Shown one piece after another: positions 1-64,000 of a stretch of DNA of 64,000 bases. Origin of the DNA: Bradyrhizobium sp. CCGUVB1N3 (GTDB lineage Bacteria > Pseudomonadota > Alphaproteobacteria > Rhizobiales > Xanthobacteraceae). The stretch lies in assembly GCF_024199925.1 (NCBI RefSeq), contig NZ_JANADR010000001.1, forward strand, positions 4,154,001 through 4,218,000, in the 5' to 3' direction. The position numbers were made by a program, and so were the translations under genes. Position 1 is the stretch's first letter. The number at the start of each line of letters is the position of its first letter. The notes below the pieces were generated by a model, which was not told where the DNA came from, searched no databases, and saw only the letters and a list, made by a program, of their open reading frames with translations.

Positions 1-1
1 C

Positions 2-79
2 GAGACCATCGAGGCGATCGTGGATGGCGTCCTGCGGCAATTGAAATTCGACGGCGAGAAGCACAAGGCCATGTCATGA
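2..79 (+). CDS. C-terminal end of an unidentified protein (partial)
   Basis: An open frame enters from the left edge and ends at the TGA at 77-79. About 25 residues are visible, ending in DGEKHKAMS. The stop overlaps the ATG of the next gene (ATGA at 76-79), so the two are probably co-transcribed and translationally coupled. The fragment is too short to name. Given the neighbouring HAD phosphatase, a sugar or glycosyl-phosphate enzyme would fit, but that is only context. Confidence 0.6.
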   Translation, partial: ETIEAIVDGVLRQLKFDGEKHKAMS

Positions 80-888
80 CGCCCATCTCACTCGTGGTCT
101 CCGACGTCGACGGCACGCTGCTGACCAAGAGCAAGACGCTGACCGACCGCGCCAGGGCTTCGGTGCAGCGGCTGCACGCGGCCGGCATCGGCTTCACCAT
201 CACCTCGAGCCGCCCCGCAATCGGCATGCGCTTCCTGATCGAGCCACTATCGATCGCACTGCCGGTCGGCCCGTTCAATGGCTCCTCGATCACCGATCCG
301 CAGATGAACCCGGTTGAGCAGCATCTCATTCCCGCGACCGCGGCCGCGCGTTCCCTGCAGATCCTCAGGGAGTTCGGCGCCGACATCTGGGTCTTCACCA
401 ACGACAAATGGCTCATAGACAATCCCGACGGCAACTATGTCGCGCATGAGCAGCACACGATCCGCGCCGATCCGACCATCGTGCCGGACTTTACGCCGTA
501 CCTCGCGAGCGCCTGCAAGATCGTCGGCGCGAGCGCGGATGCCGCCGGGCTGGAACGTTGCGAGAAGGTGATGCAGGAGGCGTTTGGTGCGCAAGCGACC
601 GCCGTGCGTTCGCAGACCTACTATCTCGACATCACACCGCCCGGCTTCAACAAGGGCACCTTCGTGCAGGCGATGGCGCGGCGCCTCGGCATTGCGACCG
701 ATGCAGTCGCGACCATCGGCGACATGCAGAACGATCTCGCGATGTTCCGCGTCAGCGGCCTCTCGATCGCCATGGGTAATGCCACCGACGATGTCAAGCA
801 GCAGGCGACGCTTGTCACCGCGACCAACGAACAGGACGGGTTCGCCGAGGCGATGGAGATGATCCTGAAGCGGAACGGACTCGGCTGA
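76..888 (+). CDS. HAD-superfamily (Cof-type) sugar-phosphate phosphatase
   Basis: This 270-aa protein has the HAD phosphatase motifs. Motif I is DVDGT at residues 10-14, with D10 as nucleophile and D12 as acid/base. Motif IV is GDMQND at 215-220, which binds Mg2+. The long stretch between them fits a C2-type cap, as in Cof, sucrose-phosphatase and mannosyl-3-phosphoglycerate phosphatase-like proteins. It should hydrolyse a small phosphorylated metabolite, probably a sugar phosphate, in the cytoplasm. The start overlaps the upstream stop (ATGA), suggesting an operon that begins outside the window. The alpha-glucan/trehalose genes that follow make a sugar phosphate likely, but the substrate cannot be read from the sequence. 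Confidence 0.85.
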   Translation: MTPISLVVSDVDGTLLTKSKTLTDRARASVQRLHAAGIGFTITSSRPAIGMRFLIEPLSIALPVGPFNGSSITDPQMNPVEQHLIPATAAARSLQILREFGADIWVFTNDKWLIDNPDGNYVAHEQHTIRADPTIVPDFTPYLASACKIVGASADAAGLERCEKVMQEAFGAQATAVRSQTYYLDITPPGFNKGTFVQAMARRLGIATDAVATIGDMQNDLAMFRVSGLSIAMGNATDDVKQQATLVTATNEQDGFAEAMEMILKRNGLG

Positions 889-893
889 GGTCG

Positions 894-2714
894 TTACTGT
901 GATCGCTGAACCGCCGGCTTCTCGCTTTCCTGCCGTGCGGCTGACAGATTGTGCGCGGTGTTGATCAGCGCGATATGGGTCAGAGCCTGCGGAAAGTTGC
1001 CGGTCTGGCGTCGCGCCAGAGAGTCGTATTCCTCGGCCAGGAGCCCGACGTCATTGGCGATGCCGACCACCCGGTCGAACAGCGCCTGCGCCTTGTCGAG
1101 GTCGCCAACGAGCACATGAGCATCCGCAAGCCACAGGCTGCAGGCAAGGAACGCCCCTTCGATCGGCGGTGTCTCCTCGGACACTTCGCGGGGATCATGC
1201 CGCAGCACGAATCCGTCGCGCATCAGGTGCTGTTCGACCGCCGTGATGGTGCCGCGCACCCGCGCATCCTTTGCCGGAAGGAAGCCGACCGCCGGCAGCA
1301 ACAGCACGCTGGCGTCGAGAACCTTCGAGCCGTAGGATTCGACGAAAGCGTTCGCCTCGGTATCGAAGCCTCTCTGACAGACGTCGCGGTGGATGGCGTC
1401 GCGCAAGGTGCGCCAGTGCAGCAGCGGCGCCTTGAAGCCGAAGGTCTCGGCGCTCTTGATGCCGCGGTCGAAGGCAACCCAGGTCATCACCTTCGAGAAG
1501 ACGTAGTGCTTAGGCTTGCCGCGGAGCTCCCAGATGCCGTGGTCGGGATGATCCCAGACCTCGGCCAAGTGCTGGAGCACGGCGCATTCCAGCGCCCAGC
1601 TTTCGTCGTCGAGCTTCAGTTTCGCCATGCGCGACTGGTGGAACGCATCGATCAGCTCGCCATAGACGTCGAGCTGCAATTGCGCGTGGGCGGCATTGCC
1701 GACGCGAACCGGCTTCGCCCCCTCATAGCCGTCGAGCCATTCGGCCTCCCATTCGAGCAGCCGCCGCTGGCCCCAGATGCCGTACATGATCTGCATGTTC
1801 GCCGGTGAACCGGCGGCCGCGCGCAACAGCCAGCTATGCCAGGCGGATGCCTCCTCGGTATAGCCGGAGTTCATCAACGCCAGCAGCGTGAAGGTGGCAT
1901 CGCGCAGCCAGCAGAATCGGTAATCCCAGTTGCGCATCCCGCCGAGCTTTTCCGGCAGCGACGTGGTCGGTGCCGCGACGATGCCGCCGGTCGGGTCAAA
2001 GGTCAGCGCCTTCAGCGTGATCAGCGAGCGCATGATGAGATCGTGATATTCGCCGTCGCGATTCGAGCGGCTGCACCAGTCCTTCCAGAAAGCTTCCGTC
2101 TCCGCGAATGCGCGCTCAGGATCAATTGCCTCGGGCGGATCGAGATGCGACGGGCCATAGGTCAGCACGAAGGGGATGGTCTCGCCCCCGGCCACCTCGA
2201 ATTCGGCGACGGTGGTGAGATCCTCGCCGCGCGTCTCGACGGGCGTGCGGAGCACCGTCATGTCCTGGCCGCAGATCGCAAGCACGGCGGAGCGATCCTC
2301 GGTCCGCCTGACCCAGGGGATATCGACCCCGAAGCCGAATCGGATGACGAGCTCCATCCTGAGCTTGACGCGGCCTTTCAGGCCGCGCACCAGCCGCACG
2401 ATGTCGGATGCCTTGCCGCGCGGCGGCATGAAGTCGATCAAGGCGACGGAGCCGCCGGCCGTCTCGAAACGGGTCTCAAGGATCAGCGTGTCGCCGAGAT
2501 AACGGCGGGAGCAAGCCGTGACGGCTTCGCTCGGCGCAATCTGCCAGCGGCCGTTCCTTCTGGTGCCGAGGATCGCGGCAAAGCAGGCGTCGGAATCGAA
2601 GGCCGGCCAGCACAGCCAGTCGATCGAGCCGTCGCGGCCGACGAGGGCCGCGGTCTCGCAATCGCCGATCAGCGCGTAATCTTCGATCTTCTGTGACAAT
2701 TCCGTGTGACCCAC
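894..2714 (-). CDS. GH15-family glucoamylase/trehalase-like hydrolase
   Basis: This 606-aa protein starts with the typical N-terminal beta-domain (IEDYALIGDCETAALVGRDGSIDWLCWP, read in pieces at residues 10-37). The (alpha/alpha)6 barrel carries RNWDYRFCWLRDA at 261-273, and AEEYD near 560-564 holds the likely catalytic Glu. Family members hydrolyse terminal alpha-glucosidic bonds of glucans or trehalose. There is no signal peptide, so it acts in the cytoplasm. It lies 22 bp downstream of malQ on the same strand and probably shares its promoter, including the EcfG-type site at 4770-4795. Whether it prefers trehalose or maltodextrin is not resolvable here. Some bacterial members of this clade are trehalases, which would complete a trehalose-consuming branch. 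Confidence 0.88.
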   Translation of the reverse strand: MGHTELSQKIEDYALIGDCETAALVGRDGSIDWLCWPAFDSDACFAAILGTRRNGRWQIAPSEAVTACSRRYLGDTLILETRFETAGGSVALIDFMPPRGKASDIVRLVRGLKGRVKLRMELVIRFGFGVDIPWVRRTEDRSAVLAICGQDMTVLRTPVETRGEDLTTVAEFEVAGGETIPFVLTYGPSHLDPPEAIDPERAFAETEAFWKDWCSRSNRDGEYHDLIMRSLITLKALTFDPTGGIVAAPTTSLPEKLGGMRNWDYRFCWLRDATFTLLALMNSGYTEEASAWHSWLLRAAAGSPANMQIMYGIWGQRRLLEWEAEWLDGYEGAKPVRVGNAAHAQLQLDVYGELIDAFHQSRMAKLKLDDESWALECAVLQHLAEVWDHPDHGIWELRGKPKHYVFSKVMTWVAFDRGIKSAETFGFKAPLLHWRTLRDAIHRDVCQRGFDTEANAFVESYGSKVLDASVLLLPAVGFLPAKDARVRGTITAVEQHLMRDGFVLRHDPREVSEETPPIEGAFLACSLWLADAHVLVGDLDKAQALFDRVVGIANDVGLLAEEYDSLARRQTGNFPQALTHIALINTAHNLSAARQESEKPAVQRSQ

Positions 2715-2736
2715 CTGAAATTGTCGTGGCTGAACT

Positions 2737-4692
2737 CTAACGGTGCGACCGCTCCCGCGTTGCTGTTTTCAGCGCGCCGCGATCGATGCTCGACGCGATC
2801 TTGTCAAGCGCGACCGGCAGCCGCTGGCGCCAGTTGGGGTGCTCGTCGATCGTGCCGGGGATGTTCGGCTGGTCGACCACGCCCAGGAGATCCTCGAGCG
2901 ATACCGCGAGAAGGCGGGACGGCGTCCGGGACAGGAAGGCCAGCACCGAATAGAGATCGTTGGCCTGAATGGCGTTGAAGCGCAGGATCTCGTCGAGCAT
3001 GCCGAGGGCGTGCCAGCGCGCCTCCTCGTTCTCGCCGGGGTCGAGCCCGAGCGAGAGCTTCATCTTGAGATCGCTGAACGAACGCCAGCCGGCATAGGTA
3101 CACAGATCATGCGTGTTCAACGTGACCAGCGCGTTGGACCGGTAATGATCGAGATTGCGGAAACGCCCGGCGTCATCGCGTTCGAACATCATCACGAGAT
3201 AGGACCAGATGCCCCAGTCCTGCATGGTCTCGCGAAAACCTTCCGGCACGGTGCCGAGATCCTCGCCGATCACGATGCATTTGTGGGCGGCGCTTTCACG
3301 CGCGACTGCCGCCAGCAGCGCCTCGAACGGCATCTGCACGTAGGCGCCGTTGTCCGGCTTGAAACCGCGCGGCACGAGGTAGAGCCGTTTCAGCCCGAGC
3401 ACGTGATCGAGCCTGATCGCGCCGGCATGGCGCATCGAGGCGGCCAGCATGTCAGCGAACGGCACGAACGACTGCGCTTCCAGACCGCCGGCATTGAAGC
3501 CGGCGAGGCCCCAATCCTGGCCCACCGTGTTCAGCACATCGGGCGGTGCGCCGACCGCGAGATGGCGGGAGATCGCGCCCTGCTCGTTCCAGGCGTCGAA
3601 CCCGTCCGACTGCACGCCGACAGCGACATCGAGATAGAGCCCGACCTTCATGCCGAGCCGGCCTGCGAGCTCCTTGGCCGCAGCCAACTGCCAATCGGCC
3701 GTCCATTGCACGAACTCGACGAACTCGACCTCGTCGTGATCGGGGCCTGCGCGCAGCTCCGCGCATTTGGTCTCGTCAGGCCGCTGCCACTCCGACGGCC
3801 ATTCCCACCACGGTCGTCCCGGGAAGCGATGGCGCAGCACCTCGAAACAGGCAAAGCGCGTCAACAGAGGACCCCGCTCGAGGCGGAAGGCGTCGAACGC
3901 CTGTCGGCGGCCAGGGCCCGCCTTGGTCTTGAACGCATCGAACGCGGCGCGCAGGCCGCGCCATTTCAGCGGCCCTGCCTCGCGGTATCGCACGCGGTCG
4001 CCTTCGCGCAAGGATGCCGCCATTGCGCGCACATCCGGCAGCAGATCGAACGAAAACTCCGGAATCTTGTCGACGTCGATGTAGAGTGGGTTGAGGAACA
4101 GCCGGCTGTTCGGCGAATAGGGGCTGCAGTCGGACGGCCGGTCGTCGAACAGCGCGTGCAGTGGGTTGAGGCCGACGCCATCTGCGCCGAGCTCCTTGGC
4201 AAGCGCAACGAGATCGGCAAGGTCTGTGAAATCGCCGATCCCCCAATTGCGCGCGGAGCGGACGCTGTAGAGCTGCACCGCAAGCAGCCAGCCGCGGTCG
4301 AACTCGCCGGTGAAAGCGCGCTCGGGCGCCACGATCAGCGGCGCCTCTTCCGCCGCCCCGGACGCATCGACGAGCTTCAGCCGGTGGTAGCCAGACGGCA
4401 GATTATCGGGCCAGACAATGATGCGCTCGCGCGCCTCGCCCTGCGCGACCGTCACGGTTCCGTTGACGACCGACCAATGCAGCGGAAGTTTGGCGGCCTC
4501 GGTGAGGTCGGTGCGTGGCTGCCGGCCGGTGCGGACCAGGACAGCACCGCTGACGAAACGGTAGGCGCGCTTTTCCGGCAGGGCATTGAGGATCGACGTC
4601 AGGGCATCGGGCGCGGTGACCCGCAGCTTGCCCAGGGCATCGACGAATTCGGACTGGACGCCCTTGGTTCTGGCTTCAGCTAAAAGATCCAT
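2737..4692 (-). CDS. malQ: 4-alpha-glucanotransferase (amylomaltase, GH77)
   Basis: The protein is 651 aa from the chosen start. It has the GH77 catalytic set: AIRLDHVLGLKRLYLVPRG (nucleophile Asp), CIVIGEDLGTVPEGF (acid/base Glu) and LNTHDLCTYAGW (transition-state Asp). The amylomaltase signature NWGIGDFTDL lies further upstream. It transfers maltodextrin segments between chains and releases glucose, so it recycles linear glucans produced by GlgX and TreZ. I chose the ATG at 4692 (MDLLAEARTKG) because family members begin this way. An in-frame ATG at 4731 would add 13 residues that look unconserved. The gene diverges from glgE and lies just downstream of an EcfG-type promoter, so induction by general stress is predicted. 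Confidence 0.93.
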   Translation of the reverse strand: MDLLAEARTKGVQSEFVDALGKLRVTAPDALTSILNALPEKRAYRFVSGAVLVRTGRQPRTDLTEAAKLPLHWSVVNGTVTVAQGEARERIIVWPDNLPSGYHRLKLVDASGAAEEAPLIVAPERAFTGEFDRGWLLAVQLYSVRSARNWGIGDFTDLADLVALAKELGADGVGLNPLHALFDDRPSDCSPYSPNSRLFLNPLYIDVDKIPEFSFDLLPDVRAMAASLREGDRVRYREAGPLKWRGLRAAFDAFKTKAGPGRRQAFDAFRLERGPLLTRFACFEVLRHRFPGRPWWEWPSEWQRPDETKCAELRAGPDHDEVEFVEFVQWTADWQLAAAKELAGRLGMKVGLYLDVAVGVQSDGFDAWNEQGAISRHLAVGAPPDVLNTVGQDWGLAGFNAGGLEAQSFVPFADMLAASMRHAGAIRLDHVLGLKRLYLVPRGFKPDNGAYVQMPFEALLAAVARESAAHKCIVIGEDLGTVPEGFRETMQDWGIWSYLVMMFERDDAGRFRNLDHYRSNALVTLNTHDLCTYAGWRSFSDLKMKLSLGLDPGENEEARWHALGMLDEILRFNAIQANDLYSVLAFLSRTPSRLLAVSLEDLLGVVDQPNIPGTIDEHPNWRQRLPVALDKIASSIDRGALKTATRERSHR

Positions 4693-4769
4693 TCGGCACG
4701 CAGTTTGCAGGCCACCAAGAGCGGGCGGCATCCATTTTTGTTAGGCGGAGGAAGAAGATAGTCGGGATT

Positions 4770-4795
4770 AACGCGCTGAGCGCGGCGATCGTTCC
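4770..4795 (-). promoter_or_regulatory. EcfG-type general-stress promoter for malQ
   Basis: On the minus strand the sequence reads GGAAC (4795-4791), a 17-bp spacer, then CGTT (4773-4770). This is a full match to the GGAAC-N16/17-CGTT consensus of the alphaproteobacterial general stress sigma factor EcfG. The -10 lies about 40 bp before the far malQ start codon and about 77 bp before the preferred one. Trehalose and glucan genes are known members of such regulons, which supports the call. Confidence 0.65.
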
Positions 4796-4800
4796 TGGCT

Positions 4801-4825
4801 GGAACTAATGACACACAAGAGGCTT
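4801..4825 (+). promoter_or_regulatory. possible weaker EcfG-type promoter for the glgE operon
   Basis: On the plus strand GGAAC (4801-4805) is followed after 16 bp by GCTT (4822-4825), which is only a partial match to the CGTT -10 element. Its GGAAC is the mirror image of the malQ -35 element, with 5 bp between them (GTTCC-TGGCT-GGAAC, 4791-4805). That gives a back-to-back arrangement between divergent genes. The 72-nt leader to the glgE GTG is reasonable, but the -10 mismatch keeps confidence low. Confidence 0.3.
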
Positions 4826-4896
4826 TCTATATAGGTACTAAGCGTCGGTTCCCGACAAGGGACACGAGACGCTGCTTTGTTGTCAATGGCATCACC

Positions 4897-6837
4897 GTGA
4901 ACAAGACAATTCAAACTGTCGAGAGTGTCGCAGCCGGTGGCGCTTTCCTTATTGAAGACGTCTATCCGCTGGTCGATGGCGGCCGCTTTCCCGTCAAACG
5001 CGTCGCGGGCGAGCGCGTCGATGTCTGGGCGGACATCTACCGCGACGGCCACCACGCGGTCAGCGCCGCGCTGCTCTGGCGCCGCGAGCAGGATCGGGAA
5101 TGGCAGCGCACGCCGATGCTCCATCATGGCCATGACCGCTGGGTCGGCGCGTTCACTCCGCCCGGGCCGGGCCAATATGTCTACGCCATCGAGGCATGGA
5201 CCGACGAATTCGCGACCTGGCGTCACGGGCTCGCGATCAGGCAGCGATCCGGAGCCGATGTCACGCTCGATGCGATCGAGGGCGCCGCCCTCCTGACCAG
5301 AGCCCATGGCGCGGACGATGACGCCGCCGCGATCATCCTGCGGCAATGCGAGGATTTCCTGCAATCCGGCGAGGTCACCCCGCTGATGGCGGATGAGCTG
5401 AGGGACGCCATGGCCGACAGCCAGTCGCGGCCCGACCTCACCCGCTCGCCCCTCTTCCCGCTGGTCGCCGATCGCGACGAGGCACGCTTCAGCACGTGGT
5501 ACCAGATGATGCCGCGCAGCCAGGGCAAGGTCGCGGGCCAGCACGGCACGCTCAGGGATTGCATCGCGCGTGTCCCCGACATCGCCGCGATGGGTTTCGA
5601 CGTACTCTACTTCACGCCGATCCATCCGATCGGCCGCACCCGCCGCAAGGGCCGCAACAATTCGCCGGTCGCCGCCGCAGGCGATCCCGGCTGTCCCTAT
5701 GCCGTTGGCGCGTCCGAGGGCGGTCACGATACGTTGCACCCGGAGCTCGGCACCATCGAGGATTTCCGTGCGCTGGTTGCGACCTGCCTGGAATACGGCG
5801 TCGAGCTCGCGCTCGATTTCGCGGCTCAGTGTTCGCCGGATCATCCCTGGCTGACGCTGCATCCGGAATGGTTCAAGTGGCGGCCGGACGGCTCGATGCG
5901 GACGGCGGACTATCAGGACATAGTCACTCCCGATTTTGGCTGCGTGACCCGAAGCGAATTGTGGAACGCCTTCCGCGACGTCATGCTTTTCTGGATCGAC
6001 CATGGTGTGACCATCTTCGCGATCGACAATCACGACACCGCGCCCTTCAGCTTCTGGGAGTGGTTGATCCGCGACATTCGCCGCCGACATCCCGAGGTAA
6101 TCCTGTTCTCCAAGACCTACACCCGGCCGAAGCTGATGAAGGGCCTCGCCAGGCTCGGCTTCGCCCAGTCCTTCAGCTATTTTCCGTGGCGAACGCAAAA
6201 ATGGGAGCTGGAGCAATATTTGGCTGAAATGACCGGCTATCCCGAGCGCGACTTCCTTCGCCCCAACCTGTTCGTCAACACGCCTGACGTCTTGCCGTAT
6301 CATCTCCAGAGCGGCGAGCCCTGGATGTTCAAGTCGCGCGTCGCGCTGGCAGCCATGTTGTCGGCCACTTACGGCATCTATAGCGGCTTCGAGCTGCTCG
6401 AGCACCAGGCCGTTCCCGGTCGCGAGGAATATCTCGATTCCGAAAAATACGAGATCAGGGTTCGCGACTGGGACCGGCCCGGCAACATCAAGCCCTACAT
6501 TGCCGAGCTCAATCGCATCCGCCGCGACAACAAGGCGCTGCAACAGACGTCGAATTTGCGCTTTCTCGGCACCGACGATGGCGACGTGATCGCCTTCGTC
6601 AAGGAGTCGATCGACCGAACCAACACCGTCCTCGTCGCGATCGCTCTGTCGTCCAGCGCGCGCGAGGTCTGGCTCCCGCTTGGCGACGTCACGACCAGCG
6701 TGAACGGGGAACGTCGCCACATCGCACGCGTTGAGAACCTTCTCACCGGCGAGCAGTCCGCAATCGAATGGGGCGGAATCCGGCTGCGCATCGATCCATA
6801 TCGCGATCCGGCGCTCTCGTTCCGCTGCCTGGCGTGA
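4897..6837 (+). CDS. glgE: GlgE-like maltosyltransferase with an altered active site
   Basis: This 646-aa protein aligns end to end with GlgE (alpha-1,4-glucan:maltose-1-phosphate maltosyltransferase). It has the N-terminal beta domain, PIHPIGRTRRKGRNN at 241-255, QCSPDHPW at 311-318, and RPNLFVNTPD ending at 464. Canonical GlgE has FRVDNPHTKP around the nucleophile and LAEAFTRP around the general acid. Here these read FAIDNHDTAP (A375, D377) and FSKTYTRP (K406, codon AAG at 6112-6114). The nucleophile Asp and third Asp survive, but the general-acid Glu and the GH13 region II Arg are gone. Start is GTG; no in-frame ATG fits better. It heads the trehalose/glycogen operon, 11 bp before treS. 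It is either an inactive or regulatory paralogue or has changed chemistry. Confidence 0.85.
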   Translation: MNKTIQTVESVAAGGAFLIEDVYPLVDGGRFPVKRVAGERVDVWADIYRDGHHAVSAALLWRREQDREWQRTPMLHHGHDRWVGAFTPPGPGQYVYAIEAWTDEFATWRHGLAIRQRSGADVTLDAIEGAALLTRAHGADDDAAAIILRQCEDFLQSGEVTPLMADELRDAMADSQSRPDLTRSPLFPLVADRDEARFSTWYQMMPRSQGKVAGQHGTLRDCIARVPDIAAMGFDVLYFTPIHPIGRTRRKGRNNSPVAAAGDPGCPYAVGASEGGHDTLHPELGTIEDFRALVATCLEYGVELALDFAAQCSPDHPWLTLHPEWFKWRPDGSMRTADYQDIVTPDFGCVTRSELWNAFRDVMLFWIDHGVTIFAIDNHDTAPFSFWEWLIRDIRRRHPEVILFSKTYTRPKLMKGLARLGFAQSFSYFPWRTQKWELEQYLAEMTGYPERDFLRPNLFVNTPDVLPYHLQSGEPWMFKSRVALAAMLSATYGIYSGFELLEHQAVPGREEYLDSEKYEIRVRDWDRPGNIKPYIAELNRIRRDNKALQQTSNLRFLGTDDGDVIAFVKESIDRTNTVLVAIALSSSAREVWLPLGDVTTSVNGERRHIARVENLLTGEQSAIEWGGIRLRIDPYRDPALSFRCLA

Positions 6838-6848
6838 GGATCCGCGGC

Positions 6849-10134
<3,286 letters not shown>

Positions 10135-10142
<8 letters not shown>

Positions 10143-12282
10143 ATTGTCTGCCGAGGCCTATGCGATCATCGAGGGCCGCCACTCCGATCCCTTCCACTAT
10201 CTGGGGCTCCATCCCGAAGGCGACAAAAGCGTGGTGCGCGCCTTCCTGCCCGAGGCCTCCGATGTCGAGGCGGTCGGCGAGCATGGCGAGGTGGCGAAAC
10301 TCGACCGCATCCACGAGTCCGGCCTGTTCACGGGCGCGCTGCCCAATGGCGCCAAGCGCTACCAGTTGCGCGCGACGTTCGGCGGCAATGTCGTCGAGCT
10401 CGAAGATCCCTATCGCTTTCCGCCGATCCTGACCGATTTCGATCTCTATCTGCTCGGCGAAGGCACGCATCAGCGACTCTATGACAAGCTCGGCGCGCAT
10501 CCCATGACGCTCGACGGCGTCGACGGTGTCGGCTTCGTCGTGCTGGCACCCAATGCGCGGCGGGTCAGCGTGGTCGGCGACTTCAATTTCTGGGACGCCC
10601 GGCGTCACCCGATGCGTGTGCGCGGCGTCGGCTATTGGGAGCTGTTCATCCCGCATGCAAAGGCGGGCGATCACTACAAGTTCGATATGGTCGGACCGCA
10701 CGGCCACAATCTGCCGCTGAAGTCCGATCCTCTGGCGTTTGCCGCCGAAGTGCGGCCGAAGACGGCGTCGATCGTGTTCGATGAATTGCACCTTCCGCGC
10801 CCGCGGCCGGCGCCCGACGGCATCAACGCGCTCTCGGCGCCCATGTCGATCTACGAGGTGCATCTTGGCTCCTGGCGGCGCAAGGGCGACGGCGAATGGC
10901 TGACCTATCGCGAGCTCGCCGAGCAGCTTCCGGCCTATGCGCGCGACATGGGCTTCACCCATCTCGAGTTCCTGCCCGTCAGCGAGCATCCCTTTGACGG
11001 TTCATGGGGCTACCAGCCGACCGGCCTTTATGCGCCGACCAGCCGCTTCGGCCCGCCGGAGGATTTCGCCGCGCTGGTCGACGCCTGCCATCGCGAGGGG
11101 ATCGGCGTGCTGCTCGACTGGGTGCCCGGACATTTCCCCGACGATCCGCACGGCCTCGGCCATTTCGACGGCACCGCGCTCTACGAGCATGCCAACCCCT
11201 TACAGGGTCGCCATCTCGACTGGGGCACGCTGATCTACAATTACGGCCGCACCGAAGTGACGAACCTCCTGGTGTCGAACGCGCTGTTCTGGCTGGAGCG
11301 CTACGCCATCGACGGCCTGCGCGTCGACGCGGTCGCCTCCATGCTCTATCTCGATTACAGCCGCCCTGCGGGCGCCTGGATCCCGAACCAGTATGGCGGG
11401 CGCGAGAACATCGAGGCGATCGCGTTCTTGCGGCGCTTCAATACGGAAGTATTCGCGCGCTTTCCGCAGGCCACGACCGCAGCGGAAGAATCCACCGCCT
11501 GGCCCCAGGTTTCCCGGCCCGTCGAATTTGGCGGCCTCGGCTTCGGCTACAAATGGAACATGGGCTGGATGCACGACACGCTGAACTACATCAGCAAGGA
11601 TCCGATCTACCGCAAGCACCATCACGGCGAGATCCTGTTCGGCCTGCACTACGCCTTCTCGGAAAACTTCATCCTGCCGCTGTCACACGACGAGGTCGTG
11701 CACGGCAAACGCTCGATCCTCGGCCGCATGCCGGGCGACGAGTGGCAACGCTTCGCGAACTTGCGCGCCTATTACAGCTTCATGTTCGGCCATCCCGGCA
11801 AGAAGCTGCTGTTCATGGGCGGCGAGTTTGCGCAAGGCAAGGAATGGAATCACGACCAGTCGCTCGACTGGCATCTGCTCGAACACAAGAACCATTCCGG
11901 CATCCAGTCGCTGGTCCGCGACCTCAACCGGCTTTACCGCGCCGTGCCTGCGTTGCATCAGATGGACTGCGATCAGGCCGGCTTCGAATGGCTGATCACC
12001 GATGATGCCAACCGCAATGTGTTCGCCTGGCTGCGCAAGGGATTTGACGCCCGTGCGCGCTGTCTCGTGATCGTGAATTTCTCGCCGAACGTCTATCGCA
12101 ACTATCGCGTCCGGGTGCCGTTTGCCGGCAAGTGGCACGAGGTTCTCAATTCCGACTCCGCTCATTATGGCGGCAGCAATGTCGGGAACGTCGGAGAGGT
12201 GCAGGCGGTTGACGGCAAGACGCCGGAGCTGCGCCTGACCATTCCGCCGCTGGCTGCGATCTTCCTCGTTCCGGAAAGCTGA
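10135..12282 (+). CDS. glgB: 1,4-alpha-glucan branching enzyme
   Basis: This 715-aa protein has the GlgB layout: an N-terminal beta domain (HYLGLHPEG), a CBM48 domain ([15 protein letters not shown]) and a GH13 barrel. The barrel carries [17 protein letters not shown] (nucleophile Asp), AEESTAWP (acid/base Glu) and [12 protein letters not shown]. It introduces alpha-1,6 branches into glucan in the cytoplasm. The ATG at 10135 has a GGAG at 10121-10124 and overlaps the treS stop. The ATG at 10117 would add six residues without a better ribosome site. Its place directly after treS-mak is the usual GlgE-pathway arrangement, in which GlgB branches the chains that GlgE extends. Confidence 0.95.
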
Positions 12283-12285
12283 CCC

Positions 12286-14361
12286 ATGCGACTGACCGCC
12301 GGAACGCCCGCACGCCTCGGTGCAAGCTGGGACGGACGCGGCACCAACTTCGCGCTGTTCTCCGCCAACGCGCAGAAGGTCGAGCTGTGCCTGTTCGACA
12401 GCCAGGGCCGGCGCGAGCTCGAGCGCATCGAATTGCCCGAGCGCACCGAGGACGTCTGGCACGGCTATCTGAACGACGTCTCGCCGGGCCAGCTCTACGG
12501 CTACCGCGTGCACGGCCCCTACGAGCCCGAGCACGGCCACCGCTTCAATCCCAACAAGCTGCTGCTCGACCCCTACGCCAAGCGGCTCGCCGGGCGGCTG
12601 GTGTGGAGCGACGCGCACTTCGCCTATCGCACCGGCAGCCCGCGCGAGGATTTGTCCTTCGACCGGCGTGACAATGCACGCGGCATGATCAAGGCCGTGG
12701 TCGTCGACGAGACCTTCAACTGGGGCCGGCGCGAAATCCGCCCGAACATCCCCTGGGACGAGACGATCATCTACGAGGCCCACGTCAAGGGGCTGACGCA
12801 GAGGCGCGACGACGTGCCGCCGAACCTGCGCGGCACCTTTGGCGGACTGTCCTCGCCCGCCATGATCGAGCATCTGAAACGGTTGGGCGTGACCACCGTC
12901 GAGCTGCTGCCGATCCACGGCTTCATCGACGACCGCGTGTTGGTGGAGAAGAAGCTCGTCAACTACTGGGGCTACAACACCCTCGCCTTCTTCGCACCGG
13001 AGCCGCGCTACGCACAGGACAATCCACTGGATTCCTTCCGGACTACCGTGGCGCGCCTGCACGATGCCGGCATCGAGGTGATGCTCGACGTTGTCTATAA
13101 CCATACCGCTGAAGGCAACCATCTCGGCCCGACGCTGTCTTTCCGCGGCATCGACAACGCGTCCTATTACTGGCTGAACCGCGAGAACCCGCGCTACTAC
13201 GACGACTTCACCGGCTGTGGCTCGTCGGTGAACCTCACCCATCCTCGCGTGCTCCAGATGGTGACGGATTCGCTGCGCTACTGGGTCGAGGTCTGCCATG
13301 TCGACGGCTTCCGGTTCGATCTCGCCACCACGCTCGCGCGCGGACCGAACGGGTTTGATCGCGGCAGTTCGTTCCTGACCGCGGTCCGCCAGGATCCGGT
13401 GCTCCAGGGCGTAAAGCTCGTCGCCGAACCCTGGGACCTCGGCCTCGGTGGCTATCAGGTCGGCGCGTTTCCCTCGCAATGGTCGGAATGGAACGACCGC
13501 TATCGCAGCGCCATGCGCCGCTACTGGAGCGGCGAAGGCAGCCTGATCGGCGACGTCTCGAGCCGCATGACGGCGTCATCCGACCTGTTCCACCATGACG
13601 GACGCAAGCTGCGCGCCAGCATCAACCACATCACCGTGCATGACGGTTTTACGCTGGCCGACCTCTTCAGCTACAACCAGAAGCACAATGAGGCCAATGG
13701 CGAGGACAATCGCGACGGCTCCAACGACAACCACAGCAACAATTGCGGTGTCGAGGGCCCGACCGACGATCCGCAAATCCTGTCGCTGCGCCGCCAGCTC
13801 CGCAAGAACGTGCTCGCCTGCCTCATGCTCGCCCAGGGCACGCCGCTGCTGCTCGCCGGCGACGAGATCGGAAACACCCAGTCCGGCAACAACAATGCCT
13901 ATTGCCAGGACAATGAGGTGGGCTGGGTGCTCTGGGACAATCTCGGCAAGGACGGCGAGGACATGGTCGAGTTCGTGAACCAGCTCGCCGAGATCCGCCG
14001 CCGCTTCTCGCAGCTCCGCAGCCAGAGCTGGCTCGACGGCCGCCGCGCCAACGGCTCCTACGGTGTCCTGTGGCTGACGCCGGCGGCCGAAGAGATGACG
14101 GAGAGCGACTGGAATTTTCCGGAAGGCAGATTTCTCGCCTATGTGCTCGGACCGCTGGAACCCGGCGTGTCCGCGATCTTTATTGTCCTGAACGCCGCAC
14201 CGGAAGAGATCGGATTCAAATTGCCCAAAATGGCCGAATACAAGGGCTGGCAGCAGATCCTGAATACGACCGATGCCAAGCTGAACACGGTCGATTTCCT
14301 GCCTGGCACCGACAGCAAGGCGCCGCCGCGCTCGGTGCTCGCCTTCGCGGGCGCGCTATGA
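12286..14361 (+). CDS. glgX: glycogen debranching enzyme
   Basis: This 691-aa protein is an isoamylase-type debranching enzyme. It has an N-terminal CBM48 domain (GTNFALFSANAQKVELCLFD), NYWGYNTLAFFAPEPRY, VDGFRFDLATTLAR (nucleophile), VKLVAEPWDLG (acid/base Glu) and ITVHDGFTLADL. It cuts alpha-1,6 branches and releases short linear maltodextrins. These can feed TreY/TreZ or MalQ. The gene starts 3 bp after the glgB stop and its own stop overlaps the treZ ATG (ATGA at 14358-14361), so it is within the same transcription unit. All catalytic residues I can check are present. Confidence 0.94.
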   Translation: MRLTAGTPARLGASWDGRGTNFALFSANAQKVELCLFDSQGRRELERIELPERTEDVWHGYLNDVSPGQLYGYRVHGPYEPEHGHRFNPNKLLLDPYAKRLAGRLVWSDAHFAYRTGSPREDLSFDRRDNARGMIKAVVVDETFNWGRREIRPNIPWDETIIYEAHVKGLTQRRDDVPPNLRGTFGGLSSPAMIEHLKRLGVTTVELLPIHGFIDDRVLVEKKLVNYWGYNTLAFFAPEPRYAQDNPLDSFRTTVARLHDAGIEVMLDVVYNHTAEGNHLGPTLSFRGIDNASYYWLNRENPRYYDDFTGCGSSVNLTHPRVLQMVTDSLRYWVEVCHVDGFRFDLATTLARGPNGFDRGSSFLTAVRQDPVLQGVKLVAEPWDLGLGGYQVGAFPSQWSEWNDRYRSAMRRYWSGEGSLIGDVSSRMTASSDLFHHDGRKLRASINHITVHDGFTLADLFSYNQKHNEANGEDNRDGSNDNHSNNCGVEGPTDDPQILSLRRQLRKNVLACLMLAQGTPLLLAGDEIGNTQSGNNNAYCQDNEVGWVLWDNLGKDGEDMVEFVNQLAEIRRRFSQLRSQSWLDGRRANGSYGVLWLTPAAEEMTESDWNFPEGRFLAYVLGPLEPGVSAIFIVLNAAPEEIGFKLPKMAEYKGWQQILNTTDAKLNTVDFLPGTDSKAPPRSVLAFAGAL

Positions 14362-16112
14362 GGCCATCCTTCGGCGCCAAGGCAAGCAAGGAGGGCGTGT
14401 CGTTCCGGCTCTGGGCGCCCGGCGCCAGGCGGGTCGACCTCGTGCTCGACAAGCGCCATGCGATGCGGCGCCGCGAGGACGGCTGGCACGTGGCCGATAT
14501 TGCCGGGCTGACGGCGGGAGCCCGCTATCAGTTCAGGATCGACGACGAGCTCGACGTGCCCGATCCGGCCTCGGCCTTCCAGCCTGAGGATGTCTTCGGG
14601 CCGAGCGAGGTGGTCGATCACGACAGTTTTGAGTGGCGCGCCGGAGATTGGCGCGGGCGCCCGTGGCATGAGACGGTGCTGCTGGAATCCCATGTCGGCA
14701 CCTTCACGACGGAAGGCAGCTATCGCGCCATGATCGACAAGCTCGATCATCTCGTCGCGACCGGGATCACCGCGCTGGAATTGATGCCGCTGGCGGACTT
14801 CGCCGGCAAGCGCGGCTGGGGCTATGACGGTGTGCTGTGGTATGCGCCCGACAGCGCCTATGGCCGGCCCGAAGACTTGAAGGCGCTGATCGACGAAGCG
14901 CACCTGCGCGGCCTCATGGTCTTTCTCGACGTCGTCTACAACCACTTCGGACCCGAGGGAAACTATCTCGGCCGTTACGCGCCGAACTTCTTCACCGATG
15001 CCCATACGCCGTGGGGCAGCGCAATCGATTATCGCGTGCCGCAGGTCCGCGCCTTCGCGGTCGAGAATGCGCTCCACTGGCTCAGCGACTACCGCTTCGA
15101 TGGCCTGAGGCTGGACGCCGCCAACCACATCATGGCGATCCCCGGCGAGCAGTCGGTTTTGCATGATCTCAGCATTGCCGCGGGCCAGCTTGCGGCGGCC
15201 ACCGGGCGGCACATCCATCTCGTGCTGGAGAATGGCGACAATCGCGCGAGCCTGCTCGATCCCACTGAAGAGCCGCCGAACGGAAAATATCGCGGCCAGT
15301 GGAACGACGACTATCATCACGTCTGGCACGTGATGCTGACGCGCGAGTCCTCCGGCTATTATGGCGACTATCAGCGCTCGCCGAGCGGCGATCTCGCCCG
15401 CGCGCTGGCGTCGGGCTTCGTCTACCAGGGCGAGGTCTCCGCGTTCTGGGGCAACAAGCCGCGGGGCGAGCCGAGCCGGCAGCTTCCGCCGGATACTTTC
15501 GTCAACTTCCTGCAGAACCACGATCAGATCGGCAACCGGCCGTTTGGCGATCGGTTGGAGAGCATTGCGAGCCCCCGGGCGATCGAGGCCGCGCTCGCCG
15601 TGACCCTGCTCGCGCCGATGGTACCGATGCTGTTCATGGGCGAGGAGTGGGGATCGAACAAGCCGTTCCCGTTCTTCTGCGATTTCCACGGCGATCTCGC
15701 CAATGCCGTGCGCGAGGGACGGCGCCAGGAATATGCCTGGGCCTATGCAAAGTATGGCGACGAGGTGCCCGACCCGCTCGATCCGGCAACCCCGCAATCC
15801 GCCGTGCTCGATTGGGACTCGCGCAGCCCTGAGCACGACGCGCGGCTGTCGCTGGTCCGCGAGCTCCTGCGCATTCGCCGCACCGAAATCATGCCACGGC
15901 TTGCCGGCGCAGCCTTTGGCGAGGCCAAGGCCGCGGAGAGCGGGCTTTTGACGGCGCATTGGCGGATGGGAGACGGCGCGACGCTGCGCCTGACCGCCAA
16001 CCTTTCGGATCGCGAAATCGCATCACCTCAAATCACGGGCACGCCGATCTGGGGCGGCGAGCCCGGCGATCGACTTCCGCCCTGGTCGGTGGTCTGGCGC
16101 CTTACGAGGTGA
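14358..16112 (+). CDS. treZ: malto-oligosyltrehalose trehalohydrolase
   Basis: This 584-aa GH13 protein starts MRPSFGAKASKEGVSFRLWAP, the usual TreZ N-terminus with a CBM48-like domain. It contains VLLESHVGTFTTEG, WGYDGVLWYAPDSAYG, FDGLRLDAANHI (nucleophile), HLVLENGDNRAS (acid/base Glu) and FLQNHDQIGNRPFGDRL. It releases trehalose from maltooligosyl-trehalose made by TreY. The ATG at 14358 overlaps the glgX TGA. The same frame stays open back to 14070, but that stretch lies inside glgX and is not coding in this frame. The coupling of treZ to treY is the standard arrangement. Confidence 0.94.
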   Translation: MRPSFGAKASKEGVSFRLWAPGARRVDLVLDKRHAMRRREDGWHVADIAGLTAGARYQFRIDDELDVPDPASAFQPEDVFGPSEVVDHDSFEWRAGDWRGRPWHETVLLESHVGTFTTEGSYRAMIDKLDHLVATGITALELMPLADFAGKRGWGYDGVLWYAPDSAYGRPEDLKALIDEAHLRGLMVFLDVVYNHFGPEGNYLGRYAPNFFTDAHTPWGSAIDYRVPQVRAFAVENALHWLSDYRFDGLRLDAANHIMAIPGEQSVLHDLSIAAGQLAAATGRHIHLVLENGDNRASLLDPTEEPPNGKYRGQWNDDYHHVWHVMLTRESSGYYGDYQRSPSGDLARALASGFVYQGEVSAFWGNKPRGEPSRQLPPDTFVNFLQNHDQIGNRPFGDRLESIASPRAIEAALAVTLLAPMVPMLFMGEEWGSNKPFPFFCDFHGDLANAVREGRRQEYAWAYAKYGDEVPDPLDPATPQSAVLDWDSRSPEHDARLSLVRELLRIRRTEIMPRLAGAAFGEAKAAESGLLTAHWRMGDGATLRLTANLSDREIASPQITGTPIWGGEPGDRLPPWSVVWRLTR

Positions 16113-16114
16113 GC

Positions 16115-18898
16115 ATGCCTCCCGCCATTCCGCTCGCCACCTATCGCCTGCAATTCACCGCCGATTTCAACTTCGACGACGCCGCCAGGATCGTGCCTTA
16201 CCTCAAGGCACTCGGCATCATGCATGTCTACGCCTCGCCGCTGATGAAGGCGCGCAAGGGCTCGACCCATGGTTACGACATCGTCGACCACAGCCAGTTC
16301 AATCCGGAGCTCGGTGGCGAAGCCGGCTTCGTCCGCTTCAGCGACACACTGAAGCAGCATGATGTCGGCCTGATCATCGACTTCGTTCCAAACCACGTCG
16401 GCGTCCACTTTGCCGACAATCCCTACTGGCTGGACGTGCTGGAATGGGGACCGGCCTCGCCGCACGCAGCTTCCTTCGACATCGACTGGGACCAGTTGCC
16501 GTATCGCGCCCGCGGCGGCGTGCTGCTGCCGATCCTCGGCTCGGCTTATGGCGAAGCGCTGGAACGCGGCGAGATCGAGCTGCGCTATGATGCGGGCGAA
16601 GGCAGCTTTTCGGCCTGGTACTTCGAGCACCGCCTGCCGATCGCACCCGAGCGCTATGGCGAAGTCCTGCGAATGATCGTGAGGGAGGCGGATGCCACCG
16701 AGAGCGAGGCAGGAAAACACCTCCTGGCGGTCGCCGAACGCTACAAGGGGCTGCGTCATCCGAACCGCGAGGAAGCGCCGGCCTTCAAGGCCGAACTGAA
16801 TGCGATCGCCGGCGCTTGCGAAATCATGGAGCGAGGTCTTACCGCCTATCGTTCGGCCAAGGACCGCCCGACGCAAACGCTTGCCCTGCATCACCTGCTC
16901 GAGCGCCAGCACTACAAGCTCGGGCATTGGCGGCTGGCCTCCAGCGACATCAACTATCGCCGCTTCTTCGACGTCAATGGTCTTGCCGGCCTGCGGGTCG
17001 AGGACGCCAGCACCTTCGCGGCGACACACCGGCTGGTCAAGCAGTTGGTCGCGGACGGCAGGCTGCAGGGTATCCGGCTCGATCATATCGACGGCTTGCG
17101 CGATCCCGCGCAATATTGCCAGCGGCTGCGCCGGATCGTGCGCGACGCGCAAGGCACTGCAAAGCCATTCTACACCGTGATCGAAAAGATCCTGTGCGAG
17201 CACGAACGGCTGCCGCGCTTCGCCGGCGTTCACGGCACCACCGGCTATGAATGGATGAACGTCATCACCCAGGTGCTGGTCGATGCCAGGGGGCTCGACG
17301 CGCTCGACGAAACCTGGCGCCAGATCAGCAACCGCTCGCCGCGGCTTGCGCCCTATCTGATGGAAGCCAAGAGGCGCGTGCTGGACACGCTGCTCACCAG
17401 CGAGTTCACCGTGCTGACGCGCCTGCTCGCCCGCATCGCCAATGGGCACTACTCGACCCGCGACTTTTCCGCCGACAGCCTGCGGCAGGCGCTCGAGCTC
17501 TACGTGCTGCATTTCCCCGTCTACCGCACCTACATCACGACGAGTGGACCGACCGCTCACGACCGCAAGCTGATCGAAGAGACCATCGCACGCGCTCGCG
17601 CGGAATGGTTCGCGGCTGACGACGGCATTTTCGACTTCCTGCGCGACGCGCTGACCATGGACCTGCTGAGGCCGGATCGGCCGCCGCACAGCACCCCGCG
17701 CGTGCGCCGCTTTGCGCTGAAGGTACAGCAATTCACCGGGCCGATGGTGGCGAAGTCGCTGGAGGATACAGCCTTCTATCGCTATCACCGCCTGCTCGCA
17801 CTGAACGAAGTCGGCGGTGATCCCGCCGCAAAGGCTCTCGCGCTACCGGCGTTTCACGAGGTCATGAAGGCGCGCGCCAGGGAATGGCCGCATGGCATGA
17901 CGGCCACGGCCACGCACGACACCAAGCGCGGCGAGGACGCGCGGGCACGGCTCGCAGCGCTCAGCGAGATCCCGGGCGAATGGACCAGCGCGGTGGCACG
18001 CTGGAAGGTGCTGAACGTGCCGCACATCACCACGCATGGCGAGATGCGCGCGCCGTCGGCGACGTTCGAATACATGCTCTACCAGACGCTGCTCGGCGCA
18101 TGGACGCTCGGACCGCCTGACGCGAGCCTCATCGACCGCATCCAGGCCTACGCGCTCAAGGCGGCCCGCGAGGGCAAAGAGGAGACGAGCTGGCTCAATC
18201 CGAACGAAGCCTACGAGCAAGGTTTGCGGAATTTCATCGCGAAAGTCCTCGACCCCGCCGTCTCCGCCGAATTCCTGGACGCGCTCCAGACCCTCGCCCG
18301 GCGCGTTGCCCTGCTCGGCGCGCTCAATTCACTTGGCCAGCTCACTCTGAAGGCGACACTCCCGGGCGTACCGGATTTCTATCAAGGCACCGAATTCTGG
18401 GATCTGTCGCTGGTCGACCCCGACAACCGGCGTCCCGTTGATTTTGCCGCGCGAAGTGGTGCACTCGCTTCGCTCAAAAGTCCGGATTGGGACAGCCTCG
18501 CCGGGCACTGGCAGGATGGCCGGCTCAAGCTCGCCTGGACGCAGCGGCTCCTCGAATTGCGCACCGGGCTCGCCGATGTCTTCACCCGTGGCGACTACCA
18601 GCCGCTCGAGGTGAGCGGGCCGCACGGCGACCACGTCATCGCTTTCGCGCGGCGCCACGGACGCGATGCCGCGGTCATCGCGGTCGGACGATTGTTTGCA
18701 CCGTTCACCCAAGGCGGTCGTGAATGGCCGACCGCTCAAGCCTTCGACGCAAGCGTCAACGTGACGGGCTATGCGATCGCAGGGCACGACGGTGATGAGC
18801 TGCGGATCTCGCAGGCGTTTCGCGCGCTTCCCGCAACGGTGCTCAAGGCGCGCGTTGCGAGCGCAGCAAGGCCAGCGCGACCCCGCGGACGGGCCTGA
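16115..18898 (+). CDS. treY: malto-oligosyltrehalose synthase
   Basis: This 927-aa protein is a full-length TreY, which isomerises the reducing end of a maltodextrin into a terminal trehalose unit. Visible family motifs are PLATYRLQF near the start, YASPLMKARKGSTHGYDI, IIDFVPNHVG, GIRLDHIDGLRDP (nucleophile), YTVIEKILCEHERLP (acid/base Glu) and TATHDTKRGEDARARLAAL near the C-terminal third. It starts 2 bp after the treZ stop. A much longer in-frame start (15959) would lie inside treZ and is rejected. It is the last gene of the operon. The convergent gene on the minus strand ends only 9 bp beyond its stop. Confidence 0.95.
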   Translation: MPPAIPLATYRLQFTADFNFDDAARIVPYLKALGIMHVYASPLMKARKGSTHGYDIVDHSQFNPELGGEAGFVRFSDTLKQHDVGLIIDFVPNHVGVHFADNPYWLDVLEWGPASPHAASFDIDWDQLPYRARGGVLLPILGSAYGEALERGEIELRYDAGEGSFSAWYFEHRLPIAPERYGEVLRMIVREADATESEAGKHLLAVAERYKGLRHPNREEAPAFKAELNAIAGACEIMERGLTAYRSAKDRPTQTLALHHLLERQHYKLGHWRLASSDINYRRFFDVNGLAGLRVEDASTFAATHRLVKQLVADGRLQGIRLDHIDGLRDPAQYCQRLRRIVRDAQGTAKPFYTVIEKILCEHERLPRFAGVHGTTGYEWMNVITQVLVDARGLDALDETWRQISNRSPRLAPYLMEAKRRVLDTLLTSEFTVLTRLLARIANGHYSTRDFSADSLRQALELYVLHFPVYRTYITTSGPTAHDRKLIEETIARARAEWFAADDGIFDFLRDALTMDLLRPDRPPHSTPRVRRFALKVQQFTGPMVAKSLEDTAFYRYHRLLALNEVGGDPAAKALALPAFHEVMKARAREWPHGMTATATHDTKRGEDARARLAALSEIPGEWTSAVARWKVLNVPHITTHGEMRAPSATFEYMLYQTLLGAWTLGPPDASLIDRIQAYALKAAREGKEETSWLNPNEAYEQGLRNFIAKVLDPAVSAEFLDALQTLARRVALLGALNSLGQLTLKATLPGVPDFYQGTEFWDLSLVDPDNRRPVDFAARSGALASLKSPDWDSLAGHWQDGRLKLAWTQRLLELRTGLADVFTRGDYQPLEVSGPHGDHVIAFARRHGRDAAVIAVGRLFAPFTQGGREWPTAQAFDASVNVTGYAIAGHDGDELRISQAFRALPATVLKARVASAARPARPRGRA

Positions 18899-18907
18899 CA
18901 GCGAGAC

Positions 18908-19225
18908 CTACTTCCCGTCACCTTTGGTCAGCAGCAATTGCCCGCGCTTGCGAATGGTGGCCTGCGCCAGCTCGGCGAAGCGCTGCAACGACCAGGGCAG
19001 CACCACCTCGACGCGCACCTGATCCTCACCGACGTCGATCTGGCCTGCTGCGACCTGGCCGAGCGCGCGGATGCGGAAATTCATGCGGTCGCCCTCCCAG
19101 CGCTCCTCCTCGACATGCATCACCGGAATGCTTGCGGCCGCGCGGCCAAGCCCGGACTTCAGACGACGCGCGGCCTCCTCGCGACCGAGACGGTGCGGGA
19201 TCGAAACGACGAGCGGTGCTGACAT
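18908..19225 (-). CDS. polyhydroxyalkanoic acid system family protein
   Basis: This 105-aa protein reads MSAPLVVSIPHRLGREEAARRLKSG, then VEEERWEGDRMNFRIRALGQVAAGQIDV and VEVVLPWSLQRFAE. That pattern fits the small soluble family often annotated as PHA (polyhydroxyalkanoate) granule region or system protein. Its biochemical role is not established. I chose the ATG at 19225 because the SIPHRLGREEA start is the conserved N-terminus and a purine-rich GGAAGG lies about 10 nt upstream. The ATG at 19279 adds 18 poorly conserved residues. No other PHA gene is in view. It converges with treY and diverges from the DUF3309 gene. Confidence 0.75.
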   Translation of the reverse strand: MSAPLVVSIPHRLGREEAARRLKSGLGRAAASIPVMHVEEERWEGDRMNFRIRALGQVAAGQIDVGEDQVRVEVVLPWSLQRFAELAQATIRKRGQLLLTKGDGK

Positions 19226-19321
19226 GGCCCAAGCCTTCCCTTCACTGACCTTCACATAGTCAGGCCAAGGGAAATGCAAAAGGTTCCGCCGCCCTCGATC
19301 TTCCTGCGGTGATCCGATTCA

Positions 19322-19346
19322 GGAACTTTCGCTTCTACGGCCGGTT
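19322..19346 (+). promoter_or_regulatory. possible EcfG-type promoter upstream of the DUF3309 gene
   Basis: GGAAC at 19322-19326 is followed after 16 bp by GGTT (19343-19346), one mismatch from the CGTT of EcfG promoters. It lies 61 bp before the start codon of the small DUF3309 gene. Small proteins of this kind are common members of general-stress regulons in alphaproteobacteria. The -10 mismatch makes this a candidate only. Confidence 0.35.
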
Positions 19347-19407
19347 GCTCTCGGGGAACGTCAATCAATAGGCAACGGCCTTTCTCGAAGGGCCGGCGGA
19401 GATTTGC

Positions 19408-19572
19408 ATGTCCATCGGTACCATCATTCTGATCATTTTAGTCATCGCTCTGCTCGGCGGCTTCAGCGGCATCGGCGGCGGCCCGTTCTATGGCACCGGC
19501 TATTACGGTGGCGGAGGGCTGGGACTGATCATCGCCGTCCTGCTGATATTGCTTCTGATGGGACGGATCTAG
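19408..19572 (+). CDS. DUF3309 family small membrane protein
   Basis: This 54-aa protein has two hydrophobic segments joined by a glycine/tyrosine-rich loop: an N-terminal MSIGTIILIILVIALLGG, a GGGPFYGTGYYGGGG linker, and a C-terminal LIIAVLLILLLMGRI. The layout and the LLLMGRI ending are typical of DUF3309, a family of inner-membrane mini-proteins of unknown function widespread in Rhizobiales. A GCGGAG at 19396-19401 gives a good ribosome site. The codon frame is this one; the 64-residue frame overlapping it at 19404-19598 is a His/Arg-rich shadow. A candidate stress promoter precedes it and an inverted repeat follows it. Confidence 0.85.
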   Translation: MSIGTIILIILVIALLGGFSGIGGGPFYGTGYYGGGGLGLIIAVLLILLLMGRI

Positions 19573-19594
19573 CTTTGATCGTAGCTCTGAAATC

Positions 19595-19686
19595 GTAGGG
19601 TGGGCAAAGGCGCGAAGCGCCGTGCCCACCTCTTCTATCTCAATCCGCGGAAATCATGGTGGGCACGCTACGCTTTGCCCACCCTA
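19595..19686. repeat. intergenic inverted repeat (GTAGGGTGGGCAAAG family)
   Basis: GTAGGGTGGGCAAAGGCGCG at 19595-19614 continues to GTGCCCACC at 19622-19630. The reverse complement returns at 19657-19686, from GGTGGGCACG to GCTTTGCCCACCCTAC. The two arms make a large imperfect palindrome between the convergent DUF3309 and ligD genes. Such elements are scattered between genes in Bradyrhizobium genomes. Here it may also end transcription from both sides, although no T-run is evident. Confidence 0.75.
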
Positions 19687-19711
19687 CGGTTTCCGCGTCT
19701 GCGGCGAATGA

Positions 19712-22366
19712 CTACTTCACCTTCGCCGCCAGCTTCTTGATCGCGGCCTTGATCGGCGCGGCCGCGTCGTCATAGCCCTCCCAGGCCTTTGATCGCGCCA
19801 ATAATCCCGGCACCGTGCGCAGCGTATACCGCTTCGGATCGAGATCACCCTTCACCTGCGCCCAGGTCAGCGGCATGGAGACGGTCGCGCCGTCGCGGGC
19901 GCGCGGAGACAGCGGCGCCACGGCCGTCGACAAGCGATCGTTACGCAGATAGTCGAGGAAGATCTTTCCGTCGCGCAGCTTCTTGGACATATTGAGCAGG
20001 TATCGCTCGGGATCATCATCCGCCATCCATTTGCAGACGCCTTGTGCAAAGGCCTTGGCTTCCTTCCAGCTCACCTTGTCCTTCGCGCCGTAGAGCAGCG
20101 GCACCACCACATGCAGGCCCTTGCCGCCGGTGGTCTTGCAAAAACTTTCCATGCCGACATCGGAAAGGCGCTGCCGCATCTCCTTGGCCGCTTCGACCAC
20201 GTCGGCAAAATCGACGTCCGGCGCGGGATCGAGGTCGAAGACCAGACGTCCGGGCGTGTCGTAGGCATCCGGCGCGCAGTTCCAGGGGTGCAGCTCGACG
20301 CCGCCGATCTGCGCGACCGCAGCCAAGCCCTCGACACGGTCAATCTGCAAATACGGCTTGCGGTCGCCCGAAACTTTTGCGAGCTCGAGCAGGTTCGACG
20401 TGCCCTGCATGGCGTGGCGCTGGAAGAACTTTTCACCATAGATGCCATCAGGCGCGCGCAGGATCGAGCAGGGCCGCCCCTTCAGATGCGCGATCATCCA
20501 GTCGCCGACCGCCTCGAAATAGCGCGCGAGATCGAGCTTCGTGACGGGTTCGCCATCGCCGCCATCCGGCCAGAGCTCCTTGTCCGGCTTGGAGATGGCG
20601 ACGCCCATCACCTCGGCGGCGCCGGCCTGCTTCAGCCGCGTTCCCGCCTTTGCATTGCCCTTCCGCGGCGACGGCTCGGCAAGCTCGGTCTTTACCGGGG
20701 TCTCGGCCTCGACCTCCTCGGCCGGCTTGTCCTGCCGCAGGCCCTTGAACGCCGCCTGGCGGATGTTGCCGTCGGCGGTGAAGCCCGCGAACTCGATCTC
20801 GGCCACGAGCTCGGGTTTCAGCCAATGCACGTCGCGGGTCTTCTTCGGCGCGTTCTTGCCGCCGAACGGGCTCTCCTTGGCCTCCGCCGCCTTCAACAGC
20901 GGTATGATGCGCTTGACCTTGTCGGCACCAAAGCCAGTGCCGACGATGCCGACAAAGGCGAGATCATCGCCGCGGTGCACACCCGCCATCAGAGAGCGGA
21001 ATTTGCCATTCGTGGTCTTGTAGCCGCCGATCACGACCTCATGGCCGGCGCGGCATTTTGCCTTGGTCCAGCTTTCGGTGCGCCCCGAACGATAGGGTGC
21101 GTCGAGCTTCTTCGAGACCACGCCTTCGAGCTCGAGCTTGCAGGCCGATTGGAGCACCGCATCGCCACCGCTCTCGAAATGCTCGACATAGCGAATCTGG
21201 CTCGACTTCTTCCTGCGCGCGCCCAGCAACTCCTTGAGCCGCGCCTTGCGTTCCCCGAGCGGCAGCCGGCGCAGGTCAAGACCTTCCGCAAACAGGAGAT
21301 CGAAAGCAAAGAAGATGAGGTCATCGGTCTTGCCGTCCGCAAGCGCCGCCTGGAGCGCGGAGAAGCTCGGCGCTCCGTTGTGGTCGAGGGCTACGATCTC
21401 GCCGTCGATCAGCACATCCGGCAGCGCGCCGCCTTCCTTGGCGATTGATGCGAATTTTTCGGTCCAGTCGAGACCTTTGCGGGTCTTGAGCGTCGCTTCG
21501 CCGTCCTCGACGCGAAGCTGCACGCGGTAGCCATCGAACTTGATCTCGTGGCACCAGCCCTCGCCCGGGTGCGGACGCTCCACCGCCGTGCAGAGTTGCG
21601 GCGCCACGAAGTCCGGCATCTCCGACACCCTCTTCGCGGTCGTTGCTGTCGTCGCCTTGCCCTTCTTCAAGGCCACGCGCGGCGCAGGCTTGATGGTGCG
21701 CGTCTCTGGCTCGGTGCGATTGGACTGCCAGACCGCATCGGCCTTGCCCTTGGTGCCCTTCGCCAGCATGAACGGCTTTGGCGCGCGCCCCTTGCCCCCG
21801 GCGATCTGCTCCATCGCCCGGCCGGAGGCGACCGATTTGTCCGCGTCCAGGATGTCGTTGCCCTCGCCTTCGCGGGCATAGTCGTCGCGGTGTTTGATCA
21901 GCAGCCAGTTGGTGCGCTTGCCCCCGGTGCGGTCGTTGCGCATGCGCACGAGCACCCAGCTTCCATGCAACTTGTCGCCGTGCAGCGTGAACTTGAGGTC
22001 GCCCTTCTTGAAGCCGCGCTCGGGATCTTCAGACTCCCAATAACCGCGGTCCCACAGCATCACCGTGCCGCCGCCATACTGGCCCTCCGGAATGGTGCCT
22101 TCGAAATCGCCGTAGTCGAGCGGATGGTCCTCGACCTCGACCGCCAGACGCTTGTCATGCGGGTCAAGCGACGGCCCCTTCGTCACAGCCCAGGACTTGA
22201 AGACGCCGTCGAACTCCAGCCGAAGATCGTAATGAAGCCGGGTCGCATCGTGCTTCTGGATCACGAACCGCCGCTGCTTCGAAGGCGCCACCGCGGCCTC
22301 GCCCGAAGGCTCCGGCGTCTTGTCGAAATCGCGCTTCTTTCGGTAGGTGGAGAGGTTTCTCAGCAC
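19712..22366 (-). CDS. ligD: multidomain ATP-dependent DNA ligase D (NHEJ)
   Basis: This 884-aa protein has the three LigD modules in the order phosphoesterase, ligase, polymerase. Residues ~30-190 are the 3'-phosphoesterase ([35 protein letters not shown]). Residues ~235-545 are the ATP-dependent ligase with the nucleotidyl-lysine motif [10 protein letters not shown]. Residues ~590-884 are the archaeo-eukaryotic primase-type polymerase ([22 protein letters not shown]). It repairs double-strand breaks together with Ku. No ku gene is in this window, so Ku must be encoded elsewhere. It is a single gene flanked on both sides by intergenic repeats, with no obvious operon partner. Confidence 0.96.
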
Positions 22367-22464
22367 GAGCGGCCCCGCATTCTCTGGACTTCAGCCTAAC
22401 ACGGCCAAAGTCCGGCGCGGAACCAGAACAGTTGAACGTGCGCTAAGGTTCCTGAGGCGCCGTC

Positions 22465-22502
22465 GTCGTTCCGGGGCGCGTGCAACGCGAACCCGGAATG
22501 AC
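22465..22502. repeat. short intergenic palindrome (TTCCGGGGCGCG family)
   Basis: GTCGTTCCGGGGCGCG at 22465-22480 pairs with CGCGAACCCGGAATGAC at 22486-22502, leaving a small loop. It lies in the 149-bp gap between ligD and kdpE, both on the minus strand. It resembles a frequent Bradyrhizobium intergenic element and could fold in the transcript reading out of kdpE. I see nothing else in this gap. Confidence 0.65.
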
Positions 22503-22515
22503 GGAGTTCGTGGCA

Positions 22516-23205
22516 TCAATCCCCCGCCTTCAACCGATACCCAATTCCCGTCTCGGTCAGCACATATTGCGGCCGCTCGGGATCGGCCTCGATCTTCTGG
22601 CGAAGCTGGCGGACGTAGACGCGCAGATATTGCGCGTCGGTCAGCTCGTCCCATAGCTCCTTCAACAGGAACCGGTGCGTCAGCACCTTGCCGGCGTGCT
22701 GCACCAATACGCGCAAGAGATCATATTCCTTCGGCGACAGCTTTATCTCGCGCTCGCCGACCTTGACGATGCGCCGCACGAGATCGACTGAGAGATCGCC
22801 GGTGCGGAACACCGGGCGCTCGCCCTTGACCTGGAGCTGATGCCGAAGCGCAGCCCGCAGCCGCGCCAAAAGCTCGTCCATGCCGAACGGCTTTGTCAGG
22901 TAGTCGTCGGCACCGAGATCGAGCGCCTGCACCTTGCCGGCCTCGTCACCGCGGCTCGACAGCACCACGATCGGCACGCTCTCGTTGCGCGCGCGGATGG
23001 TGCGGAGCAGCTCGTGGCCCTGGATGTCGGGCAGGCCGAGATCGAGGATGATCAGCGCCGGCTCCTCGGTGAGCTTTTCCAGCGCGGTCTTGCCGTTCGG
23101 CGCTTCCAGGATGTCATAGCCCTGCGTGGTCAGTCCCATCCGCAGCAACTTGCGAATCGGCGGCTCGTCGTCGATGACCAGAACCTTGATCGAGGGTGCG
23201 CTCAT
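22516..23205 (-). CDS. kdpE: KdpE response regulator (OmpR family)
   Basis: This 229-aa protein has a receiver domain (VLVIDDEPPIRK at 8-19, phospho-acceptor D55 in ILDLGLPD, conserved Lys in TKPFG) and a C-terminal winged-helix domain with EYDLLRVLVQHAGKVLTHRFLL and YVRQLRQKIE. It is the partner of KdpD and should activate kdp when potassium is low or osmolarity is high. Its ATG overlaps the kdpD stop (ATGA at 23202-23205), so they are translationally coupled. As an OmpR-family regulator it should bind tandem half-sites about 10-11 bp apart, which fits the boxes at 30924-30943 and 31076-31095. Confidence 0.95.
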   Translation of the reverse strand: MSAPSIKVLVIDDEPPIRKLLRMGLTTQGYDILEAPNGKTALEKLTEEPALIILDLGLPDIQGHELLRTIRARNESVPIVVLSSRGDEAGKVQALDLGADDYLTKPFGMDELLARLRAALRHQLQVKGERPVFRTGDLSVDLVRRIVKVGEREIKLSPKEYDLLRVLVQHAGKVLTHRFLLKELWDELTDAQYLRVYVRQLRQKIEADPERPQYVLTETGIGYRLKAGD

Positions 23206-25925
23206 GCGGCGGTATCCAATGCGTTGGTCTGTGCGGGGATCGGCAGACGAATCGTGAGCACCGCACCACTGCGATCCCCGCGGTTCGCAGCCGTGATCGT
23301 GCCGCGCATCGCCTCGACGAAGCCGCGGGAGATCGCAAGTCCGAGCCCGGTGCCGGGCCGGACATGATCGCCCTTCTGCACACGATAGAACTTGTCGAAC
23401 ACGCTCTCGAGCTCGCCCGGCGGGATACCCTCGCCTTCATCGGTGACCTCCAGCACGACACGATCCCTGTCGCGCTGGCTGCGGATTGCGATCGTGGTAT
23501 CCGGCGGCGAATATTTTGCCGCGTTGTCGAGCAGATTGAACAGCACCTGCTCGAACAGCACGGCGTCGAGCTCGAGCATCGGCAGATCGGCGGCGAGCCG
23601 GAGCTCGACCTTGTGTCGCGTCAGGATCTTGCTCGCCCGCCTCAGCGCACTGCCTACGATTTCGCTGACGTCGTGCAGCGCTGTGTTCGGCACGATCGCG
23701 CCGGATTCGAGCTTGGTCATGTCGAGCAGATTGGCGATGAAGCGATTGAGCCTCTCGGATTCGTCGATCACGGTTGCCAGCAGGTCGCGCTTCTCGGTAT
23801 CGGACAGCGCGCCGGCGAGATCACGCATGGTCGAGGCCGCGCCAAGCACGGAGGCGAGCGGCGTTTTCAGGTCGTGCGAGATCGAGGTGAGCAGCGCCGA
23901 GCGCAGCCGCTCGGATTCGACCGTGCGCTTGACGCGGTCCATATCTTCGACCAGCAGCACGCGCTCGATCGCGAGCGCGCCCTGGTCGACCAGCGCGTCG
24001 AGCAGGCGGCGCTGATCGGGCGTCAGCAGCGGGCCGGTGCGGTCGTTGTCGATGCCGATGACGCCGATCGGGCCGCGCCCGGTGCGCATCGGCAGGAACA
24101 GACGCTTTGCGCCGGGCAGCGTGTCGGAGCCACGGCCGGCAGACCGGTCGTTGCTCCAGGCCCAATTGGCGGCGGCAAGGTCAGCCTGGTCGAGTTCATC
24201 CTCCGGCGGATAGCCCGACTTCACCGTCAAGAGCCCCTCCTCCGGCAACAGCAGCACCACGCGGACCTTCAGCATTAGCGCGATCTGGTAGGCGGTCGCC
24301 CACAAGACATCGTCGAGGGTCGCGGTGCCCGCCAGCTTGCGGCTGAAGGCATGGAGTTGCTCGGTCATCCTGATCCGGCCGATAGCCGTGTCGGCCTGGG
24401 TGCGCACTCGGGCAGCGACGTTGGACACCAGCATCGCCACCACCATGAACAGCACGAAGGCCGCAACATTGGTCGGATCGGTGATCGTGAAGGTGTAGAT
24501 CGGCGGCAGGAAAAAGAAGTTGTAGGCAAGCGACGCCGCGACCGTGGCAAGCAGCGACGGCCAGAGCCCATAGCGCACGGCGACAGCCACCACCGCCGTC
24601 AGCAGCACGAGATCGACGTTCTCGATACCGAAGTACGGCTGGATCAGCTCGGCCGCGCCAAGTCCAAGCAGGGCGATCCCGAGCGCCTTGAGATAGGGGC
24701 GCGGATCGAACGGCTCGGTACGGGCGGCGGTCTGCACCGCTGTTTTCGGCGCAGCCTCGCCGGGCAATTCGTCGCCGGAAATCACGTGCACGGTGATGTT
24801 GCCGGAGCGGCGCACGAGGTCGTGCACCACCGAGCCGCGCGTCATCTCGAACCAGCGCGAGCGGGTCGACTTGCCGATCACGATCTGCGTGACGTTGTTG
24901 CCTTGCGCAAAATTGACGACGTCGTCGGCTATGCGGCGGCCGACCGCGGGGATGGTCAGCGCCTCGCCGCCAAGGGATTCGGCAAGCCGCAGCGTATCTG
25001 CGAGCCGGTCGCGCTCCGCGTCCGAGAGCTGGAGCGATCGCCGCGTCTCGATCGAGATCGCGGTGAATGGAGCGTGCAGCCGGTCGGCCAGCCGTTTGGT
25101 GTAGCGCACGAGGCCCGCCGCGCGCGGATCCTCGCTGACGCAGACCAGGATGCGCTCGCCCGCGGCCCAGGGACCAGCGATGGCGTTGGCCTGCATGTGA
25201 GTGAGGAGCTGCTCGTCGACGCGCTCGGCGGTGCGCCGCAGCGCCAGCTCGCGCAGCGCCGTGAGATTGCCCGGCGAGAAATAATGCTCCAGCGCCCGCT
25301 CGGCCTGCTTGGGCACATAGACCTTGCCCTCCCTCAACCGCTGGATCAGGTCGTCGGGCGTGAGGTCGATCAGCTCGATCGCATCGGCGCGGTCGAACAC
25401 CGAATCCGGCACGGTCTCGCGCACCCGCACATGGGTAATCTGGGCGACGACGTCGTTCAGGCTTTCGATGTGCTGGATGTTGACGGCGGTGTAGACGTCT
25501 ATGCCGTTCGAAAGGAGCTCCTCGACGTCGAGATGGCGCTTGGGATGACGGCTGCCGGGCGCATTGGTGTGGGCGAGTTCGTCGACCAGGGCGATTTGCG
25601 GCCTGCGCGCGATCACCGCATCGAGGTCCATCTCCTCGATGACCTGCCCGCGATAGTCGAGTTTCTTGCGCGGGATCACCTCGAGCCCGCGGAGCAGCGC
25701 TTCAGTCTCCACGCGGCCGTGGGTTTCGACGAAACCGACGACGACGTCGATGCCCGCCTTGCGCTTGGCGTGCGCGCTTTGCAGCATCTCATAGGTCTTG
25801 CCGACGCCGGGGGCGGCGCCGACGAAGATCTTGAGCTTGCCACTCGCGCTCTCCTCCCGGCGCGCTGCTTCCAGCAGCGCCTCGGGCGAAGGACGTTGTT
25901 CGGGATCGCGGCGCTCTCGGACCAT
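23202..25925 (-). CDS. kdpD: KdpD osmosensitive K+ sensor histidine kinase
   Basis: This 907-aa protein has all KdpD parts. The N-terminal KdpD domain has the Walker A GAAPGVGKT at 36-44 and DELAHTN. A universal-stress-like domain follows, then four membrane helices around residues 405-500, a GAF domain, and a histidine kinase with SISHDLKTPLAS (H684), the N-box DNAAKYSPP, and the DEGEGI and GTGLGLAIS boxes. It senses potassium or turgor and phosphorylates KdpE. It lies 40 bp after kdpC on the same strand, so structural genes and sensor probably share a transcript. Confidence 0.95.
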   Translation of the reverse strand: MVRERRDPEQRPSPEALLEAARREESASGKLKIFVGAAPGVGKTYEMLQSAHAKRKAGIDVVVGFVETHGRVETEALLRGLEVIPRKKLDYRGQVIEEMDLDAVIARRPQIALVDELAHTNAPGSRHPKRHLDVEELLSNGIDVYTAVNIQHIESLNDVVAQITHVRVRETVPDSVFDRADAIELIDLTPDDLIQRLREGKVYVPKQAERALEHYFSPGNLTALRELALRRTAERVDEQLLTHMQANAIAGPWAAGERILVCVSEDPRAAGLVRYTKRLADRLHAPFTAISIETRRSLQLSDAERDRLADTLRLAESLGGEALTIPAVGRRIADDVVNFAQGNNVTQIVIGKSTRSRWFEMTRGSVVHDLVRRSGNITVHVISGDELPGEAAPKTAVQTAARTEPFDPRPYLKALGIALLGLGAAELIQPYFGIENVDLVLLTAVVAVAVRYGLWPSLLATVAASLAYNFFFLPPIYTFTITDPTNVAAFVLFMVVAMLVSNVAARVRTQADTAIGRIRMTEQLHAFSRKLAGTATLDDVLWATAYQIALMLKVRVVLLLPEEGLLTVKSGYPPEDELDQADLAAANWAWSNDRSAGRGSDTLPGAKRLFLPMRTGRGPIGVIGIDNDRTGPLLTPDQRRLLDALVDQGALAIERVLLVEDMDRVKRTVESERLRSALLTSISHDLKTPLASVLGAASTMRDLAGALSDTEKRDLLATVIDESERLNRFIANLLDMTKLESGAIVPNTALHDVSEIVGSALRRASKILTRHKVELRLAADLPMLELDAVLFEQVLFNLLDNAAKYSPPDTTIAIRSQRDRDRVVLEVTDEGEGIPPGELESVFDKFYRVQKGDHVRPGTGLGLAISRGFVEAMRGTITAANRGDRSGAVLTIRLPIPAQTNALDTAA

Positions 25926-25965
25926 CAGCGCATTATAATCATCCGGCCTCGGGGAGCCTAGGCCG

Positions 25966-26568
25966 CTACTTGGCGGCTCGGTCGAGCGCCAGGTTCAACG
26001 CCAGCACATTGACCCGGGGCTCGCCGATCAGGCCGAGCAGACGGCCCTCGGTGTTGGCGACCACGATCTGCCTCAGCGAATCCTCCGGCATGTTGCGCGC
26101 CTTGGCCACACGCGGCACCTGGAATTGGGCGGCTTCCGGCGAAATGTGCGGGTCGAGACCGCTGCCGGATGTCGTGACCAGGTCGAGCGGAACGGGCTGA
26201 CCCGGGTTTTCCGCCTTCAGCTTGTCCACATCTTCTTTCAGCCGGTCGGCCAGCGCCTTGCTGGTCGGACCGAGATTGGAGCCGCCCGAGTTGGCCGCGT
26301 TGTAGGGCGCGGACACGGTCTTGGACGAATCATTCGGATCCGGCGCAACCGTCGCCGACAGGCGGCCGTGGAAATATCTGTCCTCCTTGAACTCCTGCCC
26401 GATCAAGGCGGAGCCGACAACCTTGCCGTCCTTCTCGATCAGGCTGCCTTGCGCCTGGCCTGGGAAGAGCACACCGGCAATGCCGGTCATCGCGAGCGGA
26501 TAGGCCAGTCCCGTGATGACGGTCAGCGCGACCAGCAGGACGATGGCGGGGCGGATTTCTCTGAGCAT
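25966..26568 (-). CDS. kdpC: potassium-transporting ATPase subunit C
   Basis: This 200-aa protein has one N-terminal membrane helix ([25 protein letters not shown]), then [43 protein letters not shown] and the C-terminal [22 protein letters not shown]. These are standard KdpC signatures. KdpC binds at the KdpB-KdpA interface and raises ATP affinity. It is separated from kdpB by a 108-bp gap filled by an intergenic repeat, which is unusual for this operon. The start is the ATG at 26568. Confidence 0.95.
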
Positions 26569-26588
26569 TGTATCTCTCCAAGTTCTCC

Positions 26589-26674
26589 GTCATTGCGAGG
26601 AGCGAAGCGACGAAGCAATCCAGGCTCGCAGCCGCGCGGGCATTTCTGGATTGCTTCGCTTCGCTCGCAATGAC
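26589..26674. repeat. palindromic repeat inside the kdp operon (GTCATTGCGAGGAGCGAAGCG family)
   Basis: GTCATTGCGAGGAGCGAAGC begins at 26589 and runs to GCAATCCAG near 26623. The reverse complement returns from CTGGATTGCTTCGCTTCGC to GCAATGAC at 26647-26674. This long hairpin-forming element fills almost all of the gap between kdpB (stop 26677) and kdpC (start 26568). It is a widespread Bradyrhizobium intergenic repeat type. A similar beginning appears at 63970-63983. Confidence 0.8.
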
Positions 26675-26676
26675 GA

Positions 26677-28791
<2,115 letters not shown>

Positions 28792-28815
28792 GGAGGTCAC
28801 TCCAGACAAATTCGA

Positions 28816-30519
28816 TCAGAAGACGTTGCCGGCGTTCATCGCGAGATGCTCGACGATTGGTCCGAGCGCGAGCGCCGGGAAGAAGGTCAGGCCGCCGATG
28901 ATCAGGATGACGCCGACGACCAGACCGACGAACAGGCCGCCGGTGGTCGGGAACGTGCCGGCTGACGGCGGATGCGTCTTCTTGCTTGCGAGAGAGCCGG
29001 CAATGGCCATGGCCGGGACGATCATGAAGAAACGGCCGACGAACATCGCGCTGGCAAGCGTCAGGTTGTAGAAGAAAGTATTACCGGTCAGGCCCGCGAA
29101 GGCCGAACCATTGTTGCCGGTCGCCGACGTGTAGGCGTAGAGCACTTCGGTGAAGCCGTGCGGACCAGCGTTGGCCATCGAAGCCACGGCCGGCGGGAAC
29201 ACCACCGCGACCGCGGTCCAGCCGAGATACATCAAAGGCAGTACCAGGATGGCGAGCATGGCCATCTTGACCTCGCGCGCCTCGATCTTCTTGCCGACGT
29301 ATTCCGGCGTGCGGCCGACCATGAGGCCCGCCACGAAGATCGCGAGGATCACGAACAGCAGCATGCCGTAGAGGCCGGCGCCGACGCCGCCGACGATGAT
29401 CTCGCCGAGTTGCATGTTGATCAGCGGGATCATGCCGCCGAGCGCGGTGAAGCTGTCATGCATGGCGTTGACGGCGCCGCAGGAGGCGGCCGTCGTGATC
29501 ACGGCGAACAGCGAGGAGGCGACGATGCCGAAACGGACCTCCTTGCCTTCCATGTTGCCGCCAGCCAGCCCAAGCGCCTGGAGCGTCGAGGTACCATTGG
29601 CTTCCGCCCAATAGGTGAGGGTGACGCCGGCGAGGAACAGCACGCCCATCACGGCGAGGATCGCCCAGCCCTGACGCTGGTTGCCGACCATGCGGCCGAA
29701 CACGTTGGTCAGCGCGGCACCGAGGGCAAAGATCGAGATCATCTGCACGAAGTTCGACAACGCCGTCGGGTTCTCGAAGGGATGCGCCGCATTGGCGTTG
29801 AAGAAGCCGCCGCCATTGGTGCCGAGCATCTTGATCGCCACCTGCGAGGCGACCGGGCCGACCGCGATGGTCTGCTTGGCGCCCTCCAGCGTGGTCGCCT
29901 CGACATAGGCCCCAAGCGTCTGCGGGATGCCGTCCCAGACCAGGAACAACGCATAGACGATGCAGATCGGCAGCAGCACATAGAGCGTGCAGCGGGTGAC
30001 GTCGACCCAGAAGTTGCCGATGGTGCGCATCGAGGCGCGCGAGAAGCCGCGGATCAAGGCAACCGCAAGTGCGATGCCGGTCGCGGCCGACAGGAAGTTC
30101 TGGTGCGTGAGGCCCAGCATCTGCACGAGATAGGAGATCGTGCTCTCGCCGCCGTAGTTCTGCCAGTTGGTGTTGGTGATGAAGGAGATCGCCGTGTTCA
30201 AGGAGAGATCCTCAGCAACCGCGGGCTGGCCCGCCGGATTGAAGGGCAGCAAGGCCTGGAGCCGCATCACACCGTAGATGATGAGGAAACCGCCGACATG
30301 GAACAGGAGCATCGAGACCGTGTAGGTCAGCCAATGCTGCTCGCGCTTCTCGTCGACGCCGGAGATCCAGTAGAGCCCGGCCTCGACCGGGCGCAGCACC
30401 GGGGACAGGAAGGTACGCTCGCCGTTGAAGAGGCGCGTCATGTACCAGCCGAGCGGCTTTGTCAGCGCGAGGATGGTGACGCAAAAGAGAATGATCTGGA
30501 GCCAACCGATAACAGTCAT
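28816..30519 (-). CDS. kdpA: potassium-transporting ATPase K+-binding subunit A
   Basis: This 567-aa multi-pass membrane protein is KdpA, the K+ channel-like subunit. Selectivity-filter-type segments are visible: [50 protein letters not shown] and [14 protein letters not shown]. It runs from a conserved [24 protein letters not shown] start to [10 protein letters not shown]. Its ATG overlaps the TGA of a 37-codon upstream ORF (30516-30519), suggesting translational coupling to that ORF rather than directly to kdpF. Confidence 0.96.
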
Positions 30520-30629
30520 GGCATTTGGTCCTTGAGAACCGGCCTTCCGCGCAGCATCGGTAGAAGAACCGCGAGCAGCACCGCCACAAGGGCGGCGTCG
30601 GCCAGAAGCAGTTTGAGGAGCAGCAACAC
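30516..30629 (-). CDS. possible 37-aa hydrophobic peptide between kdpF and kdpA
   Basis: A GTG at 30629, one base after the kdpF stop, opens a 37-codon frame. It reads [20 protein letters not shown], then [17 protein letters not shown], and ends in a TGA overlapping the kdpA ATG. It would be a single membrane helix with a short basic tail. Tight packing on both sides favours translation, but there is no strong ribosome site and no homologue I recognise. It may be a real Kdp accessory peptide or only a coupling leader that carries ribosomes to kdpA. Confidence 0.45.
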
Positions 30630-30630
30630 C

Positions 30631-30720
30631 CTAGAATCGCTCGGGCCGAAGCAGCGCGTAGGTGAGGTAGAAGAGAAGGCCGAGCGAGACGGCACCGGCG
30701 AGCGAATAGTCGAAGATCAT
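30631..30720 (-). CDS. kdpF: potassium-transporting ATPase small subunit F
   Basis: This 29-aa single-helix peptide has a short MIFDYSLAG start, a hydrophobic core ending FYLTYALL and the RPERF ending. The YALLRPE(R/K)F tail is diagnostic of KdpF, the lipid-like subunit that stabilises the KdpFABC complex. A GGGAG lies 7 nt before the ATG at 30720. It precedes kdpA as usual but is separated from it by the 37-codon ORF. Confidence 0.9.
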   Translation of the reverse strand: MIFDYSLAGAVSLGLLFYLTYALLRPERF

Positions 30721-30733
30721 GGCGTCGCTCCCG

Positions 30734-30817
30734 TCACAGCCGTTCGCAGGCGTAGGTGTAGCCGATCGCGAGCGCGAAGAAGGCGAAGCCCAGCGCCAGC
30801 ATGATGATGTCGAGCAT
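30734..30817 (-). CDS. 27-aa membrane peptide at the head of the kdp operon
   Basis: The frame reads MLDIIMLALGFAFFALAIGY and ends TYACERL. It is one membrane helix ending in a Cys-Glu-Arg tail. AGGGA stands about 8 nt before the ATG at 30817, and the stop is 13 bp before the kdpF ATG. It is the first coding sequence after the proposed regulatory box at 30924-30943. I believe similar mini-proteins precede kdpF in other Rhizobiales, but no function is known to me. A role as an extra Kdp subunit is inference. Confidence 0.65.
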   Translation of the reverse strand: MLDIIMLALGFAFFALAIGYTYACERL

Positions 30818-30923
30818 GAGAATGTCCCTATGCAACCGGGCGCGGTCCATGGACGGATGCCGCGCTGTCGGGCGAGAAGTGCCACCCGAGGCATAGGTTT
30901 TCGAGATGGAGGCTATGGCGACG

Positions 30924-30943
30924 ATATAGGAATCTCATAAAGG
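30924..30943 (-). promoter_or_regulatory. putative KdpE operator, kdp side (box A)
   Basis: Read on the minus strand this 20-mer is CCTTTATGAGATTCCTATAT. It matches box B at 31076-31095 at 18 of 20 positions in inverted orientation. Both boxes read towards their own downstream gene. Inside, CTTTAT and TCCTAT recur with an 11-bp period, the layout of OmpR-family operators. It ends 106 bp before the first mini-ORF of the kdp operon. KdpE, encoded in this operon, is the natural candidate binder. Confidence 0.5.
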
Positions 30944-30998
30944 CCGGGGGCGCGGGCCGAGAACAGCGAGGTAAATGAAGCTGTCGCCCCGCCGCCCC

Positions 30999-31012
30999 TG
31001 CGCAATTGCGCA
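30999..31012. promoter_or_regulatory. perfect 14-bp palindrome midway between boxes A and B
   Basis: TGCGCAATTGCGCA at 30999-31012 is a perfect palindrome. Its centre (31005.5) is only 4 bp from the midpoint between the two outward-reading boxes. It could be a further operator of the divergent control region. It could also be chance, since GCGC-rich palindromes are common in this genome. Confidence 0.3.
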
Positions 31013-31075
31013 CCAAGCCGGGATGACATTTGAGGGTGTGGAGGGTTTTGCCGCCCCTTACGCACATCGCTCCGA

Positions 31076-31095
31076 CCTTTATGAAATCCCTATAT
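31076..31095 (+). promoter_or_regulatory. putative KdpE operator, divergent side (box B)
   Basis: CCTTTATGAAATCCCTATAT on the plus strand lies 49 bp before the ATG at 31145. It is the mirror copy of box A, with two mismatches, and has the half-sites CTTTAT and CCCTAT 11 bp apart. A T-run follows it. The similarity suggests that the gene at 31145 is controlled by the same factor as kdp. Confidence 0.5.
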
Positions 31096-31144
31096 TTTTC
31101 TCCCCCGTCCCACCTCGCTTTCAAATGCGCTTGCCGCGATCCTG

Positions 31145-31660
31145 ATGGCGTCGGCTGCGGAGCTGCGGCCGGCCGAGGATCGAGACGCCGTCATGTCTGC
31201 CATTCCGCAAAACTTCGATCCGGCTTCGCTCGGCGAGCAGCTTCGCAGCGCGCACACGGTCACGCGGCCCCTGATGCTCGACCTCATCGACAAGGCCTGC
31301 CGTCGCTTCCCTTCGCTCGGACAGAGCGAGCGAACCGCGCGGCTGATGCGCCTGATCGGCGCCGAAGCCTGGGTCGATGCAACGCTCGCATTAGTAGAGC
31401 TCGAGCTACCGCTGTGGCAGGTCCGCCGCATCGCCTATGACGAAGGCGAATGGTATTGCGCGCTCTCGCGCGAGCGCGAGTTGCCGGACTGGCTGGACAG
31501 TTCGGTCGAGGGGCGGCATTCCGACCTCGCACTGGCGCTGCTCTCGGCCTTCGCGGAGGCGCAGGCGCTCACCGCAGAAGTGACCCGGCCCAGCGTGCCG
31601 TCCGTCCGCCAGCCCGTGAGCCCGCTCTACGAGCCGGTCAATTGCGACCATTTCGGTTGA
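31145..31660 (+). CDS. conserved-looking hypothetical protein divergent from kdp
   Basis: I do not recognise this 171-aa protein. It has no signal peptide and no membrane helix. The central part is well-structured: LMLDLIDKACRRFPSLGQSERTARLMRLIGAEAWVDATLALVELELPLWQVRRIAYDEGEWYCALSRERELPDWLD (residues ~44-118, quoted in pieces). The codon usage matches its neighbours, so it is a real gene. An alternative start is the ATG at 31193 (MSAIPQNF). It diverges from the kdp operon behind box B, so a role in potassium or osmotic response is a reasonable inference. Confidence 0.75.
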   Translation: MASAAELRPAEDRDAVMSAIPQNFDPASLGEQLRSAHTVTRPLMLDLIDKACRRFPSLGQSERTARLMRLIGAEAWVDATLALVELELPLWQVRRIAYDEGEWYCALSRERELPDWLDSSVEGRHSDLALALLSAFAEAQALTAEVTRPSVPSVRQPVSPLYEPVNCDHFG

Positions 31661-31693
31661 CCGCAATCCCCATCGCACCAAGAGGATACCGCC

Positions 31694-31897
31694 ATGTCGA
31701 TGCTCACGCATCGCTTCGAACAGCCCTTTCGTCCCCTAGAGAGGAAGAGCGTTCCCGAAGCCTGGATCTCGAACGCCCACGCCGCGACCATCCGGCGTGT
31801 CTGCTTGGGCACGCTGGCGCTCCTCTCGATGGGAAGCGTGCTGACCGTGCTGATTGCCTTGAAGACCGTGATCTTTATGCAGCGATTTCACTTCTGA
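31694..31897 (+). CDS. small hypothetical protein with one membrane helix
   Basis: This 67-aa protein has a polar N-terminus (MSMLTHRFEQPFRPLERKSV) and one hydrophobic segment at about residues 37-60 (VCLGTLALLSMGSVLTVLIAL). An AAGAGGA lies about 8 nt before the ATG. It is 33 bp downstream of the 171-aa gene and probably co-transcribed with it. I know no function for it. It belongs to a run of five small genes between kdp and upp, three of which are single-helix membrane peptides. Confidence 0.7.
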   Translation: MSMLTHRFEQPFRPLERKSVPEAWISNAHAATIRRVCLGTLALLSMGSVLTVLIALKTVIFMQRFHF

Positions 31898-31931
31898 TCG
31901 GCCCGCCGGCAGTTCGCGCCGACCGGAACCG

Positions 31932-31951
31932 CCTTTATGTACCTCCTATGC
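31932..31951 (+). promoter_or_regulatory. third, weaker copy of the kdp-region box (box C)
   Basis: CCTTTATGTACCTCCTATGC matches box B at 14 of 20 positions, including the first eight, and keeps the half-sites CTTTAT and TCCTAT with an 11-bp period. It lies 79 bp before the ATG at 32031. The spacing and half-site identity make it a plausible member of the same operator family, but it is the least certain copy. Confidence 0.35.
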
Positions 31952-32030
31952 GATGCCGCCTCCGGCCCTCTCGCATTCCTATGGCCTTCCGGCCCACGAT
32001 AGGGCGAGCGAATTTCTCGAGAAGGCCACC

Positions 32031-32423
32031 ATGGCCGCAATCACCTTCAACGACGCCGGTCAGACCCGTCCGCGCCGGCGGACGTGGGAGAAGCCAGATA
32101 CAGCCGCGGTCGTGCACCCCAATCTTCAACCGCTCGATCCTGAAATCGTCAGCGCCGCCATTCCGGCTTTCTTCATCGGTCGCAACAAGGTCGGCCTATG
32201 GGTTGCGCGTGAAGCGCAGGGCTGCCTTGGCGGGCTCTTCCTGTTCAAGAGCTCGGCGATCCATTTCGCCCATGCGCAGAGCCGACCTGCACGGTGCGCG
32301 CTTATCTTTCCGTCTGAAACATTCGAGCTCGATGTCGACAATCGCGGCAATCCGCTCGTCGGAGAACTCGCAAAGTGGATGGTCCGCGCGATGCGCCATC
32401 TGGCGCGGCTTGCGACAAGGTAG
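32031..32423 (+). CDS. hypothetical protein (130 aa)
   Basis: I do not recognise this soluble protein. It reads MAAITFNDAGQTRPRRRTWE, then AAIPAFFIGRNKVGLWVAREAQG and GGLFLFKSSAIHFAHAQSR, and ends in a basic helix (AKWMVRAMRHLARLATR). The start at 32031 has GAGAAGG about 6 nt upstream; the in-frame ATG at 31953 lacks a ribosome site. The phrase IGRNKVGLWVAREAQG recalls small Bradyrhizobium proteins of unknown function. Box C lies upstream, so it may start a new transcript within the small-gene cluster. Confidence 0.75.
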   Translation: MAAITFNDAGQTRPRRRTWEKPDTAAVVHPNLQPLDPEIVSAAIPAFFIGRNKVGLWVAREAQGCLGGLFLFKSSAIHFAHAQSRPARCALIFPSETFELDVDNRGNPLVGELAKWMVRAMRHLARLATR

Positions 32424-32444
32424 CCCTTGCGGGAGTGCACGCAG

Positions 32445-32531
32445 ATGATCGAACTCAAGATCATCTTCATGATCGCGCTGATGGGGACACTGCTCATCGG
32501 CATACGCGTCGGTGCGGCACCGGGCAACTAG
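32445..32531 (+). CDS. 28-aa membrane peptide
   Basis: The frame reads MIELKIIFMIALMGTLLIGI and ends RVGAAPGN. It is one hydrophobic helix followed by a short polar tail. GGGAG at 32431-32435 is a good ribosome site. It starts 21 bp after the 130-aa gene and ends 1 bp before the next mini-ORF. The opposite strand is open here but has no plausible coding content. Function is unknown. Confidence 0.6.
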   Translation: MIELKIIFMIALMGTLLIGIRVGAAPGN

Positions 32532-32532
32532 C

Positions 32533-32661
32533 ATGCAGTCCGCCAAGGCAAATCTCGAGCACGCGGTCACGGTCACCATCTTGACCATGACGCTGAGCCT
32601 GATCTGGGGCGCGGTCCTGACGCTAGTGATCACGCTGATCGCGCGCGGATTGGGCGTCTAG
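32533..32661 (+). CDS. 42-aa membrane peptide
   Basis: The frame reads MQSAKANLEHAVTVTILTMT, then LSLIWGAVLTLVITLIARGLGV. It is a single long hydrophobic helix with an N-terminal polar stretch and a C-terminal Arg. The ATG is 1 bp after the preceding TAG, so translation is probably coupled. It ends the small-gene cluster. Function is unknown; a membrane-stress or transporter-accessory role is only a guess from the kdp context. Confidence 0.6.
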   Translation: MQSAKANLEHAVTVTILTMTLSLIWGAVLTLVITLIARGLGV

Positions 32662-32793
32662 GTCGGAGGCACCGGTGGCGGCCTACGAGGCCGGGACTGA
32701 GGTCGCGATGCCCGCCGGTTAGGCAGCTCCTGCGCAGGGAAAACGCTGCCGCCGATCTGGCGCAAGCTCGGGGAACCGTGTAGAGCGGTTACC

Positions 32794-33429
32794 ATGGGTA
32801 GCAGCAACGTCCACGTCGTCGATCACCCCCTGGTCCAGCACAAGCTCTCGCTGATGCGGGAAAAGGACCGCTCGACCAAGAGCTTTCGCGAGATCCTGAA
32901 CGAGATCGGGATGCTCTTGTGCTACGAGGTGACGCGCGACCTGCCGCTGGAGCTCGTGGAAATCGAGACGCCGATCTCGCCGATGCAGGCGCCGAAAATC
33001 GCCGGCAAGAAGCTCACGCTGGCGCCGATCCTGCGGGCCGGCGTCGGCTTCCTCGACGGCATGCTGGCGTTGATGCCATCCGCCCGCATCGCCCATATCG
33101 GGCTCTATCGCGATCCCGCGACCTTGCAGGCCGTGGAGTACTACTTCAAGGCGCCGCAGGATCTGTCTGATCGCACCGTCATTCTGATGGATCCGATGCT
33201 GGCGACCGGCAACTCGGCCTGCGCCGGCGCATCCCTGCTGAAGGCGCGCGGCGCCCGCGACATCCGCTTCGTCTGCCTGCTGGCCGCCCCGGAAGGCGTC
33301 GCGCAGTTCCAGGCGGAGCATCCGGACGTGCCGATCTGGACCGCCGCGGTCGACGAGCGGCTCAACGACCACGGTTATATCGTGCCGGGCCTGGGCGATG
33401 CCGGCGACCGGATGTTCGGCACCAAGTAG
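32794..33429 (+). CDS. upp: uracil phosphoribosyltransferase
   Basis: This 211-aa protein matches bacterial Upp throughout: [25 protein letters not shown] near the start, [28 protein letters not shown], the PRPP-binding loop [15 protein letters not shown], and the C-terminal [26 protein letters not shown]. It converts uracil and PRPP into UMP for pyrimidine salvage. The length is as expected. The 132 bp upstream of it contain no clear promoter that I can name. Confidence 0.97.
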
Positions 33430-33462
33430 ACAGTTTTGCGCGACCGGGGTACTGCGGTAGCC

Positions 33463-35034
33463 ATGCGCCCCAACGATCGCTCGCTGCAATCGCTGATCGG
33501 GATCGAGACCTTCTCCGATCCCGCGCTGGTGTTTGACGGCACGCCCGTGCCGCGCGCCGAATTGTCGGGCAGGATCGACCAGACCGCGGCGTGGCTCGCC
33601 GCGCAAGGCATCGGCAAAGGCGATGTGGTCGCGGTGTGGCTGGTCAACCGCATCGAATGGATCGCGCTGTTGTTCGCCGCGGCCCGGCTTGGCGCAATCG
33701 TCGCCGCGGTCAACACGCGCTACCGCAGCGCGGAAGTCGCCCACCTCCTCCGCCTCTCCGGTGCGAAGCTTCTGGTGATGGAGGCCGCGTTCCGCTCGAT
33801 CGGCTTTGCCGCCATTCTTTCGGATATCGCGCCAAGCGACGTGCCGGCGCTCGAAAGGCTCGCCGTGGTTGGCGCGGATACGATTCCCGCGCAATGGCCC
33901 TGCATACGCTTCGACGCCTTCGAGACGCGCTATCCGGCGGCGCCATCATGCGGCGACGTCGACCTGCCGGTGCTGCTCTACACCACCTCGGGCACGACCA
34001 GGGGGCCGAAGCTGGTGGCGCACTCGCAAACGACGCTGGCCACGCACGCGGCTGCCATCGCCAAGGCGCTTGCGCTTTCGCCGCAACGCCATTCGCTGCT
34101 CGCAATGCTTCCGTTCTGCGGCACGTTCGGAATGACGGCCCTGCTTGCCTTCCTCGCGGCTGGCACCACCATCCACGTGCTCGACGCGTTCGAGGCCGCG
34201 CCGACGCTCGAAATCCTCGGCGCGCACAGGATCACGCATGCGTTCGGCTCGGACGAGATGTTTCGCCGCATCCTCGCCCTCACCGATGCGCCGCGCCCGT
34301 TTCCGCACGCGGAAGTGCTTGGCTTCGCCGCGTTCCAGCCCGGTTGGCGCGAGTTTGCGGTGGAGGCCGAGGCGCGGGGCTTGCCGCTGTTCGGCCTGTA
34401 CGGCTCGAGCGAGGTGCAGGCCCTGTTCTCGATCGGCCGGCACGACGCCGCCTTCGCCGACCGCATCGAAGGCGGCGGCTGGCCGATGTCGCCGGCCGCT
34501 CGCGTGCGCATCCGCGATACGGACAGCGGCGAGCTGGTGGGGCCCGGCGTCTCCGGCGAGATCGAGATCAGCGCTCCCTCGCGCTTCCTTGGTTATTTCA
34601 ACAATCCGCAAGCGACGCGCGAGGCGACCACCGCCGACGGCTTCTTCCGCACCGGTGATATCGGCCGGCTGCGTGACGAGGGCTCCTTCGTCTACGAAAC
34701 ACGGGCGGGCGATGCCATGCGGCTCGGCGGCTTCCTGGTCGCGCCCGGCGAGATCGAGGATGAGCTCAAGTGCTGCGCCGGCGTTGCCGATGCGCAGGTC
34801 GTCGCCGTCGATCTGAGTGGACAGGCCCGCTGCGCCGCCTTCGTGATCCCTACGGAAGAGCCGCCGCAAGAAGCCACACTGATCGCGCATGTGCGCGAGC
34901 GGCTGGCCGGCTACAAAGTCCCCGCGCGCATCTACTTCGTCGACGCCTTCCCCGTCACCGACAGCGCCAATGGCGTCAAGATCCAGCGCGCCAGGCTGCG
35001 CGCCATGGCCATGGAAAGGATCGCCGCCGAATAG
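33463..35034 (+). CDS. AMP-dependent acyl-CoA synthetase/ligase
   Basis: This 523-aa protein belongs to the ANL adenylating family. Motifs are the P-loop YTTSGTTRGPKLVAHS, GLYGSSE (A5-type), RTGDIGR (A8-type) and a C-terminal VKIQRARLRAMA that carries the expected lysine. It should activate a carboxylic acid with ATP and join it to CoA. The acid cannot be inferred. The ATG at 33463 is preferred; a TTG at 33436 is in frame. It starts 33 bp after upp and converges with flgL, with only 6 bp between their stops. Confidence 0.85.
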   Translation: MRPNDRSLQSLIGIETFSDPALVFDGTPVPRAELSGRIDQTAAWLAAQGIGKGDVVAVWLVNRIEWIALLFAAARLGAIVAAVNTRYRSAEVAHLLRLSGAKLLVMEAAFRSIGFAAILSDIAPSDVPALERLAVVGADTIPAQWPCIRFDAFETRYPAAPSCGDVDLPVLLYTTSGTTRGPKLVAHSQTTLATHAAAIAKALALSPQRHSLLAMLPFCGTFGMTALLAFLAAGTTIHVLDAFEAAPTLEILGAHRITHAFGSDEMFRRILALTDAPRPFPHAEVLGFAAFQPGWREFAVEAEARGLPLFGLYGSSEVQALFSIGRHDAAFADRIEGGGWPMSPAARVRIRDTDSGELVGPGVSGEIEISAPSRFLGYFNNPQATREATTADGFFRTGDIGRLRDEGSFVYETRAGDAMRLGGFLVAPGEIEDELKCCAGVADAQVVAVDLSGQARCAAFVIPTEEPPQEATLIAHVRERLAGYKVPARIYFVDAFPVTDSANGVKIQRARLRAMAMERIAAE

Positions 35035-35040
35035 CGCCGC

Positions 35041-35952
35041 CTATTTCAGGTAGCTCGCGAGATTCATGCCCAGGATCTTTGCGAGCGCCGAATAGGACGC
35101 GGTGAGCTGGGACTGGTAGGTCGACAATTGCGCCGTGACCGCCGCGACGTCGACACTGGTGAGATCGCTTCCCAGCGTCTCGGCATAGCTCTTGTAATCA
35201 CTCTGGCGCGCGCTCGCCGTCTCGATCTGCGAGGCCGAGCTCGACAGTTTCGCCTGCACGGCAGCGGTGTCGTCCAGCGCAGTGCTCGCCAGATCCAGCG
35301 CGCTGGTGATGTCCGACGACGACAGCGAGGAGCTGTTGGCGACGAATTTGAGGACGCGCATCACCTCTTCGAAGGCCGAATTGTCCGCCGTCACGCCGTA
35401 GGCCACGCTCTGGTCGGTCGCAACGCGGACCGAGGCGATCTCGCTGTCGCCGTTATAATAGCTGGTGTCAGCCGTCGTGGTGGATCCCGTGCCGGTGGCG
35501 AAGCTCGTGAGGTCGACCGGCGCTGTCTCCGTCTTGCCCCCGGCAAACACGTACTGGCCGTCATACTGGGTGTTGAGCAGCGATCCCATCTCCTCCAGCA
35601 TCTGCTGTGCCGAAGAGATCACCGAATTGCTCTCCGTCGAGCTGCCGGTCGAGGCGGCGCTGAGCTGCGAACGCAGCTGTGTGATGATATCGGTCATCGA
35701 GCCGACCGCGGAATACATCACCTGCACCTTGCTGTCGGCGAGCGTCGCCGCGTCGACATAGGATTGCGCCCGCGTCACCGAGACCTGGAGGTTGACCACG
35801 TGCTGCGCGGTCGAGCCGTAGCCGCCGAAATCGGACGAGATGACCCCCGACGATTCCTGGATCTGCTCGTTGGCCATGACCGCCTGCACGCGCATCGCGT
35901 CCGCGATCATCGTGTTCGACTGCGCAAACGTGGCCACCCGCATCGCCACCAT
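35041..35952 (-). CDS. flgL: flagellar hook-filament junction protein FlgL
   Basis: This 303-aa, Ser/Ala-rich protein has the flagellin-like N-terminus MRVATFAQSNTMIADAMRVQAVMANEQIQESSG and a C-terminal coiled segment ASARQSDYKSYAETLGSDLTSVDVAAVTAQLSTYQSQLTASYSALAKILGMNLASYLK (in pieces). That is the FlgL/HAP3 pattern. FlgL links hook and filament together with FlgK. GGAG is 6 nt before the ATG at 35952. It is the last gene of the minus-strand flagellar block and lies 14 bp after flgK. Confidence 0.88.
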   Translation of the reverse strand: MVAMRVATFAQSNTMIADAMRVQAVMANEQIQESSGVISSDFGGYGSTAQHVVNLQVSVTRAQSYVDAATLADSKVQVMYSAVGSMTDIITQLRSQLSAASTGSSTESNSVISSAQQMLEEMGSLLNTQYDGQYVFAGGKTETAPVDLTSFATGTGSTTTADTSYYNGDSEIASVRVATDQSVAYGVTADNSAFEEVMRVLKFVANSSSLSSSDITSALDLASTALDDTAAVQAKLSSSASQIETASARQSDYKSYAETLGSDLTSVDVAAVTAQLSTYQSQLTASYSALAKILGMNLASYLK

Positions 35953-35966
35953 GGCCCGCTCCTCGC

Positions 35967-37742
35967 TTAGCCCGACTGCACGGCGGTCAATAGCGCCGAG
36001 TACATGGTGTTGATAGCCTGGATCAGGGCGGAGGCCGCCGAATACTTGTTCTGGAGCGTGCTAAGCCGGGCCGATTCCTCATCAAGGTTGACGCCCGATT
36101 GCGACGACAGCGAGCTCGCATAGGTCGACTGCGCGGTCTCCTTGGCGGTGTAGTTGGTCGAAGCCTGCGAGGACTTGCTCGCGACGTCGGAGACGATCGC
36201 CGCGGCGTAGTCGGCGAACGAGCCGGTGGTCGCGGCCAGCCCCCCCGCCGACGAGAACGTCCGCGAGTCCGTCAGCGCGTCGTAGAAGTTGTTGACGACG
36301 GTCGCCGAGCCCGACGTCAGCACCTGGCTGCCGACAGTCAGGCTGGATGACGAATCCAGCGTTGCGAGCTGCAATTCATCGGTGCCGGAGAGAATGCTGC
36401 TGTTGACCGCGATATCGGACGCGCTCGTGCCCGTCACCAGATCGTTGAGACCAAAATACTCCGAGAACCCTTCACTGGCGCTTCCGACCGAGCTCGTCAT
36501 CTCGTTGATCGCGACGCCGTCGCTGGAATCGGTCGACGTGATGGTCAGGTGTCCGTTCGAATCGATCGAAGCCGAAAGCCCGGAGATGCCGTTGATGGCG
36601 GTCACGAGATCCCCGACCGTGGAATAGGACGAGAGGTCGAGATCGCTGTAGGAAACGAGGTTGCCGCTCTGATCGGTGACGGCAAGGCGCACCGTGCCGG
36701 TCGCGGACAGCGCCGTCGCGCTGGTCACGCTGGTCGTACCGGTGAGGGTGGTCGGCGGCGGCACCGATGAGGCGCTGTTGGAGACGCCGTTCATTGCCGA
36801 GGCGAGCTGCTGGGCAAGCTGGTCGAGCTGGGACTGCGCTGCCGGCAGGGTCTTGTCGCGGAGCGTGATGAGGGCGCCGATGTCGCCGCCGGTGATCTGC
36901 GAGGTGATGTCGACCCCGTTCACCGTGATGGCACTGAAGCCGCTGGACGACGATCCGGCGCTGTAGACGGTCGATGAGGAGACGTTGGCTGCCGTCGTAT
37001 AGCTGATCGTGTGCGCGGAGCTGTCGACCAGCGCCTGGCCGGACGTGGTGTAGATCTGGAGATCGCCGTTCGATGCCGTGTAGTAGCTGACATTCATCTT
37101 GGAAGCGACGTCCTGCAGCGCGGTGTTGCGCTGGTCCTCCAGATCCGCCGTGGACTGGCCGGTCGCTGCGGTCTGCTTGATCTCGGCGTTGAGCTCGGCG
37201 ATTTGCTCGAGGTCGGTATTGACGTCGTCAATCGACGAGGAGATGTCCTGGTCGGCGTTGGAACGCAGTTTCTGGATGCCGCTCGAAGTCTCCCGTAGCT
37301 GGCTCGCGACGTCGTCGAGCGCACTGACGACATTGGATTGCAACGAGGCGCTGTTCGGCGTGCTGGCGAGCGAGGACAGCGCCGATTCCAGCGATGCGAT
37401 CGTATTGGCCAGCGAGGTTCCGGTCGAGGAGCTGCTTGAGCTGCTGGTCGAGCCGTAGAGCTTCTCGAGCGAGGTCAGATACGTGTTGGTCGTGTCAGCC
37501 GAGCCGAGGTCGGAGGTCGCAGAGATCAGCGACTTCAGCAGGAGCTTGTCGACGTTCGACGTGATGCCCGTCACCGTGACGCCGGTGCCGACACCGCTGG
37601 TGACGCTGCTGGCCTGGTTCGCGGTCTTCTCGGTGTAGCCCGTCGTGTCCGCGTTCGAGATGTTCGACGACGTCACGCTGATCTGCACTTGCGTGGCCGA
37701 AAGCCCGCTGAAGGCGATCAATCGTGCGATATCGAGCGACAC
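35967..37742 (-). CDS. flgK: flagellar hook-associated protein FlgK
   Basis: This 591-aa protein starts with a GTG at 37742 preceded by AGGAAGGG 8 nt upstream. The same frame is open further back to 38018, but that part lies inside the FlgN-like gene. The N-terminus SLDIARLIAFSGLSATQVQISVTSSNISNADTTGYTEK carries the axial-protein motif, and the C-terminus ends in a helix (AINTMYSALLTAVQSG). The middle is very rich in Ser and Thr. FlgK caps the hook and is the first junction protein below the filament. Confidence 0.92.
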   Translation of the reverse strand: MSLDIARLIAFSGLSATQVQISVTSSNISNADTTGYTEKTANQASSVTSGVGTGVTVTGITSNVDKLLLKSLISATSDLGSADTTNTYLTSLEKLYGSTSSSSSSSTGTSLANTIASLESALSSLASTPNSASLQSNVVSALDDVASQLRETSSGIQKLRSNADQDISSSIDDVNTDLEQIAELNAEIKQTAATGQSTADLEDQRNTALQDVASKMNVSYYTASNGDLQIYTTSGQALVDSSAHTISYTTAANVSSSTVYSAGSSSSGFSAITVNGVDITSQITGGDIGALITLRDKTLPAAQSQLDQLAQQLASAMNGVSNSASSVPPPTTLTGTTSVTSATALSATGTVRLAVTDQSGNLVSYSDLDLSSYSTVGDLVTAINGISGLSASIDSNGHLTITSTDSSDGVAINEMTSSVGSASEGFSEYFGLNDLVTGTSASDIAVNSSILSGTDELQLATLDSSSSLTVGSQVLTSGSATVVNNFYDALTDSRTFSSAGGLAATTGSFADYAAAIVSDVASKSSQASTNYTAKETAQSTYASSLSSQSGVNLDEESARLSTLQNKYSAASALIQAINTMYSALLTAVQSG

Positions 37743-37762
37743 GGCGGCTGCCCTTCCTGTCC

Positions 37763-38218
37763 TCAGGCCTGACGAATGGTGCCGCTGGAGACCGCGCGCG
37801 CGGCGAGCCGGCCCGAGGCGCCGTAGGGCGACACCGAGGCGATCTGCTCGCGGATCGCCTGCATCACCGCCTCGATGCGGCGGTTGCTGGCCTCGATCGC
37901 GGCGCGCAGGCGCACCAAATTCTCGTCCATCGCCGCGCGCAGCTTCAGGATCCGCTCCATGAGCTGTTCGCGCAGGATCCGGTCGCGGACATGCAGGCTG
38001 GTCGAGCCGGCGGCGCATTCCGCAACGGTCCTTTCGAAGACCTCCGCCAGCCGGTTCTTCTCGTCGACTTGCTTCAGGCGCGAGGCCGGAAGCCCCTTGG
38101 CGAGCTCGGCGTTCTCTTCGGCGACCAGCGCGGTCAAGCCGTCGATCAGCGCGATCAGCGATTTGATGCGCGCGTCGCCCTCGGCGACGCTGGTCCTGGT
38201 CATTTGAGCCTGTTTCAT
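37763..38218 (-). CDS. FlgN-like flagellar export chaperone
   Basis: This 151-aa protein is helical throughout, with heptad-like stretches: KSLIALIDGLTALVAEENAELAKGLPASRLKQVDEKNRLAEVFERTV and VRLRAAIEASNRRIEAVMQAIREQ (in pieces). That is the pattern of FlgN, the chaperone for FlgK and FlgL. It lies directly upstream of flgK, 20 bp from its start, as flgN usually does. Naming rests on secondary structure and position rather than strong motifs. The start may instead be the ATG at 38203. Confidence 0.7.
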   Translation of the reverse strand: MKQAQMTRTSVAEGDARIKSLIALIDGLTALVAEENAELAKGLPASRLKQVDEKNRLAEVFERTVAECAAGSTSLHVRDRILREQLMERILKLRAAMDENLVRLRAAIEASNRRIEAVMQAIREQIASVSPYGASGRLAARAVSSGTIRQA

Positions 38219-38237
38219 GTTCGTTGCTTTCGTGGTC

Positions 38238-38495
38238 TCAATTGTGCCGCCGGCCGCGGCCGATCTGGGCGCCGCGCAAATAGGCGCCGATCGCCGTGGT
38301 TCTCACGCTTGTCTGCCGCGTTTCGTCTTTGATCGCCTCGGATTCGCGGATCAGGCCGCGGCGCGCCGTCTCGATGTCGTCGAGCAACGCGAGCAATTCG
38401 CCGCGCTCTCCGCGAGCGGCGTGGGCCCGCGCGATCAGCCGCCGCAGTCGCAGCAATAGCGCCTCTCCCGCGGCGTGGCTCCGTTCCCCGCGCAT
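38238..38495 (-). CDS. 85-aa helical protein in the flagellar operon
   Basis: This small basic protein (MRGERSHAAGEALLLRLRRLIARAHAARGERGELLALLDDIETARRGLIRESEAI, in pieces) has no membrane helix or known motif that I recognise. It lies 3 bp downstream of flgE and 19 bp upstream of the FlgN-like gene, so it is part of the operon. Its length and helical content suggest a small secretion chaperone or regulator, similar in size to FliT. That is inference from position only. Confidence 0.65.
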   Translation of the reverse strand: MRGERSHAAGEALLLRLRRLIARAHAARGERGELLALLDDIETARRGLIRESEAIKDETRQTSVRTTAIGAYLRGAQIGRGRRHN

Positions 38496-38498
38496 TGC

Positions 38499-39764
38499 CT
38501 ACCTCATCGCCGAGATCAGGGTGTCGTACATCTTGTTGACGGTCGAGATGACCTGCGAGGCCGCGGAGTAGGCCTGCTGCGCCGAGATCATGCTGGAGAA
38601 CTGGCTCGAGGTGTCGGTGGTGGAGGATTCGAGCTCGCTGCCATAGATCGTGCCCGCACCATTCTCGCCGGAGGCCTGCAGCGTCGGGTCCCCCGACGTG
38701 ACGGTCGCCGAATACATCTGGTCGCTGCTGGCCGAGAGACCGTTCGGGTCGGCAAAGGTCGCCACCGCGATCTTGTAGATCGCGATCGTCTTGCCGTTGG
38801 AATAGGTGGCATCGACCACGCCGTTCTTGCCGATCGCGATGCTCGACAGCGTGCCGTAGGACAGGCCGTCCGAGGTGATGCTGGTGACGTTGACGGATGG
38901 TGTGGTTTCGCCCGATGCATATTGCGTGAGGCCGTCGGTCCCGCCCACGGTGCCCATATCCAGCGTGATGGTGCTGTCGGCCGCGCCGTCGGTCCAGCCT
39001 GTCACCGAGACGGTCGCTGGGCTCGGGCTGGTGCTCGCCAGCGAGCCGTCGCTGTTGAATGTGATGGCGACCGTGCCGCTGCTCGTGCCGGTCGTGGTCG
39101 AGGTGTCCGACGACGAGGTCGGATTGGCGAAGCTGGCGCTCCAGGTGTTGGTGGCGGTCTTGGTCCAGGTGATCTGCATCGAGTTCGCCGCACCGAGCGA
39201 GTCGTACACCGTCATCGAGCTGGTATAGGTGTCGCCCGTGGCGGCATCCGACGGCAGGTTCGCCGCGATCGTCGTCGTGGTGGTCGCGCTGCCGCTGGTC
39301 GATGCCACCTCGGTGTTGATGGCCTCGAGATTGCTGGCCGATTCATTGCCCGACACGTTGCCGTCGGCGTCGGTGCGCCAGCCCTCGAGATAATAACCGT
39401 TGTTCTCGAGGTAGCCCGCGTTATCAATGGTGAAGGCGCCGTTGCGGGTATAGGAAACCGTGCCGCCGGACGTCGCGTTGGTCGCCACGAAGAAGCCCGA
39501 GCCCTGGATCGCAACGTCGGTCGCGTTGGACGTCGCAGCCAGCAGGCCCTGCTGGGTGATATTGGCCCGGCCGGAGACCGTGACGCCGCCCGAGGCATAG
39601 GAGGTTGCGTTGCTCGATGCGGTGACGAGGTCATCGAACATCGCAGACGTCGTCTTGTAGCCGGTCGTGTCGGAATTGGCGATGTTGTCGCTGATCATCG
39701 ACAAGGACTGGCTCTGCGCGCTGAGCGCGGAGATTGCCGAAGAAAGTGCGCCGCTGAGACTCAT
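38499..39764 (-). CDS. flgE: flagellar hook protein FlgE
   Basis: This 421-aa protein has the axial N-terminus MSLSGALSSAISALSAQSQSLSMISDNIANSDTTGYK, the FlgE core (GGVTVSGRANITQQGLLAATSNATDVAIQGSGFFVA, NGAFTIDNAGYLENNGYYLEGW) and the C-terminal helix ISAQQAYSAASQVISTVNKMYDTLISAMR. FlgE builds the flexible hook. The length is typical. It follows flgD by 19 bp. The Ser/Thr-rich, low-complexity middle is shared with other axial proteins in this block. Confidence 0.95.
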   Translation of the reverse strand: MSLSGALSSAISALSAQSQSLSMISDNIANSDTTGYKTTSAMFDDLVTASSNATSYASGGVTVSGRANITQQGLLAATSNATDVAIQGSGFFVATNATSGGTVSYTRNGAFTIDNAGYLENNGYYLEGWRTDADGNVSGNESASNLEAINTEVASTSGSATTTTTIAANLPSDAATGDTYTSSMTVYDSLGAANSMQITWTKTATNTWSASFANPTSSSDTSTTTGTSSGTVAITFNSDGSLASTSPSPATVSVTGWTDGAADSTITLDMGTVGGTDGLTQYASGETTPSVNVTSITSDGLSYGTLSSIAIGKNGVVDATYSNGKTIAIYKIAVATFADPNGLSASSDQMYSATVTSGDPTLQASGENGAGTIYGSELESSTTDTSSQFSSMISAQQAYSAASQVISTVNKMYDTLISAMR

Positions 39765-39783
39765 GATCGAACTCCGGAAAAAA

Positions 39784-40449
39784 TCAGGACGTGACGCCGA
39801 TAATGTTGGCGGCGCTCACCGCGACACCGTTCACCGTGAGCGATGGCGTCGAGGTCGAGGTGTCGATGCCGGTCACCGTGCCGGTGACCGTCGTGTAGTT
39901 GAGTACCGAGCTGCCGGCGGAGTCAGTCGCGGTCATCGAGATCGTGTACTGGCCGCCGTCGGTGAGCTGGTTGCCGGACGAATCCTTGCCATCCCAGGTG
40001 AAGCTATTGGAGCCGGCGGTGCCGGTGGTGGTGGTCGTATAGACCGTGTTGCCGGACGAATCCTTGATCGTGATGGCAACGTCCGAGGACGCGGCGGACA
40101 GCGAGTAGCCGAACGTCGCCGAGCCGCTGCTCAGCGTCGCGGTGTCGCCCTTCGCTTCCACCGTATGGCCGATGTAGTTGACCGAGTTCAGCGTCACGAG
40201 GCTCGAGAACGAGCTCGCGAGCGCGCTGAGATTGGTGTTGATCGACTGCTGCTGACTGAAATTGGCGTAGGACGTGAGCTGGTTGATGAAGTCCGTCGTC
40301 GACGTCGCGTTCAGCGGATCCTGGTTCTGCAACTCGCTGACGAGCAGGCTGAGAAACTCATTCGACGTCAGCGATGAGGTGGATGAGGAGCTCGACGACG
40401 ATGTCGTCGTCGTTGCTGTCGAAGTGGATGTCGTCGCGGCAACGGTCAT
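39784..40449 (-). CDS. flgD: flagellar hook assembly scaffold FlgD
   Basis: This 221-aa protein has the FlgD N-terminal signature SNEFLSLLVSELQNQDPLNATSTTDFINQLTSYANFSQQQ after a Ser/Thr-rich leader. C-terminal FlgD Ig-like and tudor-like regions follow (SFTWDGKDSSGNQLTDGGQYTI). It caps the growing hook while FlgE is added. I chose the ATG at 40449 (MTVAATTS); ATGs at 40467 and 40473 are in frame but have no ribosome site. A repeat-filled gap separates it from the upstream 89-aa gene. Confidence 0.9.
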   Translation of the reverse strand: MTVAATTSTSTATTTTSSSSSSSTSSLTSNEFLSLLVSELQNQDPLNATSTTDFINQLTSYANFSQQQSINTNLSALASSFSSLVTLNSVNYIGHTVEAKGDTATLSSGSATFGYSLSAASSDVAITIKDSSGNTVYTTTTTGTAGSNSFTWDGKDSSGNQLTDGGQYTISMTATDSAGSSVLNYTTVTGTVTGIDTSTSTPSLTVNGVAVSAANIIGVTS

Positions 40450-40858
40450 CGAAAAACCCCGGTTCATGTGCAACGCGCGGCTAGCGAACGCGTCGGGTTG
40501 CGCTTGAAATCTGTGTGCTGATGAAACGCGCGGGCGCGTGAATTCAGGCGGGGATTCGCGCGGCGCGATGCGCTTTCCGAGGCGGCAAAATCTGCCGTGT
40601 ATGGCGAGAGAGCTAGCGCCGCGGCAACGACTCCCTCTCCCCGTTCTTACGGGGCCACGACGAGCCGCGCTCGCGCTGAGTGGGTTGGAGTGAGGGGCTG
40701 CCTCAGCGCAGACGGTGAAAGAGGCACTCGCGGAGACTCCCCCTCACCCGGAATCCGCGCTACGCGCGCATTCCGACCTCTCCCCGCAAGCGGGGCGAGG
40801 TGAAGAATTCTGCGTCCGCTTCAAGGTCGAAGCTATTGAAACACGTGAAAAGTGGAGC
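40450..40858. other. intergenic region upstream of flgD, mostly repeat
   Basis: I see no gene in these 409 bp. The right half holds the compound repeat at 40633-40800. The left part (40450-40630) is AT-richer near flgD and may contain a promoter for flgD-flgL, but no recognisable sigma-28 or sigma-54 sequence stands out. Confidence 0.6.
40633..40800. repeat. compound intergenic repeat with several hairpins
   Basis: The element starts CCCTCTCCCCGTTCTTACGG at 40633 and ends with the stem-loop CCTCTCCCCG-CAAG-CGGGGCGAGG at 40777-40800. In between, GGAATCCGCGC at 40750 pairs with GCGCGCATTCC at 40764-40774. This CCCTCTCCCCG type is common between genes in Bradyrhizobium. Here it splits the flagellar block between the 89-aa gene and flgD. 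Confidence 0.7.
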
Positions 40859-41128
40859 TCAGTTGCCCGCGGTCTCGTCCTGGGCGTGGGGCTTGGCGGG
40901 ATCGGCCGTCCGCAGGGCGGCGGCGACGGTACGATCGGCAAGTCCGGCAGGCGCCCGCACAGGAGGAGCGGCCAGCGCATTGCGGAGCGCGCGTGCCGCT
41001 TCGAGCAGAGCACGGGCATCGGCGGAATGACCAAGCAGCTCTTCGGCGGACGAACGACGGTCTTCGGGCCAGAAGGACAAGTCCTCGCCCAACCGATCGA
41101 TCAGATCCTCAAATTCGCTGACGTCCAT
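40859..41128 (-). CDS. 89-aa ECF-partner-like protein in the flagellar block
   Basis: This protein begins MDVSEFEDLIDRLGEDLSFWPEDRRSSAEELLGHSADARALLEAARALRNAL (in pieces). The pattern LIDRLGEDLS-x-WP-x2-R-x2-AEELL-x4-ARALL resembles small soluble proteins commonly encoded beside ECF sigma factors in alphaproteobacteria, possibly anti-sigma or partner proteins. It has no membrane helix. Between fliS and this gene lie about 200 bp without a clear gene. An ECF sigma gene heads the same block at 44489-45184, so the two may be partners. That pairing is my inference. Confidence 0.65.
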   Translation of the reverse strand: MDVSEFEDLIDRLGEDLSFWPEDRRSSAEELLGHSADARALLEAARALRNALAAPPVRAPAGLADRTVAAALRTADPAKPHAQDETAGN

Positions 41129-41326
41129 CGCCCGGGTCCCGCACCCCCGGGCATGTCATAAAGCATTGCGGAGGCGACGGAAACCGAATTCGCCTGTCTG
41201 GACGCGACAACACCGGCAATGGCCCGCGGAATTGCCGCCGAGAACCGCCGCCCGGCCGCATCGCGCGCGGAGAAATACGGGAGGCAGGAACCCGCGCCGG
41301 TCGAAGCGGAAGCGAGCCCGACGGGC

Positions 41327-41755
41327 TCAGCGCTTCTGCGCCGTATCGCCCGGCCCGGTCTTGGCCGTGCGCACGGTCGTATCGACGAATTCCCAGGCCT
41401 CGCGCAGCTCGGTGAGCCCTGCGATGATCCGTCGATAACTCTCGCGTGCGTGCGGTCGGCCATAGGCCCGCAAGCTCGCAAGGATCATTGCATTGTAGGT
41501 CTGGTAGAGCCGCTCGGCCACCGCGCCGCCCTTGGTAAAATCGAGATTGTGACCGAGCCCGCGCAAAATCGCGGTCGCCTTCATCAGATACTCATGCCCC
41601 TCCTCGAAACGTCGCGCCTCCTGCGAAGCAAGCGCCTTCTGAAGAAACGTGATCGCGCCGCCAAGCAGCATCGACACCGCCTTGAGCGGCGGCACGGTGG
41701 TGGCCGCACCCCGATAGGCCTGATTGGCCATGTACGCCATCGGATTATGCATCAT
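41327..41755 (-). CDS. fliS: flagellar export chaperone FliS
   Basis: This 142-aa helical protein has the FliS shape: an N-terminal MANQAYRGAATTVPPLKAVSMLLGGAITFLQKAL, the central EYLMKATAILRGLGHNLDFTKGGAVAERLYQTYNAMILASLRA and a C-terminal IIAGLTELREAW helix. FliS binds the C-terminus of flagellin and stops it polymerising before export. Its ATG overlaps the fliD stop by one base (TAATG), so it is coupled to fliD, the usual order. Confidence 0.85.
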   Translation of the reverse strand: MMHNPMAYMANQAYRGAATTVPPLKAVSMLLGGAITFLQKALASQEARRFEEGHEYLMKATAILRGLGHNLDFTKGGAVAERLYQTYNAMILASLRAYGRPHARESYRRIIAGLTELREAWEFVDTTVRTAKTGPGDTAQKR

Positions 41756-43455
41756 TAACTACTCGAGCTGGAGTTGAGCAAAGCCTTGAGATAGGTCAGC
41801 GTGTTGTTGGCGCTCTCGATCGCAGCCTGGTACTTCGCATATTGCGCTTCCAGCTGCGTCTGGTAGGCCGACGCCGCACTTTGGATATCGTCGACCTTCT
41901 GCTGCAGGTCGTCGTCGCGTGTTTCCAGGTTGGTGATGAGCGTCTGCAGCGAGCCGGTGCTGGACGAAGCATTCTTGGCGATCTGGTAGAGCTGTGTGGC
42001 GATCCCCGATGTCGACGTCACCGTGATCGATTGCGAGGTCGTTCCCGAATAGGTGAAGGCCATACCCGCATAGGCCGTGCCGGCATTGCCGATGATCGTG
42101 GTACCGCTGACGGTGAATAGCGACGAGTCGCCGCCGACCGAGGCGGAGCTGAGATTGCCCGAGGAATCGACCGTCAGGTCCAGCGTGAAGGATTGCGGCG
42201 ACGTTCCGGTATTGACGACGCTGAGCTGGCTCGACGAGGTCGTGGTCTGTGCCGACAGGAGAGTGGTCACGCCGCTGAGATTCGTACTCAGGATCTCCGA
42301 GAGCGTGGACGTGTCGAGCTCGAGCTCGTTCGAATCGTTGAACGACAGCCCGAGATCGGCCATCGTCAACCCGCCCACTGTGCTGTTGAGCGCAGATTCA
42401 AGCTGGCTCGTGATGTCGCGCATGGTGCCGTCGCCGAACAGCACGGCGCTGGACGAGGCGGTGCCGTCGGAATTGGTCGCCTGCTGTGCAATGACCGCGT
42501 CGCGATAGGCGTTGTAGTTGGTGACGAAAGTCGTAAGTGCCGACGTGATCTGACTGGTATCCGTTCCGATGCTGATATCCAGCGTCGCGCCGCTCGTCGT
42601 CGCCTGCAAAAGGTCGAACGTGACGCCGGTCAGCACATCGGTGATGTCGTTGGTATCCCGGGTCATCGAGATGCCGTCGAGGGTGAACTCGGCCGCCTGC
42701 GCGGTCTGCAGCACGTCACTGAACGATCCGGAGCTGTCAGTCACTCCCAACTCGTTGAGGATGTCGTCACCGGACGTGCTGGAATAGCTGATATCCGCCG
42801 CATCTTCGGTTCCCGTCAGCACCATCTCGTAGGAGCCGCTGGAGACCTGGACGATCGAGGCCTGGACATTGGTCGTCGAGGTCTGGGCGTTGATGGCATC
42901 GACGATGTCCTGGAGTGACATCGTGCTGGTGACGGTGATGTCGGCGGTGCTGCCGCTGCCGAGCCCGAGCGAAAACGTCCCGGAATAGCCGAGCTCGTCC
43001 GTCTGGCTCGACTGCGAGGTGCCGACCACCTTCTGCGCGGTCGCGATCTGGCTGATCGTCAGCGTGTGGTCACCGGTCGCGGCGCCATTGCTGACGCTCA
43101 TGGACAACGCAGATGATGCGCTGACGTCGCCGGTCGAGCTGAGGGTCGCGGAGCGTGTTGCGAATACGTTGGTCGCCAGCGAGTTGACGACGGACGTGGC
43201 GAGCGAGGCCAATCCGGAATAGAGCGTCTTCAGGTCGGTCTGAAGCGTCTGGTAGGCGGAGACCTTGGCCTCGTTGTTGGTGATCGTGGTCGATATCGTC
43301 GTCGCGGCAGTGAGCTTGGCATTCACCGCCGATGTGATCAGCGCGCTCCAGTCGAGGCTGGTCGAGGTCGTCGTGCCCGTCGTTGTCACCGAGGAAGCGC
43401 TCGATGTCGTCGAACTGGTCGACGTGCTGCTGGTGCTTGAACTGACACTGGTCAC
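41755..43455 (-). CDS. fliD: flagellar filament cap protein FliD
   Basis: This 566-aa protein has a Ser/Thr-rich start, the FliD N-terminal region (DWSALITSAVNAKLTAATTISTTITNNEAKVSAYQTLQTDLKTLYSGL) and the C-terminal coiled-coil domain (LQTLITNLETRDDDLQQKVDDIQSAASAYQTQLEAQYAKYQAAIESANNTLTYLKALL), both quoted in pieces. FliD caps the filament and folds arriving flagellin. Many Rhizobiales flagella lack FliD, so this block is a FliD/FliS-type system. It follows flagellin by 64 bp. Confidence 0.92.
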   Translation of the reverse strand: MTSVSSSTSSTSTSSTTSSASSVTTTGTTTSTSLDWSALITSAVNAKLTAATTISTTITNNEAKVSAYQTLQTDLKTLYSGLASLATSVVNSLATNVFATRSATLSSTGDVSASSALSMSVSNGAATGDHTLTISQIATAQKVVGTSQSSQTDELGYSGTFSLGLGSGSTADITVTSTMSLQDIVDAINAQTSTTNVQASIVQVSSGSYEMVLTGTEDAADISYSSTSGDDILNELGVTDSSGSFSDVLQTAQAAEFTLDGISMTRDTNDITDVLTGVTFDLLQATTSGATLDISIGTDTSQITSALTTFVTNYNAYRDAVIAQQATNSDGTASSSAVLFGDGTMRDITSQLESALNSTVGGLTMADLGLSFNDSNELELDTSTLSEILSTNLSGVTTLLSAQTTTSSSQLSVVNTGTSPQSFTLDLTVDSSGNLSSASVGGDSSLFTVSGTTIIGNAGTAYAGMAFTYSGTTSQSITVTSTSGIATQLYQIAKNASSSTGSLQTLITNLETRDDDLQQKVDDIQSAASAYQTQLEAQYAKYQAAIESANNTLTYLKALLNSSSSS

Positions 43456-43519
43456 TGATGTGCCCGACCTATCGCAGGAAGAGCCGGGCCGGCCTCATGC
43501 CGGCCCGGAGAGACGATCC

Positions 43520-44344
43520 TTAGCCGAGCAGCTTGAGCAGGTACTGCGGCATCTGGTTCGCCGCGGATTCGGCCGAGACCGCGGCCTGGGTCTTCACCTC
43601 GGCTGAGGACAGCGTGGCCTGTTCGGCCGCGATATCGACGTCCTTGATCGCCGAGTTGGCGGATTCGAGGTTCTGGGTTTGGGTCGAGATCGAGTCCGAA
43701 GAGAAGTTGAACCGCGATTCCTGCGCACCGATCGAGGCGCGGGCGGCCGAGACCGTGTCGATCGCGGTGTCCAGCGCCGTCAGCGCCGAGGTCGCGCCCG
43801 CCTGGGTGCTGACGTCGAGCGAAGTGACGGCGAGCGAGGACGCCGTCAGGCTCGACAGCGTGATGGTGATCGTATCAGAACCGGACGAGCCGACCAGAAC
43901 CGAGACGCCCGACGAAAACACGCTGGTGCCGTCGAGCAGGCTCTGGCTGGAGTAGCGCGTGCCGCTCGCGATCGAATCGATTTCGCTCGTGAGCTGCGAG
44001 AATTCCGATTGGATGTAGGCGCGGCTGGAGCTGGTCGTGGTGCCCGAGGACGACTCGGAAGCCAACGACTTCATGCGGGCGAGAATGTCGGAGATGTTCG
44101 AGGCGCCGCCGTCGGCGGTCTGGAGGACCGCGGTCGCCTGCGAGGCGTTGGTCGCGGCCTGCTGCAGCGTGGTCACGTCCGAGGAGATGCGGGTAGAGAT
44201 CGCGAGGCCGGCAGCGTCGTCGGATGCCGAGGTGATGCGCGAGCCGCTCGACAATTTCGAGAGCGCGCTGGTCTCTTGCGCGGAGTTGATGTTGAGGTAG
44301 CGGACTGCGGCGTTCGCAGCGGTGTTGGTGGAAATCGCGGGCAT
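43520..44344 (-). CDS. fliC: flagellin
   Basis: This 274-aa protein has the conserved D0/D1 flagellin ends: NTNTAA-type N-terminus with NINSAQETSALSKLSSGSRITSASDDAAGLAIS, and a C-terminal half with SRFNFSSDSISTQTQNLESANSAIKDVDIAAEQATLSSAEVKTQAAVSAESAANQMPQYLLKLLG (in pieces). The variable D2/D3 domain is almost absent, so this is a small flagellin. It is rich in Ser and Thr, which are possible O-glycosylation sites. AGGAG precedes the ATG. It lies 144 bp downstream of the ECF sigma gene, a gap large enough for its own promoter. Confidence 0.95.
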   Translation of the reverse strand: MPAISTNTAANAAVRYLNINSAQETSALSKLSSGSRITSASDDAAGLAISTRISSDVTTLQQAATNASQATAVLQTADGGASNISDILARMKSLASESSSGTTTSSSRAYIQSEFSQLTSEIDSIASGTRYSSQSLLDGTSVFSSGVSVLVGSSGSDTITITLSSLTASSLAVTSLDVSTQAGATSALTALDTAIDTVSAARASIGAQESRFNFSSDSISTQTQNLESANSAIKDVDIAAEQATLSSAEVKTQAAVSAESAANQMPQYLLKLLG

Positions 44345-44488
44345 TGCAGGCTCCTGTGCTGATGGGCATGACGTGCCGCATCGTGATTAAGCGACTGACG
44401 ACGACGCGGGCGCAGCCCCGTCCGTTCGCTCAAACGGCGGAGCGCAACGAGATCAGGCGAAAAAAATTTCGAACGCGGGATTTTATGG

Positions 44489-45184
44489 TTAGCAATCGGT
44501 AAACGCGGTGCGGATGTCGCGTTCGTGCCGCCGCAGCAACTGGCGGAGCTGCTGGCGGCCGCGCTTGAGAAGCGACTCCACCGCAGCGACCGTGGTGTCC
44601 ATCACCTGGGCGATCTCGCCGTTGCTCATGTTCTCATGATACGACAGGATCACCGCGATGCGCTGCTGCTCGGGCAGCCGCTGCATCGCGACCTCCAGCA
44701 TGTCGTTCACCTCGTTGCGCTCGATGATGTCGGCCGCATCTGGCTGGCCATCGGCGACTTCCGGCACCGTGTCGACGTTCTCGGTGCGCGGCTTGCGGCG
44801 TAGGTCGATGCAGCGATTGGAGATGACGCGGTAGAGCCAGGTCGAGAATTTCGCGCGGCCATGCTGCCAGCGTCCGCGATGGCTCCAGATCTTGAGCATG
44901 GTGTCCTGCACCACGTCCTCGGCATCCGCGGCGTTGCCGACGATGCGCAAGGCGATCGCGTAGGCGCGATCGATGTGACGTTCGACCAGCATGCGGAACG
45001 CCGCTTCGTCGCCGGTCGCAAGACGATCGAGCAGCTCGCTGTCTTCATCGAGGACGATCTCGGCGGCCGGTAACGTGTCCGGCGCGAGCGGCGCCGACGG
45101 CATTATCGGCAAGGTCTCGTCGACCGGCACCGTCGTCGTGACTTCGGCCTCGGCGGGCGCCCAGACATCAAGCGCGTAACTCAT
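44489..45184 (-). CDS. ECF-family RNA polymerase sigma factor
   Basis: This 231-aa protein has sigma region 2 (AFRMLVERHIDRAYAIALRIVGNAADAEDVVQDTMLKIWSHRGRW, FSTWLYRVISNRCIDLRRK) and region 4 (LPEQQRIAVILSYHENMSNGEIAQVMDTTVAAVESLLKRGRQQL). About 60 residues of a Pro/Ala-rich N-terminal extension precede region 2. I chose the ATG at 45184 (MSYALDVW) because GGAG lies 9 nt upstream; the ATG at 45226 lacks one. No anti-sigma gene is adjacent. It heads the flagellar block, which is unusual since flagellar genes normally use sigma-28 or sigma-54. Confidence 0.9.
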   Translation of the reverse strand: MSYALDVWAPAEAEVTTTVPVDETLPIMPSAPLAPDTLPAAEIVLDEDSELLDRLATGDEAAFRMLVERHIDRAYAIALRIVGNAADAEDVVQDTMLKIWSHRGRWQHGRAKFSTWLYRVISNRCIDLRRKPRTENVDTVPEVADGQPDAADIIERNEVNDMLEVAMQRLPEQQRIAVILSYHENMSNGEIAQVMDTTVAAVESLLKRGRQQLRQLLRRHERDIRTAFTDC

Positions 45185-45698
45185 CCCGCAATCTCCAACC
45201 CGCAATGCCGGCGGCGCATATTCCACACGGCTTCCAGGCGTTGAACGCTGCGCCGAACCAATCCAGGCGGAGAATTTTTGTTATTTTTCAAGATGTTATC
45301 CGGAATCTTTTGCCGAGTGACCGGCAACAATTGCCGACGTCGCGCGAAGCGCGCGCTTCTGTCCTGCAATCATCGACATCGTCTCGCGTCATTTGCGGAT
45401 CATTCATCCCGAACAGATGCAGCTTCAAAAACTCGAGGAGATACACGGCACTAAAACGAACACGCGCTCTGCGCGCGAGGCACGCGGCGATCGATTGTGT
45501 CCAAGTGTGAATGAACGCGAGACGATTTTCTCACTCGGCAATTTTTGCCGAATCACCTTTTTCGAACCTAGCGGATTTTTTGAATCTGTCAGTCGCGACC
45601 TGCGCGGTTTTGAATCGCGCGCGAACTTTTTTCGTCACGAGCGCGCCTGACTTGCAACACAGCTCCGTTAATCGGTTCGATGGGCGGGGAATTGCAGC
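45185..45698. other. 514-bp AT-richer divergent intergenic region
   Basis: This gap separates the minus-strand sigma/flagellar block from the plus-strand cassette at 45699. It is clearly lower in GC than its surroundings and full of T-runs, such as GGAGAATTTTTGTTATTTTT near 45270. Short hairpins include CGGCAATTTTTGCCG near 45537-45551. The open frames inside it have atypical composition and I call no gene. It should hold promoters for both directions, but I cannot assign a sigma factor. Confidence 0.6.
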
Positions 45699-48131
45699 AT
45701 GAAAATCGCGACGGCCGGCACGAAACGTCGGACGAGAATTGTTTCTGCTTGGTCATTCGATGTTTTCGATACGTTTCTGGTACGCGCCTGCACGACGCCA
45801 GATGGCGTGTTTGAAAGGACTTACGAGCTCTCCGGCATTTCAAGAATATGTCCGAACGTTTCCGCCAGTTTCGTTCAGCATCGCATCCAGGCCGAATCGC
45901 GCGCACGCAGGACCGCAAAGGACAAACGCGGCGCGAGTGAAGTCCACATCGCCGAGATCTATTCCTATTTTCCGTTCAAGCTGTTCGGACTTGATCGCCG
46001 CAATCTCGACGATCTCGTCGAGGCCGAGTTCGCCGCCGAGCTCGAGCTTTGCCGCATCAACCCGGAAATGCTTCAGCAATATGCGGACATGAAACGCGCC
46101 GGTCATCGCACCGGATTCATCTCGGACACCTACTGGGATTCCGCCCAGCTCGCCCGCCTGCTGCGCGCCTGCCACCCGGGCCTCGCCTGGGACTTCCTCT
46201 ACGCATCCTGCGATCACGGCAGCAGCAAGAGCGAGTCCTTGTTCGCCAGATACATCACTGATCAGGGGGTCGATCCGGCGGCCTCCTTTCACGTCGGCGA
46301 CAACGAGAACGCAGACATAAAGGGCGCGCGGCGCCACGGCATCCGCCCCCGCTACTATCCGCAAGCCTCGGCGCAATTGGCCTCGAAGCTCCAGCGCGAG
46401 ACCACGATGTTCGAGCTGTTGTGCCAGGGCAAGCCATCGCGGCTCGACCACGGCGCACGCACGCTGCGACGGATGGTTGCGGCGCGCAGCGCAGAGAAAT
46501 CACCGGCATTCCAGTTGGGCGTGACCGTGCTCGGTCCGGTGATGACCGCGTTCGACGCTTTCGTCGTGGCGCGCTGCAAGGCGCTGACGCAGCCCGGCCG
46601 CCGCGTGGCGCTCGGCTTCCTCGGCCGCGACGGTTTTCTGTCGCACCGGATCTGGCAGGAGCGCCACGGCGCAACTTCGGCCTATGTCGAGATCAATCGC
46701 CGCGTCAGCCTGATCGGCTCCGCCGATTCGATGGAGCCGCTCTGCGATCTCCTCGGCAAGGTGCTCAGAATCGACGCGCCGACGCTGCGCGACATGATCA
46801 AGATCCTGCCGCCGAAGGTCGCCGCCTTCTTTGCGAGCTATCCGGACGGGATCGCGCCCGGCGACGAGCTTGCCGAAGCGCTGCCGGACCTGATGGACGC
46901 CGGCGAGATCGCCGAGCTTGCCGCCGGCTTGCGCGCCCGCCTGCTTGCCTATCTCCGCCACACCATCCCCGGATTCGACGATTGCACCGACCTCGTGCTC
47001 GCCGATCTCGGTTATTCCGGTAGCGTGCAGAAGGCGCTGCGCCGCATCTTCGACCAGGAAGGCATCAAGATCCGCCTGCACGGCGCCTATCTGATCTCGC
47101 TCGATGACGCCTTCGACGACATCGCCGAGGACGATACCGCTGAAGGCTTCGTCTCCGATCTCGTGGTGACGCCCCATGTCAAGCGCATGTTGATCCGCAA
47201 CGTCGCGCTGCTCGAGCAGGTCTGCTGCTCGGCTGAGGGCTCGGTGCGCGACTATCGGGACGAGACGGTTCTGCGCGAGATCAATCCGCGCCCCACCGAG
47301 CAGATCGCGCTGGCCGCGGAGATCCAGTCGGGCGCACTGACCTTCGCGGCGAGCGCGGACAAGATCGCCTCCGAATACGACCTGCTGCCTTATGCTGCGC
47401 TCGATGTCGCCGCGAGCTGGAGTGCGGCGACACTGGCGCGCCTGTTGCTGCTGCCGGACGACGACGAGATCGCACTGCTCGGCGGATTGAAGCACGACGT
47501 CAATCTCGGCACCCATGCGCTGGCGCCGCTGATCGATGGCGCGTTCGTCCGCAACCAGCTCACCGCCCGCGGCCTGTCCGCCGCCTGCACCTCGGCAGCG
47601 CCGCCGATGTGGCTTGCCGGCAGCTTCGCCGGCCTGTCGCCGTCCTATTCCTATCTCTACACGCTGTTCGGCGCGAACCGCCTGCCCGCCGACGTGTTCG
47701 AGGAGGCCCCCTGCGGCGCCTTGCAGATCGGCCTGTTCCGAACCGACGGCGGCGCCTCGATGGAAACCGTGACCGTCTATCGCACCGGACTTGGTGAGTT
47801 GCGGCTGCGCATCCCGCTATCGCGTGCGACGGCGGTCGCAACGATTGCCGTGCCGCTGGCAAAACTGGCCCGCGAGGGGCTCCTTCACGGCGTGACCATC
47901 CAGAGCGGCGACAGCGTTCGCGACGCAGCCGACAGCCAGGAGGTGACGGGGATCGCCGCCGACAGCCTGATCCATGCCGGGCTCCAGCGAAACGGCCTCT
48001 ATTACCGCACCGAGAACGACGATGGCTGCCTCTTGATCCCGGTCGGGCCGATGGCACGCGACGTCGCGGTCTATTCGATCGCGCTCACCTCGCTCAGTCA
48101 CGCCCGCATCCTCGCCCCCGCGCTCGAATAA
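45699..48131 (+). CDS. COG5610-like HAD-superfamily protein
   Basis: This 810-aa protein has an N-terminal HAD domain with intact motifs: SFDVFDTFLVR (D21, D24), GFISDTYWDSAQL, and HVGDNENADIKGARRHGI. A larger C-terminal region follows with LGRDGFLSHRIWQERHG, INRRVSLIG and DLVLADLGYSGSVQKALRRIF. The layout matches predicted HAD hydrolases (COG5610) found in surface-polysaccharide and glycosyltransferase clusters. The substrate is unknown. It starts a three-gene plus-strand cassette divergent from the sigma/flagellin block. It appears catalytically competent, unlike the two genes that follow. Confidence 0.75.
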   Translation: MKIATAGTKRRTRIVSAWSFDVFDTFLVRACTTPDGVFERTYELSGISRICPNVSASFVQHRIQAESRARRTAKDKRGASEVHIAEIYSYFPFKLFGLDRRNLDDLVEAEFAAELELCRINPEMLQQYADMKRAGHRTGFISDTYWDSAQLARLLRACHPGLAWDFLYASCDHGSSKSESLFARYITDQGVDPAASFHVGDNENADIKGARRHGIRPRYYPQASAQLASKLQRETTMFELLCQGKPSRLDHGARTLRRMVAARSAEKSPAFQLGVTVLGPVMTAFDAFVVARCKALTQPGRRVALGFLGRDGFLSHRIWQERHGATSAYVEINRRVSLIGSADSMEPLCDLLGKVLRIDAPTLRDMIKILPPKVAAFFASYPDGIAPGDELAEALPDLMDAGEIAELAAGLRARLLAYLRHTIPGFDDCTDLVLADLGYSGSVQKALRRIFDQEGIKIRLHGAYLISLDDAFDDIAEDDTAEGFVSDLVVTPHVKRMLIRNVALLEQVCCSAEGSVRDYRDETVLREINPRPTEQIALAAEIQSGALTFAASADKIASEYDLLPYAALDVAASWSAATLARLLLLPDDDEIALLGGLKHDVNLGTHALAPLIDGAFVRNQLTARGLSAACTSAAPPMWLAGSFAGLSPSYSYLYTLFGANRLPADVFEEAPCGALQIGLFRTDGGASMETVTVYRTGLGELRLRIPLSRATAVATIAVPLAKLAREGLLHGVTIQSGDSVRDAADSQEVTGIAADSLIHAGLQRNGLYYRTENDDGCLLIPVGPMARDVAVYSIALTSLSHARILAPALE

Positions 48132-48197
48132 TGCGCCTGATCGCGTCCCCTCGCCCGTTGAAGCCCAAGGGCCGATACGAAATGAGGGGGCACTGAG

Positions 48198-49508
48198 TTG
48201 ACGGACGGAACGCACACAGATCTTGACGGCCTTCTGCGCACGGCCGGCATCCGGCTCGGCGAAGCGCAGCGCCATCGCCTTGGCTGGCTGGTCGGCAGCT
48301 ACGGTGCCCCGACGACGCAGATCGCGCATGAAGGCCGCCGGGGCAGCGGCGTGATCGTCGTGACCGAGCCGCCGAGCGGCGCCGCGGCCGAGCTGTTCTA
48401 CCGCACCCTGACGCCGGGCTGCGCCGTCGTCATCCCGCTCAGCGAAAACCCGGGCTTCGACTTCCTCAAGTCCAAGCTGACCGAGTTCGGCACCGTCGGC
48501 CCGAGCGCCGAGGGTCCGCATGAAATGTGGTGGGGCGGCATCGGCTGGTCGAAGTTTCTCGCGGCCGCCGATCAATGCACGGTTCGCCCGCGCGTCATCT
48601 CCTATCACCCTTACGGCACCGACCCCGACGCGATCCGTGCCTTGCAGCGCTCGCTCGAGGCCTTTGAGCTCGACGGCCATATCGAGCCGATCGCGGCCGA
48701 GCTCGGCGAAGAGGTGCTTTGCTTCGAGAAGGCCGAGTTCATCGCGCGGATGTGGAGCCGCTACCGCGAACCGCTGCTGTTCGTCGAAGCGGGCGCAGTA
48801 CTGCGCGAGGCGCCCCTGCTGCCGACCTCGCTCGGCTGCGACATCGCCCTCCACAAGTGGAACCGCTGGGAGATGTCGGCTCAAACTCTCTATCTCGGTC
48901 GCACGACCGGCGCCGAGCAATTGCTGCAGGCCTGGCACCACCTCGCCGCCTCCCATCCCACGATCTGGGAAGGCTACCTGCTCGACCAGGCCTGGAGCCA
49001 CGCCTCCTCGCATGGTCCGCTCGACACGGTCTGGCTCCCCCGCTCCTACCATACGCTGACGGGTGACCTCGCCTCGAGCCGCGCCACCATTATCCATGCG
49101 CAGCCAACGACCACGACCGAGCTCGGGCCTGATCCCAGCTTCGCATCCCTCGTGCGCGCGGCCCGCCGCGCCGGCCGGACCGGCGCGCGAGACGCCTTCA
49201 TGGTCATGACCTCTCGGGCCGCCGCCGACAACGGCGTCGCCGTGATCCTGCGCGACATCGAGGCCAATGAAGCGCGCGCGGTCGCCGCCACCGTCGAGGC
49301 GGTGACCGGCGCCTTCGCCCGCGACTGCGGCGGCTATGGACGGTTCGAGCTGTCACTCTGCGGCTGGCAGGACGATGTCAACACGGCACGGGAAGCGGCG
49401 CGCCTTGCGCGCTATCGCGTCGTCGAGATCGCGCCGGGCCAGAAGATTGCCGGCGACTTCTTCGCCAGCGCCGCGGCCGAAGCCACGCGCTGCCACCTCA
49501 TTCCCTGA
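48198..49508 (+). CDS. GT-A-like nucleotide-sugar transferase homologue lacking DxD
   Basis: This 436-aa protein starts at a TTG (48198) with GAGGGGG 7 nt upstream; no ATG fits. Residues ~130-270 look like a GT-A nucleotide-sugar domain: VISYHPYGTDPDAIRALQRSLEAFEL, EKAEFIARMWSRYREPLLFVEAGAVLREAPLLPTSLGCDIALHKW, and IWEGYLLDQAW. In relatives the metal site reads DADAVV; here it is EAGAVL (residues 197-202), so both metal-binding Asp are replaced. It may be a non-catalytic or metal-independent transferase. It lies 66 bp after the HAD gene and 14 bp before the formyltransferase-like gene. The family assignment is moderate. Confidence 0.6.
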   Translation: MTDGTHTDLDGLLRTAGIRLGEAQRHRLGWLVGSYGAPTTQIAHEGRRGSGVIVVTEPPSGAAAELFYRTLTPGCAVVIPLSENPGFDFLKSKLTEFGTVGPSAEGPHEMWWGGIGWSKFLAAADQCTVRPRVISYHPYGTDPDAIRALQRSLEAFELDGHIEPIAAELGEEVLCFEKAEFIARMWSRYREPLLFVEAGAVLREAPLLPTSLGCDIALHKWNRWEMSAQTLYLGRTTGAEQLLQAWHHLAASHPTIWEGYLLDQAWSHASSHGPLDTVWLPRSYHTLTGDLASSRATIIHAQPTTTTELGPDPSFASLVRAARRAGRTGARDAFMVMTSRAAADNGVAVILRDIEANEARAVAATVEAVTGAFARDCGGYGRFELSLCGWQDDVNTAREAARLARYRVVEIAPGQKIAGDFFASAAAEATRCHLIP

Positions 49509-49522
49509 CGAGAGCGAATCCG

Positions 49523-50053
49523 ATGCTGAAGACCATCATCCTGCTTACACAAACCGGCCAACAGCAGCTACCGCTTGCCGCGCTGCTCCGCGAGCACAAC
49601 CCAAGCCTCTCCTTCTGCTCGGCGCTGTCGGCGCGCGATCTGCTCGCCATCGCACCCGAAACCTTACGCGATGCGCGGCTGGTGTCCTTTGCCAACGACA
49701 TCGCGATCCCCGAGAAATTCCTGCTCCAGCTCGGCTGCGGCGCCTACAAATTCTATGTCGCGCCCGTTCAGTATCCAGGTCTGCCGACCGCGCCCGACGA
49801 CAGCGACGATCCGCGCTGCTTCTCGGCGATCGCGCAATCGATGACGATCTGGCCGGACACTCGGCGCGTGGTCGGGCTCGAGACCCTGACCGTTCCGGAA
49901 AGCGCATCGCCCACCGAACGCGAGCGGCAGACATTCACGCGCCTCGCGCACCTGTTCTGGCGGATGTCCGGCATGATCGCGAATGAAGCGACCGAGCTGC
50001 CGGGGATCATCGACAACACCGAGAGCAAGCCGAGCTTTGCGCAGATGAACTGA
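49523..50053 (+). CDS. degenerate formyltransferase-like protein
   Basis: This 176-aa protein looks like the N-terminal catalytic domain of formyltransferases (Fmt/ArnA type). Residues 51-86 read ARLVSFANDIAIPEKFLLQLGCGAYKFYVAPVQYPG. Active relatives have AYNFHPGPPxYPG, where Asn and His are catalytic. Here these positions are K76 and Y78, and the following PG is VA, so formyl transfer by the usual mechanism is unlikely. There is no C-terminal domain. It is the last gene of the cassette and probably co-transcribed with the GT-like gene. It may be a scaffold or binding protein. Confidence 0.6.
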   Translation: MLKTIILLTQTGQQQLPLAALLREHNPSLSFCSALSARDLLAIAPETLRDARLVSFANDIAIPEKFLLQLGCGAYKFYVAPVQYPGLPTAPDDSDDPRCFSAIAQSMTIWPDTRRVVGLETLTVPESASPTERERQTFTRLAHLFWRMSGMIANEATELPGIIDNTESKPSFAQMN

Positions 50054-50055
50054 GG

Positions 50056-50165
50056 CTAACGGCCTTTCTTCTTCAGCTCCCCGGACAAGGCGTCGCGATG
50101 CTCAGGCGCCGCGATCGCGATCAGGCGGCGCGCGCGTTCGACTCCGGCCAAAGACGGCGGCCTGA
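50056..50165 (-). pseudogene. possible C-terminal remnant of a CoA-transferase/hydrolase gene
   Basis: On the minus strand a frame ending in TAG at 50058-50056 reads RPPSLAGVERARRLIAIAAP, then EHRDALSGELKKKGR. ERARRLIAIA-P-x-HRDAL resembles the C-terminus of acetyl-CoA hydrolase/transferase family proteins. Nothing upstream in this frame continues the family, and the next gene begins on the other side of 50168. It may be the truncated end of a lost gene. The match is short, so confidence is low. Confidence 0.3.
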
Positions 50166-50168
50166 ACT

Positions 50169-50612
50169 TTACTCGAATGCTTGAACGGGCGGCGCCGAGG
50201 TCGGCGCCGGCGCAGCCGGAGCTGCCTGAGCCGGCGGGTTGTTGGCCGGGCCCATTTGGGCGACACGGCCATCGGCTTCCATCGCCCTACTGCTGGTGGG
50301 ACCCGGGGCCGCGGAGGCGGGCGTCGGCGCGACTGGGGCGGACGCTGGAGGCGCCGAACTCGGGACGCGATTCGCTTCTCTGCGTGGCCGCTGCCGGCTC
50401 GTCGCCGACCGAGAACCGCGCAAGCCCCACGAGCGCGCGATGGAAGGGCCCGCGGCGTAGCCAACAAAGGCGCCGGCTACGGCACCGACCGGCCCCAGCA
50501 CGACAGCGCCGGAGACGGCTCCAAGAGCAGCATCGCCGGCGCGTTCCTGCGCAACGGCACCTGCCGGAACCAATACCAGCATCACGACTGCGGCCATCAA
50601 AGATTTGTTCAT
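50169..50612 (-). CDS. small secreted glycine-zipper-like, Pro/Ala-rich protein
   Basis: This 147-aa protein has a clear signal peptide (MNKSLMAAVVMLVLVPAGAVAQ). A glycine-zipper-like stretch follows (GDAALGAVSGAVVLGPVGAVAGAFVGYAAG), then a long low-complexity tail rich in Pro, Ala and Ser. Such proteins are common envelope proteins of unknown function in Bradyrhizobium. The tail's bias makes every other frame in this interval look open, but only this one has a signal peptide and normal codon use. It appears monocistronic. Confidence 0.75.
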   Translation of the reverse strand: MNKSLMAAVVMLVLVPAGAVAQERAGDAALGAVSGAVVLGPVGAVAGAFVGYAAGPSIARSWGLRGSRSATSRQRPRREANRVPSSAPPASAPVAPTPASAAPGPTSSRAMEADGRVAQMGPANNPPAQAAPAAPAPTSAPPVQAFE

Positions 50613-50761
50613 CGGAGCGCCTCCCTCACGGGAAATTCACTCTTACGAAAATATGGCAGCAGGACGTTTGTTTATCGCCCAACAAAGGGCAATCGGCCGA
50701 TGGAACTCCGGCAATCGGGAAACTTCCGCCGGGATGGTTGTCCCGGCGGAAGCGGCTCAAC

Positions 50762-51562
50762 TTAGGCGATCTTGATCGACATGTCCGGCAAGCCTTCCAG
50801 CTTGCACAGGAGCACGTCACCCTTCACCACCGGGCCGACATTCTCCGGCGTGCCGGAATAGATGATGTCGCCCGCCTTCAGCTCGAAGGCTTCCGACAGT
50901 TTTGATATCTGCTCGGCGACGCTCCAGATCATCTTCTCGAGATCGGAGTTTTGCCGCATCACACCGTTCACCGCGAGCGAGATCGCACCCTTGCTGAGAT
51001 GCCCGACCTTCGAAGCGGGATGGATCGGGCCGATCACCGCGGCATGGTCAAAGCTCTTGCCGATCTCCCACGGCTTCTTCTCTGCAGCCATGCCGTTCTG
51101 AAGATCGCGCCGGGTCATGTCGAGGCCCAGCGCGTAGCCATAGACGTGATCGAGCGCCTTCTCCGGCGGGATGTTGCTGCCGCCGGATTTCAGCGCGGCG
51201 ACGAGCTCGACCTCGTGATGGTAGTTCTTGGTCAGCGACGGATAGGGATGCTCGGCGACCTCGCCGACCGCGACGTTCTGGATAGCATCGGTCGGCTTCT
51301 GGAAGAAGAACGGCGGCTCGCGGTTCGGGTCCGAACCGCGCTCGATCGCATGCGCGGCATAGTTGCGGCCGATGCAGTAGATGCGGCGGACCTGGAACAC
51401 GTCCGTCTCGCCGACGATCGGAATGGCGGTCATTGGCACCGGGAAGATCGGCTTCGGTCCCGCCTGCGCGGCAACCGGCGCCGCCTCGGCAATGGTGGCC
51501 GCCGTTGCCGCGGCAGCGGTCGCAAGCAGGTCGCGTCGCGAGGGTGAGGAGGTCTTTTTCAT
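50762..51562 (-). CDS. Tat-targeted fumarylacetoacetate hydrolase family protein
   Basis: This 266-aa protein carries a twin-arginine signal (SRRDLLA at 8-14, then an Ala-rich segment ending around residue 35). It is followed by an FAH-family domain: RIYCIGRNYAAHAIERG, NYHHEVELVAALKSGG (Glu ligands), GYALGLDMTRRDLQ (Asp ligand), and GDIIYSGTPENVGPV. Family members cleave C-C bonds of acylpyruvates or decarboxylate and isomerise related acids with Mg2+ or Mn2+. Most are cytoplasmic, so the Tat signal is unusual. It diverges from the LysR-type gene at 51749, its likely regulator. Confidence 0.85.
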   Translation of the reverse strand: MKKTSSPSRRDLLATAAAATAATIAEAAPVAAQAGPKPIFPVPMTAIPIVGETDVFQVRRIYCIGRNYAAHAIERGSDPNREPPFFFQKPTDAIQNVAVGEVAEHPYPSLTKNYHHEVELVAALKSGGSNIPPEKALDHVYGYALGLDMTRRDLQNGMAAEKKPWEIGKSFDHAAVIGPIHPASKVGHLSKGAISLAVNGVMRQNSDLEKMIWSVAEQISKLSEAFELKAGDIIYSGTPENVGPVVKGDVLLCKLEGLPDMSIKIA

Positions 51563-51710
51563 GTTTTATGCTCCCGTGAGGCAGCTCTGCTGCCGATCCG
51601 GCTGATAATGGATGTGGCCAGTCGCGGCAACGTCGTCGGTATCGTCCTATTTGCCGAGGCGACGGCGTGCTGCGGCGCATCGCCCGAGCCGATTTGCCTT
51701 TCCCTCTAGC

Positions 51711-51724
51711 ATGGAACTTGCATA
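51711..51724. promoter_or_regulatory. possible LysR-type operator
   Basis: ATGGAACTTGCATA at 51711-51724 contains the imperfect palindrome ATG-x-AA-x-TT-x-CAT and a T-N11-A core (51712-51724). This is the usual form of a LysR binding site. It lies 25 bp before the LysR ATG in the intergenic region shared with the divergent FAH-family gene, where autoregulatory sites normally occur. Confidence 0.35.
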
Positions 51725-51748
51725 AATTCTGGGCGATAGGGACGCCGC

Positions 51749-52648
51749 ATGAACCTCATCAGTCTCGATATCCGCATGCTCAGGTCGCTGATCTCGGTCG
51801 TCGAGACCGGTAGCATCACCGAGACCGCGCGCCGGCTCGGCCGCACCCAGCCGGCGATCACGCTGCAATTGCAGCGGCTGGAGGAACTGACCGGCAAGCA
51901 GCTCTTCCTGCACGGCGGCCGCCGGCTGACGCTGACCGAGGACGGCACCACGGTTCTGACCTACGCCAAATCCATCCTGCGGTTGCATGACGAGCTGATC
52001 TCGCAGCTCGCTTCGCAGGAGATCGAGGGCCAGGTCGTGCTCGGCACGCCGGATCTCTACGCCGCCTTCATGCTGCCCTCGATCCTCAGCGTGTTCCGAA
52101 AGTCGTTTCCGCGCATCCAGGTCGAGCTCAATTGCGCGCTATCGACGCCGCTCGTGGGCCTCGTCAAGCGCGGCGACGTCGACATCGCGCTTGTCACCCG
52201 CATGAACGATTTCACCGGCGGCCAGGTGGTGCGCCGCGAGCAGCTCGTCTGGATGACCGGCGAGCAATCGGCCGCGCATCAGGAGCGGCCCATCCCGCTG
52301 GCGCTGCTGCCGCAGGGCAACATCTATCGCGACTACGCGATCGACACGCTCGAGCGCGCGAACCTGCGCTGGCGCATCGCCTGCGTCAGCGAAAGCGTCG
52401 GCGGCCTGCAGGCGGCAGCCTTCGCCGGCATGGCCGTGACCGTGCTCGGCCGCAGCGCGCTGGTGCCGGCGATGCGCGAGATCGGTCCGAACGAGGGCCT
52501 GCCGCCGCTGCCGAAGGTCGAACTTCTGCTCTACAAGTCGAGCGGCGCCACCTCGAAGGCGGCCACCGCGCTGCACGACTATCTCGCGCACTACCTGCGC
52601 CTCGACGAAGAGCTCAGCGGCCACGGCGTTCCGATCGAGCTGTCATAG
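51749..52648 (+). CDS. LysR-family transcriptional regulator
   Basis: This 299-aa protein has the LysR helix-turn-helix at the N-terminus (LDIRMLRSLISVVETGSITETARRLGRTQPAITLQLQRLEELTGKQLF) and a substrate-binding domain with GQVVLGTPDLYAAFMLPSILSVFRKSFPRIQVEL. AGGGA lies 6 nt before the ATG. It is transcribed away from the Tat-FAH gene and converges with the amidase, with only 5 bp between the stops. The target may be the FAH gene, the amidase/hydroxylase operon, or both. The effector is unknown. Confidence 0.92.
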   Translation: MNLISLDIRMLRSLISVVETGSITETARRLGRTQPAITLQLQRLEELTGKQLFLHGGRRLTLTEDGTTVLTYAKSILRLHDELISQLASQEIEGQVVLGTPDLYAAFMLPSILSVFRKSFPRIQVELNCALSTPLVGLVKRGDVDIALVTRMNDFTGGQVVRREQLVWMTGEQSAAHQERPIPLALLPQGNIYRDYAIDTLERANLRWRIACVSESVGGLQAAAFAGMAVTVLGRSALVPAMREIGPNEGLPPLPKVELLLYKSSGATSKAATALHDYLAHYLRLDEELSGHGVPIELS

Positions 52649-52653
52649 CGCTG

Positions 52654-54150
52654 CTACGCTTTGGCGCGCGCCCGCCCCTCCTTCCGCAGCGCCAGCGGCG
52701 GCCAGAAACTTGACCATGGCTGCGCCTCTTCGAACGCGGCGGCGATGCGGAAGATGGTCGGCTCGTCGAGCCAGTGCGCCACGATCTGCAAACCGATCGG
52801 CATGCCGTCGCGATCGAAGCCACAGGGCAGCGTCGCCGCCGGAAGTCCTGCGAGATTGATCGGCCAGGTGAACGGCGACCAGCCGAGATGCGGATCCACC
52901 GCAACGCCGTCGATGCGATCGACGCCGAGCTGGCCGGCCTCGAATGCCGTCACGGCAACCGTCGGCGTTACCAGCACGTCGACCCGCTCGAACAGTTTCA
53001 GGAAGGCGCTGCGTGCCTGGCCGCGACGATAGCCGGCCTCGATGTAGTCGGTGCCGCTATAGTGACGGCCGGCGCTGACGAGGTCGCGGTAGTCGGTTTC
53101 GGAGCCGGCGAGATCGGCCGTCGTTCTGCTCGCGACCGCCGCCGCCTGCTCCGTGAAGGCGATCGGCTTCAGCGTGTGCTCGAGGATTCCGGGGTCCAGG
53201 CCCGGACCGTCCATGCTCACCTTCGCGCCGCAGGATTCCAGGATGGCGAGCGCCGTGTTGAAGGCGGCGCGCACGTCCGGGCTGACCGCGGCATAGCCGA
53301 GATCGACGCTGGCGCCGATGCGCACGCCGTTCAAGGGAACGGCTTTGGTATCGAAGCGGCGCGGCGACACCGGAAGGCTCGCCGGATCGCGCAAATCGTA
53401 GCCCGCGATGATCTCCAGCGCGAGCGCGGCATCCGCGACCGTGCGCGTGATCGGCCCGGTATGCGCGAGCGAAGCCCAGGACGGCGGCGAGAATCCGGGC
53501 GAGCGCGGCACCAGGCCAAAGGTCGGCTTCAGCCCGAACACGCCACAGAACGACGAGGGCACGCGGATCGAGCCGACGCCGTCGGTGCCGATCGCGATGG
53601 GGCCGCAGCCGGCGGCAATCGCTGCCGCCGCGCCGCCGCTCGATCCGCCGCTGGTACGATCGAGATTCCAGGGATTTCGCGTGGTGCCGGTGACGGGACT
53701 ATCGGCGGTCAGCTTGTAGCCGGACTCGCACGTCGTCGTCTTGCAGGTGATGATCGCGCCTGATGCCTTCAGTGCCGACACCACGGCGGCATCGACGTCG
53801 GGCACGAACGCCTTGTTCAGCGGCGAGCCGCCATAGGCGGGCACACCGGCGACGAACACAAGGTCCTTGATGGTCACGGGAATGCCGGCAAACGGCCCCT
53901 TGGCTCCGCCGTTGCGCATCTCTTTCGTGAGGCGATCGGCGTCCGCCCTCGCCTGCTCGTACATCGGCGTCACCACCGCGTTGCAGGCCGCGTCCGTCGC
54001 CTCCAGCGCCGCAATGGTCTCGTCGACGACGTCGCGCGGGGTGAATGCCTTGCGCTTGTAGCCGGCGAGGATCTCGGTTGCAGAGAGCGCGCCGAGGCCA
54101 GTCGGCACCGGCAAGGAGGCCGTTCGGCCGGAACCATCAGTCATCATCAA
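52654..54150 (-). CDS. amidase-signature family hydrolase
   Basis: This 498-aa protein has the amidase-signature triad: Lys95 in PVTIKDLVFVAG, cis-Ser170 in TSGGSSGGAAAAIAAG, and nucleophile Ser194 in GTDGVGSIRVPS. It should hydrolyse an amide in the cytoplasm. It is the last gene of the minus-strand ABC-importer/hydroxylase operon, 10 bp after the CoxM-like gene, so it probably acts on the imported compound or its oxidation product. It differs from GatA in lacking gatBC neighbours. The substrate cannot be read. Confidence 0.9.
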   Translation of the reverse strand: MMMTDGSGRTASLPVPTGLGALSATEILAGYKRKAFTPRDVVDETIAALEATDAACNAVVTPMYEQARADADRLTKEMRNGGAKGPFAGIPVTIKDLVFVAGVPAYGGSPLNKAFVPDVDAAVVSALKASGAIITCKTTTCESGYKLTADSPVTGTTRNPWNLDRTSGGSSGGAAAAIAAGCGPIAIGTDGVGSIRVPSSFCGVFGLKPTFGLVPRSPGFSPPSWASLAHTGPITRTVADAALALEIIAGYDLRDPASLPVSPRRFDTKAVPLNGVRIGASVDLGYAAVSPDVRAAFNTALAILESCGAKVSMDGPGLDPGILEHTLKPIAFTEQAAAVASRTTADLAGSETDYRDLVSAGRHYSGTDYIEAGYRRGQARSAFLKLFERVDVLVTPTVAVTAFEAGQLGVDRIDGVAVDPHLGWSPFTWPINLAGLPAATLPCGFDRDGMPIGLQIVAHWLDEPTIFRIAAAFEEAQPWSSFWPPLALRKEGRARAKA

Positions 54151-54160
54151 TCCCAGAAGT

Positions 54161-54958
54161 CTATCCGAGCGCCGCGTCGACGGCGCGCTTGGCCATTACC
54201 GTGACGAGATGCGCACGGTAGTCGGCCTCGGCGTGAATGTCGGAGGTGAGCCCGTCGGTATCGATCCTGATCGCCGCGATCGCCGATGGATCGAAATTCT
54301 GCGACAGCGCTTGCTCCATCGGTGGAACGCGGAACACGCCGGGTCCGGCGCCGGTCACGGCGACGCGCACGCCGTCGGCGATTTTTGCGACGAACACGCC
54401 AACCAGCGCATAGCGCGAGGCCGGCGCCTTGAATTTTGCGTAGCCGGCCTTGAGCGGCAGGGGAAAGCGGATCGCCGTGATGATCTCGCTCGCCTGAAGC
54501 GCGGTCTCGAACAGGCCGAGGAAGAACTCGTCGGCCAAAATCTCGCGCGTGCTGGTGACGATGGTCGCGCCGAGCCCGAGCACGCCGGCCGGATAGTCCG
54601 CCGCCGGGTCGTTGTTCGCGACCGAGCCGCCGATGGTGCCGCGGCTGCGCACCGCGGGATCACCGATCATGGAGGCCAGCGCCGCAAGCGCAGGGATCCT
54701 GGCTTGCACCAGCTTCGATGCCGCGACCTCCGCATGCGGCGTCATCGCGCCGATCGTGATCGTGGCGCCACCGTCGCTGATGCCCTTGAGGCCCGGCAGC
54801 CTCGAAAGATCGATCAGCGCCGCTGGGCTTGCCAGCCGCTGCTTCAGCGTCGGGATCAGCGTCATGCCGCCGGCGACGAGCTTGCTGTCCTCGATCGAGG
54901 TCAAAAGCTTCGCGGCGTCGGGAATCTCGTCCGGCTGGTGATATGCAAACGATTTCAT
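54161..54958 (-). CDS. molybdenum hydroxylase FAD-binding subunit (CoxM-like)
   Basis: This 265-aa protein is the FAD subunit of a xanthine-oxidase-type enzyme. It has [31 protein letters not shown] near the N-terminus and the second FAD motif [24 protein letters not shown]. It passes electrons from the 2Fe-2S subunit to the acceptor. The gene follows the large subunit by 12 bp. The order here (S, L, M) differs from the M-S-L order of the classical carbon monoxide dehydrogenase operon. Confidence 0.92.
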
Positions 54959-54970
54959 TGTTTGTCCTCC

Positions 54971-57358
54971 CTATTCCGCAGCGACCGGCAGCGACGCGTT
55001 TTGCAGCAGGCGCCAGATCCGGTTCGGCGTCGCCGGCATGTCGACATGGGTGACGCCGAGATGGGACAGCGCATCGACCACGGCATTGATGACGGCGGCC
55101 GGCGAGCCGATGGTGCCGACCTCGCCGCAGCCCTTCACGCCCATCGGCGTGTGCGTGCACAGCGTCGAATGGGTCGCGACCTTCATCATCGGCAGATGAT
55201 CCGCACGCGGCATGCAGTAATCCATCAACGAGCCCGACAGGAGCTGGCCGGAGCCGTCGTCGTAGACGGCGTTCTCGTAGAGCGCCTGCCCCACGCCCTG
55301 CACGATGCCGCCGTGCAACTGCCCCTCGACGATCATCGGATTGATGACCGTGCCGACGTCGTCGACCGCGGTGTAGTTGACGAGCGTCACGGTCCCCGTC
55401 TCCGGATCGACCTCGACTTCCGCGATGTGACAGCCGCCGGGATAGGTGAAGTTCACGGGATCGTAATAGGCCTGCTCCTCCAGTCCCGGCTCCAGCACCT
55501 CGAGTGGATAGTCGTGCGGCACGTAAGCGGCGCCCGCGATCTCCTCGAACGTCTTGGTGCGGTCCGTGCCGGCCACCGAGAACTTGCCGGCCTCGAACTG
55601 GATATCCACTTCGGCAGCTTCGAGCAGATGCGCCGCGATCTTCTTGCCCTTCACGATCACCTTGTCCGCGGCCTTCGACAGCGCGGCGCCGCCGACGACG
55701 AGGGAGCGCGAGCCATAAGTGCCCATGCCGAACTGCACGCGATCGGTATCGCCGAACACGATGTCGACATTCTCGAAGGACACGCCGAGTTTGTCCGAGA
55801 CGATCTGCGCGAACGTCGTCTCGTGACCCTGGCCGTGATTGTGCGTGCCGATCATGACCGTCACCTGGCCGGTCGGATGCACGCGCACCGTGGCGCTCTC
55901 GTAGAGGCCGCCGCGTGCGCCAAGCCGGCCGGCGAAGCGCGACGGCGCGAGGCCGCAGGCCTCGACATAGGTCGAGTAGCCGAGCCCGCGGAATTTTCCC
56001 TTGCGCTGCGAGGCCGCCTTGCGCGCGCCAAAATTCTTGACGTCGGCCGCGACCAGCGCGCCGTCGAGACATCCCATCGGATCGCCGGAATCGTACTGCA
56101 CCAGCACGGGCGTCTGATAGGGATAAGCTTCCTTCGGGATCATGTTGCGGCGGCGGATCTCGACGCGGTCGATGCCCATCTCACTCGCTGCAACGTCGAC
56201 GATGCGCTCCAGCACGAAGGTCGCCTCGGGGCGGCCGGCGCCGCGATAGGCATCGACCGGCACGGTGTTGGTGAACACCACCTTCACGTTGCAGTAGATC
56301 GCGGGCATGGTGTAGACGCCGCTGAGCAGGGGACCATAGAGATTGGTCGGGATGTTCGGCCCGAAGGTCGAGAGATAGCCGCCCATATTGGCAAGCGTCT
56401 TCACCCGGAAGGCCAGGAACTTCCCGGTCTCGTCCAGCGCCAGCTCGGCCTCGGTGACATGGTCGCGGCCGTGGCGGTCCGACACGTAGCCTTCCGAGCG
56501 GCTCGCCACCCATTTGATCGGCCGCATCACGCGCCGGGCGGCCCAGGTGATCACGGCCTCCTCGCCATAGTGGAACTGCTTGACGCCAAAGCCGCCGCCG
56601 ACGTCGGGAGCCACCACGCGCAGCTTGTGCTGCGGGATGTTCAGCACCAACGCCCCCATCAGGAAGCGCACGACGTGCGGAAACTGGCTGGTGCTCCACA
56701 GCGTGTAACGATCGGTGCCGGGCTCGTATTCGGCGATCGCCGCGCGCGGCTCCATCGGATTGCCGATCAGGCGATTGTTGACCAGACTGAGCTTTGCGAC
56801 ATGCGCAGCTTTGCGGAAGGCGGTCTCGACCGCACCCTTGTCACCGAGCTCCCAATCGCAGCAGATATTGTTCGGCACGTCGTCGAACAATTGCGGCGCG
56901 CCTGGATGGACCGCATCGAGCACGCCCACGACCGAGGGCAGCACCTCGTAGTCGATCGCTAGCAGCTCCGCCGCCGAATTGGCCTGCTCCACCGTTTCCG
57001 CGACGACGAACGCCGCCATGTCGCCGACGAAGCGTACCTTGCCTTGCGCCAGCATCGGAAACGGCGGCTCCTTCATCGGCACGCCCTTGGCATCCGTGAT
57101 GCCCCAGCCGCAGGGCAGCGAGCCCAAACCGTCGGCCGCGACATCGTCACCGGTCAAGACCGCGACGACACCGGGCGCGGCCAGCGTGGCGCTCTTGTCG
57201 ATGCCACGCAGGATCGCATGTCCATGCGGCGAGCGGACGAACACGCCGGCCGCCATGCCGGGACGCTTGATGTCGGAGACGTAATTACCGCGTCCGGTGA
57301 GGAAGCGCTGGTCCTCCTTCCGCTTCGGAGCCGCGCCGATCCCGATCACATTGCCCAT
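54971..57358 (-). CDS. molybdenum hydroxylase large subunit (form II CoxL-like)
   Basis: This 795-aa protein is a xanthine-oxidase-family catalytic subunit, with DVGGGFGVK at 252-260 and the active-site loop AYRGAGR at 370-376. True carbon monoxide dehydrogenase has AYxCSFR here, so this is a form II homologue acting on another substrate. The C-terminal [12 protein letters not shown] carries the catalytic Glu. It binds the molybdenum-cytosine dinucleotide cofactor. The ATG at 57358 is 2 bp after the coxS-like stop; a frame open further upstream lies within coxS. Confidence 0.92.
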
Positions 57359-57360
57359 GG

Positions 57361-57849
<489 letters not shown>

Positions 57850-57877
57850 GATCAAAACTCCCTGTGCGCGACGGGTT

Positions 57878-58981
57878 TTAGGCAAGCGGGCGGGCGCGGT
57901 CGGTGGCCCAGGTGGCCAGCACGACATCACCGACATTGAGCGGATCTGCGAAGAAGGTCTTTTCCGGCACGTACGCGACGAACTCGTCGGGCACCGTGTC
58001 GAGCATGACCTTGACGAAGTAGCCCTGATATTCGATCGCGAGCACGCGGCTCGGCAGCGAGGTCGCGCAGCCCGCGGGCAGCGTCTGACCAGGCCGGAGC
58101 AGCGTGACGTCGTCGCGGCGCACCGCGATATCGACCGTGTCGCCGACACTGATCTTCGCCCGCGCCTGGAGCGGCACCTCGATGCCATCAGGCGCGGCCC
58201 GCGCCAGCACAAAGCTCGTACCGTTCACCTTCTCGACGCGACCCGACAGCACGTTCTGGCCGCCCATGAACTCCGCGACGTAGCGGTCATGCGGATGGGC
58301 ATAGACATCCCGCGCCGGTCCCGCCTGCTTGATCCTGCCCTGCTCCATCACCACCACGAGATCGGCGAGCGCGATCGCCTCGAGCTGGGTGTGGGTGACG
58401 TGGATGAAGGTGATGCCGAGCTCCTGCTGCATCCGCCGCAGCTCCTGGCGCATCTGCACGCGGAGCTGCTCGTCGAGCGCGGACAGCGGCTCGTCCAGCA
58501 GCAAGACCCGCGGCTCTGTAATCGCGGCGCGCGCCAGCGCGACGCGCTGCTGCTGGCCGCCGGAGAGCTGGGCCGGCAGGCGATCGGCAAAGCTCGTCAG
58601 CCGCACCTTCTCGATCATGGCGTCCGCTGCACGCAAGCGGTCAGCCTTGGACATACCGCGGACGCGCAGCGCGAACGCGATATTCTCGCGCACGGTCAGG
58701 TGCGGAAACAGCGCGTAGGACTGGAACATCATCGCGGTGCGCCGCTGCACCGGCGCGAGGCCAACGACGTTCTGGCCACCGATCACGATTTCGCCTGCTG
58801 TCGGATCCTCATGGCCCGCGATCATGCGCAAAATCGTAGTCTTGCCGCAGCCGGAGGGGCCAATGAAGCAACAATAGGCACCGTCGGCAATCTTCAGATT
58901 GACTCCGTCGACCACATTGGTCACGCCGTCAAAACTCTTGCAGACGCCCGCCAGTTCGATATCGCCGCGTTCGATCGCCAT
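57878..58981 (-). CDS. ABC importer ATP-binding protein (PotA-like)
   Basis: This 367-aa ATPase has Walker [14 protein letters not shown], the signature [14 protein letters not shown], Walker [13 protein letters not shown] and a C-terminal TOBE domain (residues ~280-360, [20 protein letters not shown]). That layout is typical of the spermidine/putrescine or thiamine-type importer family. It energises the permeases encoded immediately upstream. It lies between the permeases and the coxS-like gene, tying transport to the hydroxylase. Confidence 0.93.
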
Positions 58982-58993
58982 TCCAAAAAACCT

Positions 58994-59884
58994 CTAGCCT
59001 TTCGCCCCTCGGCCGCGCTTCTTCTGAATCAGCACGATAGTGCCGAGGCTCGCACCGATGACGATGAAGGAGATGATGGTTGTCACCGTGCCGAGCGCAT
59101 AGAGCGAGGGCGAGGTGACGTTCAGCGTCATGCTCCAGATCTCGAGCGGCAGCGTATTGAGCGAGCCGGCGGTCTGCAGGCTGCGGGCGAATTCATCGTA
59201 GGACAGCGTGAAGCCGAACAGCGCGACCGCGACGATGCCCGGCGCCAGGACAGGAACGATCACCAGCCAGATGGTCTGCCAGCGGCTTGCGCCTAGATCG
59301 TAGGCCGCCTCATCCCATGCACGGTTGTAGCGCGACATCACCGCGAACATCACCAGCACGCCGAAGGGCAACGTCCACGAGAGCTGCGCGCCGAGCGCGG
59401 AAGTGTACCAGCTCGCATTGAGGCCGAGCGCCTGGAACAGGAGCCCTGTGCCGAGCCCGAGCACGAGGCCTGGCGCGACCAGGCTGCCGATCATCATGTA
59501 GAAGACGACGGCATCGCCCGCAAAGCGCCGGCGGAAGCCGAGCCCCGCGAGGAACGAGATCACCACCGTGATGATGGTGACGATGACGGCGAGCTTGATC
59601 GAGCGGTCGAACGAGCCCTTGACGTCGCCGGTCCGCACCTGCGTGAAGAGATCGACGAACCAGTGCATCGAGTGGCCCTTCATCGGGAACACCAGCCCGC
59701 CGCGGATGTCCTGGAACGACAGGATGTAGATGCAGATCATCGGGCCGTAGAGCGCGAGCACGTAAAGCGCAAACAAGCCCGCTAGCACGTAGAAGGTCCA
59801 GGGACGCTCGCCCCGGCTCGGCGCAATCGCCTTGGTCGTCGCGGGAGCGACCACACCTTGCATGTCGGCGAGCACCGCGCTCAT
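58994..59884 (-). CDS. ABC importer permease (PotC-like)
   Basis: This 296-aa membrane protein has six predicted helices and a permease EAA loop (DEAAYDLGASRWQTIWLVIVPVLAPGI). It ends in a basic tail (LIQKKRGRGAKG). It forms half of the translocation channel with the next gene. Its ATG overlaps the preceding permease stop (ATGA at 59881-59884). Family: spermidine/putrescine-type ABC permeases. Confidence 0.92.
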   Translation of the reverse strand: MSAVLADMQGVVAPATTKAIAPSRGERPWTFYVLAGLFALYVLALYGPMICIYILSFQDIRGGLVFPMKGHSMHWFVDLFTQVRTGDVKGSFDRSIKLAVIVTIITVVISFLAGLGFRRRFAGDAVVFYMMIGSLVAPGLVLGLGTGLLFQALGLNASWYTSALGAQLSWTLPFGVLVMFAVMSRYNRAWDEAAYDLGASRWQTIWLVIVPVLAPGIVAVALFGFTLSYDEFARSLQTAGSLNTLPLEIWSMTLNVTSPSLYALGTVTTIISFIVIGASLGTIVLIQKKRGRGAKG

Positions 59885-60759
59885 CGCGTGATCTCCTGGC
59901 GGATATCGACGGTGCGCAGGATCAGCGACACGATCGCGACCAGCACAAGCGTCAGCAGCACGGCGCTCGCCGCCGCGGTCGGATATTGCAGCACGCCGAC
60001 GTCCTCGTAGAACGCGCTCACCACCGAGGCCGAGCCGCCGCCGGACATCACCTTGACCACGAAGAAGTCGCCCATCACGATCGAAACCACGAAGATGGTG
60101 CCGAGCGCGATGCCGCTCTTGGACATCGGCACGACGATCAGGCGCATGATGTCGAACCGGCTTGCGCCGGCATCGATCGCGGCCTCAACCAACTTCTTGT
60201 CGATCCGCGCCATCGCGTTGAAGATCGGCACGATCATGAAGATCGTGAGCTGGTGGACATAGGCGATGACAACAGCGAGGTCGGAGAACAGCAGCACTTC
60301 GAGCGGCTGGTGGATCGCGCCCGTCGCGAGCAGCGCCTGGTTGATCAGCCCTTCCTTGCCGAGCAGCGGAATCCAGGAAATCATCCGGATGATGTTGGAG
60401 GTCCAGAACGGTACGGTGCAGAGCAGGAACAGGCCGATCGCGAGGAGCTGGTTACGGACGTGGAACACCAGGAAGTAGGCGACGAAGAAGCCGATGATCA
60501 GGGTGAAGATCCAGGTCAGCACCGTGAATTTGATGGTCGCGAGATATAGCTTCAGCGTCAGCGCCGAATGCAGCACCTCGATATAGTTCGAGAGCGTGAA
60601 GCCGGGCGTCAGCCCGCCAAAGCCGTCGGTGGCAAAGAAGCTCGCCGCCAGCACGACCAGGATCGGCGCGACGAAGAACGGCACGAGCACCAGAACCAGC
60701 GGCGATACGTAAAGCCAGCCGGCGAGATTGGCGCGTGATGGGGGTTGACTGGACTGCAT
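59881..60759 (-). CDS. ABC importer permease (PotB-like)
   Basis: This 292-aa membrane protein has an N-terminal helix (LYVSPLVLVLVPFFVAPILVVLAASFF), further helices, and an EAA loop (VEAAIDAGASRFDIMRLIVVPMSKSGI). It pairs with the PotC-like permease. It is separated from the upstream binding-protein gene by 76 bp that contain a strong hairpin, as is often seen after highly expressed binding proteins. Confidence 0.92.
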   Translation of the reverse strand: MQSSQPPSRANLAGWLYVSPLVLVLVPFFVAPILVVLAASFFATDGFGGLTPGFTLSNYIEVLHSALTLKLYLATIKFTVLTWIFTLIIGFFVAYFLVFHVRNQLLAIGLFLLCTVPFWTSNIIRMISWIPLLGKEGLINQALLATGAIHQPLEVLLFSDLAVVIAYVHQLTIFMIVPIFNAMARIDKKLVEAAIDAGASRFDIMRLIVVPMSKSGIALGTIFVVSIVMGDFFVVKVMSGGGSASVVSAFYEDVGVLQYPTAAASAVLLTLVLVAIVSLILRTVDIRQEITR

Positions 60760-60785
60760 CTCGGCGAACGCCTTCGGTCTCTGCA

Positions 60786-60807
60786 GCCGGCGCGTCGCCG
60801 CGCCGGC
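60786..60807. terminator. intercistronic hairpin after the binding-protein gene
   Basis: GCCGGCGCG (60786-60794), loop TCGC, then CGCGCCGGC (60799-60807) form a perfect 9-bp GC stem. It lies between the substrate-binding-protein gene and the first permease on the minus strand and has no T-run. It is better read as a partial attenuator or mRNA-stabilising hairpin than as a full terminator. Confidence 0.55.
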
Positions 60808-60835
60808 TCTCGCTTACGTCAGGGAAAAGCAGGAT

Positions 60836-62185
60836 TTAGGCCACCTTGAAGTCGTTCCAGCGCTTGTTCATGTAGGCGGCTTCATCCATCAGCGTATTCC
60901 AGCAGGAGATGTTCTTGACGCGGTCGAGGAACGAGCCGCCGTCGCGCTTGGTGCCGGACTTCTCCATCGGCACACCATAGGGATCGTTGATCACCTCGGG
61001 CGCGGGCTGGCCCTCGTACCAGAACGCCCATTCGGCCGGCGTCAAAAACTTCTTCGCGGTCGACGGCACCGGGCTGTAATAGCCGTAGCGCGCGACGAAG
61101 CCGCCCTGCCAACCCGAGAGATACCAGTTGAGATATTCGTAGGCCGCGTCGAGCTTCTTGCCGGACAGGTGCTTCATCAGCCCCATGCCGTTGCACCAGC
61201 CGCGATAGCCTTCCTTGCCGTTCTTGACGTTGACCGGCGCGTAGACGCAAGGGATCTCCTTCACGCGTACCGCGGCGACCGCCGGCGACCACATCGACTG
61301 GATAATCACCTCGCCTGCGGCCATGAGCTGCACCGACTGGTCGAAGGTGGTCCAGGTCGCGCGGAACTGGCCGTCCTTCTTCAACTCGATCAGCTTGTTG
61401 CAGGTGAAGTCGATCTCCTCCTTGGTCATGTTACCCTTGTTGCCGTACTTGATCAGGCCCGCGCTCTCGAAGCAGAGCGCCGCATCCATGATGCCGATCG
61501 CGGGCACGTCGAGGATCGCGGCCTTGCCCTTGAATTTCGGATCGATCAAATCCTTCCACTCGGTGACCTCGTGGCCGACGAGGTCGGGCCGGTAGCCGAT
61601 GGAGTCGGCGTTGTAGACCTGCGGCAGGAACGTCGCCCATTCGGTGACTCCGTCGTGCAGATCGGTGGCGTCGGGCTTGGCGATGTACATGGCTTCATAG
61701 GGCGAGATGCCCTGGCGCGGGATCTTGTGGCCGTCGATCTCGCCCTTGGTGAAGATCGGCAGGATGTTGTCGAATTCCTTGACCTTCTTGACCTCGATGC
61801 CCTGGATGACGCCGCGCTTGGCCGCGAGCTTGGCCTGCCAGCCCTCAAGGTCGGCGATATCGACCGTATTAGGCTGGCTTATGAAGCGGTTGATGGCGGC
61901 CGAGGTGTCGAGATTCTGCATCGTCACCTTGAAACCGAGATCCTTGGCTGCCTGGTCTCCGATCGCCTTCACCACCGAATAGGAGACGCCGACGTGGCGG
62001 AGCTCTATGTCCTTGATCTCCTGCGCCCAGATGGTTGGGAAACCGCTGACCGCATCCGAGCCAGCGGCCGCGCCGGCAACCACCGCCGCACCCTTCAACA
62101 GCGTGCGCCGGCTCAGCTTTTTCGACTCCCTGTCCTTCGTTCCGGCCTGGTCAGCGCCGAAATTCCCCTTATTCCTGTCAGGCAT
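60836..62185 (-). CDS. Tat-exported ABC substrate-binding protein (PotD-like)
   Basis: This 449-aa protein has a twin-arginine signal (SRRTLLK at 25-31 followed by an Ala-rich segment). A mature part follows that resembles extracellular solute-binding proteins of the spermidine/putrescine type (DIELRHVGVSYSV, ADLEGWQAKLAAKRG, QSMWSPAVAAVRVKEIPCVYAPV). It would capture substrate in the periplasm and deliver it to the permeases that follow. It is the first gene of the operon that leads to the molybdenum hydroxylase and amidase. The ligand is unknown. Confidence 0.9.
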   Translation of the reverse strand: MPDRNKGNFGADQAGTKDRESKKLSRRTLLKGAAVVAGAAAGSDAVSGFPTIWAQEIKDIELRHVGVSYSVVKAIGDQAAKDLGFKVTMQNLDTSAAINRFISQPNTVDIADLEGWQAKLAAKRGVIQGIEVKKVKEFDNILPIFTKGEIDGHKIPRQGISPYEAMYIAKPDATDLHDGVTEWATFLPQVYNADSIGYRPDLVGHEVTEWKDLIDPKFKGKAAILDVPAIGIMDAALCFESAGLIKYGNKGNMTKEEIDFTCNKLIELKKDGQFRATWTTFDQSVQLMAAGEVIIQSMWSPAVAAVRVKEIPCVYAPVNVKNGKEGYRGWCNGMGLMKHLSGKKLDAAYEYLNWYLSGWQGGFVARYGYYSPVPSTAKKFLTPAEWAFWYEGQPAPEVINDPYGVPMEKSGTKRDGGSFLDRVKNISCWNTLMDEAAYMNKRWNDFKVA

Positions 62186-62409
62186 GGCAACCCTCGTTGG
62201 TTACGATGAACTCTCTCGCCGATCGTCCGTGATCGGTGCGGATGTGATCAGTTGCGCGTGAGGCTATTGACCGGATTTCGCGAAGTAAAATTGGAAGTAA
62301 AAATTCGCGATATAAACGGGACTAATGGTTTGCACCGATGCATGTGGATTTGGCAGCGCGCATAAGAAGGCGCCAGAGCGTGTATACAAAGCGACGGGTT
62401 GAACGGAGC

Positions 62410-63936
62410 ATGCGGCCTTGCGCGACGCGCGCGTTTTGCGTCGGGCTGCTCGTCGCGACGACATGCCACGCGCCTTGTGCGAGCGAGTCTTCGCTCGAGC
62501 CCGCGCGCATGACGGCAATCGGCACGATCGACGCTCGCTTTCAATCCTACAATGTCGAGATGGTCGAAGTGACGGGCGGCCGCTTCTGGACGCCGTACGC
62601 CGGACGCTCCAATGCGCAGATCGCGCGCGACCGCTACAGCTACAGGCCGCCGATCGATCTCGCCAACACGCGGCTACGCAAACTCGCTGCCGCTCTTGGC
62701 CCGGCCTACATGCGCGTCAGCGGCACCTGGGCGAACGCGACGTTTTTTGCCGATACTGACAACGCGCCGGCCGCACCGCCTCCCGGTTTCGACTCCGTGC
62801 TGAGCCGCGCGCAGTGGCGCGGTGTCGTCGACTTTGCACGCGCGGTGGATGCGGAGATCATGACGTCCTTTGCCATCAGTACGGGCGGCCGCAGTGCAGA
62901 CGGCCGTTGGATGCCCGACCAGGCGCAACAGCTTCTCGCCTTCACCCAGTCACTTGGTAGCCACGTCGCAGCCGCCGAATTCATGAACGAGCCGACGCTC
63001 GCGGCAACGAACGGCGCGCCGCCGGGCTATGGTGCAAAGGCCTATGGCCGCGACTTCGCGATCTTCCGCGCGTGGATGCGCCAGCATGCACCTGACACGC
63101 TGATCGTCGGCCCCGGCTCCGTCGGCGACTCATCTTCGCCATCAACCGATGGCATCCGGACCCGCGATCTGCTCGCCGCATCCGGCCACGACCTCGATCG
63201 CTTCTCTTATCATCACTACAACACGCTCTCGCCGCGCTGCGGCGTCCGCAACGATCCGGCGCGAGCGCTGTCGGCGGATTGGCTCGCACGCACCGATCGC
63301 ACGCTTTCGGTCTACCGCGGCTTGCGCGACGAATTCGAGCCTGGCACACCGATCTGGTTGACCGAGACGGCCGATGCCGCCTGCGGCGGCAATCGCTGGG
63401 ACGCGACCTTCCTCGACACGTTCCGCTATCTCGACCAGCTCGGACGGCTCGCGAAGGCAGGCGTGCAGGTAGTGATGCACAACACGCTTGCCGCAAGCGA
63501 CTACGGCCTGCTCGACGAGGCGACGTTTCGCCCGCGACCGAACTACTGGGGTGCGCTGCTATGGCATCGCCTGATGGGAACGACCGTGCTCGACGCCGGT
63601 GTGAGCAGCACGCCCGACCTTCGCCTGTATGCGCATTGCCATCCCAGGACGCCGGGCAACGTGTCCATCCTCGCGATCAACACATCGCGGACCGAGTCAC
63701 GCAGCATGAAGCTGCCGATTGCATCGGAGCGCTACACGCTGGATGCGATGCCGCTCCAAAGCTCGACCGTGCGATTGAACGGAAGGACACTCGAGCTCGA
63801 CGTCAACGACGTCTTTCCCCTGCTCGAAGCGCGCACGACGCCGGCCGGGACAATTCTCTTGGCACCGGCCACCATCACCTTCCTGGTGATGTCGGACGCT
63901 GCCAACCCTGCCTGCCGATGGCCGTATGAACTTTGA
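62410..63936 (+). CDS. secreted GH79-like (heparanase-type) glycosidase
   Basis: From the ATG at 62410 this 508-aa protein starts with a signal peptide (MRPCATRAFCVGLLVATTCHAPCAS). The barrel carries AAEFMNEPTL with the probable acid/base E194, and PIWLTETADAACGGN with the probable nucleophile E319. A C-terminal beta domain ends it. The motifs resemble GH79 heparanase/beta-glucuronidase-type enzymes. An ATG at 62338 is also in frame but would bury the signal peptide behind 24 residues. It stands alone between the ABC operon and the window end. The substrate is not identifiable; an exopolysaccharide or plant glycan is plausible. Confidence 0.7.
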   Translation: MRPCATRAFCVGLLVATTCHAPCASESSLEPARMTAIGTIDARFQSYNVEMVEVTGGRFWTPYAGRSNAQIARDRYSYRPPIDLANTRLRKLAAALGPAYMRVSGTWANATFFADTDNAPAAPPPGFDSVLSRAQWRGVVDFARAVDAEIMTSFAISTGGRSADGRWMPDQAQQLLAFTQSLGSHVAAAEFMNEPTLAATNGAPPGYGAKAYGRDFAIFRAWMRQHAPDTLIVGPGSVGDSSSPSTDGIRTRDLLAASGHDLDRFSYHHYNTLSPRCGVRNDPARALSADWLARTDRTLSVYRGLRDEFEPGTPIWLTETADAACGGNRWDATFLDTFRYLDQLGRLAKAGVQVVMHNTLAASDYGLLDEATFRPRPNYWGALLWHRLMGTTVLDAGVSSTPDLRLYAHCHPRTPGNVSILAINTSRTESRSMKLPIASERYTLDAMPLQSSTVRLNGRTLELDVNDVFPLLEARTTPAGTILLAPATITFLVMSDAANPACRWPYEL

Positions 63937-63969
63937 ATTGGATCGAGCGTGAGGTCGCACCTTGCCGCA

Positions 63970-64000
63970 TCATTGCGAGGAGCCACCCGGTCCCGCCTTC
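63970..64000. repeat. start of a further intergenic repeat copy, cut by the window edge
   Basis: CATTGCGAGGAGC at 63971-63983 repeats the beginning of the palindromic element found between kdpB and kdpC (from 26591). The following bases diverge from that copy. I read this as the left part of a longer variant of the same family, continuing beyond the window. Confidence 0.5.

Follow-up and report, generated by a model that had tools for sequence, protein, structure and literature searches.

The best-described relatives of the two proteins considered here are GlgE1 of Streptomyces coelicolor, an alpha-1,4-glucan:maltose-1-phosphate maltosyltransferase of family GH13_3, and the maltokinase (Mak/Pep2) of M. 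vanbaalenii (4u94). In GlgE, N352, K355, Y357 and N395 act as ligands of the donor phosphate (PMC4526890), and roles have been described for the acceptor-site residues, including the ridge residue W448 (PMC5076824). Mutation of Glu423 abolishes the activity of the S. coelicolor enzyme, H397R alone lowers kcat about 40-fold (Table 1), and the E423A protein, which is without the acid, was crystallised with malto-octaose spanning subsites -2 to +6 (PMC5076824). The maltose-pocket residues of the M. vanbaalenii enzyme have also been described, and mutating K413, Y416 or Y420 practically abolished its maltokinase activity (PMC4306142). GlgE and Mak residues are numbered below as in these two proteins.

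We identified a homologue of GlgE at positions 4897..6837 (+ strand) of the window, the whole 64,000-nucleotide stretch of Bradyrhizobium DNA analysed here, which belongs to a genome of 10.4 Mb. The open reading frame is intact, begins with GTG and encodes 646 amino acids. The eight best PDB matches of the protein are all GlgE, headed by the S. coelicolor structures 5vsj, 4u2y and 3zss (E about 1e-145, residues 13-639), and the Pfam domain PF11896 (GlgE_dom_N_S) is matched with 186.5 bits. The protein is thus GlgE by descent, and an initial annotation of this locus, which had recognised a full-length GlgE homologue in an intact frame, is upheld on this point.

The gene heads an array that continues in the same direction with a treS-mak fusion (6846..10142), glgB for the branching enzyme (10117..12282), glgX for the debranching enzyme (12286..14361), treZ (14322..16112) and treY (16109..18898), the starts of the last two being uncertain. 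On the opposite strand lie malQ, the divergent neighbour (2737..4731), and a gene for a trehalase/glucoamylase-like protein (894..2714) that is TreH1-like but below cut-off. The setting beside treS-maltokinase and glgB is therefore as initially described, and the TreS-Mak and GlgB context is also that of S. coelicolor GlgE1. In relatives with a canonical GlgE the gene order from malQ to glgB, and to glgX where covered, is identical. We searched the whole genome for a second GlgE, which had been raised as a possibility, and obtained a single match, the gene in the window. GlgM, an alternative source of maltose 1-phosphate, gave no match above cut-off in this genome. GlgC and two GlgA genes were found above cut-off; the GlgA genes are at G000:C1:2855899-2857299 and G000:C1:8424694-8426115, and one of them adjoins GlgC. 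The stress-sigma promoter motif has the consensus GGAAC-N16/17-CGTT. It has three matches in the window compared with 1.4 expected, and we rejected it as a candidate element near malQ, glgE or treS since it is not conserved: among 100 K-type loci (see below) it lies near the treS start in 4, on the malQ side in 6 and upstream of glgE in none.

Alignment with S. coelicolor GlgE1 places Lys406 (6112..6114) at the position of the general acid E423 and Ala375 (6019..6021) at that of the -1 subsite residue R392, while the nucleophile D394 is kept as D377 (6025..6027) and D480 as D464. All four assignments agree with those made initially. N378 is also retained. In addition, and not mentioned initially, P396-H397 is replaced by His379-Asp380 (6031..6036), and the donor-phosphate loop, canonically ENPPKKY, is shortened (5908..5913), with N352 and K355 absent and Y357 kept as Y339. 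We refer to the GlgE clade with Lys at position E423 as K-type and to canonical GlgE as E-type.

Both replacements that the initial annotation had pointed out are conserved among orthologues, with Lys in 130/130 K-type genomes and Ala in 128 (Thr and Ser in one each). The His-Asp pair and D464 are each present in 130/130, and the nucleophile is Asp in 127, the other three having Ala, Val and Ala. N352 and K355 are lost in all 130, and the other two phosphate ligands, Y357 and N395, are present in 129 and 130. Since the acid, the -1 subsite Arg and two of the four phosphate ligands are replaced throughout the clade, no retaining maltosyl transfer would be expected, in line with the initial prediction that normal transfer should be abolished. 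A sequencing error or strain-specific mutation can for practical purposes be set aside because the Lys is fixed in 130/130 species genomes with an intact close orthologue; it is also found in 117 of 121 aligned proteins (the query and the best 120 of 7997 matches). No close relative with Glu and Arg at the two sites, which would have told against the initial annotation, was found; the relatives that have these residues fall outside the K-type clade.

The sugar-binding parts of the protein show a different pattern. In the -2 maltose subsite K264 (codon 251, 5647..5649), A282, D359, K534 and Y535 (codons 517-518, 6445..6450) are present in 130/130 K-type genomes, and N268 is Asn in 121 and Asp in 9. 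In the acceptor site W448 (codon 431, 6187..6189) is found in 130/130, P428 in 129, Y445 in 126 and R449 in 124, with Asp at H397 in all. Judged by conservation, the fold, the -2 subsite and the aromatic acceptor ridge are retained. K-type proteins thus share with S. coelicolor GlgE1 full-length homology, the N/S domain, the -2 subsite and the ridge (P428, Y445, W448 and mostly R449). They differ from it in having Lys for the acid, Ala for R392, Asp for H397 and no N352 or K355, and the nucleophile is missing in 3 of 130.

Among 265 Bradyrhizobium genomes searched, 216 have some GlgE match, nine of these only a weak amylase-like one, which leaves about 58 with no match beyond such weak ones. 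We read the GlgE residues of 206 copies from 205 genomes: 130 are K-type, 41 canonical (those of G258 and G264 partial), 30 have a changed phosphate loop with the catalytic residues kept (the W-type described below, and G151), and five show other catalytic losses. Two further genomes carry broken K-type copies, with a large internal deletion in G163 (C335:37855-38334) and a split over two frames in G267 (C1:6696248-6698190). The K-type forms one clade (SH-aLRT 100) in a phylogeny built from 42 K-type sequences, 27 others and that of S. coelicolor, and its sister branch is the canonical GlgE of G190. This protein (locus L057), like other canonical Bradyrhizobium GlgEs, occupies the same position beside treS-mak, glgB and malQ, but it has all catalytic and phosphate residues and is adjoined by a maltokinase of canonical type.

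The best 80 named loci encoding the window protein are labelled Bradyrhizobium in 79 cases and as a Bradyrhizobiaceae assembly in one, and all six named loci assigned to B. japonicum or B. diazoefficiens are of the K-type. Many soybean-type Bradyrhizobium carry a GlgE without catalytic and phosphate-binding residues and with the sugar-binding site kept. Outside the genus no K-type protein was found in the order, all 71 genomes read being canonical (73 strong matches order-wide; the fragmentary G472 and G566 left out). In the protein search, which covered the best 120 of 7997 matches and alone extended beyond the order, one K-like metagenomic protein, P0114, is without the His-Asp pair. Databases still label some K-type proteins as maltosyltransferase, and the titles and abstract openings of the open-licence PMC papers listed in literature searches yielded nothing on inactive GlgE or on Bradyrhizobium GlgE residues.

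The gene is under purifying selection, as had been proposed from its intact frame. Computed over non-independent pairs, K-type GlgE has a median pairwise dN/dS of 0.163, compared with 0.134 in the E-type set. Within the K-type, pN/pS is lowest in the lid and active-site stretches (0.120 and 0.165, against 0.26-0.29 in the N, S and C domains, with approximate boundaries), and the E-type shows a similar pattern of domain constraint. Out of 13 sugar-site residues the mean number kept is 13 in canonical proteins, 12.88 in the K-type, 11.80 in the set with a changed phosphate loop and 9.60 in the five proteins with other losses. Stem lengths leading to the K-type are 0.196 for GlgE, 0.191 for Mak and 0.026 for TreS; scaled to within-clade depth they become 0.85, 0.71 and 0.65, so that we do not claim a strong burst of change on the stem.

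The adjoining fusion protein joins an unchanged trehalose synthase to a remodelled maltokinase half, here called Mak' (approximately 8559-10142). The initial annotation had taken this maltokinase to be intact. However, maltose-pocket residues are lost in every K-type Mak examined (in sets of 94 and 91 sequences). H307R, E324D, E412D and loss of the Trp of the RPxW motif are found in 94/94; Lys at position 413 survives in only 4/94; E326 is replaced by Asp, Asn, His or Gly; and Y416 is present in 0/91, Y420 in 88/91. In the window H307, E326, K413, Y416 and Y420 read R, N, T, D and Y, four of the five being replaced. The changes lie at TreS-Mak codon 949 (Arg for H307, 9690..9692), codons 1062-1065 (Thr and Asp at the K413 and Y416 sites, 10029..10040) and codon 1077 (Ala for the Trp of RPxW, 10074..10076), all on the + strand. 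The ATP and magnesium residues D305, Q310, D322 and K149 are present in 94/94, and the P-loop residue S136, which is Ala in the window, is kept as Ser in 80/91. Mak' therefore shares with the M. vanbaalenii enzyme the HGD catalytic base, the Gln and Asp magnesium ligands, the Lys and most of the P-loop, but unlike that enzyme it has H307, E326, Y416, the conserved Trp and mostly K413 replaced, with Y420 mostly kept. The remodelling is confined to this half: in 101 TreS-Mak proteins (82 beside K-type, 19 beside E-type GlgE) the sites that are invariant beside E-type GlgE and replaced in more than 90% of K-type number 21 of 246 in Mak and 0 of 442 in TreS. Selection on Mak is similar in K-type and canonical genomes (dN/dS 0.215 and 0.188) and is 0.331 in genomes without GlgE.

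The states of GlgE and Mak are coupled across the genus. Of 19 fused Mak sequences with a canonical GlgE as neighbour (L237-L246 are outside this comparison), 18 have the canonical residues at all 16 sites compared and the nineteenth differs at one. The same is true of 0 of 149 others, which comprise 92 K-type, 14 W-type or derived, three with other losses, G151 and 39 that have no GlgE next to them. None of the 91 distinct K-type TreS-Mak sequences is canonical at all 16. Canonical GlgE has been replaced or lost several times in Bradyrhizobium, and in each case examined the fused Mak is non-canonical. On the best TreS tree the two states change nine times each. A test of paired changes could draw on only four well-supported pairs, of which a mean of 3.9 were concordant and none was ever opposite (median p 0.125, non-significant); the tree-based association agrees with coupling and is not significant alone. 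In this respect the genus is a natural experiment, and it offers a setting outside Actinobacteria for examining whether maltose 1-phosphate is toxic.

Both the maker and the user of maltose 1-phosphate, read in 91 distinct K-type Mak sequences and in the GlgE of 130 K-type species genomes, look non-functional in this group, and the pathway is probably not running there, its chemistry having been given up in GlgE and Mak alike. These residues contradict the literature, where a complete glgE operon has been ascribed to B. japonicum. We think it reasonably probable that the K-type protein is a GlgE-derived pseudoenzyme, a maltose- or malto-oligosaccharide-binding partner left after the maltose 1-phosphate route was abandoned; loss of GlgE activity is inferred here, as are ligand binding, the partner role and the flux. 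The protein would bind maltose, or the non-reducing ends of malto-oligosaccharides or glycogen, without turnover, for which the malto-octaose complex of the acid-less S. coelicolor E423A protein (PMC5076824) offers a precedent, and might work alongside TreS-Mak', GlgB, GlgX and TreYZ in docking or sensing. With its ATP site but without the maltose-pocket residues, Mak' would probably not make maltose 1-phosphate, and because of that loss the other fate for this compound that the initial annotation had called for would not be needed. MalQ would receive the maltose formed by TreS, and glycogen synthesis would rely on GlgC, GlgA and GlgB. A B. diazoefficiens treS mutant has more trehalose and less maltose (PMC8092242), a phenotype that is consistent with TreS converting trehalose into maltose and is silent on Mak.

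The signature expected of a pseudoenzyme, catalytic loss together with selection on the ligand site, is present in the K-type sequences, and several observations stand against this reading. The acceptor-site residue H397 is Asp in 130/130, 88/91 K-type Mak sequences still have the pocket residue Y420, the gene has been broken at least twice (G163 and G267), and P0114 does not have the His-Asp pair. Moreover, the invariance of the new residues H379, D380 and K406 and the conserved ATP site of Mak' would also fit an enzyme of a different pathway. In that case the three residues would make up a new active centre in a protein that still has its maltose-binding scaffold, and a new acceptor would be phosphorylated by Mak'. 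The complete retention of D305, Q310, D322 and K149 alongside a uniformly changed sugar pocket, and a Mak dN/dS near the canonical value and below that of GlgE-less genomes, also point that way. A phosphosugar donor is improbable, however, since the nucleophile is dispensable in 3/130 and all 130 are missing two phosphate ligands. Catalytically active GH13 proteins are not known to have Lys in place of the acid, and we regard such new chemistry as unlikely. A related possibility, rather less likely than not, is that the former maker and user of maltose 1-phosphate were repurposed as a pair in the B. japonicum supergroup once that compound had been abandoned. Mak' would then be a kinase or sensor that depends on ATP and has a new substrate, GlgE would be a maltose- or glucan-binding protein centred on Lys, His and Asp, and the two together would regulate how trehalose and maltose flow through the unchanged TreS.

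That the K-type protein is still an active GlgE, its lost groups compensated by neighbouring residues, would accord with the retained -2 subsite and with a nucleophile in 127/130. This is very improbable given the effects of Glu423 mutation and H397R in the S. coelicolor enzyme (PMC5076824), the absence of two of four phosphate ligands and the altered maltose pocket of Mak in the same genomes. Simple decay has more in its favour: GlgE and Mak would be drifting since the route was lost, with deletion ahead, as in other Bradyrhizobium lineages. About 58 of the 265 genomes are without a real GlgE match, Mak is eroded in the 30 of these examined, two K-type copies are broken, and five other genomes have catalytic losses that also damage the sugar site. 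However, 130 copies are intact at a dN/dS of 0.163 with the active-site stretches the most constrained, and the replacements are uniform rather than scattered. Mainly because the K-type keeps 12.88 of 13 sugar-site residues and the five other-loss proteins 9.60, we prefer retained binding by a pseudoenzyme and consider a decaying remnant rather improbable.

The five other-loss proteins themselves look like decay. The GlgE of G112 (L247/L286) has D394T and E423G, those of G140 and G202 (L248-L249) have D394K, and those of G248 and G117 (L284-L285) have E423G; these changes are accompanied by losses in the -2 subsite and by a non-canonical Mak. In the 30 GlgE-less genomes (L207-L236) erosion of the Mak active site follows a scattered pattern, with the P-loop Ser lost in 30/30. 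A full-length Mak half is still attached to TreS in these genomes despite this erosion, and for that reason TreS may need it structurally.

The W-type clade (loci L250-L266, L276-L283, L288, L289, L291, L292 and L421-L427) has the Arg, Asp and Glu of GlgE intact, and ENPPKKY is mostly changed to EHPPQRW. In its Mak the P-loop Ser is present in 0/12, E324 and E326 are kept in 1/12 each and DFEGE is mostly DFDGG, while the sugar sites are retained (H307 in 11/12; K413, Y416, Y420 and the Trp in 12/12). With the phosphate loop and the Mak P-loop changed and the catalytic residues and maltose pocket kept, this suggests that W-type GlgE is a phosphate-independent transglycosylase. The GlgE of G151 (L429) reads as a single open frame, about 674 amino acids long, and contains an insert. 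Its catalytic residues are kept, K355 reads as Glu and Y357 as Cys, and Mak is non-canonical.

Eight genomes (nine loci, L267-L275; L295-L303 belong to the same set) contain a canonical GlgE of 60% identity together with a canonical maltokinase that is not fused to TreS, a pair that may have been re-acquired. Their fused TreS-Mak proteins, counted with that of G264, are non-canonical in 9/9, and one of the eight, G102, has two copies.
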